Positions 1 to 64,000 of a stretch of DNA of 64,000 nt are shown here, piece by piece. Position numbers and translations under genes: made by a program. Each line of letters opens with the position of its first letter. Within the stretch, counting starts at the first letter, position 1. The stretch is from Clostridiales bacterium. Lineage in GTDB: Bacteria > Bacillota > Dethiobacteria > Dethiobacterales > Dethiobacteraceae. Under the pieces are notes generated by a model, which worked only from the letters and a program-made list of their open reading frames with translations, was not told where the DNA came from and searched no databases. The DNA is taken from positions 22,387 to 86,386 of the forward strand of contig JAGXRM010000018.1 in NCBI GenBank assembly GCA_018335855.1, read 5' to 3'.

Positions 1-2
1 AT

Positions 3-989
3 GTAATATTTGCAGTGCCCAGCGATGTAGTTAAGGCGGACAATATAGAGGAGTTTTACTATAAGACTGCCCTGGGGCTATTGAAATGCAGGAATTTAAC
101 CTTGATTTCAGTCTGGAATCCAAGCTTCTTAATATTGCTTCTGAATTATATGGAGAAGAATGCAGAAGTGTTGGCAACGGATATTTCTGTTAAAAACAGG
201 AAGAGGGCTGTGGAAGTAAGGGGTTGCCTGAAGGAAAAGGCCTTTGAAAAGCTGTGGAAGAATCTAAAGGTGATAAGCTGTTGGAGCGATGGAAATGCAA
301 AGGCATACGCAGACAAGCTTAAAGAGATTTTCCCTCATTCAGTTATACAGCCCAAGGGTCTTCTTGCCACGGAGGGATTTGTGTCTTTTCCGATGTTGGA
401 GGCAGGAGGGGCGGTTCTTAGCATAAAGTCCCACTTTTTTGAGTTTGAAGCAGTGGATGACAGCAGAATATACCTAGCTGACGAGTTGGAAAAGGGCAAG
501 GAATACTCTGTGATATTGACTACTTCCGGAGGTTTTTACAGGTACAGGTTGAAGGATATTATTCAGGTGACAGGTTTCATGGAAAAGAAACCTGTCATTA
601 AATTCCTTGGAAAACAGGACAAGGTTTCCGATCTCTTTGGTGAAAAATTGAATGAAACCTTTATTAAGGTTACCATAGAAAGAATGGGAGTAGAAACAGG
701 TTTTTTCATGTTGGCCCCGGAGAAAAACAGGTATGTTCTGTACATTCAGGCAGAAAAAACAGCCCTTGCCGAAGGCCTTGAGGCTGCACTAAGAGAGAAT
801 TTTCATTATGATTACTGTAGAAAGTTGGGTCAGCTTAAACCATTAAAGGTTTTCCTGCTTACTGGAAATCCTGAAGAAGAATATCTTGAGGAATGTGTGA
901 GCCGTGGACAGCGGCTTGGGGATATCAAGCCGGTGGCATTGCATCTACAGGGCGGCTGGGATAAAGTCTTTAAGGGGGATTATTTATGA
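3..989 (+). CDS. GH3-family acyl-acid amido synthetase-like protein (5' end outside window)
   Basis: The frame is open to the left edge, so the N-terminus is missing; GH3 proteins are usually 500-600 aa and about 328 codons are visible. Family features are the segment LATEGFVSFPMLEAGG, then LTTSGGFYRYRLKDII, followed by KFLGKQDKVSDLFGEKLNE, which match the ATP-binding and C-terminal parts of the GH3 (auxin-responsive promoter) adenylate-forming family. Known members activate a carboxylic acid as acyl-AMP and often join it to an amine; the substrate here is unknown. The stop overlaps the next start by 4 nt (986-989), so it is coupled to the radical SAM genes downstream, suggesting a shared small-molecule pathway (inference). 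Family call is firm; the reaction is not. Confidence 0.85.
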   Translation, partial: VIFAVPSDVVKADNIEEFYYKTALGLLKCRNLTLISVWNPSFLILLLNYMEKNAEVLATDISVKNRKRAVEVRGCLKEKAFEKLWKNLKVISCWSDGNAKAYADKLKEIFPHSVIQPKGLLATEGFVSFPMLEAGGAVLSIKSHFFEFEAVDDSRIYLADELEKGKEYSVILTTSGGFYRYRLKDIIQVTGFMEKKPVIKFLGKQDKVSDLFGEKLNETFIKVTIERMGVETGFFMLAPEKNRYVLYIQAEKTALAEGLEAALRENFHYDYCRKLGQLKPLKVFLLTGNPEEEYLEECVSRGQRLGDIKPVALHLQGGWDKVFKGDYL

Positions 990-2323
990 AAATAGCATTC
1001 TTGGCTCCAGCCGGTGCCATGCATAGATACAACGGCAACTTTGGGAAGTCTCTTCATTATGCCCCCCTGACCCTGACAACATTGGCGGCGCTTGTTCCAA
1101 AAGAACTTGCTGCAGAAGTTGTTATCCATGATGAAACTGCAGGAAAAATACCGCTGGAGCTAGATGCAGACATGGTCTGCATAACCTGCATAACCGGAAC
1201 ATCTTCGCGGTGTTATGCATATGCAAACTATTTCAGAAGTTTAGGAAAAACTGTAGTCCTGGGAGGAGTACATCCTACTTTGATGCCAGATGAAGCTGCG
1301 GAGCATGCCGATGTTGTGGTTACAGGCTTTGCTGAGCAGAGTTTTCCCCAGATGCTACTGGATTACCAAAATGGAACTTTAAAGTCAAGGTATATCCAGG
1401 ACATAAACTTTACGATCAATAATAGGGTGACGCCAAGACGGGAGTTGCTTAATAGGAAAAGGTACATTACCATGAACAGCATTGAGGCTGTGCGCGGTTG
1501 CTCCCTACCCTGCACTTTCTGTGCATACCCTGCAGCCTTTGGCAAGACAGTGTACAAAAGGCCGGTGAAGGAGATTATCGCTGAGATCGAAGCGCTGCAT
1601 TCGAGGGAAGTGCTCTTCCCAGATGTGAATCTCATTGCTGACCGGGCTTTTGCCGTGGAACTGTTTACAGCATTGATACCCCTGAAAAAAATGTGGTTTG
1701 GACTCGTTACATCAGCTATCGGCATGGATGATGAGCTTATTTCACTATTTCAAAAGAGCGGTTGCAAAGGCCTTCTCATTGGCTTTGAGTCAATAAGTCA
1801 GTCTTCCCAGAAATTCATACACAAAGGCATAAACAAGGTTATGGAGTACGGTGAGCTTATGAAAAAGCTTCACAACGCAGGAATTGTTGTACAGGGATGC
1901 TTTGCCTTTGGTGGTGACGATGAGGATACTTCGGTCTTTGAGAGGACTGTGGAAATGGTAATTAAAACTAAAATAGACCTGCCGAGATATTCAATTCTTA
2001 CTCCCTTTCCGAAAACAGAATATTACGGACAGCTTGAATTGGAAAATAGGATTGTTGAAAGGGATTGGGCCATGTATGACGTTGAGCACTGCGTCTATAT
2101 TCCAAAGAAGATGACAAAAGATGAATTGGAAGCCGGCACAGAATGGGCCTGGAGGGAGACCTATACATTCAGCTCGATTTTAAAGAGGCTGGCACCTTTC
2201 AAAACCAGCCCCATTCTCGCTCTTTTTGTCAATTTAGGCTACAGAGGCTATGCAGGTAAATTTGCCACGTTCACAAGAGATGTTATGATTGATAATAGTG
2301 ACATCCCACAGGTGAACAGATGA
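986..2323 (+). CDS. Cobalamin-binding-domain radical SAM protein, copy 1
   Basis: This 445 aa protein has an N-terminal B12-binding-like Rossmann region (about residues 1-140, including VVLGGVHPTLMPDEAAEHAD) and a radical SAM core whose cluster motif is CSLPCTFC (CX3CX2C, near residue 173). The family uses SAM and a [4Fe-4S] cluster, usually with cobalamin, for methyl transfer or other radical rearrangements on unactivated carbons. Its ATG overlaps the GH3 stop by 4 nt and its own stop overlaps the next gene by 4 nt, so the three are translationally coupled. It resembles the next protein in length and layout, suggesting a divergent tandem pair working successively on one substrate (inference). 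Substrate cannot be read from the sequence. Confidence 0.92.
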   Translation: MKIAFLAPAGAMHRYNGNFGKSLHYAPLTLTTLAALVPKELAAEVVIHDETAGKIPLELDADMVCITCITGTSSRCYAYANYFRSLGKTVVLGGVHPTLMPDEAAEHADVVVTGFAEQSFPQMLLDYQNGTLKSRYIQDINFTINNRVTPRRELLNRKRYITMNSIEAVRGCSLPCTFCAYPAAFGKTVYKRPVKEIIAEIEALHSREVLFPDVNLIADRAFAVELFTALIPLKKMWFGLVTSAIGMDDELISLFQKSGCKGLLIGFESISQSSQKFIHKGINKVMEYGELMKKLHNAGIVVQGCFAFGGDDEDTSVFERTVEMVIKTKIDLPRYSILTPFPKTEYYGQLELENRIVERDWAMYDVEHCVYIPKKMTKDELEAGTEWAWRETYTFSSILKRLAPFKTSPILALFVNLGYRGYAGKFATFTRDVMIDNSDIPQVNR

Positions 2324-3651
2324 AGATTACATTTATTCTTCCTGCAATAGGTAAAAAGCCCGGACAGAAATATATCGGAACCTGGAAGATGGAGCCGCTA
2401 ACCATAGCGGTTTTAAAGGCGCTAACTCCGGAAGATATTGAAACTGAACTCTTCGATGACCGCATTGAGCTAATTAATTATGACACAAAAACAGATCTTG
2501 TAGCGATAACTGTTGAAACCTACACTGCAAAGAGAAGCTACCAGATCGCAGAAGAATTCAAAAAACGCGGCGTCACCGTCGTTATGGGAGGCTACCATAC
2601 AAGCCTGATACCTGAGGAAGCCGCTCTCCATGCGGATTGTATTTTTACAGGAAATGCAGAAAAGCTATGGGGTGAGTTGCTTAGGGATTTCAAGGAAAAC
2701 AGACTGAAAAAAATCTACAAAGGTGGCATCGCATTTTCAGATATCCCACCTGACAAAAGTATATTCACCGGGAAAAAATATCTCCCCATCTCTCTGGTGG
2801 AAACCGGCAGGGGCTGCTGCCATTCCTGTGAGTTCTGTGCTATTTCAGGCTACTATAATTGTACCTATTACAAACGGGCTCAGGCTAATATAATCACTGA
2901 TCTGGAAAAATCCCCATACAAATATCATTTTTTTGTTGATGATAACCTTATGGCAGATACAGCCAATGCTCAGGCACTTTTTGATAAGATAGCACCACTG
3001 AAAAAAAAGTGGGCTGGTCAGGGAACTCTTACTATGGCTCGGGATCCGGACCTGCTGAAAAGGATGAAAAAGAGCGGCTGTAATCTTATCCTGATCGGGT
3101 TTGAATCCCTTGAAGAAGAGAACTTAAGGCAGATGAACAAGTCTTGGAATATGGCCATTGGAGAACGGAATGAACTTGTAAAAAGAATACATGATGCAGG
3201 TATTGGCATCTATGCAACCTTTGTTTTTGGCTACGATGGTGATACTTCTGAAACCTTCCAGAAGACCTTAGAGTTTGCGGAAAAAAATAAGTTTTACACT
3301 GCGGCCTTCAATCATCTGCTGCCTTTTCCCGGCACCCCTTTATACAGAAGGCTGAAGGAGGAAGACAGACTTTTGTATGATAAATGGTGGCTTGAGGATG
3401 ATTATAATTACGGTGATCTTGCCTTCAAGCCCAAGAATATGTCTCCAGAGCAAATGAGCATGCTTTGCAGGCTTGCAAGAAAAGAATTTTCAAGACTACC
3501 TGTAACAATAGGCCGCGGTATCAGCAGCATGAGACAGACAAGCCCGCTTATGTGGGCGCTGTTCTGGGTTATGAATCTGCGCCTTGGTGAAGAAATTGAT
3601 GAGAAAATCAATGTTCCAATAGGGAGAAATTTGGATGAAATGCCGAAATGA
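2320..3651 (+). CDS. Cobalamin-binding-domain radical SAM protein, copy 2
   Basis: A 443 aa paralog of the preceding gene with the same architecture: B12-binding-like half (VVMGGYHTSLIPEEAALHAD, about residues 88-107), then a radical SAM core with CCHSCEFC (the CX3CX2C ligands) near residue 165, and FVDDNLMAD typical of the B12-rSAM group. It starts at the ATGA overlap with copy 1. The last 17 nt overlap the GNAT-like gene, whose ribosome site lies inside this coding region. Probable role is a cobalamin-assisted radical modification in the same pathway as GH3 and copy 1. Methylase versus other chemistry is unresolved. Confidence 0.92.
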   Translation: MKITFILPAIGKKPGQKYIGTWKMEPLTIAVLKALTPEDIETELFDDRIELINYDTKTDLVAITVETYTAKRSYQIAEEFKKRGVTVVMGGYHTSLIPEEAALHADCIFTGNAEKLWGELLRDFKENRLKKIYKGGIAFSDIPPDKSIFTGKKYLPISLVETGRGCCHSCEFCAISGYYNCTYYKRAQANIITDLEKSPYKYHFFVDDNLMADTANAQALFDKIAPLKKKWAGQGTLTMARDPDLLKRMKKSGCNLILIGFESLEEENLRQMNKSWNMAIGERNELVKRIHDAGIGIYATFVFGYDGDTSETFQKTLEFAEKNKFYTAAFNHLLPFPGTPLYRRLKEEDRLLYDKWWLEDDYNYGDLAFKPKNMSPEQMSMLCRLARKEFSRLPVTIGRGISSMRQTSPLMWALFWVMNLRLGEEIDEKINVPIGRNLDEMPK

Positions 3652-4540
3652 AAAATTTGCAATAAACCTCGCAAAACCCGAAGATGCAGGGCAACTGCTG
3701 AGAATATACGAATGTGGGGACTTTAAAGGAAATATTTCTGTCCTATACACACGACGGCCTGATCCCTTCAAGTCCTTATTGCTTGAAGGCGAAAAGGTGC
3801 TCATACCGATTATCACTGATAAAGAGAACGGCATTATAGTTGGAATGGGTGTTTGCATTATTCGGAAGGCTTATATCAATGGTAAAATAAGAAATGTCGG
3901 CTACCTGACAGGTCTGAAAGGACTACCTGAGTACAGAAAGCGCGTACCATTCATTTCCGAAGTTTATAAATATCTGCATGCGTTGACAAAAGATGATGTG
4001 GATATTTATTACACAACTATCTTAAAAGAGAATGAAAGTGTTCAGAAGATGCTAGAGAAGAAAAGAAAAAACATGCCTGAATACAGAAGCATAGGAGAAT
4101 ATACTGTATACTGCTTCAAAACCGGCACTTCACTGAAGGAAAAAGGTTACACTCTGGAAATTGGGAACATAACGGAACTGGAGCGACGATACAATGACGG
4201 TTCGGGTAGTTTTAACTTTTCACCGATTAATGTGAATCTACATGGGTTGCGAGACGAAGATACATATGTCCTCCGCAATCATACTGGAGAAGCTGTGGCG
4301 TCCTGTGCAGTCTGGAACCAGCAGAGCTACAAGCAGTATGTGATTACCCAATACAGGGGGATATACCGATATTTAAAAAGGTTTCCGCTGAAATTAACGG
4401 GTTATCCCAATCTGCCCCAAGAAAATATTCCTGCAAACTATGGAAGTATTGCGCTACTAACTGTCAAAGGTAATGATCCGCTATTGGCAGAGTATTTTAT
4501 CAGAAGAGTGGCCGAAAAATCGGAGAACTATGCCTTCTAA
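3635..4540 (+). CDS. GNAT-like acyltransferase, main reading frame (C-terminus frameshifted)
   Basis: A 301 aa frame beginning at ATG 3635, 8 nt after AGGGAG and 17 nt inside the previous gene. The N-terminal half (NLAKPEDAGQLLRIYE, later RNVGYLTGLKGLPEYRKR) resembles the two-domain GNAT proteins of about 350 aa seen beside uncharacterised biosynthetic genes. The frame ends at TAA 4538-4540, but the typical C-terminal sequence of such proteins continues directly in the -1 frame (4540-4692). One missing base near 4537 explains the break. Could be a real pseudogene, a TAATG-coupled two-part protein, or a sequence error. The acyl donor and acceptor are unknown. Confidence 0.7.
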   Translation: MKCRNEKFAINLAKPEDAGQLLRIYECGDFKGNISVLYTRRPDPFKSLLLEGEKVLIPIITDKENGIIVGMGVCIIRKAYINGKIRNVGYLTGLKGLPEYRKRVPFISEVYKYLHALTKDDVDIYYTTILKENESVQKMLEKKRKNMPEYRSIGEYTVYCFKTGTSLKEKGYTLEIGNITELERRYNDGSGSFNFSPINVNLHGLRDEDTYVLRNHTGEAVASCAVWNQQSYKQYVITQYRGIYRYLKRFPLKLTGYPNLPQENIPANYGSIALLTVKGNDPLLAEYFIRRVAEKSENYAF

Positions 4541-4692
4541 TGCTAGGTCTTTTTGAAAATCACCCATATATAAGTTCCATGGATAGATTAAAATGTATAA
4601 AGTACCAGAGCCGCCTATACACGGTTCATTGGCAGGGCAATTCCCTTACACTAGATAACAGACCGGTAAATCTTGAGGTTGGATTGCTTTAA
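4540..4692 (+). pseudogene. Displaced C-terminal segment of the GNAT-like protein
   Basis: A 50-codon frame beginning at an ATG that overlaps the upstream stop as TAATG. It encodes FENHPYISSMDRLK, then QSRLYTVHWQ and NRPVNLEVGLL, a tail expected for the preceding GNAT-like protein rather than an independent gene. It has no ribosome site of its own. Restoring one T near 4537 would fuse it to the 301 aa frame and give about 351 aa, a normal family length. Confidence 0.65.
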
Positions 4693-4775
4693 TATTGATG
4701 CTGCTCCTGAAAGATTGTACTCACTGTCAACTCAGCATTCCATAGTTAACCTCACAAGAAAATATTATACATAGT

Positions 4776-4858
4776 CTTAAACCATCATCTGTCTGATGAT
4801 GTTAAAATGAAAAATAAGGGGCAGCAATTGCCGCCCCTTAACTCAGTGATGGTTTAAG
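4776..4858 (-). terminator. katG terminator nested inside a larger inverted repeat
   Basis: The core hairpin has arms 4815-4825 and 4830-4840 (11 bp with one wobble, loop AATT). Read on the minus strand it is followed by TTATTTTTCATTTT, as expected for an intrinsic terminator after katG. Outside it, CTTAAACCATCA (4776-4787) is exactly inverted as TGATGGTTTAAG (4847-4858), giving a second, outer stem that could also block read-through from the GNAT side. Confidence 0.75.
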
Positions 4859-4914
4859 AAACTCCATTCTCTTGAACCAATTGGTAGCTCAATTGAAAAA
4901 CCCTATGCGATAAT

Positions 4915-7565
<2,651 letters not shown>

Positions 7566-7601
7566 CTAATATCTGATAGGTTCAAATATAATAAGTTATA
7601 A

Positions 7602-7624
7602 ATAATTGTAATGATTACAATTAT
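7602..7624. promoter_or_regulatory. PerR/Fur-type operator
   Basis: A perfect 11-1-11 palindrome centred on G7613 whose core ATTGTAATGATTACAAT fits the Fur/PerR box pattern. It lies between divergent perR-katG (minus) and yjbQ (plus), so it is placed to autoregulate perR-katG and possibly affect yjbQ. Confidence 0.85.
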
Positions 7625-7722
7625 ATTGTATCTATAAAGATACGTGTTGTAATGAATAAATTATTAAATTTGATGATGAAGAGATTGCGAGGATAATTGT
7701 ATGTGAAGGAGAGAGAATTGCT

Positions 7723-8124
7723 ATGCTGCAAAAGATTCATCTGCTTACAACCGGGCGCTCTGAAATGATAAAAATAACCGAACAGGTACGTGAGGCCATC
7801 CGACAGTCGGGAGCGCTGGAAGGCCTCGTCACGGTTTATTGCCCCCATACAACGGCTGGAATCACTATTAATGAAGGAGCCGACCCGGATGTGGCCCGGG
7901 ACATTCTTCTGCACTTGGATGAACTTTTCCCATGGGAGCATCCACTATACCAGCACGGTGAGGGTAACTCGGCTGCCCATCTCAAAGCGAGCACGATAGG
8001 AGCATCGCAGGCGATTCCTGTCGTGAATGGTGATGTATCCCTGGGCACTTGGCAGGCTATCTATTTCTGCGAGTTCGACGGGCCACGCAACAGAACATAC
8101 TTGATTAAAGTGATACAAGGATGA
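7723..8124 (+). CDS. yjbQ: YjbQ-family protein (UPF0047)
   Basis: A 133 aa protein of normal family length with CPHTTAGITINEGADPDV (about residues 38-55) and HGEGNSAAHLKAS (about 84-96), the conserved histidine-rich motifs of YjbQ/UPF0047. Some members have been assigned a secondary thiamine-phosphate synthase activity; the true role is unsettled. The start is supported by GAAGGAGAG about 9 nt upstream. It is divergent from perR across the palindromic operator, so peroxide control is possible but only inferred. Confidence 0.92.
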   Translation: MLQKIHLLTTGRSEMIKITEQVREAIRQSGALEGLVTVYCPHTTAGITINEGADPDVARDILLHLDELFPWEHPLYQHGEGNSAAHLKASTIGASQAIPVVNGDVSLGTWQAIYFCEFDGPRNRTYLIKVIQG

Positions 8125-8176
8125 TTGAAGGAGAGGATTAATTTGGTTGTTGAAGGAGAAAAGAATCGCTTACATG

Positions 8177-8215
8177 AAAGAGGTGGTTGCAGCTGCTCAA
8201 CCACCTCTTTGTCAT
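8177..8215. terminator. Terminator-like hairpin between yjbQ and purL
   Basis: A perfect 13 bp stem (8177-8189 with 8198-8210) with an 8 nt loop separates convergent yjbQ and purL. The U-run is weak on both sides, so it may act as a bidirectional terminator or as mRNA 3'-end protection. Confidence 0.65.
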
Positions 8216-8245
8216 ACTTTTCATTGTGTGTTTTTACAATTAGAT

Positions 8246-11200
8246 TTAGGATTTAAAGTAGTTAACGCCAGCTTCAAACAAAAGCTGGTCCTTAACGCCT
8301 GGAATATTAATATAAAGGTTTTTACCGATTCTTTCGGAGTGACCCATTTTCCCTAATATCCTGCCATCGGGACTGGTAATTCCCTCCACTGCATAATGGG
8401 AGCTGTTCGGGTTAAACCGGATGTCTAAGGATGGTTGGCCTTCATAATCTACATATTGGGTAGCAATTTGACCATTTGTAATCATCTGGTTCATTTCTGC
8501 TTCATTGGCAATAAAGCGACCTTCTCCATGGGAAATGGCGATTTGATGAATATCTCCCACCTGTACATTTTGAAACCATGGAGATAAGACAGATGCTATC
8601 TTGGTTTGCACCATTCCGGACATATGGCGGCCAATGTTGTTAAAGGTTAATGTTGGCTGGGTTTCGCTAATTTCCCGGATTTCACCATAGGGTACAAGCC
8701 CTAGCTTAATTAATGCCTGAAACCCGTTACAGATACCCAGCATTAAACCATCTCTATTATTCAGGAGATCCATAACAGCTTCCTGCAACCATGGATTGCG
8801 AAAGAATGTGGCAATAAATTTGCCAGAACCATCAGGTTCATCGCCGGCACTGAAGCCGCCTGGAAGCATGATGATTTGCGATTGCTTGATTTTTACGGCC
8901 ATTGCTTTGATTGATTCTTCTATCGCTGAAGCGGTGAGGTTATTAATAACAAATACATCTGTTTGGGCTCCTGCCAGTTCAAATCTTTTCTTCGTATCAT
9001 ATTCGCAGTTGGTCCCTGGGAATACAGGAATTAATACCCGGGGCTTGACCGCCTTTACTTTAGACGTAGCCTGTCCACGCCGGTTATATGCTATGGCAAG
9101 TGGTGCAGCCACCTTTGTTTCAGCAGTCTTTGTGGGAAAAACACTTTCCAGGGGCGCTTCCCAATACTGTTGGGCTTCCTGAAGGCCGATGATAATATCA
9201 CCAATTTCAATTGCTTCTTTTCTCTGGGTATGACCAAGCAGTCTGTAGGGAATATCAGTAAAGATATCCTGTAAATCCACATTCATGGGTACCTCAACCA
9301 CAAGACTGCCATAGTCTGGAGCAAAGAACAGTTTGCTATGCTCGGTAAGATCATGATCTGCTACTTTGAAGCCAATCCTGTTACCAAAAGACATTTTACT
9401 TATGGCTTCGGATATACCGCCACTCCTTACGGGGTAAGCAGCCAGGATTTTACCTGTATGAATCAACTGAGTGATGCCGATATATATTTTACCTAAAGAA
9501 TCAAAATTCGGCAATTCGAAAGAATCTCTTTCTATAGGGATTAATACGACCTGGCTATTCACTTCTTTAAACTCAGGAGAAATAACGTTTCTGACATCCA
9601 CTGTATCTACGGCAAAGGCGACTAATGTGGGAGGTACATCAAGCTCTTTAAACGTGCCGGACATGCTGTCTTTGCCGCCAATAGCAGGAATTCCGAGCTG
9701 CATTTGGGCGAAGTGTGCACCTAACAATGCACTAAAGGGCTTGCCCCATTTTTTGCTGTCTTTTCCCAGCTTTTCGAAATACTCTTGCAGGGTTAAGCGG
9801 ATATTTTGATAATTTCCACCCATGGCTACAATTTTTGAGACTGCCTCAACCACTGCATATAAAGCGCCATGAAAGGGACTCCATTTGGCCATTTGTGCAT
9901 TATAGCCGAAGGTCATAAGCGTGCCTGTGCTGGTATCACCGGATTCCACCGGTAATTTAGCGGCCATACCGATAGCGGGAGTCGCTTGATATTTGCCACC
10001 AAAGGGCATGAGCACGGTAGCGGCACCGATGGAGCTATCGAAGCATTCCACCAATCCACGCTGAGAGCATACATTCAAGTCTTGTAAATTGTCCAGCCAG
10101 GCTTTTTTTATGTCTAAGGAAATGTTTGCAGTTTTTTGATTAAAGTAGTTTTCTGCGGTAAGCGGCTCCTGTACGTAGACTTCAGTATGCTGCTGAACCC
10201 CATTTGTATCTAAGAAGTCTCTATTTATATCCACGATGGTTTTATTACGCCAAAGCATTTTTAGCCGCCTGTCTGAGGTTACGACCGCCACCTCTACGGC
10301 TTCAAGATTCTCGGATTGAGCTAAAGCTTGAAAGTGCTTTGCGTCCTCTTTTGATACAACTACAGCCATTCGCTCTTGAGACTCAGAAATTGCAAGCTCG
10401 GTACCATCTAAGCCTTCATATTTCTTGGGCACTACATCCAAATTAATGACTAACCCATCCGTTAATTCGCCTATGGCAACAGAAACACCACCGGCCCCAA
10501 AGTCATTACATCTTTTGATGAGTCTGCTAGCTTGGGGGTTTCTAAATAACCGTTGTATCTTTCTTTCTGTAAGTGGGTTCCCTTTTTGGACTTCAGCACC
10601 GCAGTTATAGATGGATTCTTCAGTATGTTCTACAGAAGAACCTGTGGCGCCCCCGCAACCATCCCGACCGGTTCTGCCGCCTAAAAGAATTACCACGTCT
10701 CCGGTTGTGGGCTTTTCTCTGACAACATTTTTCTTAGGAGCTGCCCCAATAACTGCGCCGATCTCCATTCGCTTGGCAATAAAGCCTTCATCATATACTT
10801 CTGCCACCTGGCCTGTTGCCAGTCCAATTTGATTGCCATAGGAACTGTATCCAGCCGCTGCACCCGTTGTAATCTTTCGCTGCGGTAGCTTTCCTGGCAG
10901 TGTTTCCGAGATACTCACTCTAGGGTCACCGCTTCCTGTCACCCGCATTGCCTGGTACACATAAACACGGCCGGAAAGAGGGTCTCTAATGGCACCCCCC
11001 AGACAGGTGGCGGCACCGCCAAAAGGCTCAATTTCGGTAGGATGATTATGGGTCTCGTTTTTAAACATCACTAACCAATCTTCTTTTTTACCGTCAATAT
11101 CTGCTTCAACCATGATGCTGCAGGCATTAATCTCATCTGAAAGGTCTAAATCTGGTAGTTTGCCTTCCTTCTTTAGTTTTTTCATCCCCAGCACAGCAAT

Positions 11201-12031
11201 GTCCATGAGGCAAATATCTCTTTCCTCAGAACCATAGACAAAGTTGCGGTCACTAAGGTAGGCTTCATATGCTTTTTTAATGGGCAGTCCTAAGCCATTT
11301 TCTTCTATTGATACCTTGTCTATGCTGGTTGAAAACGTAGTATGTCTGCAGTGATCCGACCAATAGGTATCTATGGCTTTCATTTCCGTTAATGTGGGGT
11401 TTCTTTTTTCTTCATCTCTAAAGTAAGCCTGGCAAAACTTAAAATCTTCAAAGCTCATAACAAAGCCCATTGCTTCTTGATAGGATGATAGGTTTTCATC
11501 CTTCATTTCAATAAAACCATCAAGGACGGCTACATCCTCGGGGGTGATTATTTCCATTTCCAATGACGAGGGTTTCTGCATAGAGGCTTCACGGGAATCA
11601 ACTGGATTAATACAATAGTCTTTAATCTTTCGGAAATAGTCTTCAGAAATTTCTCCGTAACATAAAATCAACTTAGCAGAAAGAATGGTTGGTGGTTCTC
11701 CCTGGGTTAAAATCTGAATACACTGAGCAGCCGAATCTGCCCGTTGATCATATTGACCAGGCAAGTACTCCATTGCGAAGTGTTTTAAGCCGTCTTCTAT
11801 TTCAATATCCTCATCGTAGACAAAATCTACATTAGGCTCAGAAAATATAGTTTTTCTAGCTTGGTTGTAATCTTCATCGGAGATACCAGAAATATCGTAG
11901 CGGTTAATAATCCTAACTCGTTCAAGACCTGCTATGCCTAAATTCTCCTTTAAATCCAAGTACAAGTGTTGTGCCTCAATATCAAACCCTGGTTTTTTTT
12001 CTACAAAGATACGTCTCACAGTATTATTCAA
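8246..12031 (-). CDS. purL: Phosphoribosylformylglycinamidine synthase, single-chain (PurL)
   Basis: A 1261 aa FGAM synthase of the large clostridial type, catalysing the fourth step of purine synthesis (FGAR + Gln + ATP to FGAM). The N-terminal PurS-like region leads to the synthase half with THNHPTEIEPFGGAATCLGG, a second AIR-synthase-like repeat (GIPAIGGKDSMSGTF), and a C-terminal class I glutaminase with PGGFSAGDE, nucleophile Cys in GICNGFQ and His in SHGEGRF. The start is TTG 12031, seven bases after GGGGG. No other pur gene or purine riboswitch was seen nearby, so it is an orphan purL here. Full length. Confidence 0.96.
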   Translation of the reverse strand: MNNTVRRIFVEKKPGFDIEAQHLYLDLKENLGIAGLERVRIINRYDISGISDEDYNQARKTIFSEPNVDFVYDEDIEIEDGLKHFAMEYLPGQYDQRADSAAQCIQILTQGEPPTILSAKLILCYGEISEDYFRKIKDYCINPVDSREASMQKPSSLEMEIITPEDVAVLDGFIEMKDENLSSYQEAMGFVMSFEDFKFCQAYFRDEEKRNPTLTEMKAIDTYWSDHCRHTTFSTSIDKVSIEENGLGLPIKKAYEAYLSDRNFVYGSEERDICLMDIAVLGMKKLKKEGKLPDLDLSDEINACSIMVEADIDGKKEDWLVMFKNETHNHPTEIEPFGGAATCLGGAIRDPLSGRVYVYQAMRVTGSGDPRVSISETLPGKLPQRKITTGAAAGYSSYGNQIGLATGQVAEVYDEGFIAKRMEIGAVIGAAPKKNVVREKPTTGDVVILLGGRTGRDGCGGATGSSVEHTEESIYNCGAEVQKGNPLTERKIQRLFRNPQASRLIKRCNDFGAGGVSVAIGELTDGLVINLDVVPKKYEGLDGTELAISESQERMAVVVSKEDAKHFQALAQSENLEAVEVAVVTSDRRLKMLWRNKTIVDINRDFLDTNGVQQHTEVYVQEPLTAENYFNQKTANISLDIKKAWLDNLQDLNVCSQRGLVECFDSSIGAATVLMPFGGKYQATPAIGMAAKLPVESGDTSTGTLMTFGYNAQMAKWSPFHGALYAVVEAVSKIVAMGGNYQNIRLTLQEYFEKLGKDSKKWGKPFSALLGAHFAQMQLGIPAIGGKDSMSGTFKELDVPPTLVAFAVDTVDVRNVISPEFKEVNSQVVLIPIERDSFELPNFDSLGKIYIGITQLIHTGKILAAYPVRSGGISEAISKMSFGNRIGFKVADHDLTEHSKLFFAPDYGSLVVEVPMNVDLQDIFTDIPYRLLGHTQRKEAIEIGDIIIGLQEAQQYWEAPLESVFPTKTAETKVAAPLAIAYNRRGQATSKVKAVKPRVLIPVFPGTNCEYDTKKRFELAGAQTDVFVINNLTASAIEESIKAMAVKIKQSQIIMLPGGFSAGDEPDGSGKFIATFFRNPWLQEAVMDLLNNRDGLMLGICNGFQALIKLGLVPYGEIREISETQPTLTFNNIGRHMSGMVQTKIASVLSPWFQNVQVGDIHQIAISHGEGRFIANEAEMNQMITNGQIATQYVDYEGQPSLDIRFNPNSSHYAVEGITSPDGRILGKMGHSERIGKNLYINIPGVKDQLLFEAGVNYFKS

Positions 12032-12305
12032 ATGCTAACCCCCATTTCTATTGAGACAATTAATTAGCTGCATATATATTTTAATATAGTCACGATATAA
12101 TGTACATAGTCATCCCGCAAACGTTAGGGTCAAAATTAACTGCTACTATATTGGAAAGCCTTATGAGGAGTCTAACAATTTGCTATTTTGCGGATGAGGA
12201 AAGGGCATAATGAATTGACAGTGTTTATTATTATATTAGCGTTTATAGAAAAAATTGGGTATAAAAGATAAAAGGCAAAAGAGGAAAAGGAGAAAATGAG
12301 ATACG

Positions 12306-13781
12306 ATGACAAAGGGAAAAGCAATAATTGAAACAGGATGGAACTTTGACAACAGTTATGCCCGTCTGCCGAAATCATTTTTTACCAGCCTTAACCCAGT
12401 CACTGTACGCTCACCGAAGTTGATTATTCTCAATTATTCGTTGGCAACATTCCTGGGGTTGAATGTCCAGGCACTGCAAAGCAAAGATGGTGTAGCGGTG
12501 CTTGCTGGCAACCAGATTCCTGAGGGTGCTTTGCCGCTTGCGCAAGCTTATGCAGGGCATCAGTTTGGTCATTTTACGATGTTGGGGGACGGCCGGGCGG
12601 TGCTACTTGGCGAGCAGATCACGCCAGTAGGTGAACGGTTTGATATTCAACTCAAGGGTTCAGGACAAACACCATATTCCCGTCGGGGAGATGGTCGGGC
12701 GACACTTGGACCGATGCTACGCGAATATATTATCAGCGAAGCAATGCATGCACTTGGTATTGCGACCACCCGCAGCCTGGCGGTGGTGACAACCGGTGAG
12801 TCAGTTATCCGCGAAACCAATCTGCCTGGAGCAATTCTGACCCGTGTAGCTGCCAGTCATTTGCGCGTCGGTACCTTTCAATATGTTGCAAAATGGGGAA
12901 CAATTGAGGAAATAAGGATTTTGGCGGACTATACATTACAGCGACATTTTCCAGAAGTTGACGCTACCCTGAACCGCTATCTAGCGCTCCTTCAGGAAGT
13001 AATCAAGCGTCAGGCCGGGTTGATAGCCAAATGGCAGCTGGTTGGTTTTATTCACGGGGTCATGAACACCGACAACATGGCCCTTAGCGGAGAAACTATT
13101 GATTATGGTCCTTGCGCCTTCATGGATGCCTATGATCCGGCAACGGTATTCAGTTCCATTGACGCTCAAGGGCGCTATGCATATGGTAATCAGCCGAGTA
13201 TTGCCGGGTGGAATTTGGCGCGATTTGCCGAAACCCTTTTACCGCTGCTGCATGAGGATGAGGCGCAGGCTGTCAAGCTGGCCCAGGATGCGATTTCAGA
13301 ATTTCCTGAGTTGTACCACCGTAACTGGCTCGCGGGAATGAGAGCGAAACTAGGAATCTTTAATGAAGAGGTACAGGATGAATCTCTAATTGACGGACTG
13401 CTCAGGATGATGGAGGAAGGTCATGCGGACTATACGAATACCTTCCGGGCATTAACGTTTGAAACGCCGGAGGATACGACCCTGTTTGGCACCACAGAGT
13501 TTACTCAGTGGCATGAGCTGTGGCAGGCGAGACTAGGTAGGCAGCAGGAACCGAAAGCATCCTCGTACCAGTTGATGCGGAACTCCAATCCTGCGATAAT
13601 CCCTCGCAACCACCGGGTAGAAACAGCACTAGAGGCCGCAGTGGAGCAAGGGGACTACAGCGTAATGGAGCAACTTCTTCATGTTCTTTCAAGCCCCTAC
13701 ACGCACTCCCCCGAACAGGCTGATTACTGCGCACTGCCTGCGCCATCAACACGTCCTTACCGAACCTTTTGCGGAACCTGA
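12306..13781 (+). CDS. selO: Protein adenylyltransferase SelO (YdiU/UPF0061)
   Basis: A 491 aa pseudokinase-fold enzyme that transfers AMP to protein hydroxyl groups, linked in other bacteria to redox stress. Motifs include [37 protein letters not shown] (nucleotide site), [22 protein letters not shown] (the catalytic Asn/Asp and metal ligands) and the usual C-terminal TFCGT with its terminal cysteine. Length is normal. The ATG at 12306 lies 13 nt after AAAGGAG, a little far but the best option. Neighbours purL and a receiver protein do not suggest an operon. Confidence 0.95.
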
Positions 13782-14030
13782 TCTATACGCCTCATAAAGG
13801 ATTCGTAGTGCAACTAAAAAAATGAAGTGGGTATGAGGGTGCAGCAAGAAGAAGATGACCTGATAAAATTAAGCATAAAGTTTCAATTTGTGCCTATTTT
13901 TTAGTAAAATATGCTATCTATCAAAAGGATTTTACATAGATACAAAGAAATAGAGCTAAATGAGAGAACAGGGCTCCTGATTTTGTGAGGATGTTCGATT
14001 AATAGCCCCTCTGGGTCTCTAGCAGAAGAA

Positions 14031-14918
14031 ATGGGGTGTTTAGCAGTGAGTAAAGGAAGATTTTTAGTCGTAGACGATTCAATGTTAATGCGTACTCATA
14101 TTCGAGGCATTGTTAACAGACATTTTGATGCTGAAGTAATAGAGCTTCAAAACGGAAGTGAACTCTTCAGCTATCTGGAGAACTCAGATATTAACGGTAT
14201 TGCCCTTATTTTGCTCGATATTAACTTGCCTGATATCAATGGGATGGAAATTGCGAAAAAACTCCAGTTTAGTGATAAATATAGACCGGTCCCCATAATA
14301 ATCATTAGTGGTAGCATCAGTCAGGATACCGTATTACTTTCTCTGAAAGTTGGCGTCAAGGATGTGATAGTTAAACCAATTAATGAAGATGATTTTATTA
14401 ACCGGATCATGAAATTTATTGATGTTAGCAAAGCACCAAAAAAAATCTGCCGTGAAGAGAAAAAAGCTATTCATGACTTCTTTGATGTTATCAGGATAGA
14501 GATGAAAAAAGCGGACCGCGGCAAGTATCCGTTAACAATATTATTAATGGGGTTTGTAAGGGGGAACACATTGGATTCACCTTTCACAGGTTTAGATTGT
14601 CGGGAAAACCTGGAATTGGGCTCTCGATTTTGTGCTTGTTTAAAAGATAGCTTGCGGGAAACCGATTCCATAATTGGCCTTTCGTCACTGGATTACCTGG
14701 CTATTCTCCCATTTACAGGTGAAGACGGGATTAACACAGTAAAGAACAAATTAAGACAGGCATCCTCTGACGCAGAAATCAAACATTTGTCGCTAATAGT
14801 CTCTTCTGTTACATACTCTCAGCAGGATGAATCAGCAGACGTATTGATAAACAGTTTAGAACGGAAATATAAAAGCTTGCTAGTAGTAAAAACCTTAAAT
14901 TTACTTTCGGAACAATAA
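14031..14918 (+). CDS. Response regulator with degenerate GGDEF-like output domain
   Basis: A 295 aa protein. Residues about 10-125 are a CheY-like receiver: the acidic pair in LVVDDS, phosphoacceptor Asp in LILLDINLPD (about residue 63), and Lys in VKPINEDDF. The C-terminal half (about 150-295) has LRETDSIIGLSSLDYLAILP, which aligns by eye with the LRxxDxxxRxGGDEFxxLLP segment of diguanylate cyclases but has lost GGDEF, so cyclase activity is unlikely. GTG 14046 may be the true start, since GGGGTG precedes it; ATG 14031 has only a weak site. No cognate kinase is adjacent. Confidence 0.8.
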   Translation: MGCLAVSKGRFLVVDDSMLMRTHIRGIVNRHFDAEVIELQNGSELFSYLENSDINGIALILLDINLPDINGMEIAKKLQFSDKYRPVPIIIISGSISQDTVLLSLKVGVKDVIVKPINEDDFINRIMKFIDVSKAPKKICREEKKAIHDFFDVIRIEMKKADRGKYPLTILLMGFVRGNTLDSPFTGLDCRENLELGSRFCACLKDSLRETDSIIGLSSLDYLAILPFTGEDGINTVKNKLRQASSDAEIKHLSLIVSSVTYSQQDESADVLINSLERKYKSLLVVKTLNLLSEQ

Positions 14919-14966
14919 TGTTACTACGGACAAAGGGTAATAAGAAGAATATAGATTATGATGGCT

Positions 14967-14993
14967 TCCCCTCCCAAGGGGATTATTTTTTTT
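14967..14993 (+). terminator. Intrinsic terminator after the response regulator
   Basis: Stem TCCCCT/AGGGGA (14967-14972 with 14977-14982), loop CCCA, followed by a run rich in T to 14993. Confidence 0.85.
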
Positions 14994-15146
14994 GCAAGCG
15001 TTGTTCTTACTGGGATTCTATATGATTACGTTCAGGGATTTATAGAGAGTGTATTAAGCATAAATGCGAAAAGCAGATTATTTAAGGATAAAATTTAAGC
15101 TGATTGGAATAATGAAAATGATTTAATAAAGAAAGGAGATTTCTAT

Positions 15147-16412
15147 ATGTTTAACCCTTTTGAGGAAAAACCAATGCTACTTGGCGATGCCATTATGGAT
15201 TGGGAAACAGTCTACCCAAAGCCTTACTCTAAAGAAGATGTGGATCCTTACACAAAAACGCGCATTATCCTGATGAATGGAATTGAAGCGGAAGCGGCGA
15301 TGTTCTCCCACCAATTTCACCGTAACTGCAATAATAATGAGTTGCGGCGCGATTTAGCGATGTCTCGCCGTATTGAGCAGTTACAGCAGAAACATATCAA
15401 TTGGCTTAAACCCATTGGTGAAACTCCACTTGAAACGACAATCGGATATGAACATGTCGCGGTTGATCTAACGGCTTGGCTTGCCCAGAATGAGCCGGAT
15501 CCATATGTAAAGCAAACTCTGGATTTTGCTCTTCTGGAGGATTTTGACCATTTATACCGGTACTCTAATTTGTTGGACCTGGATAAAAATATTCCCGCAC
15601 AGAACTTAGTAAAGAGCTATGTTGAAATAACTCCAGGACGCCCAACCATTGCTGAGCACCGTCATCCTAATGACACGGTCAGAGGGTATATTGATTTTAA
15701 GAAAGCAGATATTCGTACCATGCTAAACATTTTAATTATTACAGCCGGTGAACAGCAAACCATGAATTTCTATAACAATATTGGCAACACTTACTACAAT
15801 GACCTGGGACGCCAGCTTTATCTGGAAATAGCTATGATTGAAGAAGAACATGTCAGCCAATATGGATCTTTGATTGACCCGAATGCGACTTGGCTTGAAA
15901 ACCTGTTGCTTCACGAGTACACGGAGTGTTACCTCTATTACTCCTTCTATCAGGATGAGTTGGACCCGCATGTAAAATCTATTTGGGAAATGCACCTGCA
16001 TCAGGAAATTGCTCATCTGCACAGAGCAGCTACCCTCCTGGCCCAATATGAGAACAAACAGTGGGAACAGGTTATTCCTGGCGGAACATTCCCCAAGCTG
16101 CTTAAGTTCCAAGATACACGTGATTATGTGCGCAAAATCCTCGCTGAGCAGATAGAGCTTACCGCTGATAAAGAAGATTTAAAAAATGTCAATGATCTGC
16201 CAGAGAATCATACTTTTTTCTGGTATCAAGACAAGGTTAATCATGACATAAACGTGGTTGCGAGCCATATGGTAATTGACCAGCGCCAGAAGATGAAGGG
16301 TGAAGACTACCGATCAGAGGTAAAACCACATCCGGTAGAACCCCTGAGAAATCGAATAAGTGATAATGTAACAATTGCAAGAACAAAGCAAAAGCAATTC
16401 GCTAACGTTTAA
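15147..16412 (+). CDS. Ferritin-like di-iron domain protein, function unknown
   Basis: A 421 aa soluble protein with repeated helices carrying carboxylate/His motifs of the ferritin-like superfamily: EAEAAMFSHQFHR (about residue 47), LLEDFDHLYRY (about 130), EIAMIEEEHVSQYG (about 229), EYTECYLYYSF (about 256) and EMHLHQEIAHLHRA (about 280). The two sets suggest two metal-site bundles. Family members are annotated only as ferritin-like; oxidase or metal-storage roles are possible. The start is supported by AAAGGAG 8 nt upstream, and the gene stands alone between two terminators. Superfamily call is fair; no specific reaction is claimed. Confidence 0.75.
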   Translation: MFNPFEEKPMLLGDAIMDWETVYPKPYSKEDVDPYTKTRIILMNGIEAEAAMFSHQFHRNCNNNELRRDLAMSRRIEQLQQKHINWLKPIGETPLETTIGYEHVAVDLTAWLAQNEPDPYVKQTLDFALLEDFDHLYRYSNLLDLDKNIPAQNLVKSYVEITPGRPTIAEHRHPNDTVRGYIDFKKADIRTMLNILIITAGEQQTMNFYNNIGNTYYNDLGRQLYLEIAMIEEEHVSQYGSLIDPNATWLENLLLHEYTECYLYYSFYQDELDPHVKSIWEMHLHQEIAHLHRAATLLAQYENKQWEQVIPGGTFPKLLKFQDTRDYVRKILAEQIELTADKEDLKNVNDLPENHTFFWYQDKVNHDINVVASHMVIDQRQKMKGEDYRSEVKPHPVEPLRNRISDNVTIARTKQKQFANV

Positions 16413-16434
16413 GATAATTTAGTATTGTATCAAA

Positions 16435-16480
16435 AACAGGTGGTTAAAGCTGAAAGCTGCTTAACCACCTGTTTGCATTT
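16435..16480 (+). terminator. Intrinsic terminator after the ferritin-like gene
   Basis: A 14 bp stem (16435-16448 with 16462-16475) followed by TTTGCATTTT. Its stem core CAGGTGGTTAA resembles the 8177-8210 hairpin core GAGGTGGTTG. Confidence 0.85.
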
Positions 16481-16600
16481 TCCGCTATGCCGCAACCATA
16501 AGGTTCACTTAGAAATTCGAAGTTTTTATCTGGTTTTATGGGGACATTATACCCCAGGAATTTAATCAAAATCACCAAATCACCTTGTTTCCGTGCAAAC

Positions 16601-16621
16601 TTGGCACATCTATGATACAAT
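16601..16621 (+). promoter_or_regulatory. Extended -10 promoter of the ABC-F gene
   Basis: TTGGCACATC at 16601 leads into TGATACAAT (16613-16621), an extended -10 (TGnTACAAT) about 40 nt before the start codon. The same block recurs at 20922-20942 with 18 of 20 bases identical. Confidence 0.5.
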
Positions 16622-16661
16622 GATGGATGTGTGAATTTTAATTAAAAAAAGGCGGGACAAT

Positions 16662-18251
16662 GTGATAACTGTAAGTAATATAGGACTGCAATATGGAGAG
16701 CGTAAGCTCTTCGACGATGTGAACCTAAAATTTACTCCTGGCAATTGCTATGGAGTAATTGGCGCAAATGGAGCTGGGAAAAGTACATTTCTGAAGATAC
16801 TCGCAGGCGAAATTGAGCCGGATACCGGTGAAGTGGTGATTGCGCGCGGTATGCGGATGTCTATTTTGAAACAAGACCATTATCAATACGATCAGTCTGT
16901 CGTGCTTGATACTGTGATCATGGGCAACCAACGTCTGCATGATATCATTAAAGAGAAAGAGGAGCTTTATAGCAAGGCTGATTTTAGTGATGAAGATGGT
17001 ATGAAAGTGGGCGATTTGGAACAAGAGTTCAATGAGATGAATGGTTGGGAAGCCGAATCAGAAGCTTCTGCCATGCTACAGGGGTTAGGAATTGGGACGG
17101 AACTTCACGATAAACTAATGTCTGAACTGCAAGGGGCAGAGAAGGTAAAGGTGCTTCTGGCACAGGCTCTCTTTGGTAACCCTGGCATCCTTATTCTAGA
17201 CGAGCCTACCAACCATTTGGATGTGCAATCCATCACCTGGCTGGAAGAATTTTTAATTGCTTTCGATGGCATTGTTATCGTTGTGACGCACGACCGGCAT
17301 TTTGTAAATAAAATTTGTACTCATATGGCTGATGTGGACTTTGGTAAGATTAAGCTCTATGTGGGCAACTATGATTTCTGGTATGAATCCAGTCAATTGG
17401 CTCTACAGATGTTACGAGATCAGAACAAGAAAAAAGAAGAAAAAGTAAAACAGCTCCAAGAGTTTATTACTCGCTTTAGTGCCAATGCTTCCAAGTCCAA
17501 GCAGGCTACGTCCCGCAAAAAAATGCTAGAAAAAATAAATGTAGATGATATCGAACCATCCAATCGTAAATATCCTTACGTAGGTTTTAAGCCTGACAGA
17601 GAAGTTGGTAACGATATTCTTACAGTCGTTGATTTATGTAAAACCATTGACGGAGAAAAAGTTCTCGATAAAGTAAACTTTACCGTGTCCAAAGGGGATA
17701 AAATCGCTTTTGTTGGCAGTAATGAGAATGCATACACAACCCTCCTCAAGATTTTAAGTGGTGAGATAGAGCCAGATAGTGGCCACTACAAATGGGGTGT
17801 TACTATCACCAAGGCTTATTTCCCCAAAGATAGCTCCCCTTATTTTCAGAATCAGGAATTGAACCTGGTCGACTGGCTGCGACAGTACTCATCGGACAAA
17901 GCTGACTCATACGTCAGAGGATTCTTAGGGAAAATGCTCTTTTCCGGAGAAGAAGCCCTCAAGCCGCTCAAAGTACTTTCCGGCGGCGAGCGGGTGCGCT
18001 GCATGCTGGCTAAAGTTATGCTTTGCCATGCCAATGTACTGCTCCTGGACCAACCCACTAACCATTTGGATTTAGAATCGATTACTGCCTTAAATAATGG
18101 TTTGCGTGATTACAGCAGTAATGTACTTTTTACCTCCCATGATCGTCAGTTAGTGCAAACAATTGCCAATCGGATTATCGAACTTACACCAAACAATATG
18201 ATAGATGTACGTTTAACCTATGATGAATATTTAGAAAGCATTGCAAGCTAG
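16662..18251 (+). CDS. ABC-F family ATPase, YkpA/YbiT subgroup
   Basis: A 529 aa cytosolic protein with two ABC domains and no membrane segments. The first domain has GANGAGKST (about residue 36), a degenerate signature SELQGAEK and LILDEPTNHLD; a charged linker with SKSKQATSRKKMLEKI (about 272-290) follows. In the second, Walker A is degenerate (GSNENAYTTL), as is usual in this subgroup, the signature LSGGERVR is intact, but Walker B reads LLLDQPTNHLD with Gln in place of the catalytic Glu. ABC-F proteins act on ribosomes in translation or antibiotic protection. Start is GTG 16662 with GGCGGGA upstream. A subgroup role is not firmly known. Confidence 0.92.
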   Translation: MITVSNIGLQYGERKLFDDVNLKFTPGNCYGVIGANGAGKSTFLKILAGEIEPDTGEVVIARGMRMSILKQDHYQYDQSVVLDTVIMGNQRLHDIIKEKEELYSKADFSDEDGMKVGDLEQEFNEMNGWEAESEASAMLQGLGIGTELHDKLMSELQGAEKVKVLLAQALFGNPGILILDEPTNHLDVQSITWLEEFLIAFDGIVIVVTHDRHFVNKICTHMADVDFGKIKLYVGNYDFWYESSQLALQMLRDQNKKKEEKVKQLQEFITRFSANASKSKQATSRKKMLEKINVDDIEPSNRKYPYVGFKPDREVGNDILTVVDLCKTIDGEKVLDKVNFTVSKGDKIAFVGSNENAYTTLLKILSGEIEPDSGHYKWGVTITKAYFPKDSSPYFQNQELNLVDWLRQYSSDKADSYVRGFLGKMLFSGEEALKPLKVLSGGERVRCMLAKVMLCHANVLLLDQPTNHLDLESITALNNGLRDYSSNVLFTSHDRQLVQTIANRIIELTPNNMIDVRLTYDEYLESIAS

Positions 18252-18283
18252 GACTACGCTCACCGTAACAGAGGATTAAAAAC

Positions 18284-18327
18284 AAAGCTGTGTTACGTGT
18301 TTATACCGTAACGCAGCTTTTTTATTT
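18284..18327 (+). terminator. Intrinsic terminator after the ABC-F gene
   Basis: Stem 18284-18297 with 18307-18320 (14 bp, one G-U) followed by TTTTATTTTTA. Confidence 0.9.
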
Positions 18328-18387
18328 TTAGCTTAATCAGGCATACTAATTATTAAATCTAATAAAAGAAGAAAGAGGTAGCCCAAG

Positions 18388-19773
18388 ATGCCAACTGACT
18401 TTCTGTCATTAGGAATCAGAACTGAATTAAATGAAATCTTAAAAGATTTAGGCGTCAGGACTCCCACTCCTGTGCAAGTACAGGCAATCCCTGTTTTACT
18501 CTCGGGCAAGGATGTTGTGGCACAAGCCCAAACAGGCACAGGGAAGACGTTTGCCTTTTTACTGCCAATACTTGAAAGAGTAAACGGAAACAAACCCAAT
18601 ATACAGGCGTTAATCATTACTCCCACAAGGGAACTGGCTTTACAAATTACTACGGAAGTAAACAAACTGGCCTTTAAGGTCAATGCTAATGTACTGGCTA
18701 CGTACGGCGGTCAGGATGTGGATCGACAAGTCAAGAAATTAAAGGGTTCAATTCATATCGTAGTTGGGACACCTGGACGAATTCTGGATCTTATCCGGAG
18801 ACGAACCTTAAATCTTTCCGAGTTGAAAATGTTAGTTCTTGATGAAGCTGATCAAATGCTGCATATGGGTTTTTTGCCAGATGTTGAGCAAATAATTAAA
18901 CAGACATCTCCAAAACGCCAAACCATGCTCTTTTCTGCAACGATACCGTCAAGCATACGTAGTCTGGCAAGACGCTACATGAAAAACCCTGTGGATATTC
19001 AAACAGAGAGTAAAAGAATCACATTAGATGAGATTAAACAAGTGGTTATAGCTACTACGGATAGGACAAAGCAAGATACATTATTTAAACTACTTGATGA
19101 TTTTAGGCCATACTTGGCACTGATATTCTGCCGAACCAAAAGAAGGACTGCTTCACTGAATAAAGCCTTGCTTGAGCACGGATACTTATCTGATGAACTA
19201 CATGGCGATTTATCTCAAGCGAAACGAGAGCAGGTTATGAAACGCTTTCGGGAAGCAAAATTGCAAATACTTGTGGCAACCGACGTGGCAGCAAGAGGCT
19301 TAGATGTGGAAGGTATTACCCATGTGTTCAATTATGACACCCCTCAGGACGTAGAAAGTTACATACACCGTATTGGCAGGACCGGACGAGCCGGAGAAAA
19401 AGGGCTGGCGATTACCTTAGCAACACAATATGACGGCGCATCAATAAAATTAATTGAAAAAGGTATTGGCATGTCTATTGAAACAAAAGGAACGCTTGCC
19501 AGTGAAAAGTATGCAAAAACAAACAAACCAAAAGTACAAGGCTATAAAGGGCAACAAGATAAAGCTAAACAAACAGACCCGAGTAAACGTCGTAGAAAGC
19601 AACCAGACAGTCAAGGAGAAAAGCCGGCAAAAGAACAACGAAGAAGCCAACTCAGTAAGCCAGATAGTTATAAAAAAAGCAATCAACAACCTAAAAAACA
19701 AGATCAATCTGATAATCGAAGAAGTAACAGAGACCCAAGAAAGAGCAACCAAGCTCAAAATCGCAAACTCTGA
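18388..19773 (+). CDS. DEAD-box ATP-dependent RNA helicase
   Basis: A 461 aa helicase with the motifs in order: Q motif TPVQVQAIP, AQTGTGKT (Walker A, about residue 47), PTRELALQ, TPGRILDLI, VLDEADQML (about 150), FSATIPSS, then DVAARGLDVEGITHV and HRIGRTGRAG. The last 85 residues are a hydrophilic tail rich in Lys, Gln and Arg, typical of CshA/CshB/DeaD-type cold-shock helicases that remodel mRNA and ribosomal RNA. Ribosome site AAAGAGGTAG precedes ATG 18388. The tail-coding region overlaps another open frame that ends in a Phd-like antitoxin. Confidence 0.95.
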   Translation: MPTDFLSLGIRTELNEILKDLGVRTPTPVQVQAIPVLLSGKDVVAQAQTGTGKTFAFLLPILERVNGNKPNIQALIITPTRELALQITTEVNKLAFKVNANVLATYGGQDVDRQVKKLKGSIHIVVGTPGRILDLIRRRTLNLSELKMLVLDEADQMLHMGFLPDVEQIIKQTSPKRQTMLFSATIPSSIRSLARRYMKNPVDIQTESKRITLDEIKQVVIATTDRTKQDTLFKLLDDFRPYLALIFCRTKRRTASLNKALLEHGYLSDELHGDLSQAKREQVMKRFREAKLQILVATDVAARGLDVEGITHVFNYDTPQDVESYIHRIGRTGRAGEKGLAITLATQYDGASIKLIEKGIGMSIETKGTLASEKYAKTNKPKVQGYKGQQDKAKQTDPSKRRRKQPDSQGEKPAKEQRRSQLSKPDSYKKSNQQPKKQDQSDNRRSNRDPRKSNQAQNRKL

Positions 19774-19774
19774 A

Positions 19775-20017
19775 ATGATAAAAAATTATAAATCTTGCAG
19801 GGATAAGGCAGAAAGTTTCGGCAAGATATTTGTTTTAAAAAATAATCAACCGGATGCAGTACTGTTTTCGATTACCGAATATGAAAGACTTGCAGTGTTT
19901 ATTGAGTATCTGGAAAGTCTTGAGGTAAAAGATATTGCACAGTTTACTGAGTCTTTACCAAAAGAAGGAATTAGGAAAAATTACTCCATTGACCATTTAA
20001 GAAGTGATATAAAGTAA
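19775..20017 (+). CDS. Orphan Phd/YefM-like antitoxin
   Basis: The segment EMIKNYKSCRDKAESFG, then IFVLKNNQPDAVLFSITEYE, matches the N-terminal DNA-binding fold of Phd/YefM antitoxins, followed by a short helical tail. The ATG at 19775 starts 2 nt after the helicase stop, giving 80 aa, and lacks its own ribosome site, so coupling is likely. However, the same frame stays open upstream to ATG 19454 inside the helicase gene, and the residues just before the ATG (ATKLKIANSE) look like a natural antitoxin N-terminus. No toxin gene is visible within the next 270 bp. Could be a live regulator or a remnant. Confidence 0.65.
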   Translation: MIKNYKSCRDKAESFGKIFVLKNNQPDAVLFSITEYERLAVFIEYLESLEVKDIAQFTESLPKEGIRKNYSIDHLRSDIK

Positions 20018-20073
20018 ATCGCAGCAAGGATATGATTGTGTCATTTACATTTAAATAACTAATTAAAGCCTTG

Positions 20074-20115
20074 AGGGTAGAACGCTCATTTTAGCGGTAC
20101 TACCCTTTATTATAT
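20074..20115 (+). terminator. Intrinsic terminator after the antitoxin
   Basis: AGGGTAG (20074-20080) pairs with CTACCCT (20100-20106), with an inner CGCT/AGCG stem, followed by TTATTATAT. Confidence 0.7.
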
Positions 20116-20293
20116 AAACCAGATCCTTGTCAAAGATGATAAATCACACAAAGACTGCTAAGCAGATCTGGAGAATGTGGAGCAAATCAGTAGTAATTGC
20201 AAATCATTTACCGTAACTTTTCTGCCAAAAAACCTAAATAAAGAATCGCGATACGGTCTTCACAAAAATCAGTTAAAGGAAGGATGATAAATC

Positions 20294-20443
20294 ATGTTAG
20301 GGACAGTCGCAATAATTCTCGTAGTCTTATGGCTTCTTGGTATAGTTACTGCGAATACTATGGGGGGATTTATACATATCCTCATCGTAATTGCAATAGT
20401 TGTAGTTTTATTAAGAGTAATTAAGGGTGGTAGGATACTTTAG
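20294..20443 (+). CDS. Lmo0937-family small membrane protein
   Basis: A 49 aa protein with two hydrophobic helices: VAIILVVLWLLG near the N-terminus and IHILIVIAIVVVLLRVI near the C-terminus, separated by TMGGF. This is the layout of the Lmo0937 family of stress-associated small membrane proteins. AAAGGAAGG lies 10 nt before ATG 20294. A related but much shorter frame occurs at 34437. Confidence 0.85.
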   Translation: MLGTVAIILVVLWLLGIVTANTMGGFIHILIVIAIVVVLLRVIKGGRIL

Positions 20444-20514
20444 GGTATCAATATTATATTTAGCGAATCACTGTTAACGGATTTCACGAGAATAATTAGA
20501 TAGGAGAAACAACT

Positions 20515-20859
20515 ATGAGTATGTTCTACCTTGTATTGGCACTACTGTTCAGTATGTTTGTTGCTGCGGTAGCCATGACCAACGCTACAATTGTCACCGT
20601 GTATTATCTTTTTGGCCATGCACAGATCTCTCTAATTGTGCTGATTTTGGGCTCTGCCTGTGCGGGTGCCTTGGCCATGGGCTTCTTCGGTCTCTTTCGC
20701 AATATTCGAACCCATCTGAAATTTCGTGAGGCGCACCGCAACCAATTAGAGTTGCAGGGTCGCCTGGATTTTCTGGAGAAGGAGAAGATCAGGCTGGAAG
20801 CCGATTTAAGCAGGCAGCAACAGGAGCGTGAAGTAGCTGTAATAGAAGTATCAGAATAA
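20515..20859 (+). CDS. LapA (DUF1049) domain membrane protein
   Basis: A 114 aa protein with two membrane helices (about residues 4-24 and 36-60) and a cytoplasmic coiled coil (about 65-110), as in LapA-domain proteins. In proteobacteria LapA takes part in lipopolysaccharide assembly; in Gram-positives the role is unknown. The start follows TAGGAGAAACAACT. It sits between another small membrane protein and a huge glucan synthase, so an envelope role is plausible. Confidence 0.85.
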   Translation: MSMFYLVLALLFSMFVAAVAMTNATIVTVYYLFGHAQISLIVLILGSACAGALAMGFFGLFRNIRTHLKFREAHRNQLELQGRLDFLEKEKIRLEADLSRQQQEREVAVIEVSE

Positions 20860-20921
20860 TGCAGAATGGAGCGGGATTCATTGACTAAAAAAGGACAAAT
20901 AGAGAGGATTGAATTATTTAT

Positions 20922-20984
20922 TTGACACATGTATGATACAATATATTAATATGTAAATTTTTATGTGGGACTGCGTGATAACTG
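20922..20984 (+). promoter_or_regulatory. Copy of the ABC-F promoter and start region, upstream of the glucan synthase
   Basis: TTGACACATG at 20922 runs into TGATACAAT (20934-20942), matching 18 of 20 bases at 16601-16620. About 53 nt further, GTGATAACTG (20975-20984) is identical to the ABC-F start codon and next seven bases (16662-16671). The block may serve as the synthase promoter. Confidence 0.55.
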
Positions 20985-21048
20985 CCATTCTTATCTATGT
21001 TTATATCTCATCATTTTACCGCTATCATATTTTTAAGGAGATGCTAAA

Positions 21049-24000
21049 TTGAGTTTCCCATACATTTACTATTCTTATAAAATCGGTGCAGCATTTCTTG
21101 TGGTGTTGCTATTATGGTTTGTTATTTTTAGGGTGCGGAAAAAAAGAAATATTAATATCAGTGATGCTTCTCTGACAGTGGAGGAGCTTGCGGATTATGC
21201 CAGAAGAATGGCCTTAGAGCATTCAGTTTCTTCAAAAAGAAACATATTAAATTGGCCTATGACATGGATGAATGATAATTATAGTTTTATACTTCAGGTG
21301 TATAAAGGGCTAAATGATGATGTAATACAGAAGCGAACAGTACCGCCTGCTGCAGAATGGTTGCTTGATAATTTTTATACGATTGAAGAACAGGTTAAAA
21401 TCATTAGAAGAGATCTGTCGAAGCAGCACTATTATAGTTTGCCAGTTTTGAAAAAGGGCCCTTATAAGGGTTATACAAGAATTTTTGCCATCGCAATGGA
21501 GTTGGTTTCAAATACAGACGGGCAGATTGAAGAAAGTACACTGCTCAAATATCTAGATGCATATCAATCTCAAAACATTCTTTTTGAGAGAGAGATCTGT
21601 GTAATTCCGACAATGATTAGACTGGCTCTCATAGAGAACATCAGAGTAATAAGTGAAAAAATAAAGGAAACCCAAAAGCAATGGAATTTAGCTGATGAAA
21701 TAGTTGAAAAATTATGGGCTGAAAATGCGGTTGATTTAGAAAAGATAAGCAAGCTATTTAAGAACAATATTGCTGTAATTGATGAAGCTAGTCCATCCTT
21801 TGTAGAGCACCTGTTCTACAGATTGAGAAGATCTGGACGTAGCTACTCAAATGTTTCACGATATATTGAAGAAGCCCTTGATAAATTTCACACGACAATA
21901 GAAATTATTGCTCAAAAAGAACATAATGCCCAGGCTGTTAGCACTGTTTCCATGGGGAATTGCATAACGAGCCTCAAATATGTTTCCATTCTTAATTGGG
22001 TTGATTTGTTTGATTCAGCAAGTTACTTGGAAAAGATTCTAAGGCAGGATCCTGATGGAACATACAATCTTATGGATATCAACTCCCGTAATTACTACAG
22101 GAGACAAATTGAAAAGATAGCAAAAGAATATGGAGTTTCGGAGCTCCGCATAGCACGGGAAGCCATAGATCTCGCGCGAAAAGCTTCACTGGAAAATAAC
22201 GAGCTTGTGGATGACAGATCTCGGAGAAAATCCCACGTGGGATACTATATAGTGGGTGATGGGGAAAGAAGTCATGAAAGTAGGCGAAAAAGAAAGACAA
22301 CGTTCTTTACTAACATCTCACGTTTGGTAAAAAATTCTCCTGGCATCATATATTTGGGTTCAATAGGCGTTCTCACCATGCTCATCGTTACATTTGCCAT
22401 AGGCTATGCCATGAACTTCTCAGGAGCAAATTATCTATATTTTGCAATCATAGCTGGGGTAGCAGTAATGATTCCTGCTTCAGAGATGGCTGTCAATATA
22501 GTGAATTGGCTCGTTTGCAGAGTGAAACAGCCGGCAGTTTTTCCACGGCTAGAGCTAAAGGAAGGCATTCCAGATACTTTGAGTACTATGGTTGTTATAC
22601 CAGCGTTGCTCAGTGATGAAAAACGGGTAGCAGAACTATTAGAAAACATGGAAAATCATTATCTTGCAAATTGCGAAGATAATTTATATTTCGCTTTAAT
22701 CGGTGCTTTTAAAGATTCACATGGGCCGAGCAATAGTGATGATCATAGCGTCTTGTGGGAAGCCTTTGCGGGAATCAAGGCTTTGAATGTAAAGTATGCA
22801 AAAGAAGGAAAAGATATCTTTTATTTTTATAATCGACTTAGGAAATTTAATGAAAGCGATAATAACTGGACAGGTTGGGAACGAAAAAGAGGAGCTTTAA
22901 TGGAATTCAATGAAGTGCTCCTCGGTTCACAAGAAACGAGTTTCTTATTTTATTCCAATGTATTGCTCCCAGCTAAAAATATAAAATATGTTATAACTCT
23001 CGATGCAGACACGGTCTTACCCTTGGGAATGGCTAAAAAAATGATAGGTACTATGGCCCATCCTCTCCATACGCCAGTCATTGATAGTAACAAGGGTATT
23101 GTTACCGAGGGGTATGGTCTGATGCAACCTAGAATTTCCTTTGATATGGTTAGCTCAAACAGATCCATTTTCTCCAGAATTTATACAGGGCAGGAGGGAA
23201 TCGATCCCTATGCCAGTGCTATTTCCGATGTGTACCAAGATCTTTTTGGCGAAGGGATTTTTACAGGGAAGGGTATCTACGATCTACGGGTTTTTCAAAG
23301 CATATTAAAAGATGCAGTACCTGAAAATGCCATCCTTAGCCATGATTTGTTGGAAGGCTCCTATGTTAGAGCTGCACTGGTTACCGGACTGGAATTGGTA
23401 GATTCTTATCCATCAAAATATAATTCCTATATGGCAAGGCTCCATAGATGGATTAGAGGAGATTGGCAGTTAATACCATGGTTAGGCAGGAAGATTTATA
23501 ATAAAAACAAAGAATTAGTAAAAAATCCGCTATCATATATTTCCATTTGGAAGATGGTTGACAACTTAAGAAGAAGCCTTGTGGCTCCAGCTATCATGGT
23601 TTTGCTGTTTTTAGGTTTTAGTATTCTTCCGGGCAGTGGCTACTTTTGGGCTGGATTTGCTATAACTCCACTGTTACTTCCTCTGGCACTTATCCTTTGG
23701 GGACAGCTGTTTACTGGTGGGCCGAAAACTGACAGAATAAAGAGGCATATTTCAGGCTACTTTGGACTAAAAGCTTCCTTGTTTCAATTCTTATTGTCCA
23801 TTGCTTTTCTGCCATATCAGGCAGTAATAGCTTTGAATGCTATAGTGACAACACTTACACGTGTCTTTATAACCAAAAAAAATATGTTGGTATGGGTAAC
23901 ATCCGCCGATGCTGAAAAGGGTCAAAGCAACTCTTTAAAAAGCTATTTATCTGCCATGGGAGCAAGCTCACTTGGGGGTTTTGTCATTGCTGCCATGGCA

Positions 24001-27000
24001 TACTATTTTAAGCCGGAAAGCCTACGTTTTAGTTTAGTATTTCTGGTTGTTTGGGGGATAGCCCCCTATATTGCCTACAATATCAGCAAAGACAATAACT
24101 ATGAGGAAGAGCAGTTAGAAGTGGAAGATTTGCTCGAACTAGGGAAAATAGCAAGAAAAACATGGAGGTATTTTGAAGAGTTTGCAAACCTTACAAATAA
24201 TTACCTTGCTCCCGATAACTTTCAGGAAGAACCTCCTAGAGGGATTGCATATAGAACATCTCCAACGAATATCGGATTAGGACTCTTGGCCTCTCTGTCT
24301 GGGAGAGATATGGGATATAGAGGGATACTGGAAACATTTGATGCCATTTCAAAAACCATAACTACCATAGAAAAAATGGAAAAATGGAATGGTCATTTAT
24401 ATAATTGGTATGATACCAGAACTCTTGAACCCCTAAAGCCTTATTACGTATCCACCGTGGATAGCGGGAACTTAGTATGCTATCTGATAACCTTGGTCCA
24501 AGGCCTAAAGGATTATTATTCCCGTCCTTTGGTTGATGCAACATTTGTCAATGGAATAAAAGCTACCATCCGAAATGGACTTGGGGATGGGGAGCAGCTT
24601 CCCTTGGAATTTACGTATTTTGACTTCCTAGAAAAAGCGGATAAAATTGATCTGGTGTTGTGGAATAAGGCATTGGGAGAACTTATTAATGGAAGTGTGG
24701 TTGCAAATATAAAGAAGAAAGTGTGGCAACTCAAAGTCCAGCAAATGGCCTACATGCTTAAAAATGAGCTTGAGGAATTTATTCCGTGGATTCATATGGT
24801 AGACACAATACCCCAAGATTTATTTCATGATGAATTAGTTGTGGAAACGAATGTATTATTAGACATCCTAAAAACAAATGTATCTTTAAAGGACTTACCT
24901 GCATGTAGCAACAGAATTGTAAAGCATGTTGATAAGTTAATCGAAGCTACTGAGAAAATAAAGGGAAAATCTATTGAGGTGGGGCGGGCTTGGCTACATG
25001 AGCTAAGGGGTGCTGTAAAAAAATCAAATGAATTTTCCCTAACGTTTATAAACAAATATAATCAAATCATTGAGCAGATCAATGAGCTGTCAGCGAATAC
25101 TAGGTTCGTTTATTTGTATAACGATAAAAGAGACTTGTTTTCCATCGGTTACAATGTTGAAGAAAACCGTTTGACCAATTCATATTATGATTTGTTAGCC
25201 TCTGAAGCCAGACAAGCCAGCTATATAGCTATAGCAAGAGGAGAGGTTCCACCCAAGCACTGGTTTATGTTAGGGAGATCTCTGACGGTGGTTGATCATT
25301 ATAAAGGACTGGTTTCCTGGAGCGGAACGATGTTTGAGTATCTTATGCCACTACTAATCATGAAAAGCTATAGAAATACACTATTAGACGAAACGTACTC
25401 CTTTGTTATAAAAAGCCAGCAAAAGTATGGAAAGCAGAGAGGAATGCCCTGGGGAGCATCTGAGTCTTCCTTTAATTCTTTGGATAGTAACCTTGATTAT
25501 CAATACAAAGCTATTGGAGTTCCCTGGCTAGGACTAAAAAGAGGCTTGATTGAAGATGCGGTAACTACACCCTATGCTACCTTCTTAGCCCTTATGGTAA
25601 GCCCCTATGAAGCCTTTAAAAATATTAAACACTTAAAGGCTGAGGGCTTGGATGGGCCTTATGGTTACTATGAAGCGGCAGACTATACTCCGGGACGACT
25701 TGATTTCCAGTCTAAAAAGGTTATTATCAAGAGTTTTATGGCCCATCACCAGGGTATGACCTTATTGGTCCTTAATAATTATTTAAACAAAAATATAATG
25801 CAGCAGCGTTTCTCAAATGATCCCTATGTGAAGGCTGCCAGGCTTCTACTTCAGGAAAAAGTGCCTTTAAATGTAGTATTCACAAAGGAAAACAAGGAAA
25901 AGGTAGTTGTATTTAAAGGAAGCGTGAAAAGGGAAAAGAGCGCATATCGGAAATTTACAGCACCGGATATTCATCTTCCAAAGGCACATATTTTATCGAA
26001 TGGTAATTACTCAGTTATGATGACTGATAAAGGTACAGGATATAGCCGAAGTAAAACCTTTGACATATCAAGGTGGAGAGAAGACCCGATTATTGATAAT
26101 TATGGAATGTTCTTTTATATCAAAAACATTGATAAAAACCAAATTTGGTCTGCCACGTATGCTCCCTTACATGTTCTTCCAGAAAATTATGAGGTTGTTT
26201 TTACTCCTGATAGAGCTACTTTTAAAAGGACAGACGGAGAAATTGCAACATCAACAGAAGTTGTTGTTGCATCGGATGATAATGCAGAAATTAGAAGGAT
26301 TCGGCTTAAAAATACTGGGAAAACCCCCTGTGTACTAGAGGTGACTAGCTATTTTGAGCTTGTTTTGGCTTCGCAAAATAGTGACTTGGCTCACCCAGCC
26401 TTCAGCAATCTTTTTGTAATGACAGAATATAATCCTGAGTATAAAACGTTATTGGCAAATCGACGCCCAAGATGTCAGGCAGACAAAAGAATGTGGATTG
26501 CAGAAACACCAGTAATTGATGGGGAAATAGTAGGTGACATACAGTTTGAAACGGACAGGATGCAATTTATTGGCAGAGGACGTACTGTTAACAACCCTAC
26601 AATGATTGAACGTGAAAAACCCCTATCGAATACAGTGGGGCCTGTTTTAGACCCAATCTTTAGCCTGAGGATAAGAGTAAAGATAGACCCGGGTAAGGTA
26701 GCCCGAATTTCCTTTGTAACGACAATGGCGGATAGTAAAGAGTCTATCATGGAACGAATAGAAAAATATTCAACAATAGAGACTTGTGATGCCTGTTTTA
26801 GGCTGGCCCTTACCAGGAGTGAGGAGGAAACAAAGTATTTAAATATTAGGGCTCCAGAGATGGAATTGTATCAGGATATGATTTCGAATATCCTTTTTAT
26901 AAGTCCTCTAAGGCTAAAGTATGAACAGCTATTCAAAGATAACCGAAAGGGTCAGTCGTCCTTGTGGCCCTATGCAATTTCGGGGGATCGACCAATTATC

Positions 27001-29850
27001 CTTGTGGTTCTCAATAAAACAGAGGAAGCAGATATATTATATGAGGTGTTAAAAGCCTATGAATACTGGCGATTAAAAGATTTGAAGGTTGATCTGGTAA
27101 TTATAAGCCAAGAGGAGAGTAGTTACACAAATCCATTATATTCGCTAATTACAGAGATTGTATCTTCCAGCCAAACCCATGATGTTTTAAGTTGCCATGG
27201 TGACGTGTTTATCCTGAATGCTAATAATATGTTTCCCCAGGATATCAACCTATTTAGTGCCGTAGCCCGGATGATATTCTATGGCAGTGGCGGTACCATG
27301 GAAGAACAATTGAAAACATTACCCCAAAAAGAGTTGCCAGCATTATTGACGACTATTAGAGAAACTTCAAGTAATGTTATACAACGTAACAACGTCTTGA
27401 ATGAGTCTACAGAGAAGCAACCTTCCCCTAAACACATAGTAGCCGCAGAGAAGGAACTGCAATACTTCAATGGCTTAGGTGGGTTTAGCCCTGATGGAAG
27501 AGAGTATGTTATAACGCTTGAAAAGGGCCAAATGACTCCAGCACCTTGGGTAAATGTAATTGCTAACCCGGAATTTGGTTTTATGGTTTCTGAGTCAGGT
27601 GGAGGCTTTTCTTGGTGTGAAAACAGCAGGGAAAACAAACTATCACCATGGTCAAATGACCCTGTAAGTGATAGTCCAGGGGAAACATTTTATGTGAGAG
27701 ATGAATACGGGGAACCATGGTCCATGACGCCGCTGCCAATAAGAGAAGAGGAAGCGTATACCATAAAACATGGATTTGGCTATTCTGAATTTGAACATGT
27801 AAGTCATGGGATAGCACAAGGCCTGGTGCAGTTTGTGCCTGTGGAAGGCACAGTAAAGATAAGTATTATTAGCCTAAGAAATGAAAGTCCCGATGACAGA
27901 AATTTAAACATAACCTATTATGTAAGCCCTGTTTTAGGAGTTAATACCCGAGATACTGCTATGCATTTAGTAAGCTCCCAGAGCGACAGAGGAACACTCA
28001 TCATTGAGAATCCATATAATCGGGAATTTGCGGATAGAGTTTGCTTTATGGATACTTCAATAGAGGAGCGTTCCGTAACTGGAGATCGAAAGGAGTTTTT
28101 TGGCCTAGGCAAAGCCGATTTTCCGGAAGTTTTAAAACGAGTGCATTTGTCGGGTGCAGTGGGGGCAGGCTATGACCCTTGTGCCGCAATGCAGGTTAAT
28201 ATAAGTATCAAGGCAAATGAAACAAAGGAAATTGTCTTCGTTTTGGGAATGGCGGGTCATTTACAAAAAGCCCATGAATTAGCAGATAAGTTTAAGAACG
28301 TAGAAGCAGCAAAGGAATCTTTCCTAGAGGTTAAAAAGTTTTGGCAAGAGAAACTCCAGGTTGTTCAAGTTAATACTCCTGATCCAGCCATGAACATTAT
28401 GCTTAATGGATGGCTTTTATATCAAGTTATTTCCTGTAGAATGTGGGCAAGATCTGCCTTCTATCAAGCAGGAGGTGCCTTTGGATTCCGCGATCAACTG
28501 CAGGACTGTTTATCAATAGCCGCAATATGGCCTGAAATTGCCAAAAGCCAGATTTTAAAACATGCCCAGCATCAATTTGTGGAAGGGGATGTTTTACATT
28601 GGTGGCATGAACCCGCTGGTAAGGGCACCAGAACCCGGATATCGGATGACTTTTTATGGTTACCCTATGTTACTGCAGAGTATATCAAGATTACCGGAGA
28701 CTCTGATATTTTAAAAACAGAACTTTCCTTCTTGGAAGAGGACATTTTAACAGATTGTGAGGACGAAAGGTATTGTCAGCCAAGAATCTCAAATGAAAGT
28801 GCGTCCCTATTTGATCATTGTATTCGTTCTCTGGAAAACGCCCTCAAGTTTGGTGAGCGGGGTCTGCCCCTGATTGGAGGGGGTGACTGGAACGATGGCA
28901 TGAACACGGTAGGGAATTGTGGAATGGGAGAAAGTGTGTGGCTGGGATGGTTTTTATGCACAACGCTACAAAGGTTTATACCTATCTGCCGTGAAATGGG
29001 ACATGGTGAGAGAGCTGATTACTATTTTGAACTACGCGGCAAAATAGTTGAAGCTATTGAGGAAAATGGTTGGGATGGAAACTGGTACAAACGGGCCTTT
29101 TTTGATAATGGAGTACCTCTGGGTTCTGCAAGCAATAGTGAGTGTAAGATTGACTCCCTGGCTCAAACCTGGGCGGTAATTTCCGGTGCGGGGGATGTTG
29201 TAAGAGCTGCAAAAGCTATGAATTCCCTTGAAGATTACCTTGTAATGCGGGAGGAAGGACTCATTAAGCTTTTAACCCCTCCCTTTAATGACGGGGACAT
29301 GGAGCCGGGATATATAAAGGGATATGTTCCAGGAGTCAGAGAAAATGGTGGTCAGTATACTCATGGTGCCGCCTGGGTCGTTGCTGCATTTGCCATGCTG
29401 GGTGATGGAGATAAAGCGAGTGAACTTTTTGGGCTCATCAACCCTATCAACCATACCCGTACTGATAGAGAGTATTCCATATATAAAGTAGAGCCCTATG
29501 TAATGGCTGCGGATGTATATGCCAATCATCCCCACATAGGAAGAGGAGGATGGACCTGGTATACTGGAGCCGCAAGCTGGATGTATAAGGTCGGCTTGGA
29601 AAATATCCTTGGATTTATCAAAAACGGTGATAAATTAGTAATAGACCCATGTATACCGAAAAAGTGGACGGAGTATTCAATAACGTATAATCACTACCAA
29701 ACAACGTATAATCTTAAAGTTAGAAATCCTGAGAATCTTAGTAAGGGCGTGATTAAGATTTCAATGGATGGACAAATCCAAGATGGAAATGTTATAAATC
29801 TTTCAAATGATAAGAGAACACATAATGTTGAGATTCTAATGGGTTCATGA
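21049..29850 (+). CDS. Cyclic beta-1,2-glucan synthase-like protein (GT84 + glucoamylase-like + GH94-type domains)
   Basis: A 2933 aa membrane protein, close to the length of NdvB/ChvB/Cgs. Order: N-terminal helix (about 8-26), soluble region, membrane helices (about 432-485), GT84 glycosyltransferase with VITLDADTVLP (about 648-658), more helices (about 844-1014), a glucoamylase-like middle (about 1085-1600, including NWYDTRTLEP and MPWGASES), beta-sandwich regions (about 1650-1880 and 2140-2400) and a GH94/GH36-type (alpha/alpha)6 domain with GGAFGFRDQLQD (about 2474), GGGDWNDGMN (about 2610) and GGQYTHGAAW (about 2768). Such enzymes build, cyclise and trim beta-1,2-glucans from UDP-glucose. 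The start is TTG 21049 after AAGGAG. No glucan exporter gene is adjacent. Confidence 0.9.
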   Translation: MSFPYIYYSYKIGAAFLVVLLLWFVIFRVRKKRNINISDASLTVEELADYARRMALEHSVSSKRNILNWPMTWMNDNYSFILQVYKGLNDDVIQKRTVPPAAEWLLDNFYTIEEQVKIIRRDLSKQHYYSLPVLKKGPYKGYTRIFAIAMELVSNTDGQIEESTLLKYLDAYQSQNILFEREICVIPTMIRLALIENIRVISEKIKETQKQWNLADEIVEKLWAENAVDLEKISKLFKNNIAVIDEASPSFVEHLFYRLRRSGRSYSNVSRYIEEALDKFHTTIEIIAQKEHNAQAVSTVSMGNCITSLKYVSILNWVDLFDSASYLEKILRQDPDGTYNLMDINSRNYYRRQIEKIAKEYGVSELRIAREAIDLARKASLENNELVDDRSRRKSHVGYYIVGDGERSHESRRKRKTTFFTNISRLVKNSPGIIYLGSIGVLTMLIVTFAIGYAMNFSGANYLYFAIIAGVAVMIPASEMAVNIVNWLVCRVKQPAVFPRLELKEGIPDTLSTMVVIPALLSDEKRVAELLENMENHYLANCEDNLYFALIGAFKDSHGPSNSDDHSVLWEAFAGIKALNVKYAKEGKDIFYFYNRLRKFNESDNNWTGWERKRGALMEFNEVLLGSQETSFLFYSNVLLPAKNIKYVITLDADTVLPLGMAKKMIGTMAHPLHTPVIDSNKGIVTEGYGLMQPRISFDMVSSNRSIFSRIYTGQEGIDPYASAISDVYQDLFGEGIFTGKGIYDLRVFQSILKDAVPENAILSHDLLEGSYVRAALVTGLELVDSYPSKYNSYMARLHRWIRGDWQLIPWLGRKIYNKNKELVKNPLSYISIWKMVDNLRRSLVAPAIMVLLFLGFSILPGSGYFWAGFAITPLLLPLALILWGQLFTGGPKTDRIKRHISGYFGLKASLFQFLLSIAFLPYQAVIALNAIVTTLTRVFITKKNMLVWVTSADAEKGQSNSLKSYLSAMGASSLGGFVIAAMAYYFKPESLRFSLVFLVVWGIAPYIAYNISKDNNYEEEQLEVEDLLELGKIARKTWRYFEEFANLTNNYLAPDNFQEEPPRGIAYRTSPTNIGLGLLASLSGRDMGYRGILETFDAISKTITTIEKMEKWNGHLYNWYDTRTLEPLKPYYVSTVDSGNLVCYLITLVQGLKDYYSRPLVDATFVNGIKATIRNGLGDGEQLPLEFTYFDFLEKADKIDLVLWNKALGELINGSVVANIKKKVWQLKVQQMAYMLKNELEEFIPWIHMVDTIPQDLFHDELVVETNVLLDILKTNVSLKDLPACSNRIVKHVDKLIEATEKIKGKSIEVGRAWLHELRGAVKKSNEFSLTFINKYNQIIEQINELSANTRFVYLYNDKRDLFSIGYNVEENRLTNSYYDLLASEARQASYIAIARGEVPPKHWFMLGRSLTVVDHYKGLVSWSGTMFEYLMPLLIMKSYRNTLLDETYSFVIKSQQKYGKQRGMPWGASESSFNSLDSNLDYQYKAIGVPWLGLKRGLIEDAVTTPYATFLALMVSPYEAFKNIKHLKAEGLDGPYGYYEAADYTPGRLDFQSKKVIIKSFMAHHQGMTLLVLNNYLNKNIMQQRFSNDPYVKAARLLLQEKVPLNVVFTKENKEKVVVFKGSVKREKSAYRKFTAPDIHLPKAHILSNGNYSVMMTDKGTGYSRSKTFDISRWREDPIIDNYGMFFYIKNIDKNQIWSATYAPLHVLPENYEVVFTPDRATFKRTDGEIATSTEVVVASDDNAEIRRIRLKNTGKTPCVLEVTSYFELVLASQNSDLAHPAFSNLFVMTEYNPEYKTLLANRRPRCQADKRMWIAETPVIDGEIVGDIQFETDRMQFIGRGRTVNNPTMIEREKPLSNTVGPVLDPIFSLRIRVKIDPGKVARISFVTTMADSKESIMERIEKYSTIETCDACFRLALTRSEEETKYLNIRAPEMELYQDMISNILFISPLRLKYEQLFKDNRKGQSSLWPYAISGDRPIILVVLNKTEEADILYEVLKAYEYWRLKDLKVDLVIISQEESSYTNPLYSLITEIVSSSQTHDVLSCHGDVFILNANNMFPQDINLFSAVARMIFYGSGGTMEEQLKTLPQKELPALLTTIRETSSNVIQRNNVLNESTEKQPSPKHIVAAEKELQYFNGLGGFSPDGREYVITLEKGQMTPAPWVNVIANPEFGFMVSESGGGFSWCENSRENKLSPWSNDPVSDSPGETFYVRDEYGEPWSMTPLPIREEEAYTIKHGFGYSEFEHVSHGIAQGLVQFVPVEGTVKISIISLRNESPDDRNLNITYYVSPVLGVNTRDTAMHLVSSQSDRGTLIIENPYNREFADRVCFMDTSIEERSVTGDRKEFFGLGKADFPEVLKRVHLSGAVGAGYDPCAAMQVNISIKANETKEIVFVLGMAGHLQKAHELADKFKNVEAAKESFLEVKKFWQEKLQVVQVNTPDPAMNIMLNGWLLYQVISCRMWARSAFYQAGGAFGFRDQLQDCLSIAAIWPEIAKSQILKHAQHQFVEGDVLHWWHEPAGKGTRTRISDDFLWLPYVTAEYIKITGDSDILKTELSFLEEDILTDCEDERYCQPRISNESASLFDHCIRSLENALKFGERGLPLIGGGDWNDGMNTVGNCGMGESVWLGWFLCTTLQRFIPICREMGHGERADYYFELRGKIVEAIEENGWDGNWYKRAFFDNGVPLGSASNSECKIDSLAQTWAVISGAGDVVRAAKAMNSLEDYLVMREEGLIKLLTPPFNDGDMEPGYIKGYVPGVRENGGQYTHGAAWVVAAFAMLGDGDKASELFGLINPINHTRTDREYSIYKVEPYVMAADVYANHPHIGRGGWTWYTGAASWMYKVGLENILGFIKNGDKLVIDPCIPKKWTEYSITYNHYQTTYNLKVRNPENLSKGVIKISMDGQIQDGNVINLSNDKRTHNVEILMGS

Positions 29851-29895
29851 ACATGTGATGATGTACAATTTTTTAGTTTTAAGGTCTGAAAAACT

Positions 29896-29942
29896 TTACA
29901 TTATTTTCATATTATAGTAGATTAAAAAATAATGTAATTTTT
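29896..29942 (+). terminator. AT-rich terminator after the glucan synthase
   Basis: A perfect 12 bp inverted repeat, TTACATTATTTT (29896-29907) with AAAATAATGTAA (29926-29937), followed by a T-run; the stem is AT-rich, so strength is uncertain. Confidence 0.55.
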
Positions 29943-30044
29943 ACAATTACTACAATTTTCTTTCGAATTTTTAGTAATTACTTGAGATAAATCTACCTGA
30001 TAAACAACTCCAATATCTGACGAAAAACCAGAGGTGGATGTATC

Positions 30045-31205
30045 GTGATGAGCAGGGACAATAACAAGTCGGCGGAAGAGCTGCGCCGTGAAGCAGAGAA
30101 GCGGTTGAAAATAAGTAAACAAAAGGGAACATCCCTTGCAACTCCTGCAGAATTGCAGAGGCTTGTTCACGAACTTGAGGTGCATCAAATTGAGTTGGAG
30201 ATGCAGAACGAGGAACTGCAGCAGGTACGCTCAGAGCTGGTGTCATATCTTAAACAATACACCGATCTTTACGACTTTGCTCCCGTGGGCTATATCACCC
30301 TGAATCGCAGCGGCTTCATCCAGCACATTAACTTGACCGGATCACGCATGCTCGGGGTGGAGCGCACCCGGTTGGTAAATCAGCCGTTCGGTCGGTTCGT
30401 CATTGCAGACTCCCGGCCAGCTTATACCGCCTTCTTGGCAGAAGTATTTATAAGCCAACCACAGGTAACCTTTGATATTGGACTGAAAAAAGAGGGGCAT
30501 GGAACGTTTTTTGTGCGTGTTGATGCCAGTGTCTCCGGGGACGGGCAAGAATGCCGCGTTGCCCTAATGGACATCTCGGCGAAAAAGCAGGCGGAAGAAT
30601 TGCTCCGGGAAAGTGAACGAAAATACCGTACCTTATTTGAAGCTATGTCTCAGGGTGTTGTGCACCACGGATCAGATGGCAAAATAATATCGGCTAACCC
30701 CGCAGCCGAAGCCATTCTGGGCATATCCATCGATCAAATGCAGGCAAAAACACCGACAGACTCCCGTTGGTTGGCTATTCGTGAAGATGGATCTGAATTC
30801 CCCGAGGATGCACACCCCTCCATGGTGGCCCTTCGCACGGGAAAAGCACTGCAAAATGTGGTCATGGGGGTTTTTTCACCGAAAGCTGACGGCTATATTT
30901 GGCTCAATATTAATGCGGTGCCGCTGTTTTTGCACGGTGAAGGCAGGTCATCCCAGGTCATGATAACCATTGAGGATATTACATATCGTAAACGCATCGC
31001 TATATATAACAAGCTTACCCCCAGAGAGAAAGAGGTTTTTAAGCTGGTGGCCAAAGGCCGCAATCGTAGAATAATTGCGGAAGCTTTGAACATAAGACCC
31101 AAAACTGTGGACAAGCACATTAGCAACCTGACGGAAAAACTTAACCTGCGTAAGAAAGACGAAATTGTGCAGTTTGCCACGCTTTTAGGGTTGGTGGTTT
31201 CATAA
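30045..31205 (+). CDS. PAS-domain LuxR-type transcriptional regulator
   Basis: A 386 aa protein: a coiled N-terminus with HELEVHQIELEMQNEELQ (about residues 44-61), two PAS domains (about 70-185 and 195-315), and a C-terminal LuxR/FixJ HTH with LTPREKEVFKLVAKGRNRR and KTVDKHISNLTEKL (about 326-375). It has no kinase or receiver domain, so it probably binds a ligand or cofactor by PAS and regulates transcription directly. Start is GTG 30045 or the adjacent ATG 30048, after GAGGTGG. Its N-terminal 190 residues are clearly paralogous to the hybrid kinase 270 bp downstream, suggesting a sensor-regulator pair. Confidence 0.9.
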   Translation: MMSRDNNKSAEELRREAEKRLKISKQKGTSLATPAELQRLVHELEVHQIELEMQNEELQQVRSELVSYLKQYTDLYDFAPVGYITLNRSGFIQHINLTGSRMLGVERTRLVNQPFGRFVIADSRPAYTAFLAEVFISQPQVTFDIGLKKEGHGTFFVRVDASVSGDGQECRVALMDISAKKQAEELLRESERKYRTLFEAMSQGVVHHGSDGKIISANPAAEAILGISIDQMQAKTPTDSRWLAIREDGSEFPEDAHPSMVALRTGKALQNVVMGVFSPKADGYIWLNINAVPLFLHGEGRSSQVMITIEDITYRKRIAIYNKLTPREKEVFKLVAKGRNRRIIAEALNIRPKTVDKHISNLTEKLNLRKKDEIVQFATLLGLVVS

Positions 31206-31239
31206 CATATCTATCACAAGATACTGGCACGTTCTCAAC

Positions 31240-31266
31240 AAGCCTCATAATCATGGGGCTTTTTTC
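31240..31266 (+). terminator. Intrinsic terminator after the PAS-LuxR gene
   Basis: AAGCCTCAT (31240-31248) pairs with ATGGGGCTT (31253-31261), followed by TTTTT. A similar terminator ends the dehydratase gene at 38143. Confidence 0.88.
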
Positions 31267-31353
31267 ATTGAGAATTCAATATAAGTTAAATAAAAGAAAT
31301 TATTGCTAATGGATTTCTAAGCATTACGTCTGATAATATATAAAAAACTGTGT

Positions 31354-31416
31354 ATGACAGCTACCGAACTATCCGCCATCAAGGAGCTGGATATGGTCGT
31401 GGGGGAAGAAGATTGA
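31354..31416 (+). other. Possible remnant or 20-codon reading frame
   Basis: ATG 31354 opens a 20 aa frame beginning MTATELSAIKELD, and after its stop the same frame continues AKYLMHVIELQAW. This faintly resembles the start of CotF-like spore coat proteins. There is no clear ribosome site. Weak call. Confidence 0.2.
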
Positions 31417-31476
31417 GCAAAATATCTAATGCATGTAATAGAGCTTCAAGCCTGGTAAGATACCGGAGGGATCGAC

Positions 31477-34290
31477 ATGAAAAAGATTAATAACAGGTCG
31501 GACACCAACCAGTTGCGCCGTCTGGCAGAGAAGCGGCTACAAAATAATAAGCAAAATAATTCTTCTCCTGTGACGCCGGAAGAATTGCAACGGCTTGTCC
31601 ACGAACTAGAGGTGCACCAGATCGAGTTGGAGATGCAAAACGAGGAATTACAGCAGGCACGATTAGAGCTGGAGGCAAGTCTTGAGCGATACACCGACTT
31701 CTATGACTATGCGCCCGTGGGCTACTTTATCCTGGAGCGCAACGGTGCAATCCAGAAAGCTAACCTGACCGGAGCGTACTTGCTGGGAGTGGAGCGGGCC
31801 CGGCTGCTGACACAGCCCTTTAGCCGTTTTATCTCAGCTGATTCTCGCCCCACCTTCAACAACTTCATCGAAAATGCTTTTAGGAGCCAAGCCAAGGAAA
31901 CCTGCGTGGTCACACTTAGTGATAAGGGAAGTGGGCTGCTCTGTTTACATATTGAAGCCAGGGTATCGGGGGACGGGCAAGAGTGCCGGGTAGCGGTGTT
32001 GAATGTTACTTCAAGCAAGCATGCCGAAGAAGAGTATAAAGCAATTATCAGCACATCGCTGAATGGGTTTCTGACTACAGATGTACGGGGACATATTTTG
32101 AATGTCAACGATGAGTATTGCCGGCTAATTGGCTACAGCCGTGAAGATTTGCTGACAATGCAAATTCAGGATGTTGAAGCGCAGGAAACCCCTGAAGAGA
32201 CAGCGCAACACATTGATAAAGTAATAAGGATTGGCAATGACCGCTTTACGACTCTGCACCGGTGTAAAGACAGCAAAATTGTTGATCTGGAGGTCAGTGT
32301 CAGTTTTGTCCCTGCCCAAGGTGGGCGACTAGTTATGTTCCTGCACGACATTACAGTGCCAAAACAGCTGGAAGCTAAATTAAAACAATCCGAACACGAA
32401 AAAAATGTTATTCTGACTAGCATGGCAGAAAAGGTTGTATACCATGACAGGGAAATGAAGATCCGCTGGGCCAACCGTGCGGCTTGTGACTTTTTCGGAT
32501 TGCAACCGGAAGAAGTCACAGGGAAAAGCTGTTATGAAATACTGGGTCGCCGAAAGGTAGACTGCGAGAAATGCCCGGTAAAAAAAGTCTTGGAAACGGG
32601 ACATTATGATCAGGATACTCTAAGTTATTCGGAGGGGAAAACGCTACTTATCAGCGCCCATCCTGTTTTTGATGCAGACGACAGTCTCACCGGTGTTGTT
32701 GAGGTTAGCCTTGATATCACGGAGCGCGTTAGGATGGAAGCTGAATTAACAAAGGCGAAAGAAGAATGTGCTGCGGCAAACGTAGCAAAAAGTAGCTTTT
32801 TATCTTATATGAGCCATGAAATGCGCACACCTATGAGTGTGATTATTGGAATGGCCCACTTGGTTTACGAATCTGTTCAAAGTCAGGAAGAAAAAGAAAA
32901 TGTTGATATGATTAGGGATTCGGCCGCGTTTTTACTTGCGCTGATCAACCGTATCCTGGATCTTTCTAAGATTGAGGCCGGTATGCTTGAACTGGCACAG
33001 GTCCCCTTTCATCTTACCCGGGAAGTAGAAAGAACCATCTCGTCGGTTGCTTTTCAGGCTCGTAAAAAGGGGTTAGAACTGTCTTATTCTATTGATGACA
33101 ATGTCCCTGAGGCTGTTATTGGGGATCCCACAAGGCTTCAACAGGTGCTGGTCAACCTCATTGGAAACGCCATTAAGTTTACGGAGCAGGGAATAATTGA
33201 TATAAGCATCCGATGGAATGAAACAGGGGTGCTCTTTTCCATCAGCGATACAGGGATCGGTTTTCCACCCGATAAGGTGGACTTGATGTTTCAGAGCTTC
33301 ACCCAGGTAGATACTTCTGACACACGCAAGTATGAAGGCACGGGTTTGGGTTTGGCCATTTCCAAGAATCTTGTGAAATTGATGGGCGGTTCTATGGGTG
33401 TAAAAAGTGTGGAAAACCTGGGTAGTACTTTTTATTTTACTATTCCTTTTACACTGCCCGAGGGCATGGAGGATATTACGGAGACGTTCGTTCTAGAAAA
33501 ACATGGGAAGAGTTTTCCCATGCATTCATCATTGTCTGAAAAGAAAGTGTTAGATATATTACTGGTAGATGATAAGCCCATGAACCAGAAGATGGCAACA
33601 ATACTCCTTGAGAAAAAAAAGCATAAAGTAACCACAGCAATAAATGGCAGGGATGCGCTGGAAACGCTTATGTCACGGTTTTTTGATGTAATCCTAATGG
33701 ATATTCATATGCCGGAAATGGACGGGCTGGAAGCGACGGCGCGTATCCGCGCCTGTGAAGATGAAGCCATAAGGTGCATCCCCATTATTGCCATGACGGC
33801 CTATGCCATGAAAGAAGACCGGTATAAGTGTATGCAAGCAGGCATGGACTACTATATACCTAAACCAATTAATCCGGGGGAATTGTATTATGCCTTGGGT
33901 AAGGTCATGGAAGGCAGGGTGTGTGAGCTTGAGCAGCATGCCCTTACTCTGGAAGAGGTACGCGAAATGCTCATGCGGGTAGATGGAAACAGAGAGCTGC
34001 TACAGGAACTTGTGGAAATGTTCTTCCAGGACTATTACAAAGATATGACAAAATTGAAGGAGTCTATGGACAAGAAAGACGCTCCGGCTCTGGCTGTAGT
34101 AGTTCATGGTCTTAAAGGTGTGCTTGGAAACCTGGGGTTCAAAAACGCTTACAAGCTTGCTTGCGAACTGGAGAAGATGATACGGGCAAATATTCTGGAA
34201 GAAGCTCCTGCAATGATTCGGCAGTTGGAAACGGAAATAAAGGGGCTTGAAAGATTCTTTTCCCACCCCCAATGGCAGGAGCAGACTTAA
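31477..34290 (+). CDS. Hybrid sensor histidine kinase (PAS-PAS-PAS-HisKA-HATPase-REC-HPt)
   Basis: A 937 aa cytosolic kinase with no membrane helix. N-terminal coiled-coil/PAS region (about 30-180) is paralogous to the preceding gene; further PAS domains lie at about 185-295 and 305-415. HisKA carries SHEMRTPM (His about 447), HATPase has NLIGNAIKFT, DTGIGF and GTGLGLAI (about 560-660), a receiver follows with VILMDIHMPEMDG (Asp about 742), and a C-terminal HPt has VVHGLKGVLG (His about 877). This is a complete internal phosphorelay. ATG 31477 follows GGAGG. No separate receiver gene lies beside it; the PAS-LuxR protein lacks a receiver, so the final target is unclear. Confidence 0.93.
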   Translation: MKKINNRSDTNQLRRLAEKRLQNNKQNNSSPVTPEELQRLVHELEVHQIELEMQNEELQQARLELEASLERYTDFYDYAPVGYFILERNGAIQKANLTGAYLLGVERARLLTQPFSRFISADSRPTFNNFIENAFRSQAKETCVVTLSDKGSGLLCLHIEARVSGDGQECRVAVLNVTSSKHAEEEYKAIISTSLNGFLTTDVRGHILNVNDEYCRLIGYSREDLLTMQIQDVEAQETPEETAQHIDKVIRIGNDRFTTLHRCKDSKIVDLEVSVSFVPAQGGRLVMFLHDITVPKQLEAKLKQSEHEKNVILTSMAEKVVYHDREMKIRWANRAACDFFGLQPEEVTGKSCYEILGRRKVDCEKCPVKKVLETGHYDQDTLSYSEGKTLLISAHPVFDADDSLTGVVEVSLDITERVRMEAELTKAKEECAAANVAKSSFLSYMSHEMRTPMSVIIGMAHLVYESVQSQEEKENVDMIRDSAAFLLALINRILDLSKIEAGMLELAQVPFHLTREVERTISSVAFQARKKGLELSYSIDDNVPEAVIGDPTRLQQVLVNLIGNAIKFTEQGIIDISIRWNETGVLFSISDTGIGFPPDKVDLMFQSFTQVDTSDTRKYEGTGLGLAISKNLVKLMGGSMGVKSVENLGSTFYFTIPFTLPEGMEDITETFVLEKHGKSFPMHSSLSEKKVLDILLVDDKPMNQKMATILLEKKKHKVTTAINGRDALETLMSRFFDVILMDIHMPEMDGLEATARIRACEDEAIRCIPIIAMTAYAMKEDRYKCMQAGMDYYIPKPINPGELYYALGKVMEGRVCELEQHALTLEEVREMLMRVDGNRELLQELVEMFFQDYYKDMTKLKESMDKKDAPALAVVVHGLKGVLGNLGFKNAYKLACELEKMIRANILEEAPAMIRQLETEIKGLERFFSHPQWQEQT

Positions 34291-34315
34291 TTTTTGGAAA
34301 GGACGATTCAAATCT

Positions 34316-34435
34316 ATGCATGCTAACGGTTTAAAACCAGACAAGCCGATAATTATGTCAACTGATACTAAGATTTTACAATACGCGGAGATGTTATCAA
34401 AACTCTGGAGTAATCCCACTCATGGGATGGTGTAA
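34316..34435 (+). CDS. Hypothetical 39 aa protein
   Basis: A small frame from ATG 34316, 26 nt after the kinase stop, preceded by GGAAAGGA about 12 nt upstream. The peptide is mostly hydrophilic with a helical centre (ILQYAEMLSKLW). No family is recognised. Coding is doubtful. Confidence 0.3.
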   Translation: MHANGLKPDKPIIMSTDTKILQYAEMLSKLWSNPTHGMV

Positions 34436-34436
34436 C

Positions 34437-34496
34437 ATGTTATACACGATCGTGGTAATTCTCTTAGTATTATGGCTTATTGGCAAAATATTTTAG
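34437..34496 (+). CDS. 19 aa hydrophobic peptide resembling the Lmo0937 N-terminus
   Basis: ATG 34437 opens a 19-codon frame containing YTIVVILLVLWLIG, close to the first helix of Lmo0937-family proteins (compare the protein at 20294). The second helix is absent because of a TAG. It is either a truncated paralog or a true single-helix microprotein. GGGATGG lies upstream as a weak ribosome site. Confidence 0.4.
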   Translation: MLYTIVVILLVLWLIGKIF

Positions 34497-34574
34497 CTGA
34501 AGAACGTCATATTGGCATAAACATTTGCCATCAGTGCTTCGCTTGCTAATACACGTAAATTAATTGACAGGGAT

Positions 34575-35492
34575 GTGAACTTCATAATCTCGCTATCAGA
34601 ACAAAAAAAAACTATACCCAATATCGGACTTGATATCGGTGTTTTTGCGGTAAAGGGTGTACTGATAGACGGTGAACGGGTAGAAAAGATTTACCGCCCT
34701 ACTGCTGGGAACCCTGCTGCCGCTTCCCGGGAATGTCTCGATTACTTATTGGAAAAGGTAAGTACTTCCACAGTGCGCTTTGCTCTTACTGGTAATAATG
34801 CCAAGCTGGTGGCCGGGAAAATCGGCATCACTCTGACTATTGAAGTTGAAGCGTTGCAGGCTGGGCTCGCTTTCATGTTAATTGACGCCGAAACCGTGCT
34901 TTCTTTGGGACATGAAAATATGTATTATCTGGAGCTGGACAACAGAGGTACGGTCACTTTTTTCAACTACAACGGTCAGTGTGCTGCGGGAAGCGGCTCA
35001 TTCTGGTACCAGCAGGCTACCCGGATGGGCTATAATGACCGGGAGTTGGCGGAAGTGGCTATAGAGTCCCCCTCATCAGTAAAGATTTCAGGCCGGTGTG
35101 CTGTTTTTGCCAAGTCTGATATGACCCACGCCATCAACGGTGGGGCATCACAAATGGCTGTCGCAGCCGGTATGGCTAAAGCCCTTGTTGATTTGGTGGT
35201 AACGGGAGTTGCCCAAAGCAGGATCAAGGGTCCTGGTACCCTGTTTATGGTTGGTGGCGTAGCCAACAACAAGGCGATTCTCAAATATCTGCAGGCATAT
35301 TGCCGGGAACGCGACATTGAAATAATGGTGCCTACTGATCATGAATATATTAATGCACTGGGGGCCGCGCAATACGGGGTAGAAATACCGTTATCCGATC
35401 TTAGTCTGGAGCGGTTAGTTTTAGATAAATACATTCCGGAAAACCCGCTTCCTCCTCTTAACCCGGACGTAGTCATTTATAGCAATGATTGA
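34575..35492 (+). CDS. Acyl-CoA dehydratase activase-like ATPase (HgdC/BadF family)
   Basis: A 305 aa ASKHA-fold ATPase: phosphate-binding NIGLDIGVFAVKG (about residue 15), NGQCAAGSGSFW (about 136, the cluster-binding cysteine of HgdC-type activases), a second cysteine in SGRCAVFAKSD (about 175) and GGVANNKA near the C-terminus. Activases use ATP to drive one electron into a 2-hydroxyacyl-CoA dehydratase or related reductase. GTG 34575 has only AGGGA close by, so the start is uncertain. It overlaps the following dehydratase-like gene by 8 nt. In many Clostridia these parts are fused in one protein of about 1400 aa; here they are split. Confidence 0.88.
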   Translation: MNFIISLSEQKKTIPNIGLDIGVFAVKGVLIDGERVEKIYRPTAGNPAAASRECLDYLLEKVSTSTVRFALTGNNAKLVAGKIGITLTIEVEALQAGLAFMLIDAETVLSLGHENMYYLELDNRGTVTFFNYNGQCAAGSGSFWYQQATRMGYNDRELAEVAIESPSSVKISGRCAVFAKSDMTHAINGGASQMAVAAGMAKALVDLVVTGVAQSRIKGPGTLFMVGGVANNKAILKYLQAYCRERDIEIMVPTDHEYINALGAAQYGVEIPLSDLSLERLVLDKYIPENPLPPLNPDVVIYSND

Positions 35493-38112
35493 ATTAGATA
35501 AGAACAAGCAATCCGGCGACCTCCCTGATTATCAGAAAATCAGGGAGAATATTTTCCGTGAAGCCGCCGGTGAACCGCTCAACGATGGGATAAAGGTAGG
35601 GATAGCGTGCAGTGGTCTGTACCATGAACTATTCCCGTTCTGGGCAGCTTTCTTCAGGTCACTTGGTGCTAAGGTTGTACTGAGTGGAACGTCCAGTGAA
35701 GAGATACTGGAGCAGGGTAAGAGGGATCTTGCTGCTGAGATGTGCTACCCCATTGAGGTCTTAATAGGACACTATCGAGAACTGGTAAATATGGAAACGG
35801 ACTATATCTTCATCCCTGAAGTGATCGACCTTGAGCCTCTTCCCTGGGCGGCAGAATGGCCACGCTCTTTAAGTTGCCCCCTGCTGATGATGATAAGAGG
35901 GGTTGCCGTTAACTCGCTAAATATTCCGGAAGAAAAAGTGCTTCATGCACAGCTAAATTACCGTAAGGGGCCTGAGCGAATCAGAGAACAAATGTTGCCG
36001 GCAGCCAAAAAACTTCTCGGTAAAAATTTCTCCAACGCCGTATATCAGCGTGCACTGGACGAAGGATATCTCGCCCAGAAAAATTTCCAACTGGCCATCG
36101 AGGATGAGGGTCGTTGTATTATCGAAGGTCTCGGCGATTACCCCGATGCAGTTGTCATGCTTATTTTAGGACGCTCCTATACCCTATATGATTCTTTCGT
36201 TTCCAAAGACTTAATGTCATACGCCGCACAGCGAGGTCTGGTTGCCCTCTCCCAGGATTTTCTACTAGAATATTTGCGAGGATGGTATGAGGGAAGGATT
36301 AAATCATCTTTCCTCGATTCCCGCCGTGCGGATTTTGAACATTACATGAAGCAGAAGATAGAAGAAATGAGTAACATTTACCCTTCTCAGCTTCAGCACA
36401 TTCTATCGGCGGCGCTCGCGGCACAGTTTTTCAATGAAAAATCAGAAGAAAGTGGCCTTCCACAACTTCACTTGGTACTTCAGGATCCCTTCAGATGCGG
36501 ACCTAACTCCATGATCCGCCATTATCTGGACAATGTGTCCGGGTATTTACGACTTACTCTTGACGAGCATACCGCGGCCGCCGGCATGATTACCAGGCTG
36601 GAAGCGTTCAAAAACACCTGTCGTTCCCGGAAAAGTAGCGTTGCTACACCGTTTTTCTCGGGTAAAACGACAACAGCTGTTGACCGGAAAATAAAAAAAA
36701 TTCTCATACCCAACTCTACTAAACACGCCGCAGTTTTCGTGGCATTATTCGAGAATTATGGCATCCAGTCTGCATTGCTTCCCCGGAGTACTGACAAAGA
36801 CCTGACTCTGGCACGCCGTTACACGAACGGTGAGGAATGTCTTCCGTTTATTCAGAACTTGCAAGATTACCTCGAATATGCAGAGAGCAACTCACAAGAA
36901 CTAGAAGAAGGCGGGGTCGTCTTCTTTCAGGGGTGGGCATGCGGTCCCTGCCGCTACGGTCTTTACGCATCAACCCAATCTATGATTATTAACCGAGCCG
37001 GATACGGCACACAGAAAATTTTAGCGTTTAAGAGTGAAGATGCCGTAAAAAGATTCGGACCGAAATTTGTTATTGCTGCCTACGACGGTATGCTGGCCAT
37101 AGATATGTTGTATAAAATGCTGCATCAAACCAGGCCTTACGAGTTAAATAAAGGTGAAGCAGAAGCTCTTTTTAATGAATACTGTGAGCAGGTGTATACG
37201 ATTCTGCGCCACCATCGCTTTATGTGGTTAAGTCTACTTACAGGCAGACATCTGAAACCATTGAAATTATTGTTGACGGCGGCGGCAGAGCGATTTGCAT
37301 CTATTCCCTGTGGCAATGATCAATTACGGCCGAAGATAATGTTGGCAGGTGAATTTTACGTCCGCCTTGATGACCGCTGTAATCAGGATATAATCAAACA
37401 GTTAGAAGAAGCCGGTGGAGAGGTTTCCCTTGCCCCAGCCACAGAGTTTTTTATTTACTCGGCGTACGCAAACTATCGCAAAGCAAAGGAAGACTATGAA
37501 TTCAAAGGTAGCCTTGCTCTCTACTTTAAAAAATTATGCTACACCGTTGTTAATTGGCTGACACACCACGATGAACACCATCTGGAACAGTCTGCGAAAA
37601 GTCTGCTGCACGGTGGGGAAGAGCCTGCTGCTGAGGAGATAAGGAAGCACTCTGAAAAATATATTCCGGAACATACTGCGGGAGAGCCTCCGATGACCAT
37701 TGGCCGCACAGGAGCATTAGCCGGTCGTGATAGGATGGCCGGGGCCATATTCGTGGGGCCCTTTACATGTTTGCCCGCCTCGGTAGTGGAAGCACAACAG
37801 GGAGTTCTCAGCAATGAAATTGGCATCCCTATCATTTCGGTTTACTACGATGGTAGAGAGAACACCAACCGGTACGAATTTGTCTCCAGCCTCGTCTTCC
37901 AAGCCAAACAAAACCTGATATCAAAAAGACAGATCCCCATGGCGAGTGGAATTGAGTGGAAATTAAGCCATATAAAAAGACAGAAAGGAGTTTTTGATAT
38001 GGGAGATAAAAGCCCAAAGAAACGGGAAAAAAAGAAGAAAGTGGTTAAGAACATTACTGTACAGCCCACAATTAAAAGTGAAGCACCCTCAGCAAAGTCG
38101 TCAAAAAAATAA
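35485..38112 (+). CDS. HgdB-like 2-hydroxyacyl-CoA dehydratase / activase-associated protein
   Basis: An 875 aa protein partnered with the upstream activase through an 8 nt overlap. It has two dehydratase-like halves: VGIACSGLYHELFPFWAAFF and AAEMCYPIEV near the N-terminus (about 33-95), YTNGEECLPF (about 450) and GWACGPCRYG (about 485), with cysteines suited to binding a [4Fe-4S] cluster, and VGPFTCLPA (about 757). Members of this family may reduce unknown thioesters or other substrates; 2-hydroxyacyl-CoA activity is not shown. The last 37 codons form a lysine-rich tail that looks like a separate small protein (see 37999). The setting among sensor kinases is unusual. Confidence 0.85.
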   Translation: MIELDKNKQSGDLPDYQKIRENIFREAAGEPLNDGIKVGIACSGLYHELFPFWAAFFRSLGAKVVLSGTSSEEILEQGKRDLAAEMCYPIEVLIGHYRELVNMETDYIFIPEVIDLEPLPWAAEWPRSLSCPLLMMIRGVAVNSLNIPEEKVLHAQLNYRKGPERIREQMLPAAKKLLGKNFSNAVYQRALDEGYLAQKNFQLAIEDEGRCIIEGLGDYPDAVVMLILGRSYTLYDSFVSKDLMSYAAQRGLVALSQDFLLEYLRGWYEGRIKSSFLDSRRADFEHYMKQKIEEMSNIYPSQLQHILSAALAAQFFNEKSEESGLPQLHLVLQDPFRCGPNSMIRHYLDNVSGYLRLTLDEHTAAAGMITRLEAFKNTCRSRKSSVATPFFSGKTTTAVDRKIKKILIPNSTKHAAVFVALFENYGIQSALLPRSTDKDLTLARRYTNGEECLPFIQNLQDYLEYAESNSQELEEGGVVFFQGWACGPCRYGLYASTQSMIINRAGYGTQKILAFKSEDAVKRFGPKFVIAAYDGMLAIDMLYKMLHQTRPYELNKGEAEALFNEYCEQVYTILRHHRFMWLSLLTGRHLKPLKLLLTAAAERFASIPCGNDQLRPKIMLAGEFYVRLDDRCNQDIIKQLEEAGGEVSLAPATEFFIYSAYANYRKAKEDYEFKGSLALYFKKLCYTVVNWLTHHDEHHLEQSAKSLLHGGEEPAAEEIRKHSEKYIPEHTAGEPPMTIGRTGALAGRDRMAGAIFVGPFTCLPASVVEAQQGVLSNEIGIPIISVYYDGRENTNRYEFVSSLVFQAKQNLISKRQIPMASGIEWKLSHIKRQKGVFDMGDKSPKKREKKKKVVKNITVQPTIKSEAPSAKSSKK
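37999..38112 (+). CDS. Nested in-frame 37 aa Lys-rich small protein (MGDKSPK type)
   Basis: Inside the 3' end of the dehydratase-like gene, in the same frame, an ATG at 37999 is preceded by AAAGGAG with 8 nt spacing. The encoded peptide begins MGDKSPKKREKKKK and ends in a Ser/Lys-rich tail; free-standing 35-45 aa proteins beginning MGDKSPK are common in bacteria. It may be made independently as well as being the tail of the large protein. Confidence 0.55.
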   Translation: MGDKSPKKREKKKKVVKNITVQPTIKSEAPSAKSSKK

Positions 38113-38142
38113 CAAAAAAGTATTCCAATATCCGCCGTAAGG

Positions 38143-38172
38143 AGCCTCATAAATTTGTGGGGCTTTTTTTTT
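38143..38172 (+). terminator. Intrinsic terminator after the dehydratase-like gene
   Basis: AGCCTCA (38143-38149) pairs with TGGGGCT (38158-38164), followed by nine T. Closely similar to the terminator at 31240. Confidence 0.9.
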
Positions 38173-38287
38173 AGAACAAAATAATGAAAAAGGGGAATAT
38201 TGCTAATAGATATCTAAGCATTTAGTTTGTTATGATAACAAAACGAATTATGTAATTTAGTAATATTGGTGTAGGAGGTGACGAAAA

Positions 38288-38944
38288 TTGACCAGGCATC
38301 TATCGGCCCGAGTGGAAGCATCTATCCGCCGTCAGGAGAGCTTGTGTTATGATGATTTGTCGCACCCGGAACTGACGTCTAAACTTATAGCAGAGCTAAA
38401 TTTTACCATACATGAATTACAGGCAGTTACAGTTGAACTATTAGGGCAAAATGAGGAATTGGTGACCGGATGTTTGGCACTGGACGAAGAGCGGATTCGC
38501 TATCGGGAGTTATTTGAATTTGCACCGGAAGGCTATCTGGTCACTGATACGGAAGGCATAATACTCGATGCCAATCGTGCAGCTGCCAACCTTTTTAACG
38601 TTAGCAAATCTTTTCTAATTGGCAAGCCGCTAGCGCTATTTGTGTATAGCCAGGAGCGCAACAATTTCCGTACCCGGCTGGGCCAACTGAAAAATGGAAC
38701 CATCGTACAAAACGAAGATTGGGAGCTTGTCATGTTTTCGAGAAAGCGCACAGCTTTTCTCGCATCCCTCACCGTGGGGTCAGTTATTATTTCCAGGAGA
38801 AAAACTGCGGAACTGCACTGGCTACTGCGTGACATTACTGCACGCAAGCAAATGGAAGAGGAGTTTCAAACACTGGACAAGCTGGAATCCCTCGGTATTT
38901 TAGCAGGGGGATTGCCCATGACTTTAACAACTTCCTTACCGTGA
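38288..38944 (+). CDS. PAS sensor kinase, N-terminal part (frameshifted)
   Basis: A 218 aa frame from TTG 38288, supported by TAGGAGGTG upstream. It has a coiled region and one PAS domain (about residues 75-195), ending in LDKLESLGILAGG. Histidine kinases of this type continue IAHDFNNFLT, and exactly that sequence appears in the next frame from 38911. One G missing from the run at 38906-38910 explains the shift, after which this frame soon stops. As written, the product would be a kinase-less PAS protein. Confidence 0.8.
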   Translation: MTRHLSARVEASIRRQESLCYDDLSHPELTSKLIAELNFTIHELQAVTVELLGQNEELVTGCLALDEERIRYRELFEFAPEGYLVTDTEGIILDANRAAANLFNVSKSFLIGKPLALFVYSQERNNFRTRLGQLKNGTIVQNEDWELVMFSRKRTAFLASLTVGSVIISRRKTAELHWLLRDITARKQMEEEFQTLDKLESLGILAGGLPMTLTTSLP

Positions 38945-39990
38945 TCCTCGGCAATCTCTCACTGGCGAAAATGTACGCCAGGAAAAAAGACGACAGAGTT
39001 TCCAGGCATTTTCAGGAAATGGAACAAGCCATCAGGCAGACAGAAAGTTTAGCCGTGCAATTGCTTACCTTTGCCAGCGGCGGCAAGCCACTAACCAAGG
39101 CTGTCTCCATCCGTAGCCTTATTGAGGAAGTGAGCAATTGTGCACTCAGCGAGTCGAAGGTGCGCTACGAATTTTCGCTTGCTGAAGATCTGCCGCCTGT
39201 GGAGATTGACAGTGGGCAGATAACACAGGTTATCAACAACCTGCTGATTAATGCCCACCAGGCTATGCTGGAAGGCGGGACAATCAGGATTCTTGCCGAG
39301 AAGCTGGCCGTTACCGGTGAGAAAGGTGCTTTGCCGCTCAAGCCCGGCAACTATGTAGCCTTAATCATAATTGATGAAGGCGCAGGCATTCCCAGGCAGC
39401 ACTTGGCAAAAATATTCGACCCGTATTTCAGTACCAAAGAACATGGCCGTGGCCTAGGGCTGACAATCTGCTACTCAATTATAAAAAAACATCATGGTCA
39501 TATTTCTGTAGAATCAGTGGAGGGAGAAGGGTCAAGCTTTACCGTTTATCTTCCTGTTTCCAGTAAAAAAGTTAAAGAAGAAGCAATGGAAGGCACACTT
39601 CTCTTGGGAAAGGGGAAAGTTTTATTTATGGACGATGAGGAGAGTGTGCGTCAAACTGCTGGTGAGATGCTGGCTGTTCTCGGCTATGGAGTGGAATTCG
39701 CCAGGGACGGTGCCGAAGCGGTCACGCTGTATAAAGAGGCGTTTTGCTCTGGCAGCCCATTTGATGTCGTGATTACTGACCTGACGGTCCGTGGTGGCAT
39801 GGGAGGCAAACAGGCTGTGCGTGAGTTGCTTAAAGTTGACCCCGATGTCAAAGCTATTGTCTCCAGCGGCTACTCCAATGACGCGTCGCTTTCCGATTAT
39901 GGAAAACACGGCTTTGGCGGTGTAGTAGCCAAGCCGTACAGACTCCAGGAACTGGGAGAGGTCTTGTCAGGGATTCTGGGGAAGGGATAA
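38941..39990 (+). CDS. Histidine kinase C-terminal part with receiver domain (frameshifted)
   Basis: The continuation of the preceding gene in another frame; homologous sequence begins at 38911 with IAHDFNN, the phosphoacceptor His being codon 38917-38919, upstream of the first usable start here (GTG 38941). It then has HATPase motifs NNLLINAHQAM, DEGAGIP and GRGLGLTI (about residues 95-180) and a C-terminal receiver with VLFMDDEE, VVITDLTVRGG (phospho-Asp) and VAKPYR (about 225-345). If translated from 38941 it lacks the His box. Restoring one base gives a normal PAS-HK-REC protein of about 567 aa. Confidence 0.8.
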   Translation: MILGNLSLAKMYARKKDDRVSRHFQEMEQAIRQTESLAVQLLTFASGGKPLTKAVSIRSLIEEVSNCALSESKVRYEFSLAEDLPPVEIDSGQITQVINNLLINAHQAMLEGGTIRILAEKLAVTGEKGALPLKPGNYVALIIIDEGAGIPRQHLAKIFDPYFSTKEHGRGLGLTICYSIIKKHHGHISVESVEGEGSSFTVYLPVSSKKVKEEAMEGTLLLGKGKVLFMDDEESVRQTAGEMLAVLGYGVEFARDGAEAVTLYKEAFCSGSPFDVVITDLTVRGGMGGKQAVRELLKVDPDVKAIVSSGYSNDASLSDYGKHGFGGVVAKPYRLQELGEVLSGILGKG

Positions 39991-40151
39991 ATACAAATGC
40001 GGAAACAACCGCGTCAGTCCCAAGCGCTTTGGGATGAATGATTTTCTCAGAGAAAATCGAAAAGAGAGAGGGTTGAAGAGTTCAACAGGGGACAACTGAG
40101 GTATCTTCTAAATTCATTGAGTATTTTCCTATAATTAAGGAGGTCTAAATT
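39991..40151 (+). other. Intergenic region with three short hairpins
   Basis: Between the kinase and ytxH-like genes are GCGG/CCGC (near 39999-40012), TCCCAA/TTGGGA (40018-40034) and GATTTTCT/AGAAAATC (40040-40058, 3 nt loop). None is followed by a convincing T-run. They may be transcript-stability or processing elements. Confidence 0.4.
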
Positions 40152-40565
40152 ATGTTAAAGGAATATCTTGAGAAAGCAAAAGAAGAAAAAAAACGGAAAG
40201 AAAAGCTGGACGCCGCCAAAAAAGTAGGTGTCGGTCTAGCTGTGGGGACAGCGGTGGGCATCGCAGCAGGTGTATTACTGGCGCCAAAGTCAGGTGAAGA
40301 AACCCGGGAAGATATTGCGGAAAAAGCATCGGACGTCATCATTAAGGGAAAAAAAGTGTTTAACGACAAGAAAGAGCAAATCAGTGAGCTGAGGGAAATT
40401 GTAAAAGAGAGTATCACCGAAAGAATAAATAATGTAGGGGATAGTATTGAAGAAGCCAATGAAAAGCTGGAAAAAGTAAGTGAAGATTTAAAGGAAGGGC
40501 ATGCAGATATCACAGATGCGCTCAAAGACACAAAAGAGAAAATCAAGAAAGATTTAAACAGGTAG
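40152..40565 (+). CDS. YtxH-domain general stress protein
   Basis: A 137 aa protein with a hydrophobic Gly/Ala-rich helix (KVGVGLAVGTAVGIAAGVLLA, about residues 25-45) followed by PKSGEETRED, the YtxH signature, and a long charged coiled-coil tail. YtxH proteins are membrane-anchored stress proteins of unknown mechanism. The start has AAGGAGG 8 nt upstream. It is followed within 9 nt by another single-helix coiled-coil protein, so the two are likely co-expressed and may interact. Confidence 0.88.
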   Translation: MLKEYLEKAKEEKKRKEKLDAAKKVGVGLAVGTAVGIAAGVLLAPKSGEETREDIAEKASDVIIKGKKVFNDKKEQISELREIVKESITERINNVGDSIEEANEKLEKVSEDLKEGHADITDALKDTKEKIKKDLNR

Positions 40566-40574
40566 GTGAGAGTT

Positions 40575-41021
40575 ATGTATGTTTCCCTGCAAGATTTGGG
40601 AATATTTCTAGTCTTAATCACCGCGCTGGCCATTGGTGTGTTTTTAGTGATTACGCTAAATAATGCAAACAAGCTGGTTGCAAATATAAATCGAAGTGTA
40701 ACTGCTAATGACGAAAACATTCAAAGCTTTTTGAACAACCTGAATGTCGCCACAGAAAATATTAGCGTTCTTAGCGCGGCTCTTCGTAAAAATCAAGATG
40801 TTTTCGAGAACAAAATTCCCGAATCAATTAATAATTTTCATGCAATAACAACAACACTAAAGCATACCAGCGAGAGAGTTGACAGCTCCATAAATGTTGT
40901 CAATGCAAGCCTGATGGAAACGGCCACTACCGTTAAAGAAAATACCCAGGATGTATTGACCTATATTAAGATTGTCAGTGAAGGAATCCGTATTTTGATA
41001 GATACACTGAAAAAAAAATAG
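40575..41021 (+). CDS. Single-helix membrane coiled-coil protein (DUF948/YtxG-like)
   Basis: A 148 aa protein with one N-terminal membrane helix (LGIFLVLITALAIGVFLVI, about residues 7-25) and a long helical region with heptad-like hydrophobics. This resembles DUF948 (YtxG) proteins, which often pair with YtxH. ATG 40575 is chosen over GTG 40566 because GTAGGTGAG precedes it. The hydrophilic part would extend into the cytoplasm or across the wall side; topology is unproven. Confidence 0.7.
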   Translation: MYVSLQDLGIFLVLITALAIGVFLVITLNNANKLVANINRSVTANDENIQSFLNNLNVATENISVLSAALRKNQDVFENKIPESINNFHAITTTLKHTSERVDSSINVVNASLMETATTVKENTQDVLTYIKIVSEGIRILIDTLKKK

Positions 41022-41031
41022 TTGGCAAAAC

Positions 41032-41068
41032 AATCAGGATAGAGCAATAAGGCTCTATCCTGATTTCG
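41032..41068 (+). terminator. Intrinsic terminator after the YtxH operon
   Basis: A 14 bp stem, from about 41032 to 41045 with 41052 to 41065, loop AATAAG, followed by a short T-rich stretch. Confidence 0.8.
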
Positions 41069-41151
41069 ACTTTGCACCTGCTTGCCAGGGGGTTGTAAAA
41101 TGGACTTGATTAATACAAAATCTTACAAAATAGCGGTTTGGATACTAATTA

Positions 41152-41356
41152 ATGATTATCATTGGGCTAATACTTATTGGTAGCCTGTTCGGCTTTGTCG
41201 GCTTGATTCTGGCAATTCCAGCCTTTAGGCGGCATTATTGTATTTTTAGTTTGGCTGTATATTAGCAGTGTAGTAATATTGCTGGGTGGAGAAATTAACG
41301 CTACTTTCCATCATTACCTTACTAACAAAACCAACCCAAAAATCATTCAAGGGTAA
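41152..41356 (+). pseudogene. Fused remnants of an AI-2E-type transporter and a YihY/BrkB membrane protein
   Basis: ATG 41152 opens 37 codons containing IGSLFGFVGLILAIPAF, a segment typical of AI-2E/PerM family transporters. Overlapping it from 41222 in another frame is LGGIIVFLVWLYISSVVILL, then GGEINATFHHY, matching the C-terminus of YihY/BrkB proteins, ending at TAA 41356. Neither is complete. The junction suggests deletion between two membrane-protein genes. Confidence 0.6.
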
Positions 41357-41415
41357 ACTACCTTCACTTTAGTCATTCCTTTGTATTTAAGATTAAATAG
41401 AGGGAGCGTGAAAAA

Positions 41416-42486
41416 ATGGCCACGTCACGGACAATAGCAAAAGAGGCTGAGTGGGCTATAGTTAAGAAAGATAATAAGTATCAGAAGCTTGTAGAAAATA
41501 TGCCAGATGCTTTTGCCTATCATCAAATAATTATAGATAAAGAAAACAATCCTGTAGATTATATTTTTATAGAGGTTAATGCCGCCTTTGAAACAGTGTC
41601 AAGCCTTTCAAGGGATAGTCTTATTGGAAAAAGGGTTACTGAAGTTGATTTAAGCATTCAAGGAGATTCTTTTGACTGGATTGGCACCTATAATAAGGTG
41701 ACGACTAAAGGTGAAAGTATCCGCTTTGAAGAGTATTTTGAGATAGCCGATAAATGGTACAATATTACGGCTTATAGCAATAATGCAGGTTATTTTGCCA
41801 CTATTTTTAGTGATGTTACTGAGAATAAAAAGGGTATTGAGGCGTTGCAAAATTCAGAGAAGCGCTATCGGCGACTCTTTGAATCTGCCAGGGACGGCAT
41901 TTTGATTCTTGATGCAAATACGGGAAAGGTACTTGATGCCAACCCACTCCTGATAGAGTTGAGTGGTCATTCATCAGACTCGATCCGTGAAAAGTACGTC
42001 TGGGAAATAGATTTGTTTAAAGACATTGCCCCATCCATGGACGCTTTTAAAACCTTGCAATCTAAAGAATATATTTGTTATGAGGATTTACCTTTAGAAA
42101 CTAAAGATGGCCGGATCCCTGTGGAATTTGTCAGCAATGTTTACTTAGTGGATAACAGTATCTACAATGACAAAGACCTCCTAAGTAGGAGGTCTGTTTT
42201 TAAGGAATATAAGAAGCCGTTGGTTGTAAGTCACGTAGCATTATTAACTCTTTTAAAAGATTTAAAAAAATATAAAGCCAATGAGATCGTTATTCTTATA
42301 AATGATGCATCACTAATGGACCAAATAAGTGGAACATCTCAAACAAAAAAAGCAGACGTCCTCAGAATGGCTAGCAGAGTACGGCAAGAACTCAATAAAT
42401 TCGGAGATTCTGTTATTATTCAAGATGTTAGCAAAGATAGTGTAAAAATGAAAGAATGGAAAGAAGCGTTACAAAACGATTTATAA
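41416..42486 (+). CDS. Two-PAS protein fused to an unrecognised C-terminal domain
   Basis: A 356 aa protein: PAS domain 1 (about residues 22-140, ending FATIFSDVTENKKG), PAS domain 2 (about 148-255, with RRLFESARDGILILDANTGK), then an abrupt change at about residue 255 into a different domain of about 100 residues (VILINDASLMDQISGTSQTK is its core). A terminator-like inverted repeat (42174-42195) sits at the join inside the coding region. No kinase or output domain is recognised. Start ATG 41416 follows GAGGGAGCG. The 3' end overlaps convergent DUF3231 by 6 nt. Probably a chimera; function unknown. Confidence 0.7.
   Translation: MATSRTIAKEAEWAIVKKDNKYQKLVENMPDAFAYHQIIIDKENNPVDYIFIEVNAAFETVSSLSRDSLIGKRVTEVDLSIQGDSFDWIGTYNKVTTKGESIRFEEYFEIADKWYNITAYSNNAGYFATIFSDVTENKKGIEALQNSEKRYRRLFESARDGILILDANTGKVLDANPLLIELSGHSSDSIREKYVWEIDLFKDIAPSMDAFKTLQSKEYICYEDLPLETKDGRIPVEFVSNVYLVDNSIYNDKDLLSRRSVFKEYKKPLVVSHVALLTLLKDLKKYKANEIVILINDASLMDQISGTSQTKKADVLRMASRVRQELNKFGDSVIIQDVSKDSVKMKEWKEALQNDL
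42174..42200 (+). terminator. Terminator-like hairpin inside a coding sequence
   Basis: AGACCTCCTA (42174-42183) and TAGGAGGTCT (42186-42195) form a perfect repeat, followed by GTTTTT. It falls at the domain join of the PAS protein, so it may attenuate it or mark an old gene boundary. Confidence 0.55.
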
Positions 42487-43473
42487 AACAGGCTCTCCAT
42501 AAATTGGCACCACTCTGGTCCAACCTTTCATTTTTCCGTATTTCAGATATTTATCGTAATACTCTAGCTCTGTACTAAGGAGTTCAGTCCACAGCTTTCG
42601 CAGAGAGTCGTTTCTGATCGTCTCAATAATTGCTCGGACATGCGTGTCTAGGGCGTTCAATAACCAGCCTAAAATATTATTGTACATAAACTGATCCTTG
42701 ATTGTTTCAGGGTCGACAGGAGACATTACCTGTGCTGACGGCCTGTTAGGCAGTGTTACATTAAGCTTTAGTGCTAACTGTTCAAGCTGACTGACCTGCT
42801 TGGAGATAACATATAATCCATGCTGCAGTATTGCCTTAAACTCTGTGTCATGAGCAAAATTAACGAATAGACCTATCAGCTCAGTTTGTTCATATCTCAA
42901 ACTGATAACGTCCCAAATATGAAACGCTTCGGCCGTGGAAAGCTGTTCCCTTTCATGGGGAAGAGCAGTCTTGTAAACAGGATACGACTCTTCCCAACCT
43001 TTCACTTTACCAAACTTATAAAGGACCTCAAAATCCTTAAAATGTGTTGTTAAATCCTGTATGATACTATTTCGCAGATTATCATTGGTGCTGGTTGTGC
43101 GGACCGCGTGTATCAGAGACATCAGTTGTGCCATGAGGTCATGGTATATTTTTTTGTAGATATACTCATCAGTAATCTCATTGATGCTGGCTGCGAATTT
43201 AGTGTCCAGAGGAGGTTTGCCGGGCATGACGATACGAAATTTTTTCGCGTCTTCTTCCAGGATAGTAATTTGATTTTCAAAGTGTTTTAAAAACCTGTCC
43301 AGTACTATATCCCACTCCCGGTCATGAACAAAGTTCTTAAAAATCTGTACTGTCTGAGCACTGACATATCTGGCTCTTAGAAGGTTGAAGATATTAAATG
43401 CTTCTTGGATGTCGATTTGTTCTTTTCCACCTCTGGCTCTTTTGAAGATTGATATTGGAGCCAATGCCTTCAC
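42481..43473 (-). CDS. DUF3231 family protein (two tandem DUF3231 domains)
   Basis: A 330 aa soluble helical protein made of two similar halves of about 160 residues: IQEAFNIFNLLRARY...FKNFVHDREW in the first and STAEAFHIWDVISLRYEQ...FVNFAHDTEF in the second, each ending in a KYGKMKGW-like segment (FGKVKGW, YGKMKGW). DUF3231 proteins are frequent in spore-forming Firmicutes and have a ferritin-like helical fold; their role is unknown. The start context is weak. It is convergent with the PAS protein and shares direction with CheB-CheR upstream, separated by a terminator. Confidence 0.88.
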   Translation of the reverse strand: MKALAPISIFKRARGGKEQIDIQEAFNIFNLLRARYVSAQTVQIFKNFVHDREWDIVLDRFLKHFENQITILEEDAKKFRIVMPGKPPLDTKFAASINEITDEYIYKKIYHDLMAQLMSLIHAVRTTSTNDNLRNSIIQDLTTHFKDFEVLYKFGKVKGWEESYPVYKTALPHEREQLSTAEAFHIWDVISLRYEQTELIGLFVNFAHDTEFKAILQHGLYVISKQVSQLEQLALKLNVTLPNRPSAQVMSPVDPETIKDQFMYNNILGWLLNALDTHVRAIIETIRNDSLRKLWTELLSTELEYYDKYLKYGKMKGWTRVVPIYGEPVL

Positions 43474-43544
43474 TCCCCAATTGTAGCTACGATATTTTCT
43501 ATTATCAGTAAAACCGTTGTTACATATACATCGACAAGAAAAGT

Positions 43545-43571
43545 AAAAAAAAAGGCCTTACCCGGCCTTTT
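43545..43571 (-). terminator. Intrinsic terminator after the CheB-CheR fusion
   Basis: AAAAGGCC (43550-43557) pairs with GGCCTTTT (43564-43571); on the minus strand the hairpin is followed by nine T. Confidence 0.92.
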
Positions 43572-43603
43572 GAATAAATAGTAGACTTGGTTCACCTATC
43601 CCC

Positions 43604-46324
43604 TCATTTACCGCTACGCTCCCGTGCTTTATCGGCAGCAACTTCCCTCTGGCCTCGTTGAATTTCATCCTGCAGCCTGTCTTTTGCATGTGCTATCTCC
43701 TGGTCTTGAATTGAAAGACGTTTTTCTAAAGCGGCTTGTGTTTCGCACAGCTTTGCCTCCAACACTTTGGATTCGGTAATATCCACAAAAGTGGCGACCA
43801 CACCGTCAATTTTGTCTGCTAAAGTGCGATAAGGCAGAATGCGTGCTTTATACCACCGCCCATCACCGGATGTGATCTGTTTTTCCAAAGTATTCAGCGT
43901 ACGCAGAACATCCCTTACGTCATCGGCTAGTTCAGGATAAAAAAGACTGGACGCGATATCGGTGACCGGTCGGCCCACGTCACCCGGGATGAGCTTGGTG
44001 ATTACAGACATTTGACTGGTGAAGCGTCGCACGCACAACGCGTTATCCAGAAACAGGGTGGCAATCTTCGTGCTATCCATGAGATTTTTCATATCGTTAC
44101 TGACTAGCGACAGTTCATCTACCTTAGTCTGCAGTTCATAATTGACCGTCTGCAGCTCTTCATTTAAGGACTGCATTTCTTCCTTGGACGTGGTCAGTTC
44201 TTCATTTGTGGATTGGAGTTCTTCGTTGGTTGACTGTAATTCCTCATTGAAGGATTTGAGTTCTTCATGGGATGCCTGCATCTCTGCACGGGTAACATGC
44301 AACTCCTCGCGGGCTTGCAGCAGCTCCTGCTCCAGTTCAGCTTCCCGCCGACTGCGGGCAGGTGTTTCATTGGTTGTGGCCGTTGTTTTGGCTTGAGGAG
44401 GTATGACTACGTCTTTAAAGACAATCATTATCATCCCACGCAGCGCATCCGGCTCTTCGAGCGGCTGAACGGTGATGTCTACCGCCTGTATCCCGCCGTT
44501 GGTTTTCACAACGGCGTTTTTGAAAGTAACCGCGTTTTTCTGGCGAAGCGCTTTCTGAAAAGTATCGTTCAGTTCATAGCGCAGGCCTTCACGGATCATA
44601 GCAAAAATATTCCAGTTCGCCTTGCCGGCCGCCGGTTCCAGGTACTTACCCGTCCGGCCGGTAATGTAGAGGATATCACCTTTACCGTTGACTAACACCG
44701 TAGGTGGAGAGTAAGATTGCAAAATCAGTTGATCAGCCAGCAATTGAATGTTCTCAACCGGGTTCGACGTTTCGTGAGCAGTCGACTGGGCGGGCACAAA
44801 GGATGCGGGAAATCCTACAGGCTCCGCCTGCAGTGGGGACTGGAGCCGCTGGTAAAGCCGCGATTTACTGTGCAGCGGTTCAAATAGGTGGGGAAAGCTA
44901 CCGACTGTCTCGGCGCTTCCCAAAAATAAAAAGCCGCCGGGATTCAGACTATAGTGAAAAAGAGGCAAGAGCTTTTTCTGCATTTCCGCTGTCAGGTAGA
45001 TAAGCAGGTTGCGGCAGCAAAGGATATCGAGCTTGGTAAAGGGTGGATCCATAATAATGTTTTGCGGCGCGAAGATGACCATGTCCCGAATGCGCTTGGC
45101 GACCTGATAGCCTCGGTCCACCTCAACGAAATACCGACTCAGGCGCTCCGCTGACACATCTGCTGCGATGTTGGCCGGGTAAACTGCCTCCCTGGCTTTG
45201 TTAATGGCGTCACGGTCCAGATCGGTGGCAAAAATCTGCAGTGTAAAGTTTTGGGCGGGCTTCAACTGTTCCAGCGCCTCTGTGAAGACAATGGCTAAGG
45301 AGTAAGCCTCCTCGCCGGTGGCACAGGCGGATACCCAGGCACGGAGTATCTGACTGGGCGCCCGCTCAGCCAGGAGTGCAGGAATTATTTTGTCCTTTAA
45401 CAGTTCCCACTCCGCCGGTTCGCGAAAAAAATTAGTCACCCCGATTAAGAGCTCCTTAAACAGCAATTCCAGTTCCTGAGGGTTCTCCTGCAAAAATCTG
45501 ATGTAGTGGTCAAGCTGGGTAATCTGATGTATACCCATGCGCCGCTCAATCCGGCGGTAAACGGTGGTTTGTTTATAGGAAGAAAAATCATGGCCTGTCT
45601 TTGACCGTAGCAGAATCACAATCTTTTCGAAGGCACTCTGTGCTTTGCCTGCCAGGTCTGGGTCAGCCCTATTGATAAGAGGTTTGTGTTGTAGATAGGA
45701 AACAATCTTTGACGGCAAAGCTTCCACCGCAGACACAACGTCTGCTAAGCCCGCCTCAATGGCACTGTGAGGCATGCTTTCAAATTTAGCAGAGGATGGT
45801 TCCTGGACAAAAACTGCGCCTCCTTTTTCTTTGATAGCTCTGATTCCCAACGTACCGTCAGTACCCATGCCGGAGAGGATGACGCCGATACTTCTCTCCT
45901 GCCTGTCATCAGCCAGGGATCGAAAAAAGAAATCTATGGGCAGACGCAGTCCGCGGGGTGCCACACAATCAAAAAGGTGCAATACCCCGTGGAGGATAGA
46001 CATATCCTTGTTCGGAGGAATTACATATACGCAGTCTGGCTGAACGCGTGTGCCATCGCTGACCTGAACAATTTTCATAGCGGTAGCACGCTGGAGTAAC
46101 TCCACCAGCATACCCTTGCGCGTCGGATCGAGGTGCTGAACAATAACAAACGCCATACCGCTCATCTTAGGAACGTTTCCGAGGAAAGATTCAAGGGCCT
46201 CCAACCCTCCTGCGGAAGCACCAATGCCCACGATAGGAAAGTCGACTTTTACAGTATCCGTTTTGAGAGCATTACGCTCAGTGCTAATCTTTTTATTTTT
46301 GTCCAAATGTTTATTCTCTTTCAT
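43604..46324 (-). CDS. CheB-CheR-PAS fusion protein
   Basis: A 906 aa hybrid. The CheB methylesterase domain (about 28-215) has GIGASAGGLEALESFL (Ser), VIVQHLDPT (His) and GMGTDGTLGI (Asp), the catalytic triad. The CheR methyltransferase (about 225-490) has FFREPAEW, SACATGEEAYSLAI (SAM site) and FATDLDRDAI, CRNLLIYL. A long coiled coil with repeated ELQSTNEEL units (about 650-740) joins a C-terminal PAS domain (about 745-860). Such fusions occur outside classical chemotaxis operons and are thought to act with hybrid kinases; no chemoreceptor or CheA is in the window. ATG 46324 follows GGAGGAGTTAGG. Confidence 0.95.
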   Translation of the reverse strand: MKENKHLDKNKKISTERNALKTDTVKVDFPIVGIGASAGGLEALESFLGNVPKMSGMAFVIVQHLDPTRKGMLVELLQRATAMKIVQVSDGTRVQPDCVYVIPPNKDMSILHGVLHLFDCVAPRGLRLPIDFFFRSLADDRQERSIGVILSGMGTDGTLGIRAIKEKGGAVFVQEPSSAKFESMPHSAIEAGLADVVSAVEALPSKIVSYLQHKPLINRADPDLAGKAQSAFEKIVILLRSKTGHDFSSYKQTTVYRRIERRMGIHQITQLDHYIRFLQENPQELELLFKELLIGVTNFFREPAEWELLKDKIIPALLAERAPSQILRAWVSACATGEEAYSLAIVFTEALEQLKPAQNFTLQIFATDLDRDAINKAREAVYPANIAADVSAERLSRYFVEVDRGYQVAKRIRDMVIFAPQNIIMDPPFTKLDILCCRNLLIYLTAEMQKKLLPLFHYSLNPGGFLFLGSAETVGSFPHLFEPLHSKSRLYQRLQSPLQAEPVGFPASFVPAQSTAHETSNPVENIQLLADQLILQSYSPPTVLVNGKGDILYITGRTGKYLEPAAGKANWNIFAMIREGLRYELNDTFQKALRQKNAVTFKNAVVKTNGGIQAVDITVQPLEEPDALRGMIMIVFKDVVIPPQAKTTATTNETPARSRREAELEQELLQAREELHVTRAEMQASHEELKSFNEELQSTNEELQSTNEELTTSKEEMQSLNEELQTVNYELQTKVDELSLVSNDMKNLMDSTKIATLFLDNALCVRRFTSQMSVITKLIPGDVGRPVTDIASSLFYPELADDVRDVLRTLNTLEKQITSGDGRWYKARILPYRTLADKIDGVVATFVDITESKVLEAKLCETQAALEKRLSIQDQEIAHAKDRLQDEIQRGQREVAADKARERSGK

Positions 46325-46662
46325 CCTAACTCCTCCATTCCCTAACGTTGAATACGAACACCACTATTTATTGTACATGTTATGGTCATTATTTTCAACA
46401 ATTGTCCTCTTTTTGAAAGTTACTGTGTTTGTGTTATGATGATATGTCGCACTCGGAACTTATTTTATAAAGAGCAAGAGATGCAAAGACCTTTGCTATT
46501 GTCATCAGTGGGTGCTTCTGGATGTATTGTCTCGAACACACAAGAACAAATGATTTTCTTAAAGGCTTTTAACTCTCTGTAAAGAATATATAGAGCACGG
46601 GACAAGGGGACAGTTTTTTGTCCAAGTGAGAGTGAAGATATTTAATCTGAAAGGATAGAATA
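46325..46662. other. Intergenic region with CheB-CheR promoter and a sensor-gene remnant
   Basis: This 338 bp stretch holds no intact gene. It contains the divergent CheB-CheR promoter (46370-46398) and a 32 bp piece (46429-46460) matching 30 of 32 bases of the PAS kinase coding region at 38342-38373, encoding LCYDDMSHSEL before a stop. Nothing else is recognised. Confidence 0.5.
46370..46398 (-). promoter_or_regulatory. Sigma-A-type promoter of the CheB-CheR gene
   Basis: On the minus strand, -35 TTGAAA (46398-46393) and -10 TACAAT (46375-46370) have a 17 bp spacer, about 45 bp before the start. Confidence 0.6.
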
Positions 46663-46854
46663 ATGGACGGAATTAAAAGAAGCAATATTGAAATAGGGGC
46701 TACGGTAATGGTTGTACAAAAGCAGGACCAAGGTAGTGGTAAGCTCACAGAAGGTATAGTTAAGAAGATTCTAACTAACTCACCAGAGCATCCTCATGGT
46801 ATCAAGGTTATGCTTGAGAATGGGATTGTTGGCAGGGTCAAAGAAATTAAGTAA
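46663..46854 (+). CDS. YwbE family protein (DUF2196)
   Basis: A 63 aa protein matching YwbE along its length: RSNIEIGATVMVVQKQDQ at the N-terminus, LTEGIVKKILTNSPEHPHGI in the middle and GIVGRVKEI at the end. The fold is probably a small beta-barrel; function is unknown. GAAAGGAT lies upstream of ATG 46663, and its own terminator follows, so it is monocistronic. Confidence 0.92.
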   Translation: MDGIKRSNIEIGATVMVVQKQDQGSGKLTEGIVKKILTNSPEHPHGIKVMLENGIVGRVKEIK

Positions 46855-46857
46855 GAG

Positions 46858-46898
46858 AAAAGGCTTAAAAGCAGGTAAGTGTTTCTAAGCCTTTTTTA
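46858..46898 (+). terminator. Intrinsic terminator after ywbE
   Basis: AAAAGGCTTA (46858-46867) pairs with TAAGCCTTTT (46886-46895), followed by more T. Confidence 0.9.
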
Positions 46899-47025
46899 GT
46901 TGGTATAAAGTTAGGCGATAAGCTCATATGTTATATTTTAGGGGAAAATATTTTAGTACCAATATTTATATTTAGATGCTAAAATAATTGTATGATATAA
47001 ATAAAAATGTCAAGGAGGGTGGTCA

Positions 47026-48126
47026 ATGTTTAAGAAAGGGTTATTATTCATGTTGGCTTTCGTGTTGGTGGCATCTATGGCTGTCGGTTGTACATCGCGT
47101 ACCAACACCGGGGGCAATGGAGACGGTAAAAGTGAAGATAGCTTAAAAGTGGGTATGGTCACGGATGCAGGAACCATTGATGACAAGTCGTTTAACCAGG
47201 GTACCTGGGAAGGTGTAGTAAAAGCGGGTAATGAGTTTGGCCTTGAAACCAGATACCTGAAGCCTGTAGGTACGACGGAAGCCCATTACATTACAGAAAT
47301 CGGCAATCTGGTGGATGCAGGATATAAATTTATTGTCTGTCCCGGTTTTAAGTTTGAGACAGCAATCTTCCAGGCACAGGAGCGTTATCCAGATGCTAAA
47401 TTTGTACTGATTGACGGTTATCCGCATGCTGGCGATTGGGCGCCTGTTGTAGCGGCTAATACAGTTTCCATCTTCTTTGCTGAGCATGAATCAGGCTTTT
47501 TGGCAGGGCTGGCCACTGCGCTGGAACTACAGGAAGGGGAAGTCGGTTTTATTGGCGGCATGGAAATCCCTCCCGTGCAGAAGTTCAACTGGGGATTCCA
47601 ACAGGGGTTGTTGTATGCCTCTGAAAACTTTGGCACCAACGTTACTGTAAAAGCGGAAAATGTAATTTATCAGGGTACATTCGATAACGTAGCGGCAGGT
47701 CAGCAACTGGCAGCACAGATGTATGACAAAGGTGTAAAGGCAATTTTTGCCGCTGCAGGTGGCGTGGGTGTGGGCTCAATTAACGAAGCCAAAGCCCGGG
47801 CCAAAGATGGGGACGACGTTTGGATTGTTGGCGTTGATGTGGATCAGTATGCAGAAGGTATTTATGAGGGGAACAAGTCCATTATTCTCACATCGGCCAT
47901 GAAGCAAATTGACCAGGCCGCATATGACATGATAAAAGCGGAAAAAGAAGGCGTATTCCCCGGTGGGGAAATACTGCTGTTTACCGCAGCCAATGACGGT
48001 ATCGGGATTCCCAAAGAAAACCCCAACCTTAGTGCAGATGTTATGGCAAAAGTGGCTGAAGCATTCAACATGATTAAAAACGGAACATTGGTAATTTCTG
48101 ACGTGCAAGGGGATTTAATCAAGTAG
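47026..48126 (+). CDS. BMP-family nucleoside-binding lipoprotein
   Basis: A 366 aa lipoprotein: signal peptide with basic start and lipobox AVGC (lipidated Cys22), a Ser/Gly-rich linker, then the PnrA/Med-like periplasmic-binding fold with VGMVTDAGTIDDKSFNQGTW (about residues 40-59) and GEVGFIGGMEIPPVQKF (about 170-186). It should capture nucleosides outside the membrane for the ABC transporter encoded downstream (homologous to NupN of Bacillus subtilis NupNOPQ). ATG 47026 has AAGGAGG 7 nt upstream. No purine riboswitch was found in the leader. A hairpin separates it from the ATPase gene, likely giving higher expression of the binding protein. Confidence 0.93.
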   Translation: MFKKGLLFMLAFVLVASMAVGCTSRTNTGGNGDGKSEDSLKVGMVTDAGTIDDKSFNQGTWEGVVKAGNEFGLETRYLKPVGTTEAHYITEIGNLVDAGYKFIVCPGFKFETAIFQAQERYPDAKFVLIDGYPHAGDWAPVVAANTVSIFFAEHESGFLAGLATALELQEGEVGFIGGMEIPPVQKFNWGFQQGLLYASENFGTNVTVKAENVIYQGTFDNVAAGQQLAAQMYDKGVKAIFAAAGGVGVGSINEAKARAKDGDDVWIVGVDVDQYAEGIYEGNKSIILTSAMKQIDQAAYDMIKAEKEGVFPGGEILLFTAANDGIGIPKENPNLSADVMAKVAEAFNMIKNGTLVISDVQGDLIK

Positions 48127-48137
48127 ATGCAGCAGGA

Positions 48138-48168
48138 GAAAAGGACGGGTTACTCCGTCCTTTTTCTC
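48138..48168 (+). terminator. Intra-operon attenuator hairpin
   Basis: GAAAAGGACGG (48138-48148) pairs with CCGTCC and the following T-run (48155-48166), between the binding protein and ATPase genes; partial termination would favour the binding protein. Confidence 0.75.
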
Positions 48169-48197
48169 TGGAATGTTATGGCAGGGGAGGCAAACCG

Positions 48198-49721
48198 GTG
48201 GACTATGTGATCGAAATGTTGAAGATTCGCAAAGAATTTCCGGGTGTGGTGGCCTGCGATGATATTACGCTCCAATTAGCTAAGGGTGAAATTCATGCGC
48301 TTTTGGGAGAGAACGGTGCAGGAAAATCAACATTGATGAGTATTCTTTTTGGCCTGTATCAGCCGGATAGTGGTACGATTCGGGTTCGGGGCAACGATGT
48401 TCGCATCTCGAATCCTAATATAGCCAATGACTTGGGAATCGGAATGGTTCACCAGCATTTTAAATTAGTGGAAAACTTTACAGTTACAGAAAATATTATT
48501 TTGGGCAGTGAGTCCACACGAGGCTTGTTGGTTGATGTTCGTTCGGCTGCAGATAAGATTCGAGTCTTGTCGAGACGGTATGGTTTAAACGTGGAGCCGG
48601 AGTCAAAGATTGCTGATGTTTCCGTTGGGATGCAGCAGCGTGTTGAAATTTTAAAAATGCTTTATCGCGATGCGGAGATTCTGATTTTTGATGAACCCAC
48701 ATCTGTTTTAACGCCGCAGGAAGTGCGGGAACTGATGAAAATTATGAGAAGTCTTGTTAACGAAGGCAAGTCCATTATTTTAATTACACATAAATTGAAA
48801 GAAATCAAAGAGATTGCTAACCGGTGCACGGTAATTCGCCGTGGAAAGCCGGTGGGCACGGTGGATGTGGCCACCACATCGCAGGAAAAGCTGGCGGAGA
48901 TGATGGTTGGTCGGAAGGTACTAATGAAAGTTGAAAAAGGTCCTGAGAACCCTGGTGAAACAATATTACGTCTGGACAATTTATCTGTGCGCAGTGGACG
49001 GGGTGTACTTGGGTTAAAAAACTTTTCACTGGACGTACGCTGCGGGGAAATCGTCGGTGTTGCCGGGGTGGATGGCAACGGACAGTCCGAACTGGTAGAA
49101 GCGATAGTTGGTCTAAAGAAGGCGGAAGAAGGTCGAATTTTATTAAACGGTAAAGATGTGAAAAACATGTCTGTGAGGAATCGTATCAGGGAAGGGATGG
49201 CCTTAATCCCGGGAGACCGTCATAAATATGGGTTGATTCTGGACTATTCCCTGGAAGACAACCTGGTTTTAAAGGTATATGACAGTCAACCCTATTCCAG
49301 AAATGGGTTTCTCAAACGAGAAGCCATACACCAACAAGCAGAGAAAGTAATCAGTGAGTTTGACGTGCGTTCCGGTCAGGGATCTGCCGGGGCTGCCCGC
49401 TCACTGTCGGGTGGAAACCAGCAAAAAGCGATCGTAGGACGGGAGATTGATCTGAATCCAGATTTGCTGGTGGCGGTTCAACCAACCCGCGGTCTTGATG
49501 TGGGTGCCATTGAGTATATACACCGCCGTATCATTGAGCAACGCGACCGCGGGAAAGCTGTTCTTTTGGTGTCGCTGGAACTAGACGAAATCCTTACTCT
49601 CTCTGACAGAATTGCAGTAATAAATAATGGTGAACTCGTAGGAATCGTACAAGCTTCCGAAACCAACGAAAACCAGGTTGGCCTGATGATGGCCGGCGTG
49701 CAAAGGGAGGCAGGGGTGTGA
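48198..49721 (+). CDS. Nucleoside ABC transporter ATPase (NupO-like, two ABC domains)
   Basis: A 507 aa ATPase with two fused nucleotide-binding domains. The first has GENGAGKST, HQHFKLVENFT (Q loop), SVGMQQRVEILK and LIFDEPTSVLTPQE. The second has the degenerate Walker A GVDGNGQSE normal for this sugar/nucleoside class, LSGGNQQKAIVGRE and VAVQPTRGLDVGA. It powers uptake through the two permeases that follow. Start is GTG 48198, after GGGAGGC. The stop overlaps the next start by 4 nt. Confidence 0.95.
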   Translation: MDYVIEMLKIRKEFPGVVACDDITLQLAKGEIHALLGENGAGKSTLMSILFGLYQPDSGTIRVRGNDVRISNPNIANDLGIGMVHQHFKLVENFTVTENIILGSESTRGLLVDVRSAADKIRVLSRRYGLNVEPESKIADVSVGMQQRVEILKMLYRDAEILIFDEPTSVLTPQEVRELMKIMRSLVNEGKSIILITHKLKEIKEIANRCTVIRRGKPVGTVDVATTSQEKLAEMMVGRKVLMKVEKGPENPGETILRLDNLSVRSGRGVLGLKNFSLDVRCGEIVGVAGVDGNGQSELVEAIVGLKKAEEGRILLNGKDVKNMSVRNRIREGMALIPGDRHKYGLILDYSLEDNLVLKVYDSQPYSRNGFLKREAIHQQAEKVISEFDVRSGQGSAGAARSLSGGNQQKAIVGREIDLNPDLLVAVQPTRGLDVGAIEYIHRRIIEQRDRGKAVLLVSLELDEILTLSDRIAVINNGELVGIVQASETNENQVGLMMAGVQREAGV

Positions 49722-50818
49722 AGCCTAATACCGGCAAGTATGTCCAACAGCTTAGGGCCATCAAGGTTACAATTAACAAAGAGTATGTCCTGGCTTTTGT
49801 TGCCGTTATCCTGGGTCTCCTGGCCGGTGCGGCACTGATGTTGCTAACGGGTAACAATCCTGTGTCAGGCTACTACTATTTATTTCGTGGCGGCCTGATG
49901 AATGTGGAACGGGTGGGAAACACACTGGCCACAGCAACACCCCTGATTTTTACCGGGCTTTCAGTTGCCTTTGCCTTTCGGACAGGGTTATTTAATATCG
50001 GAGCGTCCGGGCAAATGTTGATTGGCGGCTTGTTTGCCACAGCTGTCGGATTAACGCTCGACTGGCCAAAACCTCTGCTTTTACCTGTTATGGTGTTTGC
50101 AGCTTTAGTGGGCGGCGGATTATGGGCGGCACTTCCGGGATGGTTAAAAGCACGGTTTAATGTGCATGAAGTGGTTGCCACAATTATGATGAACTGGATT
50201 GCCTACTGGACGGTTTTCTACACAGTCCCCCGCTATTTCAAAGGTCCTTTTTTAGAAACTGAATCACAACGAATCCCATACAATGCGTCACTTAAGCTTA
50301 ACTCGCTTACCAGTCTCTTTGGAGGATCTTATATAAATTTAGGGATATTTATTGCATTACTGTTTGTATTGATTGCCGCAGTCATATTGGAACGAACAAC
50401 GCTGGGGTACGAACTAAAAGCTGTAGGTTTTAACAGGCACGCAGCTGAATCAGCCGGTATTAGCGTGAACAAAAATATTATTCTGTCTATGACAATTGCC
50501 GGAGCCTTGGCAGGGCTGGGGGGAGCCACATTTTATGTGGGTTATGCATCAAATATGCAGATTGGAGTGCTGCCAAGTCATGGCTTTGACGGCATTGCGG
50601 TAGCGCTTTTAGGTGCCAATACTCCTCTTGGCGTTTTGGGTGCTTCGGTATTCTTCGGATTACTGCATACAGGCAAAGGATTCATGAATGCCATGACGAG
50701 AATTCCACCGGAAATTGCCGATACCGTGATGGCTACCATTATATACTTTGCCGCAACCAGTATTATGGTGGAAAGAGTGTGGACCCGGTGGCGGGCGAAG
50801 CGGGGAGGTGTCAGGTAG
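49718..50818 (+). CDS. Nucleoside ABC transporter permease 1 (NupP-like)
   Basis: A 366 aa polytopic protein of the BPD_transp_2 class with about eight to nine hydrophobic helices and the family segments FRTGLFNIGASGQMLIGG and GFDGIAVALLGANTPLG. It forms half of the channel of the nucleoside importer. GTG 49718 overlaps the ATPase stop (GTGTGA) and is preceded by AGGGAGG. Coupled translation implies stoichiometric assembly. Confidence 0.94.
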   Translation: MKPNTGKYVQQLRAIKVTINKEYVLAFVAVILGLLAGAALMLLTGNNPVSGYYYLFRGGLMNVERVGNTLATATPLIFTGLSVAFAFRTGLFNIGASGQMLIGGLFATAVGLTLDWPKPLLLPVMVFAALVGGGLWAALPGWLKARFNVHEVVATIMMNWIAYWTVFYTVPRYFKGPFLETESQRIPYNASLKLNSLTSLFGGSYINLGIFIALLFVLIAAVILERTTLGYELKAVGFNRHAAESAGISVNKNIILSMTIAGALAGLGGATFYVGYASNMQIGVLPSHGFDGIAVALLGANTPLGVLGASVFFGLLHTGKGFMNAMTRIPPEIADTVMATIIYFAATSIMVERVWTRWRAKRGGVR

Positions 50819-50819
50819 T

Positions 50820-51767
50820 ATGTGGCTAGTCTTTGTCCAGATATTTCCCTATGCTGTGACTTATACGATCCCCCTGCTGATAACCGCACTGGGTGGCCTG
50901 TTCAGTGAACGAAGCGGTATTGTCAACATCGGCCTTGAGGGATTAATGGTTATAGGAATGTTCACCAGCGCGCTGGTTATATATACTCTGGAGCCGGTAT
51001 ATCCTGGGACAGCGGTATGGTTCGGCCTGATGGCCGCAGTTATAGCTGGTTCACTTTTCTCTCTGTTACATGCATTCGCCTGTATCACCCTAAATGCCAA
51101 CCAGGTCATCAGTGGCATTGCGATTAACATGATTGCCGGAGCGTTAACAACGTATCTCGCGCGCAACATTACCGGTAGTGGTAATATACTCATCGTTCAC
51201 AGCTTAAGCAGAAAAACAATTCCCGTTCTATCTCAGATTCCACTAGTAGGCAGGCTTTTCTTTACACAGACATATGCCACAACGTGGGTTGTGCTGGCCA
51301 TACTTGCTCTGTCCTCATTTGTGTTGTATAAGACGGTATTTGGCCTTCGTCTCCGTGCATGCGGGGAGCATCCCCATGCGGCTGATTCCGCAGGGATCAA
51401 TGTCTATCTGATTCGTTATATTGGGGTGATGTTGTCCGGCGCTTTGGCTGGGCTGGGCGGTGCCATAGTCATTGTCACCTATTCAGGTGAATTTAGCGGC
51501 ACAGCATCTGGTCTGGGCTTTTTGGCGCTGGCGGCTCTGATTTTCGGTCAATGGAAACCTGCAGGCATTCTGGCGGCAACCTTCTTCTTTGGTATTGCCA
51601 GCACCGTTGCTAACGTATCACAGGTAATACCTGCTTTGGCTGTGATTCCGGGAATTATTCTGAAAACATCACCGTATATATTAACGTTGTTTGCTTTGGT
51701 TCTGTCTTCGAAATTTTCTCAGGTGCCTAAGGCACTGGGTGAGCCTTATGACAAAGGTAAGAGGTAA
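50820..51767 (+). CDS. Nucleoside ABC transporter permease 2 (NupQ-like)
   Basis: A 315 aa permease from ATG 50820, one base after the previous stop and preceded by GGGGAGGTG; the frame is open 24 codons further upstream, but those lie in the other permease and lack a site. Helices span most of the protein, with SERSGIVNIGLEGLMVIGMF near the N-terminus and GLGFLALAALIFGQWKP near the end, the paired motifs of the second subunit. Completes a four-gene BMP-type nucleoside importer. Confidence 0.94.
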   Translation: MWLVFVQIFPYAVTYTIPLLITALGGLFSERSGIVNIGLEGLMVIGMFTSALVIYTLEPVYPGTAVWFGLMAAVIAGSLFSLLHAFACITLNANQVISGIAINMIAGALTTYLARNITGSGNILIVHSLSRKTIPVLSQIPLVGRLFFTQTYATTWVVLAILALSSFVLYKTVFGLRLRACGEHPHAADSAGINVYLIRYIGVMLSGALAGLGGAIVIVTYSGEFSGTASGLGFLALAALIFGQWKPAGILAATFFFGIASTVANVSQVIPALAVIPGIILKTSPYILTLFALVLSSKFSQVPKALGEPYDKGKR

Positions 51768-51802
51768 AATCAATGTCTCTGTGACTGATATACAAAAGCA
51801 TA

Positions 51803-51850
51803 ACCGCTGAATAGAGTGCCAAGTGCATGCTAATCAGCGGTCTTCTTAAT
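51803..51850 (+). terminator. Probable terminator of the nucleoside operon
   Basis: ACCGCTGA (51803-51810) pairs with TCAGCGGT (51834-51841) across a 23 nt loop; the T-run (CTTCTTAATTT) is weak. Confidence 0.5.
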
Positions 51851-51913
51851 TTATAGAAAAAAAAGTACAAGGAGCGACGATAGCCTGAATTATGGAAAAA
51901 CATAAGGCCTATG

Positions 51914-51922
51914 TGATATAAT
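51914..51922 (+). promoter_or_regulatory. Extended -10 promoter of proA
   Basis: TGATATAAT is an extended -10, about 36 bp before the proA start; the -35 region is poor. Confidence 0.5.
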
Positions 51923-51957
51923 GCGATAAGGAAATTTATTGGAAGGAGTGAATTGTT

Positions 51958-53253
51958 TTGAACATGGACGAACTGGCGCGTCAGGTGAAGGAGTCTTCCA
52001 TTAAGTTGGCCGCGGCTGGGGCAGAAGTTAAAAATAAAGCGCTCGCTCAAATTGCCCAGTCTTTATATGATAGGAAAGAGGAAATTATCAGGGCCAACCG
52101 GGAAGATTTGGACAGAAGCGAGCAGGAAAATCTGGCTGAGCCACTTTTGAAACGATTGAAATTTGATGAAGAAAAAATTGCTGATGTGGTTGATGGTATA
52201 AACAGTCTTATCAGCCTTGAAGATCCTGTGGGCAAAACATTGCTTTCCACTGAACTGGATGATGGGCTGGAGTTATACAGGGTAACCTGCCCCATAGGGG
52301 TCATTGGCGTTATTTTTGAATCAAGACCGGATGCTTTGGTGCAGATATCCACGCTTTGCCTCAAAAGCGGGAACGGCGTGCTCTTAAAGGGCGGGTCAGA
52401 GGCAAGGGAGACTAACCGCATACTGGCGGAGATTATAATTGAGGCATCCGAAAAGGCAGGTATCCCTGCAAATTGGGCTGCACTATTAGAGACACGGTCC
52501 GATGTCAGTGACATGCTGAAAATGGACCAGTATATTGACCTGATTATCCCCAGGGGTTCCAATGACTTTGTACGCTATATTATGGATAATTCAAAAATTC
52601 CTGTTATGGGTCATGCTGATGGAATCTGCCATTGTTACGTGGATACAGATGCCGACCTGGAGATGGCTCTCAGAGTTGTAGTGGATTCAAAAACACAGTA
52701 CGTGTCCGTTTGCAACGCCACGGAGACCCTGCTGGTGGATGAAGGGGTAGCACCAGAGTTTTTGCCGGAACTAAAGAAGTTGCTGGACAGCAAAAACGTG
52801 GAACTGATGGGGTGCTCCAAAACTCAGGCCATCATTCCGATTGCTCCGGCCACGGAGACGGACTGGAAAACCGAGTACCTGGATTATAAGCTGTGTATCA
52901 AAGTTGTTACGGGGCTTAATGAGGCCGTTGACCATATCAATACGTACGGTTCAGGGCATACGGACGGCATTGTAACCAGGGATAGAGAAAAAGCAGCACG
53001 GTTCATGGACTTTGTGGATTCCGGGAATGTTTTTTGGAATTGCTCTACCCGCTTTAGTGACGGCTTCCGCTACGGATTTGGTGCAGAGGTGGGGGTAAGT
53101 ACTAGTAAGATTCACGCCAGAGGACCAGTAGGCCTTGATGGGCTACTGATTTATAAGTACAAACTGATAGGAAACGGCCATGTGGTTGAGGACTATGCCA
53201 ACCGTTCCAAAGTGTTTACACACAGAAACTTAAACAGGGAGTTTACATTATAA
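51958..53253 (+). CDS. proA: Gamma-glutamyl phosphate reductase ProA
   Basis: A 431 aa NADPH-dependent reductase of the aldehyde dehydrogenase fold that turns gamma-glutamyl phosphate into glutamate semialdehyde for proline synthesis. Features: GVIGVIFESRPDALVQISTL (about residues 111-130), GNGVLLKGGSEARETN, IPRGSNDFVRYI, and the catalytic Cys in YVSVCNATETLLVDEG (about 250). TTG 51958 is 9 nt after AAGGAG; ATG 51964 is possible. No proB lies next to it, so glutamate kinase must be elsewhere. Confidence 0.96.
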   Translation: MNMDELARQVKESSIKLAAAGAEVKNKALAQIAQSLYDRKEEIIRANREDLDRSEQENLAEPLLKRLKFDEEKIADVVDGINSLISLEDPVGKTLLSTELDDGLELYRVTCPIGVIGVIFESRPDALVQISTLCLKSGNGVLLKGGSEARETNRILAEIIIEASEKAGIPANWAALLETRSDVSDMLKMDQYIDLIIPRGSNDFVRYIMDNSKIPVMGHADGICHCYVDTDADLEMALRVVVDSKTQYVSVCNATETLLVDEGVAPEFLPELKKLLDSKNVELMGCSKTQAIIPIAPATETDWKTEYLDYKLCIKVVTGLNEAVDHINTYGSGHTDGIVTRDREKAARFMDFVDSGNVFWNCSTRFSDGFRYGFGAEVGVSTSKIHARGPVGLDGLLIYKYKLIGNGHVVEDYANRSKVFTHRNLNREFTL

Positions 53254-53320
53254 ACTGTCTGTGCTCATATTCAAGCATGATAAAAGACAATCCCAAAGAA
53301 CGCTGTAAGGGAGGCTTAAC

Positions 53321-53929
53321 ATGGACGTTAAAGAAGCAATTGTAACGCGCAGAAGTATCCGAAAGTTTAAAGAAACACCCATTGATAAACTAATATTGCA
53401 AGAACTGCTGGAAGCAGCGAGGCTAGCCCCATCGGGAACAAATATTCAGCCTTGGCGGTTTATTGCCGTGACAAGTCTGGAAATGAAAGCAAAACTAAAG
53501 GAATGCACTATCGGCATGAAATTTATTGAGCAGGCACCTCTAATCATGGTTTGTTGTGCTGATCTTACCGCCGTGGATAAACGCAGTGAGCGCATCAGTG
53601 AGTTGGTAGAATCCGGTGCGTTTGCGGGAACGGGCATCGACACCATACTGACTGATTCGCAGAATAAACCGCAGCGTGATGGTGCGGCCCAACTGGCGTA
53701 TGTTAACCTTAACGTGGCCATCGCCATTGAACATATGATTCTAAGGGGTGTGGAACTTGGCTTGGGCAGTTGCTGGTTAATGTTGTTCCGACAGAGCAAA
53801 GTCAAAGAACTTTTTAAATTACCCGACACCATGTATGTCACCGCCCTTGTCCCCTTCGGGTACCCGGATCAGGAACCAGAGGCCCGACCACGCTTACCAC
53901 TGGAGAACATTTATCTAGGCGAAGTGTAG
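53321..53929 (+). CDS. Nitroreductase-family flavoprotein
   Basis: A 202 aa FMN-dependent oxidoreductase: TRRSIRKFKETP at the N-terminus and LLEAARLAPSGTNIQPWRFIA (FMN contacts), then the C-terminal GLGSCWLMLF and VPFGYPDQEPEARPR. Such enzymes reduce nitro groups, quinones or flavins with NAD(P)H; the substrate cannot be inferred. GGGAGG precedes ATG 53321. Confidence 0.92.
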   Translation: MDVKEAIVTRRSIRKFKETPIDKLILQELLEAARLAPSGTNIQPWRFIAVTSLEMKAKLKECTIGMKFIEQAPLIMVCCADLTAVDKRSERISELVESGAFAGTGIDTILTDSQNKPQRDGAAQLAYVNLNVAIAIEHMILRGVELGLGSCWLMLFRQSKVKELFKLPDTMYVTALVPFGYPDQEPEARPRLPLENIYLGEV

Positions 53930-53964
53930 CCGCCTAGAAAGTGAATAAAAACAAAGGGAAGACT

Positions 53965-54900
53965 ATGGCACAAAACATTTTGCAAGTTTCAAACATTAAT
54001 AAGTCATTTGGAAAAAAGAGCGTCCTGCGGGATGTGTCCCTGAGTGTTTCCCAGGGAGAATCGCTGGGGTTTATTGGTCCAAACGGTGCCGGCAAAACCA
54101 CATTGATTCGTATCATCCTCGGCTTAGTGCGATCCGATCAGGGATCCGTTATAATTAACGGACATCCGCTACGGGGCGAGTTTAAAAAGGCCATCGGAAA
54201 CGTGGGCTCAGTGGTAGAGACCCCACGTTTTTATTCCTATTTGTCCGCATACCACAACTTACAGATGACTTGTAATCTTCACCCCCAAGTAAAGAAAGAA
54301 AAAATCGCTGAAGTGCTGGAGTTAGTGGGCCTTACTGCCAGAGCCGGTGATAAGGTGGGTACATACTCTTTGGGGATGAAACAACGACTGGGTCTGGCAA
54401 GGGCGCTTGTGAGCAATCCTACCCTTATTTTTTTGGACGAACCGATGAACGGGATGGATCCGCAAGGGATGATTGAAACCAGAGCGCTAATCCTCAAGCT
54501 GAAGGAGCGGGGAATCTCGTTTTTTATCACAAGTCATCTGCTTAGTGAAGTGGAGCAGGTCTGTGATCATATTGCCATCATTAAGACAGGTCAAATCATT
54601 ACCCGGGGAAGCATGGAGCAATTACTCACGCGCAACTTTGAAACAGTGGATATCTACACTTCTGAAACGGCGACGGTTACTTCTGTTTTACAAAACGTTA
54701 GCTTTGTTCATCAGATAAAAACTGGTGAAAATCGGGTTACCGCAGAAATTGACCGCAAATCTTCAGCAAACCTCAATCGGTTGCTTGTGGAAAGAAAGAT
54801 ACCTGTAGACTACCTGGTTCCAAACAACACCACGCTGGAACAATTATTTATTGAGCTGACAGGTGGGGGAGAAGACAGTGACGGGTCTGATAAAAAATGA
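53965..54900 (+). CDS. ABC transporter ATPase (bacitracin/ABC-2 exporter type)
   Basis: A 311 aa single ABC domain: GPNGAGKTT (Walker A), YSLGMKQRLGLARAL (signature) and LIFLDEPMNGMDP (Walker B), with a C-terminal extension typical of BcrA/NatA-type exporters. ATG 53965 is chosen over GTG 53941 because AAAGGGA precedes it. It overlaps its permease gene by 23 nt. May export a peptide, antibiotic or lipid; the substrate is unknown. Confidence 0.93.
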   Translation: MAQNILQVSNINKSFGKKSVLRDVSLSVSQGESLGFIGPNGAGKTTLIRIILGLVRSDQGSVIINGHPLRGEFKKAIGNVGSVVETPRFYSYLSAYHNLQMTCNLHPQVKKEKIAEVLELVGLTARAGDKVGTYSLGMKQRLGLARALVSNPTLIFLDEPMNGMDPQGMIETRALILKLKERGISFFITSHLLSEVEQVCDHIAIIKTGQIITRGSMEQLLTRNFETVDIYTSETATVTSVLQNVSFVHQIKTGENRVTAEIDRKSSANLNRLLVERKIPVDYLVPNNTTLEQLFIELTGGGEDSDGSDKK

Positions 54901-55639
54901 ACTGCTTAAACTAACGCATAACAGGAAAACGTATGGGTTTATGCTGGCTTTGTTGATGATTAATGTTATTCCTGTGCTGTTGACGCTATTGATAGGAATC
55001 AGGACCATGGATGGCCAGTCGTATCCGTCCACCCTTTATGGCGTGACTGTTTCCTGGGTTCTGCCTCTCTTTCTGATTGCCATTATTGCTGAAATGATAA
55101 CTGAAGAATATAGTGCTGGAACGCTCTCGCTATCTCTGGTACACCCTGTTACACGCGTTCAACTGATTACTGCTAAAGTCATAGCACTTTTAATGCTAAT
55201 TTTAGCGGGTCTTCTTTACGCACTACTCTTGGGTTACGGCATTGGTACATTATTTTTTGGCTGGGGCAGCGGTTTTTTCATGCGCGGGATATCCTACACC
55301 ACATGGGAAGGAATTAGAATTACCTTAGTTTCCTATTTTGCATCAGCTGTGCCGCTTTTATCGTTCTCCCTACTGGTAATGTTTCTTGCACTTATCATGT
55401 CCAGTGGCGCATCGGTGGTGGGAGCATCTGCCGGGTTGCTGCTTATCTTTACCATCCTGGATTTGCTGGCAAAGGAAATCAGTCCTTTTCTAATTAGCAG
55501 TTACTTTGTCGTAACACATTTAGTTTTATCATTTAACAGACAGGAAATCAGTTTTGCGCTTGCCTTTCTTTTACTACATAGCCTCTTATTTTATCTGGCA
55601 GCGATAGTGGTTTTACAAAAAAGAGATATTGTGAATTAA
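54878..55639 (+). CDS. ABC-2 type exporter permease
   Basis: A 253 aa membrane protein with six hydrophobic stretches, an N-terminal amphipathic KNELLKLTHNRKTYGF and EYSAGTLSLSLVHPVTR, the pattern of ABC-2 permeases (NatB/BcrB/LptM-like architecture). GTG 54878 is preferred, as GGGGGAG stands 8 nt upstream; GTG 54863 overlaps that site. Pairs with the ATPase gene just before it. Confidence 0.9.
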   Translation: MTGLIKNELLKLTHNRKTYGFMLALLMINVIPVLLTLLIGIRTMDGQSYPSTLYGVTVSWVLPLFLIAIIAEMITEEYSAGTLSLSLVHPVTRVQLITAKVIALLMLILAGLLYALLLGYGIGTLFFGWGSGFFMRGISYTTWEGIRITLVSYFASAVPLLSFSLLVMFLALIMSSGASVVGASAGLLLIFTILDLLAKEISPFLISSYFVVTHLVLSFNRQEISFALAFLLLHSLLFYLAAIVVLQKRDIVN

Positions 55640-55644
55640 TAGGT

Positions 55645-55673
55645 CGGCCAAAACACCTTGGTCGTTTTTTTTT
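55645..55673 (+). terminator. Intrinsic terminator after the ABC-2 exporter
   Basis: CGGCCAA (55645-55651) pairs with TTGGTCG (55658-55664), then nine T. Confidence 0.9.
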
Positions 55674-55779
55674 GTTCACACTTACTGGAATCGTGGTTTT
55701 TTTTCTCATAATAAGCAGGTTTAAAGGATATATCTCATATGGGTTAGCGCCGAATCCCTATGGTGTAAGCTCGTAAGGG

Positions 55780-56532
55780 TTAACCAAATAGTTCTTTTAA
55801 CGCAATGGATAAACCCGTAAAGCTTGGATGGGCTACAACATCTTCGTCCATTCCGGTTGCAACCAGGGAGTATACACCATCTCGGAGGGAAAAGCATTCC
55901 AGTGTTTTTTCCTCCGGATTCACAAGCCAATAGTGCTGTACTTGGACTTCTTGGTAAATCCGCAGTTTCTGAAGCCGGTCTTTGCGTCTGCTGGAAGGAG
56001 AGAGAACTTCGACAACCAGTGTGGGTGGACCGTCAATCCGGGTATCCTTCACGATCTTTTTTTGTTCTCCGGACACATAGAACACGTCCGGTTGGACTAC
56101 AGTAATGTCTAGGAAGGTAACGTCTAAGGGCGCGTTAAAGATTTCCCCTTCAGCATCAACTTCCCAAAAGTAATCTTCTAGGATCCGTTGGAGCCGACGG
56201 GAAACTCGTTGGTGCATAACATTCGGTGACGGGTCTTTGATCAAAATGCCTTCAAGAATCTCGAAACGAAAGCCTGGTTCCTCCGGCAGTGTCAGATAGT
56301 CTTGATACGTGTACCTTTTATTGGGGTCGGTGTTGTAATTAGCGGCCTTTTCCTGAACAGTTGAACCGGTAAGTGCTTTGATTGCATCAGCAAGCCTATA
56401 GCGGTATTGCCTGTTACCCAGTTCAATATAGGGTATTTTATTCTCTCTTGTGTATCTCCAGATGGTTTCCACTGAAAGGTCTAAGGCTTCGGCCAGAGCT
56501 TGGGCGGTTATTAGTTCCTTGTCATCCGACAT
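55780..56532 (-). CDS. Excisionase-type HTH fused to a Uma2-family nuclease-like domain
   Basis: A 250 aa protein. Residues about 5-55 are a MerR/excisionase-type HTH (LITAQALAEALDLSVETIWRY), and the rest is a Uma2 (DUF820) PD-(D/E)XK domain with VVQPDVFYVS, PPTLVVEVLSPSSRRKD (catalytic acidic and Lys residues) and QVQHYWLVNPEEKTLE. Uma2 proteins are expanded in cyanobacteria and some Firmicutes; their role is unproven. The start at 56532 is supported by GGAGGTGATATT; the frame reaches 56583 but lacks a site there. The fusion suggests DNA-targeted action. Confidence 0.9.
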   Translation of the reverse strand: MSDDKELITAQALAEALDLSVETIWRYTRENKIPYIELGNRQYRYRLADAIKALTGSTVQEKAANYNTDPNKRYTYQDYLTLPEEPGFRFEILEGILIKDPSPNVMHQRVSRRLQRILEDYFWEVDAEGEIFNAPLDVTFLDITVVQPDVFYVSGEQKKIVKDTRIDGPPTLVVEVLSPSSRRKDRLQKLRIYQEVQVQHYWLVNPEEKTLECFSLRDGVYSLVATGMDEDVVAHPSFTGLSIALKELFG

Positions 56533-56594
56533 AATATCACCTCCGTCTCTATTATATATAAAACATAAACTAAAATCAATCATAATAAACTAAA

Positions 56595-56962
56595 AGGAAC
56601 TGCGTGTGCTCTGGGGAAGTGTAGGTAAAGCCATCATATTTGCCAGGTATAAAACTGGCTGAAATGAAAAATTGCTTGCCGGATTATGTGGTAGAGTCAA
56701 TGAGAGAAGCGATTTTGGAACTGGATAAAAAACTCAAAGGATTTGCGCTGCCTTATGCTGTGATGACAGGAGTAGAAACAAGGAGTTCGGCACCCATCAG
56801 AATTGAAAGAGAAAATGAAACCATGGAAAGTGCCAATGTTGCGGGGTTATATCCCATTGGTGAAGGCGGAGGCTATGCAGGAGGAATTATTTCAGCAACT
56901 GTGGATGGAATTAAGCAGCAGAGAAGATCATCAGCAAATATAAGCCGTTTGATTCCATATAA
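56595..56962 (+). pseudogene. C-terminal remnant of a COG2509-type FAD-dependent oxidoreductase
   Basis: Translated pieces match the end of this FAD/NAD(P) dehydrogenase family: ELRVLWGSV near 56605, VKPSYLPGIKLAEMKNCLPD from about 56622, then ETRSSAPIRI and GLYPIGEGGGYAGGIISATV (FAD-binding end). The frame changes at about 56618 and again near 56915, where restoring one A gives the normal ending DGIKAAEKIISKY and a stop at 56962. The 5' two thirds are absent. Decayed, not functional. Confidence 0.75.
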
Positions 56963-57007
56963 CGCAAGAGCTATCTGCATGTTTTCATTAAAATGGCGTA
57001 ATTATAA

Positions 57008-57038
57008 AACCCCCGCATGCATTATGCATGTGGGGGTT
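57008..57038 (-). terminator. Terminator of glnS
   Basis: AACCCCC (57008-57014) pairs with GGGGGTT (57032-57038) and CATGCA with TGCATG inside; the minus strand continues TTTTATAATT. Confidence 0.9.
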
Positions 57039-57057
57039 CAAGCTTCTATACAGAGTT

Positions 57058-58755
57058 CTACTTGCTAAGTTTGGCCCACGTGTCCCTGAGACCAACGATA
57101 CGGTTGTATATGACTTTGCCTTCTTGGGCCGCTACAGGGTCAAGGTAGAAATAGCCCTTGCGCATAAACTGGAAGCGGGTGCCGACGGGAGTATGAACTA
57201 TGGCTGGTTCCACAGGAACATCGGTGAGGATAGTCAAAGATTCGGGATTAATGTTGGTGGTAAAGTCTCCATCTTCTTCATCCTCGGGGTTTTCCTTGGT
57301 GAACAGGTTATCGTACAGGTGTACGGTGACTTTGGCGGCGTGTTGGACAGACACCCAGTGGATGACGCCCTTAACCTTCTTGCCGCTGGTATCTTCGCCG
57401 CTTTTGGTCTGTGGATCATATGTGCAGCGCAGTTCAATAATGTTACCACTAGAGTCTTTAATGACCTCTTCGCATTGGATCACATAGGCACCCTTCAACC
57501 GTACTTCTTTGCCGGGCGCAAGCCTGTGAAATTTCTTAGGTGGTTCTTCCATGAAATCTTCTTGTTCGATGTAAATCTCCCGCCCAAAGGGAACCCGACG
57601 GGTACCAGCGGTCTCATCCCCAGGCATATTCTCCAACTCCAACAGCTCGCTTTTTTGCTCGGGCCAGTTGGTTATCACAACTTTCAGAGGGTCCAGTACT
57701 GCCATCATCCGAGGTGCTTTTGTCCCCAGGTCTTCCCGGATGCAGTGTTCGAACATGGCCAGATCCACCGTACTATCGGCACGGGCTACTCCCACCCGCT
57801 CCTGGAAGTCGGTGATGGCGGCGGCCGTTACGCCCCGTCGGCGCAGACCGGCAATGGTGGGCATTCTGGGGTCATCCCAGCCATGCACATGCCCTTCCTC
57901 AACCAGACGGCGTAGTTTGCGCTTACTCATGACAGTGTACGTCATATTCAACCGGGCAAACTCAGTTTGCCGGGAACGGCACTTGATTACTTCCGGCATT
58001 AACTCCAGTGCATTGTCTACCACCCAGTCATACAGTGGCCGATGATCGGTATATTCGATGGAACACAGGGAATGGGTAATCCCCTCCAGTGCATCGGTAA
58101 ATGGGTGATCAAAGTCATACATGGGATAGATACACCATGTATCTCCGGTTCTGTGGTGATGGGCGTGGAGAATGCGGTAAATTACGGGATCCCGCATATT
58201 CAGGTTACCCGAAGCCATGTCAATTTTAGCCCGGAGCACCCGGGTGCCGTTGGGAAATTCGCCTTGCCGCATTCGCTCAAAAAGGTCCAGGTTTTCTTCA
58301 ATGGAGCGATTTCGATAAGGGCTTTCTTTACCGGGTTCGGTCAAGGTGCCTCGGTATTGCCGCATCTCATCCGGGCTTAGATCGCAAACGTAAGCACGCC
58401 CCGCTTTAATCAGACGCAAAGCAAACTCATACTTAGTTCCGAAAGAATCGGATGTGAAGAACAGGCGGTCTTCCCAGTCGGCTCCCAACCAGCGAATATC
58501 TTTAAGGATGGAATCTACAAATTCCTGCTCTTCTTTGACTGGGTTGGTGTCATCGAAGCGCAGGTTGAACTTGCCGTTATAGGTTTGGGCCAGAGTATAA
58601 TTCAAAAGGATGGCCTTGGCATGTCCAATGTGCAGGTAGCCGTTGGGCTCAGGCGGAAAACGAGTATGAACCAGGCCGTCATTTTTTCCTTCATCAAGAT
58701 CTTTGCTGATGAGAGTAAGAAGAAAGTTGGATTTATTTTCAGATTCATTGGTCAT
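57058..58755 (-). CDS. glnS: Glutaminyl-tRNA synthetase
   Basis: A 565 aa class I synthetase that charges tRNA-Gln directly. It has [14 protein letters not shown] (HIGH motif, about residue 36), the KMSKS-like TVMSKRKL (about 268), and the two beta-barrel anticodon-binding domains (about 340-550, with [11 protein letters not shown]). Length is typical of bacterial GlnRS. ATG 58755 follows AAAGGGGC. Most Firmicutes use GluRS plus GatCAB, so a GlnRS is a minority feature, probably from an ancient transfer. Confidence 0.97.
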
Positions 58756-58822
58756 GTGCTATCGCCCCTTTATTGTAGCGCCTGACGGTGCTTGGTAATA
58801 TATTCTTAAAAGATTTAATCTC

Positions 58823-58852
58823 ATTATAACAGACAAGCACCTGTAGGAACAA
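58823..58852 (-). promoter_or_regulatory. Promoter of glnS
   Basis: On the minus strand, -35 TTGTTC (58852-58847), 18 bp spacer, -10 TATAAT (58828-58823), about 70 bp before the start. GGTGCTTG and CAAGCACC flank the -10 region as an inverted repeat. Confidence 0.6.
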
Positions 58853-59014
58853 TTCCCTGAAATATTTACGCTCCTTACTTGCATTAAGTAGTAGAAAACC
58901 TTCTGTTTCCCATTATATTACAAGCACTTCTTTTATTGCAAATACGCACAATGAAACACTCTTTGCAGGAATTCCTGTATATGTGCATAACTTAATTAGT
59001 AAGGAGATGTTCAT

Positions 59015-59134
59015 ATGCCGAGGAAGAGTTTGGTTTGCCCTAAATGCGGATCAAGGAATACAGTGGAACTCGTTTATGGCTATCTTACGCTGGCGCTCCA
59101 CTTGCGTAAACGGTATGGAGACAACATGAAATAG
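59015..59134 (+). CDS. 39 aa zinc-ribbon-like small protein (possibly truncated)
   Basis: ATG 59015 has AAGGAG 8 nt upstream. The protein begins MPRKSLVCPKCGSRNTVELV and ends in RKRYGDNMK. One CXXC knuckle is present, while the usual second pair of cysteines of such ribbon proteins is missing, so it may be a shortened copy or may dimerise around the metal. Confidence 0.6.
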   Translation: MPRKSLVCPKCGSRNTVELVYGYLTLALHLRKRYGDNMK

Positions 59135-59149
59135 AAGGGGGAAAAACTG

Positions 59150-59299
59150 ATGGATGTAATTCTTGTTGTCTTACTGGTGGTTTTTCTAGTAGTTTTTGTA
59201 CTTAAGACTGTATTTAAAATTGCTTTTCGTATGGCACTATTGGTTGGTGTTGCGTTACTGGTCCTATACTATCTGGGCAGAATGCCGTTTAGCTTATGA
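59150..59299 (+). CDS. 49 aa small membrane protein
   Basis: ATG 59150 follows AGAAGGGGG. The peptide is almost entirely hydrophobic: VILVVLLVVFLVVFVLKTV, a basic turn, then ALLVGVALLVLYYLG, so two membrane helices in a hairpin. It starts 15 nt after the zinc-ribbon protein gene and is probably co-transcribed. No family recognised. Confidence 0.65.
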   Translation: MDVILVVLLVVFLVVFVLKTVFKIAFRMALLVGVALLVLYYLGRMPFSL

Positions 59300-59337
59300 T
59301 TAGTATTACCGCTTTAGTATAAAGCAGGAATACAAAG

Positions 59338-59370
59338 TAACCCGGGAACTATGTCCCGGGTTATTTTTAT
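59338..59370 (+). terminator. Intrinsic terminator between convergent genes
   Basis: TAACCCGGGA (59338-59347) pairs with TCCCGGGTTA (59354-59363), followed by TTTTTAT on the plus strand. It may also serve fetB in the other direction. Confidence 0.88.
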
Positions 59371-60149
59371 AACTCAAGCTGATGCTCATGGTTGAAAAAA
59401 GTTTTATAGCCTAGCTCAACAAATATAATCACCGTTAGCGAAACACTGCCCACTATACCCAGCATAATAGCAATTTGGTACTCAATGGCTGTAACGGGAG
59501 AAACACCGGAGAGTATCTGACCTGTCATCAGGCCGGGTAGGAAAACAATACCCATGCCGACCATGGAATTGATAGTGGGAATAATCGCTGAATCAAAGGC
59601 GTTGTTGGCAATATGTTTTGACGCGGCTTTAGGGGTAGCTCCCAACATCAGCGCGGCTTCCACCAGGTTCTTTTGCGTATTCATCCCGTCCACCAACCTG
59701 CTGACACCGAGAGAAATACCGGTCATGGAATTACCGATAATCATCCCGGCAATGGGGATAAAGTAGCGGGGTTCGTACCAGGGAGAGAGATTAATCACCA
59801 CAAGGATAAAATAGATAATGCTGACCAGCGTTCCCGATGCCATGGAAAGTGCAATAACCTTCTTTATTTTTGGGGATAGCGGCGTTTTTACCCGTTTGAT
59901 AATGTTAGAGACCGCAAACACCAGCATAACGGCGATTGCCAGTATAACCAAGGCGGGATGGGGGTTTTCGAAAAGATAGACGAGGATATAACCCGTTAAT
60001 ATCAATTGCAGCGTCATGCGAATGGATGCGATGACTATTTCCTTCTCCCTATGAATACCTTTAATCCTTACAATGACCATCAGCAGTAAGACAAAAATAT
60101 AGGCGGCTGCTAATTGATAAATTTGCAGTTCTATAACCTGCCCCCCCAT
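59367..60149 (-). CDS. fetB: Iron-export-type ABC permease FetB (UPF0014)
   Basis: A 260 aa membrane protein with about seven hydrophobic helices and the family segments IPIAGMIIGNSMTGISLG and MVGMGIVFLPGLMTGQILSG. In Escherichia coli FetAB exports iron under oxidative stress. ATG 60149 is chosen because AAGGAG lies upstream; 11 further codons are open before it. It starts one base after the fetA stop. Metal export is inferred from the family only. Confidence 0.9.
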   Translation of the reverse strand: MGGQVIELQIYQLAAAYIFVLLLMVIVRIKGIHREKEIVIASIRMTLQLILTGYILVYLFENPHPALVILAIAVMLVFAVSNIIKRVKTPLSPKIKKVIALSMASGTLVSIIYFILVVINLSPWYEPRYFIPIAGMIIGNSMTGISLGVSRLVDGMNTQKNLVEAALMLGATPKAASKHIANNAFDSAIIPTINSMVGMGIVFLPGLMTGQILSGVSPVTAIEYQIAIMLGIVGSVSLTVIIFVELGYKTFFNHEHQLEL

Positions 60150-60150
60150 A

Positions 60151-60789
60151 CTAAACTCCTTCCTTGCCGACCACGCGGCCATTTTTTAATTCAATGATGA
60201 CATCTGAAAATTCCCTGGCAACTTTTTTGGAGTGTGTAACCATAATCAATGTCTTGCCAGTTTCCCGGGTATGCCGTACAAGCTTTTCAATGATTAACTG
60301 TTCTGTCTCGTCATCAAGGGCGGACGACGGCTCATCCAGTAAAAATACATCGGGCTCCATGAGAATGACTCTGGCTAACGCCAGACGTTGTTTTTCACCG
60401 CCGGATAGTGTTTCTGCGTTGCCTGACAACTCTTTTGACAGATGAACCATTTTGAGTGCTTCATATAGTTTCTCATCATCAACAGGTGGCTTATCCGCAA
60501 ACGTAAAGCCCAGCAACAGATTATCTTTGACACTGCCCGGAAAAATGGCAGGCAACTGAGACAGCATCACCACTTTTCGCCTAAGCAGGATTGAGTCGAT
60601 GTCACGCAAAGAAGTGCCATTAAATAATATGGTTCCTTCGTCATTGCTGATTAGTTTGTTCAACAGCCTTAAAAGTGTTGTTTTCCCGCTGCCGCTTTCC
60701 CCGACAACAGATGTAATCTTGTTAGTAGGGAAACAGAGGCTATCAATAGCAAGAATGTCCCGGTACTTTACGCCTTCCAGGCAGTACAT
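60151..60789 (-). CDS. fetA: Iron-export-type ABC ATPase FetA
   Basis: A 212 aa ATPase with GESGSGKTT (Walker A), MLSQLPAIFPGSV (Q loop), LSGGEKQRLALARV and FLLDEPSSALDD. ATG 60789 follows GGGGGGAATCAC. It is paired with FetB and has no binding protein, as expected for an exporter. The link to the peroxide genes at 5-8 kb is thematic, not positional. Confidence 0.9.
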   Translation of the reverse strand: MYCLEGVKYRDILAIDSLCFPTNKITSVVGESGSGKTTLLRLLNKLISNDEGTILFNGTSLRDIDSILLRRKVVMLSQLPAIFPGSVKDNLLLGFTFADKPPVDDEKLYEALKMVHLSKELSGNAETLSGGEKQRLALARVILMEPDVFLLDEPSSALDDETEQLIIEKLVRHTRETGKTLIMVTHSKKVAREFSDVIIELKNGRVVGKEGV

Positions 60790-60976
60790 GTGATTCCCCC
60801 CAGCTAATCTCCGATTTGTCTGGTATTCTATCATAGTTACAGTCGTAAATAAAGAAATTTACGATTTGCTGTAGTTACGCGCCCTGCCGATACAGCATTT
60901 TTTGTTATAGGCATGATAGCAGTAAATTATAGTTCATGATAAACATATAATGTTATAGCGGGAGGTGTAACATGTT

Positions 60977-61069
60977 ATGAGTGAATATCTGTTTGTAGGG
61001 GTAACGGTTATCGTGTATCTGTTTCTTGCGTATATTGTTATTATTGCACCCTGGCTGCAAAAGCGTTAG
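60977..61069 (+). CDS. 30 aa single-helix membrane peptide
   Basis: ATG 60977 follows GGGAGG with 11 nt spacing. The peptide MSEYLFVGVTVIVYLFLAYI continues VIIAPWLQKR: one membrane helix with a basic C-terminus. It resembles KdpF-like small subunits in size only. Function unknown. Confidence 0.5.
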   Translation: MSEYLFVGVTVIVYLFLAYIVIIAPWLQKR

Positions 61070-61161
61070 AGAAGATATCATTGGTGATAATGAGTAAAAA
61101 AATGAGAGAGCCTGCTTCTAATAAAAAATAGATGAAGGCTCCCTCATTTATGTTATAGGGG

Positions 61162-61205
61162 TATAATTTAAGATGCTACCTCAATTGGCAGCATCTTAAA
61201 TTATA
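61162..61205 (-). terminator. Perfect 16 bp inverted repeat after the DUF1540 gene
   Basis: 61162-61177 is exactly complementary to 61190-61205, loop 12 nt. It lies 12 bp past the DUF1540 stop on the minus strand. There is no strong T-run, so it may be a terminator or a 3'-stabilising hairpin. Confidence 0.6.
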
Positions 61206-61216
61206 TGTTGCAAATG

Positions 61217-61393
61217 TTAGTTTTTCATGCGGAATGTTGCACAATCCGTCTCCTGAGTATCAGACGCATGAGGCGGCTGAATTTCAATGAACGACGCTAC
61301 ACAATGATCTCCGGAAGAATAATATTCACAAGTATCAACGACACATTTTACCCTTGTGATGGGGTTACTTTCTCTGCTCGCACGTGGATCCAT
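61217..61393 (-). CDS. DUF1540 domain protein
   Basis: A 58 aa protein with the DUF1540 pattern: VKCVVDTCEYYSSGDHCVAS and a C-terminal DTQETDCATF, cysteines likely binding metal. DUF1540 proteins are common in spore-forming Clostridia and of unknown role. AAAGGAGG lies 6 nt before the ATG at 61393. The longer opposite-strand frame here is spurious. Confidence 0.9.
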   Translation of the reverse strand: MDPRASRESNPITRVKCVVDTCEYYSSGDHCVASFIEIQPPHASDTQETDCATFRMKN

Positions 61394-61548
61394 AAAATAC
61401 CTCCTTTGTTTTTACTAACTTTATTTTTCGCAAAGCTGAAGAAATTATACTGCTTCGGCTGCAGGTACCTATTACTCAGGTTTTGGCAGGATTCCGTTGA
61501 TCGACGGTGAACCATACGTATTATAGCTAAGAAACAGGAGGAAAATTC

Positions 61549-62022
61549 ATGAAAAAAAATAAAGTGTCCGATGTGACGAAGGCATACCGTTCTGCTATTG
61601 CAGACAGAGCGACGTGGTTTTATCTTTTATTGCGGGCAGCTGAGGAAAAAGGCGTGGACGGAGAAGAACTGGCCGCAAAAGCTATAACAGAATATGGGGT
61701 GGAAAAAGGAAAGCAACTGGGGGAGATAAAAAATGCCGCGGACTTTGCCGCGGCACTGTTTAAAGGATATGGTTGTCAGGCGTTCGCTATGGAAAAAGTA
61801 AAAGAAACTGAAAAAGAAAGTATTTTGCATTTTCACCACTGTGAGCTTGTGGAAGCCTGGCGCAAAAAGGGTCTTTCGCCTGACGAAGTTTCCCGACTCT
61901 GTCGTTTGGCCAGGTATGGGGACTTAGGGATGATCAGCAATTTCCCCGGACTCCAACTTGCATTCCCCAAGGTCATTGCCGACGGCGATGATTATTGTCA
62001 GTTGCAGATTACACTCGTTTAA
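61549..62022 (+). CDS. L-2-amino-thiazoline-4-carboxylic acid hydrolase-family protein
   Basis: A 157 aa protein resembling the ATC hydrolase family (AYRSAIADRATWFYLLLRAA at the N-terminus; HHCELVEAWRKKGLSPDEVSRLC in the middle; GDLGMISNFPGL near the end). Only a few members are linked to L-cysteine formation from ATC; many are uncharacterised and carry a conserved Cys/His set. AGGAGG precedes ATG 61549. Confidence 0.82.
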   Translation: MKKNKVSDVTKAYRSAIADRATWFYLLLRAAEEKGVDGEELAAKAITEYGVEKGKQLGEIKNAADFAAALFKGYGCQAFAMEKVKETEKESILHFHHCELVEAWRKKGLSPDEVSRLCRLARYGDLGMISNFPGLQLAFPKVIADGDDYCQLQITLV

Positions 62023-62212
62023 TTTCAACGCCGCCCATCAGGGCCCTGGCCTGAATTCGCAAGACTTTTCCTCTATTCTCCGTAAGAGCCTGCTCATAAC
62101 GGGTAGAGCCGAAGATTCCTCCGCTCCCTTTGCCGAAAAATTCAACCCCATCTGAAGGCAAGTTGAGAAGCCGCGTCCACTTAGTGTGGGGGCGGCATAT
62201 TTTGTCTAAGAT
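62009..62212 (-). pseudogene. C-terminal remnant of a LiaF/DUF2154-like envelope-stress protein
   Basis: The minus strand reads VEFFGKGSGGIFGSTRYEQA then VLRIQARALMGGVEIKRV and a stop at 62009. The ALMGGVEIKR ending is typical of LiaF-like cell-wall stress proteins. The frame is open only back to a TAG at 62213-62215, with no start codon or membrane part. It overlaps the end of the ATC hydrolase-like gene. Confidence 0.5.
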
Positions 62213-62451
62213 CTAGATCGTCATAAACCACTGGAACGAAAGAGGAAATATGGTTATTTGTGGTGAATAATGGAAACGAGATATTAAGGTTGGTTACAGT
62301 AATGTATCACATGACAATTTCCGATAATCAAAGCTTTTGCTTCTCAATCCGCAAAACCGGCCAAACGTAGATACACTTGTATAACTAATGTAGAAAAATT
62401 ATGTAGGAATAAGTACTCTATATTTTGGGATGATTAATAATCCCCTCGCAA

Positions 62452-62482
62452 GGCGGCATGATGCCGTCTTTTCTTTTTTTTA
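62452..62482 (+). terminator. Intrinsic terminator before the MerR-like gene
   Basis: GGCGGC (62452-62457) pairs with GCCGTC (62463-62468), flanked by AA/TT, then a T-rich run to 62480. Confidence 0.8.
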
Positions 62483-62488
62483 AAATCC

Positions 62489-62533
62489 TTGTTTTAAATA
62501 ACACCGCTATGTTATAATTACACCATACTGTAA
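62489..62533 (+). promoter_or_regulatory. Promoter and possible operator of the MerR-like gene
   Basis: -35 TTGTTT (62489-62494), 18 bp spacer, -10 TATAAT (62513-62518). Directly after, TTACA (62518-62522) and TGTAA (62529-62533) form a short inverted repeat suited to autoregulation. Confidence 0.6.
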
Positions 62534-62552
62534 TCATGTAAGGAGTAGAGCT

Positions 62553-63056
62553 ATGAACGAAAGAGGATATACAGCAGAAGAGGTTGCAGAAATTCTTCGA
62601 GCTGAAGGAGACGCATCCATTAGCAAAAGAACCGTTAACTACTATGCATTTGATAAAAACATGTTTGAAGTTAGCCTGGGCGGCAAAGGGACTTTTACTG
62701 AAGCCGAAATCAACAAGATAAGGGGCATTCGAATGCTAAAAGAATGTACGAACTATACATTGGAGCAAATCAAAAAAAATATTAATACGCAAACTCTGGA
62801 AGACATTAAGCAGCTTTGCTTAAAGCGGGCAACTGAGATAAGCTACCCTCTCACAGTGAGTGAAATAAGAAAAAGTCCATATGCAAATGAACCTGATTAC
62901 GAAATGTCCTCTCAAAAGTTGATGTCATCACCAAGCGCTGGCCTCGAAAAGCCAAGAACAATAAAAGTTAATAATGATATTACTTTAGTTATCAGCAAGC
63001 AAATTGATAATGAAAGGCTTTCTGCAATAATCCGTTTTATACAAAATTTAAAATAA
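62553..63056 (+). CDS. MerR-like transcriptional regulator
   Basis: A 167 aa protein with an N-terminal MerR-type HTH (YTAEEVAEILRAEG, then SKRTVNYYAFDKNMF and TEAEINKIRGIRML, about residues 5-65), followed by a helical linker and a short C-terminal domain with IKVNNDITLVISKQID. TAAGGAGTAGAG precedes ATG 62553. It is 13 bp from the vWA gene start and probably controls it. Confidence 0.85.
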   Translation: MNERGYTAEEVAEILRAEGDASISKRTVNYYAFDKNMFEVSLGGKGTFTEAEINKIRGIRMLKECTNYTLEQIKKNINTQTLEDIKQLCLKRATEISYPLTVSEIRKSPYANEPDYEMSSQKLMSSPSAGLEKPRTIKVNNDITLVISKQIDNERLSAIIRFIQNLK

Positions 63057-63069
63057 AGGAGCGGTGAAA

Positions 63070-63720
63070 ATGAAAATTTCCGCCAGGCTTGCCAGAGAGG
63101 CTATGCTAAACAGGGACGGGCTAAACCACCTGCAGGTTGAACTGATTCCTCCTGTGGTAGAGGAAGGGGCACCATCGAAGCCAGTTCTGATGGTCTTTGT
63201 GATTGACCGAAGTGGCTCAATGGGAGGGAATCTAAACCGTGTAATCCATGAAGCACCATATGATGAAGTGAGATATTCTTCGAAGATGAGCTATGCGATT
63301 AGTGCTGTAACAAATTTCTTACACTTACTTACAGAGGATGACTTGGTCGGGGTTGTTTCTTTTGATGACAGTGCTGAAATTAATCAGCATTTAACGCGCT
63401 TAAATCCGTCTACGAGGCGCAGTGTTATCGCAAATGTTCAGGGAATTCAGCCACGCGGCTGCACCAACATTTCAGATGCCATACTGACTGCCAAAAGAAT
63501 GATAACAGCAGCCCACTTGGATGAATACACCTGCAAAATTATTCTTCTCAGCGACGGAATTGCAAACCGCGGTGTGTCTGATAGTGACGGCCTGGCATCC
63601 GTGGCTCTGAGCTGCCTGCGGGAAGGCATTACAGTTTCGAGTCTTGGAATAGGAGCTGATTATGACGCTGGAATAATGGGAGCTATCGCAAACAGCGGGG
63701 GAGGGCTGTTTTATCATATC
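63070..63720 (+). pseudogene. vWA-domain protein, truncated at its 3' end
   Basis: ATG 63070 follows AAGGAG by 8 nt. The product has a von Willebrand A domain with MIDAS residues in VFVIDRSGSMGG (about residue 48), TNISDAILTAKR (Thr/Asp) and ILLSDGIANRG (Asp). Similarity holds to GGGLFYHI at about 63720, then the frame runs through unrelated sequence (FLFFSHSKLL...) to a stop at 63873, over the opposite-strand gene. The natural C-terminal half is missing, implying a junction near 63720. Confidence 0.7.
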
Positions 63721-63754
63721 CTTAACTTCCTGTTTTTTTCTCACTCAAAGCTCC

Positions 63755-64000
63755 TTATATCCAGCCATATTCCTCAGATAACGCCTCAATGTACACGCCG
63801 ATTGCCTTATAGTAGTTTCTATTATCAACCACCATTTCACGAACTAAAAAGAGATAGTCGTAGTCTTCTCTAGTATATTCTCCCAATTCTAGGCATAGCT
63901 TAGTTGTGGCGAATCTTTTTTTGTACAGCTCAATATCTTCTTCTGTGTCTGATTCTTCCATTGGGAACCAGGTTTCAAAAAAATTCATCATTTCATTCAA
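63755..64000 (-). CDS. Hypothetical protein (5' end at or beyond window edge)
   Basis: At least 81 codons, rich in Glu and aromatic residues (NFFETWFPMEESDTEED, then YTREDYDYLFLVREMV). The pattern looks like a small acidic immunity-type or hypothetical helical protein; no family is recognised. The frame reaches the right edge; TTG 64000 or ATG 63991 may be the start. Confidence 0.6.
   Translation of the reverse strand: MNEMMNFFETWFPMEESDTEEDIELYKKRFATTKLCLELGEYTREDYDYLFLVREMVVDNRNYYKAIGVYIEALSEEYGWI

What the first reader, a model, noticed from the sequence alone, without database searches (positions are those of the whole stretch)
3..4692. Coupled GH3 + two B12-radical SAM + GNAT cassette: candidate undescribed pathway
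Four genes overlap end to end (4, 4 and 17 nt). A GH3 acyl-adenylating amide synthetase, two tandem cobalamin radical SAM enzymes and an acyltransferase-like protein together suggest assembly and radical modification of an amidated small molecule or lipid. I know of no named pathway with this set.
Basis: partly seen in the sequence, partly recalled or inferred. Interest (0 to 1): 0.75.

Follow-up and report, generated by a model that had tools for sequence, protein, structure and literature searches.

The report
Oxygen-free fatty-amide gene cassette
A tightly packed set of five genes, found in the same order in distantly related bacteria, likely makes a fatty amide whose carbon chain would be remodelled without oxygen, using what is predicted to be a bacterial look-alike of the enzyme that attaches myristate to proteins in animals and fungi.

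Summary
In detail: a GH3 gene, two B12-type radical SAM genes and an acyltransferase gene overlap by 4, 4 and 17 nt. The window cuts the unit: upstream lie the rest of GH3 (513 aa in all) and a fifth gene, GNAT1. The order GNAT1-GH3-rSAM1-rSAM2-GNAT2 is complete in 6 of 11 distinct loci (five Bacillota genomes and a Citrobacter plasmid), runs to the contig end in 2 and is rearranged in 1. In Acinetobacter and Burkholderia GNAT1, GH3 and GNAT2 occur without rSAMs; Burkholderia has a fatty-acid desaturase and a Rieske oxygenase there instead. The 11 GH3s fall in one clade (100/100). GNAT2 is predicted with high confidence to fold like N-myristoyltransferase (NMT); its last residue sits where NMT keeps its catalytic C-terminal carboxylate, and 118 of the 120 relatives listed end in leucine. 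The window's own GNAT2 has lost that end to a frameshift. Best reading: an N-acyl-amide pathway in which GNATs and GH3 build the amide and B12-rSAMs edit the acyl chain without oxygen. The product is unknown, and I found no description of the set in the papers and family libraries searched.

The parts
3..989 (+). GH3 acyl-acid amido synthetase, C-terminal 328 of 513 aa (full gene L002:13835-15376, beginning upstream of the window; GNAT1 at L002:13123-13833 precedes it)
   Evidence: Pfam GH3 N, M and C; full length; three GH3 nucleotide-binding motifs conserved; one clade with the other cassette GH3s
986..2323 (+). rSAM1: B12-binding radical SAM enzyme, CX3CX2C cluster motif
   Evidence: Pfam Radical_SAM 59.4 bits, B12-binding 35.9 bits; 39-80% identical to the six others in alignment A9, cluster cysteines invariant
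2320..3651 (+). rSAM2: second B12-type radical SAM enzyme, CX3CX2C motif
   Evidence: Pfam Radical_SAM 50.0 bits, B12-binding 28.5 bits, below its cut-off of 32.1; 39-76% identical to the six others in alignment A10, cluster cysteines invariant
3635..4540 (+). GNAT2: predicted NMT-like tandem-GNAT acyltransferase, first 301 residues, ending early at a frameshift
   Evidence: Profile score 481.7 bits; relative P0241 models at pLDDT 92.1, with NMTs in 50 of 50 rows of the structural second look
4540..4692 (+). C-terminal 50 residues of GNAT2 in a shifted frame, ending LEVGLL, starting at an ATG that overlaps the GNAT2 stop
   Evidence: Same ending in intact relatives; 108 of the 120 listed end -GLL

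Best explanation
The first 4.7 kb hold the downstream part, from within GH3 onwards, of a five-gene unit (GNAT1, GH3, rSAM1, rSAM2, GNAT2) that keeps its order in distantly related bacteria and likely makes an N-acyl amide whose carbon chain would be edited by B12-dependent radical chemistry without oxygen. Shown: gene order, overlaps, families and recurrence. Predicted: GNAT2 has the two-domain fold of N-myristoyltransferase (NMT) and would use its own C-terminal carboxylate as the base that deprotonates an amine before it takes an acyl group from acyl-CoA or acyl-ACP. Inferred: GNAT1, a single GNAT domain, adds or passes a second acyl group; GH3 activates a carboxylic acid as the acyl-AMP and joins it to an amine, as plant GH3s and bacterial OlsH do; rSAM1 and rSAM2 methylate, cyclise or dehydrogenate unactivated carbons of the acyl part. 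Extra rSAMs in some loci, and a desaturase and Rieske oxygenase in Burkholderia, would be lineage-specific chain editors on the same GNAT1-GH3-GNAT2 core. In the window's own copy GNAT2 is broken, so this strain may make an unfinished product or none.
Against: No product, substrate or activity is known for any of the five proteins. No Pfam or NCBIfam model places GNAT1, and no Pfam NMT model matches GNAT2, so the NMT link is by predicted fold and C-terminus only, from a relative's protein. The fixed -GLL end belongs to the close relatives listed; more distant GNAT2s end -ALL (Citrobacter), -GTL (L060), -SDL (L018), -GRI (A. baumannii) and -YLV (Burkholderia). The rSAMs fall far below every named subfamily cut-off, so methylation, cyclisation or dehydrogenation cannot be told apart. 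A. baumannii has the GNAT1-GH3-GNAT2 core with neither rSAM nor desaturase in the 25 kb read. L016 and L017, inside the GH3 clade, lack the neighbours: L016 is truncated and alone; L017 starts at a contig edge and has no rSAM in the 2.5 kb downstream. Distant B12-rSAMs (25-27% identity) also lie 2-4.4 kb from cyanobacterial GH3s outside the clade in L020, L022 and L026, so GH3-rSAM proximity alone is not specific. No cobalamin riboswitch was found in nine loci. The window's GNAT2 is frame-broken.
Confidence: 0.55

Rival explanations
1. The product is a diffusible signal or bioactive fatty amide rather than a membrane lipid; it would be exported and later cleaved by an amidase.
For: In A. baumannii the same core sits with a LuxR-family (GerE) regulator, an amidase, HlyD, an MFS pump and an outer-membrane efflux protein. 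Sporadic distribution and plasmid carriage fit an accessory metabolite.
Against: Citrobacter carries a PAP2 phosphatase and a desaturase, which lean to lipids.
Confidence: 0.3
2. Peptide or protein lipidation: GNAT2 acylates a peptide amine as NMT does, and the rSAMs modify a ribosomal peptide.
For: NMT-like fold; a SPASM-type radical SAM protein precedes the cassette in L058; tandem GNATs acylate lanthipeptides such as nostolysamides (PMC13060382, start of abstract and passages seen).
Against: There is little room for a precursor gene inside the unit (most genes abut or overlap; gaps up to 123 nt), though flanks were not searched for small ORFs; I recall no role of GH3 in such pathways; the nostolysamide enzyme was matched by its authors to tabtoxin resistance protein, not NMT.
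Confidence: 0.1
3. GNAT2 is not an NMT-type enzyme but an ordinary tandem GNAT; the fixed C-terminus is structural.
For: No sequence-level NMT match in 50 members or in the PDB sequence searches; Foldseek's two best rows are GNAT acetyltransferases (3n7z, 2i00), NMTs coming third; GNAT2 of Burkholderia ends -YLV and of A. baumannii -GRI.
Confidence: 0.3
4. The window copy is decaying: a formerly useful cassette acquired horizontally and now losing function.
For: GNAT2 frameshift and a TupA/ModA-like gene (own reading) broken across frames just upstream of GNAT1; only one genus of 48 sampled in the class has the GH3.
Against: The other four genes are open and similar to relatives (rSAM1 80%, rSAM2 76% to L014); the frameshift could be an assembly error, and the TAATG arrangement could allow re-initiation.
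Confidence: 0.35

Closest known systems
OlsH, GH3-like lyso-ornithine-lipid synthetase of Singulisphaera (PMC12493201; NF052613)
   Same: GH3 family, same three nucleotide-binding motifs, expected ATP-dependent amide formation
   Different: 49.7 bits against a cut-off of 620; partners there are the OlsG methyltransferase and the hydrolase-fold OlsI, not GNATs and rSAMs (abstract, passages and section 6 read)
Eukaryotic N-myristoyltransferase
   Same: Two GNAT domains in one chain; last residue at the same structural position; in NMT that carboxylate is the catalytic base (PMC7048800, PMC4964394; passages read)
   Different: Bacterial; 10-14% identity in the rows shown; no Pfam NMT match; sits in a biosynthetic cassette; substrate unknown
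BchE, HpnJ and ladderane-type B12 radical SAM enzymes (TIGR02026, TIGR03471, TIGR04072)
   Same: Among the best-scoring named families for rSAM1 and rSAM2; B12-binding plus radical SAM layout
   Different: 56-92 bits against cut-offs of 360-578: none of them
N-acyl amino acid synthase FeeM and acyl-homoserine-lactone synthase LasI
   Different: Tied with many other GNATs, 13 and 10% identity; no Pfam family matches the first GNAT1 scanned, and only scattered weak matches among the 57

Membership tests
GH3 acyl-acid amido synthetases | GH3 N, M and C domains | tested here: met
   48.2, 66.8 and 32.9 bits, cut-off 23.6 each (on the 328 residues inside the window)
GH3 acyl-acid amido synthetases | Three nucleotide-binding motifs | tested here: met
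   SSGSTSASK, LLATEG and GGFYRYRLKD in the full protein; G106 S107 K112, T308 E309 and Y364 R365 Y366 D370 invariant in 15 rows, compared by eye with the motifs printed in PMC12493201 section 6
GH3 acyl-acid amido synthetases | ATP-dependent amide synthesis | not testable with these tools
   needs enzyme assay
OlsH (NF052613) | equivalog score of 620 bits | tested here: not met
   49.7 bits for the full GH3 of the window genome, 42.5 for Citrobacter
B12-dependent radical SAM enzymes | CX3CX2C cluster motif | tested here: met
   C172 C176 C179 (rSAM1 group) and C166 C170 C173 (rSAM2 group) invariant in seven rows each
B12-dependent radical SAM enzymes | B12-binding domain, rSAM1 | tested here: met
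   35.9 bits, cut-off 32.1
B12-dependent radical SAM enzymes | B12-binding domain, rSAM2 | tested here: inconclusive
   28.5 bits, below the cut-off of 32.1; best named families are B12-type rSAMs
BchE / HpnJ / rSAM_ladder_B12 equivalogs | curated score cut-offs 481 / 578 / 360 | tested here: not met
   81.8 / 79.9 / 68.2 (rSAM1) and 70.4 / 92.2 / 56.3 (rSAM2)
N-myristoyltransferase | two fused GNAT domains of NMT topology | tested here: met
N-myristoyltransferase | C-terminal residue at the catalytic site | tested here: met
   last model residue aligned with the last NMT residue in 48 of 50 rows; 118 of the 120 relatives listed end in Leu. The window's own copy lacks it in frame
N-myristoyltransferase | Pfam NMT sequence models | tested here: not met
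   no NMT model among the 23 families matched by the 50 members at E up to 1
N-myristoyltransferase | myristoyl transfer to N-terminal glycine | not testable with these tools
   needs enzyme assay

The most novel reading that the evidence does not exclude
Bacteria have their own family of NMT-type acyltransferases that use the chain's C-terminal carboxylate as catalytic base; they work with a GH3 amide synthetase and tandem B12-radical SAM enzymes in an undescribed, oxygen-independent fatty-amide pathway that moves between phyla as a cassette, with desaturases and Rieske oxygenases taking over chain editing in aerobes.
Probability: 0.35. Interest if true: 0.78.

Novelty: new variant of a known kind. 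Interest (0 to 1): 0.6.

Why it matters
It would add a lipid-amide pathway built on GH3 chemistry, for which the only characterised bacterial enzyme in the papers found here is OlsH, and show how anaerobes edit saturated chains where aerobes use oxygenases. A bacterial NMT-like family with a C-terminal catalytic carboxylate, a trait described as unique to NMT among GNATs (PMC4964394, passage read), would bear on where NMT came from and would offer a small bacterial model of it.

Tried and rejected
Rejected: an OlsH pathway (score far below cut-off, other partners); a named B12-rSAM subfamily; a cobalamin riboswitch upstream (none at gathering score in nine loci); near-identical copies of the Citrobacter cluster in E. 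coli or other plasmids (megablast: no match in 20,395 E. coli records; only itself among 72,556 plasmid records); a GNAT1-GH3 link for GH3s in general (15 other GH3 loci of the phylum, none with a GNAT1 or B12-rSAM hit at E up to 0.001). Led nowhere: the rSAM relatives in G031 and G046 (34% identity) lie in loci without the other cassette genes, as does the one in Acetoanaerobium; Azospirillum GNAT1 relatives (27-28%): none of those plasmid records is among the GH3 hits, and the one region read shows no GH3; paper searches pairing GH3 with radical SAM plus further terms, with Acinetobacter, with LuxR/amidase, or NMT with bacterial clusters gave nothing on this set (all ten searches used; GH3 with radical SAM alone was not tried). 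In the structural second look at GNAT1 many GNAT families tie, so no function was read from it; non-NMT tandem GNATs did not appear among the 50 rows for GNAT2, which does not exclude them.

Limits: loci from public contigs have uneven flanks; the GH3 collection scan used two short peptide patterns, so absence there says little; the protein hit lists show only the best 120 rows. GH3 tree: of 103 ORFs at E up to 0.001, 78 passed my filters (repeat loci skipped, E up to 1e-5, 380-700 aa); two rows were added by hand (the Burkholderia frame, and L017) and 15 rows from loci held twice were dropped, leaving 65. The tree has long end branches (Citrobacter, Acinetobacter) and rows of unusual composition.
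Full report
What is there. The window begins inside the GH3 gene. In the source contig (window = G000:C18:22387-86386) GH3 is 513 aa, and a further gene of 236 aa, GNAT1, ends 1 nt before it. The unit therefore has five genes: GNAT1, GH3, rSAM1, rSAM2, GNAT2. The last one stops early: its stop codon at 4538-4540 overlaps an ATG in another frame, and 4540-4692 encodes the C-terminal 50 residues that relatives carry in one piece. The closest of the 120 listed relatives, P0254 (86% identical over the 301 residues), is intact at 352 aa. Whether this is a mutation, an assembly error or a natural split is open; a TupA/ModA-like gene (own reading) upstream of GNAT1 is broken across frames as well.

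Conservation. A search with rSAM2 led to a Citrobacter portucalensis plasmid in which the same five genes stand in the same order (28, 37, 45, 43 and 29% identity), followed by two more radical SAM genes, a PAP2 phosphatase, a small protein and, on the other strand, a fifth radical SAM gene and a fatty-acid desaturase. The same order is complete in G001 (same genus as the window genome, other neighbours), L014, L018 and L061; it runs to the contig end in L058 and L059; in L060 the order is rSAM1-rSAM2-GNAT2-GNAT1-GH3. With Acinetobacter baumannii and Burkholderia arboris this makes 11 distinct loci. GNAT1 is next to GH3 in 10 of 11 and about 4.0 kb away in the other; GNAT2 is present in 9 of 11 (broken in the window, weakly matched in Burkholderia at E 3.1e-9), the other two contigs ending before its place; an adjacent rSAM1-rSAM2 pair is present in 8 of 11, L058 ending after rSAM1 and the two Proteobacteria without it. 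The NCBI locus numbers of a Desulfitobacteriaceae MAG (VN374_06645 GNAT1, VN374_06625 GNAT2, 8,916-base contig) also span five genes if numbered in fives.

Specificity. The GH3 tree of 65 rows puts all 11 cassette GH3s in one clade with support 100/100, together with L016 (a truncated lone copy) and L017 (the contig starts in the gene; no rSAM in the 2.5 kb downstream). None of the 52 rows outside lies in a locus with a GNAT1 hit, although some of those loci have flanks of 1.5 kb or less. Among 15 other GH3 loci of the phylum, fetched with longer flanks, none had a GNAT1 or B12-rSAM hit. Against full specificity, three cyanobacterial loci outside the clade (L020, L022, L026) have a distant B12-rSAM (25-27% identity) 2-4.4 kb from GH3. 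The cassette GH3 is rare: 4 of 398 genomes sampled in the phylum, the window's own included, and 2 of 97 in the class. The best-120 hit lists for GH3, GNAT1 and GNAT2 share identical longest-contig lengths 32 (GH3/GNAT1), 22 (GH3/GNAT2) and 20 (GNAT1/GNAT2) times and 12 times in all three, against 0-2 in offset controls.

What the parts are. GH3: the three nucleotide-binding motifs reported for plant GH3s and OlsH are present, with key residues invariant in 15 rows; the nearest solved structures by sequence are plant GH3s (best 6avh, E 2.3e-28). The nearest characterised bacterial enzyme found is OlsH, which makes N-acyl ornithine from ornithine and fatty acids (PMC12493201; abstract, section 6 and passages read), but the cassette GH3 scores 49.7 bits against OlsH's cut-off of 620. 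rSAM1 and rSAM2: cluster cysteines invariant, B12 domain above cut-off in rSAM1 and below it in rSAM2; BchE, HpnJ and the ladderane-type lipid family are among the best-scoring named families, all far under their cut-offs; among solved structures the closest is the apramycin enzyme 6fd2 (E 7.1e-20 and 6e-13). GNAT1: predicted at pLDDT 94.5 as a single GNAT domain; many GNATs tie, among them FeeM and LasI.

How it would work. In two Proteobacteria (aerobes, as I recall) the GNAT1-GH3-GNAT2 core stands without rSAMs. In Burkholderia arboris it is joined by a desaturase, a PF10118 protein and a Rieske oxygenase; in A. baumannii by a LuxR-family regulator, an amidase and an efflux set, with no chain-editing enzyme recognised. 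Citrobacter has both rSAMs and a desaturase. The simplest reading is that the core makes an N-acyl amide and the swappable oxidative enzymes edit the acyl chain: oxygen-dependent ones in aerobes, B12-radical SAM ones in anaerobes. This is inference; the substrates, the order of steps and the reaction type of each rSAM are untested. The window genome has CobS, so cobalamin may be made at home.

Known or not. No paper in the library searched held GH3 terms together with radical SAM and the further terms asked for; a search for B12-radical SAM lipid clusters in gut Clostridia gave none; none linked NMT-like bacterial acyltransferases with such clusters (one search gave only the nostolysamide preprint); the Acinetobacter and amide searches gave nothing on this set. 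Subscription papers are mostly not in that library, so prior description elsewhere cannot be excluded. I rate it a new variant of a known kind: N-acyl-amide biosynthesis, with a new combination of parts and a possible new enzyme family.

Noticed in passing
L092-L096, L103-L106 (nine loci of the window's phylum): A recurring three-gene unit: a small protein of 182-203 aa (PEMT-type methyltransferase in the one scanned), a distant GH3-like protein of 527-543 aa, and a large protein (7TM, GGDEF and HD domains in the two scanned; 659 aa in L095, 836-864 aa in the others). A GH3-type enzyme beside a c-di-GMP-type regulator.
   Followed up: partly
L057:5296-17004 (Acinetobacter baumannii): LuxR-family regulator, amidase, HlyD, MFS, GNAT1, GH3, outer-membrane efflux protein, GNAT2, SurE in one direction: could be a fatty-amide signal system.
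   Followed up: partly
L056:7232-14635 (Burkholderia arboris): GNAT1, GNAT2-like protein, PF10118 protein (other strand), desaturase, GH3 and Rieske oxygenase: a version of the core with oxygen-dependent enzymes.
   Followed up: partly
L058:269-1540: A SPASM-type radical SAM protein precedes the cassette in G243.
   Followed up: no
L002:11760-12900 (upstream of the window): TupA/ModA-like gene (own reading) broken across frames next to the cassette.
   Followed up: partly
L060:11731-11817: A c-di-GMP-I riboswitch (73.2 bits) lies about 2 kb downstream of the rearranged cassette in G201.
   Followed up: no
L019:165-4887 (Planctomycetaceae): GH3 (30% identity) directly after genes that read as argB, argD and argF (own reading), which would fit an amino-acid-lipid role for that GH3.
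   Followed up: no
L012:5957-7763 and L013:8940-10746: A solitary B12-rSAM (33-35% identity to Citrobacter rSAM1) next to a 154-aa protein in two genomes of the same class.
   Followed up: no
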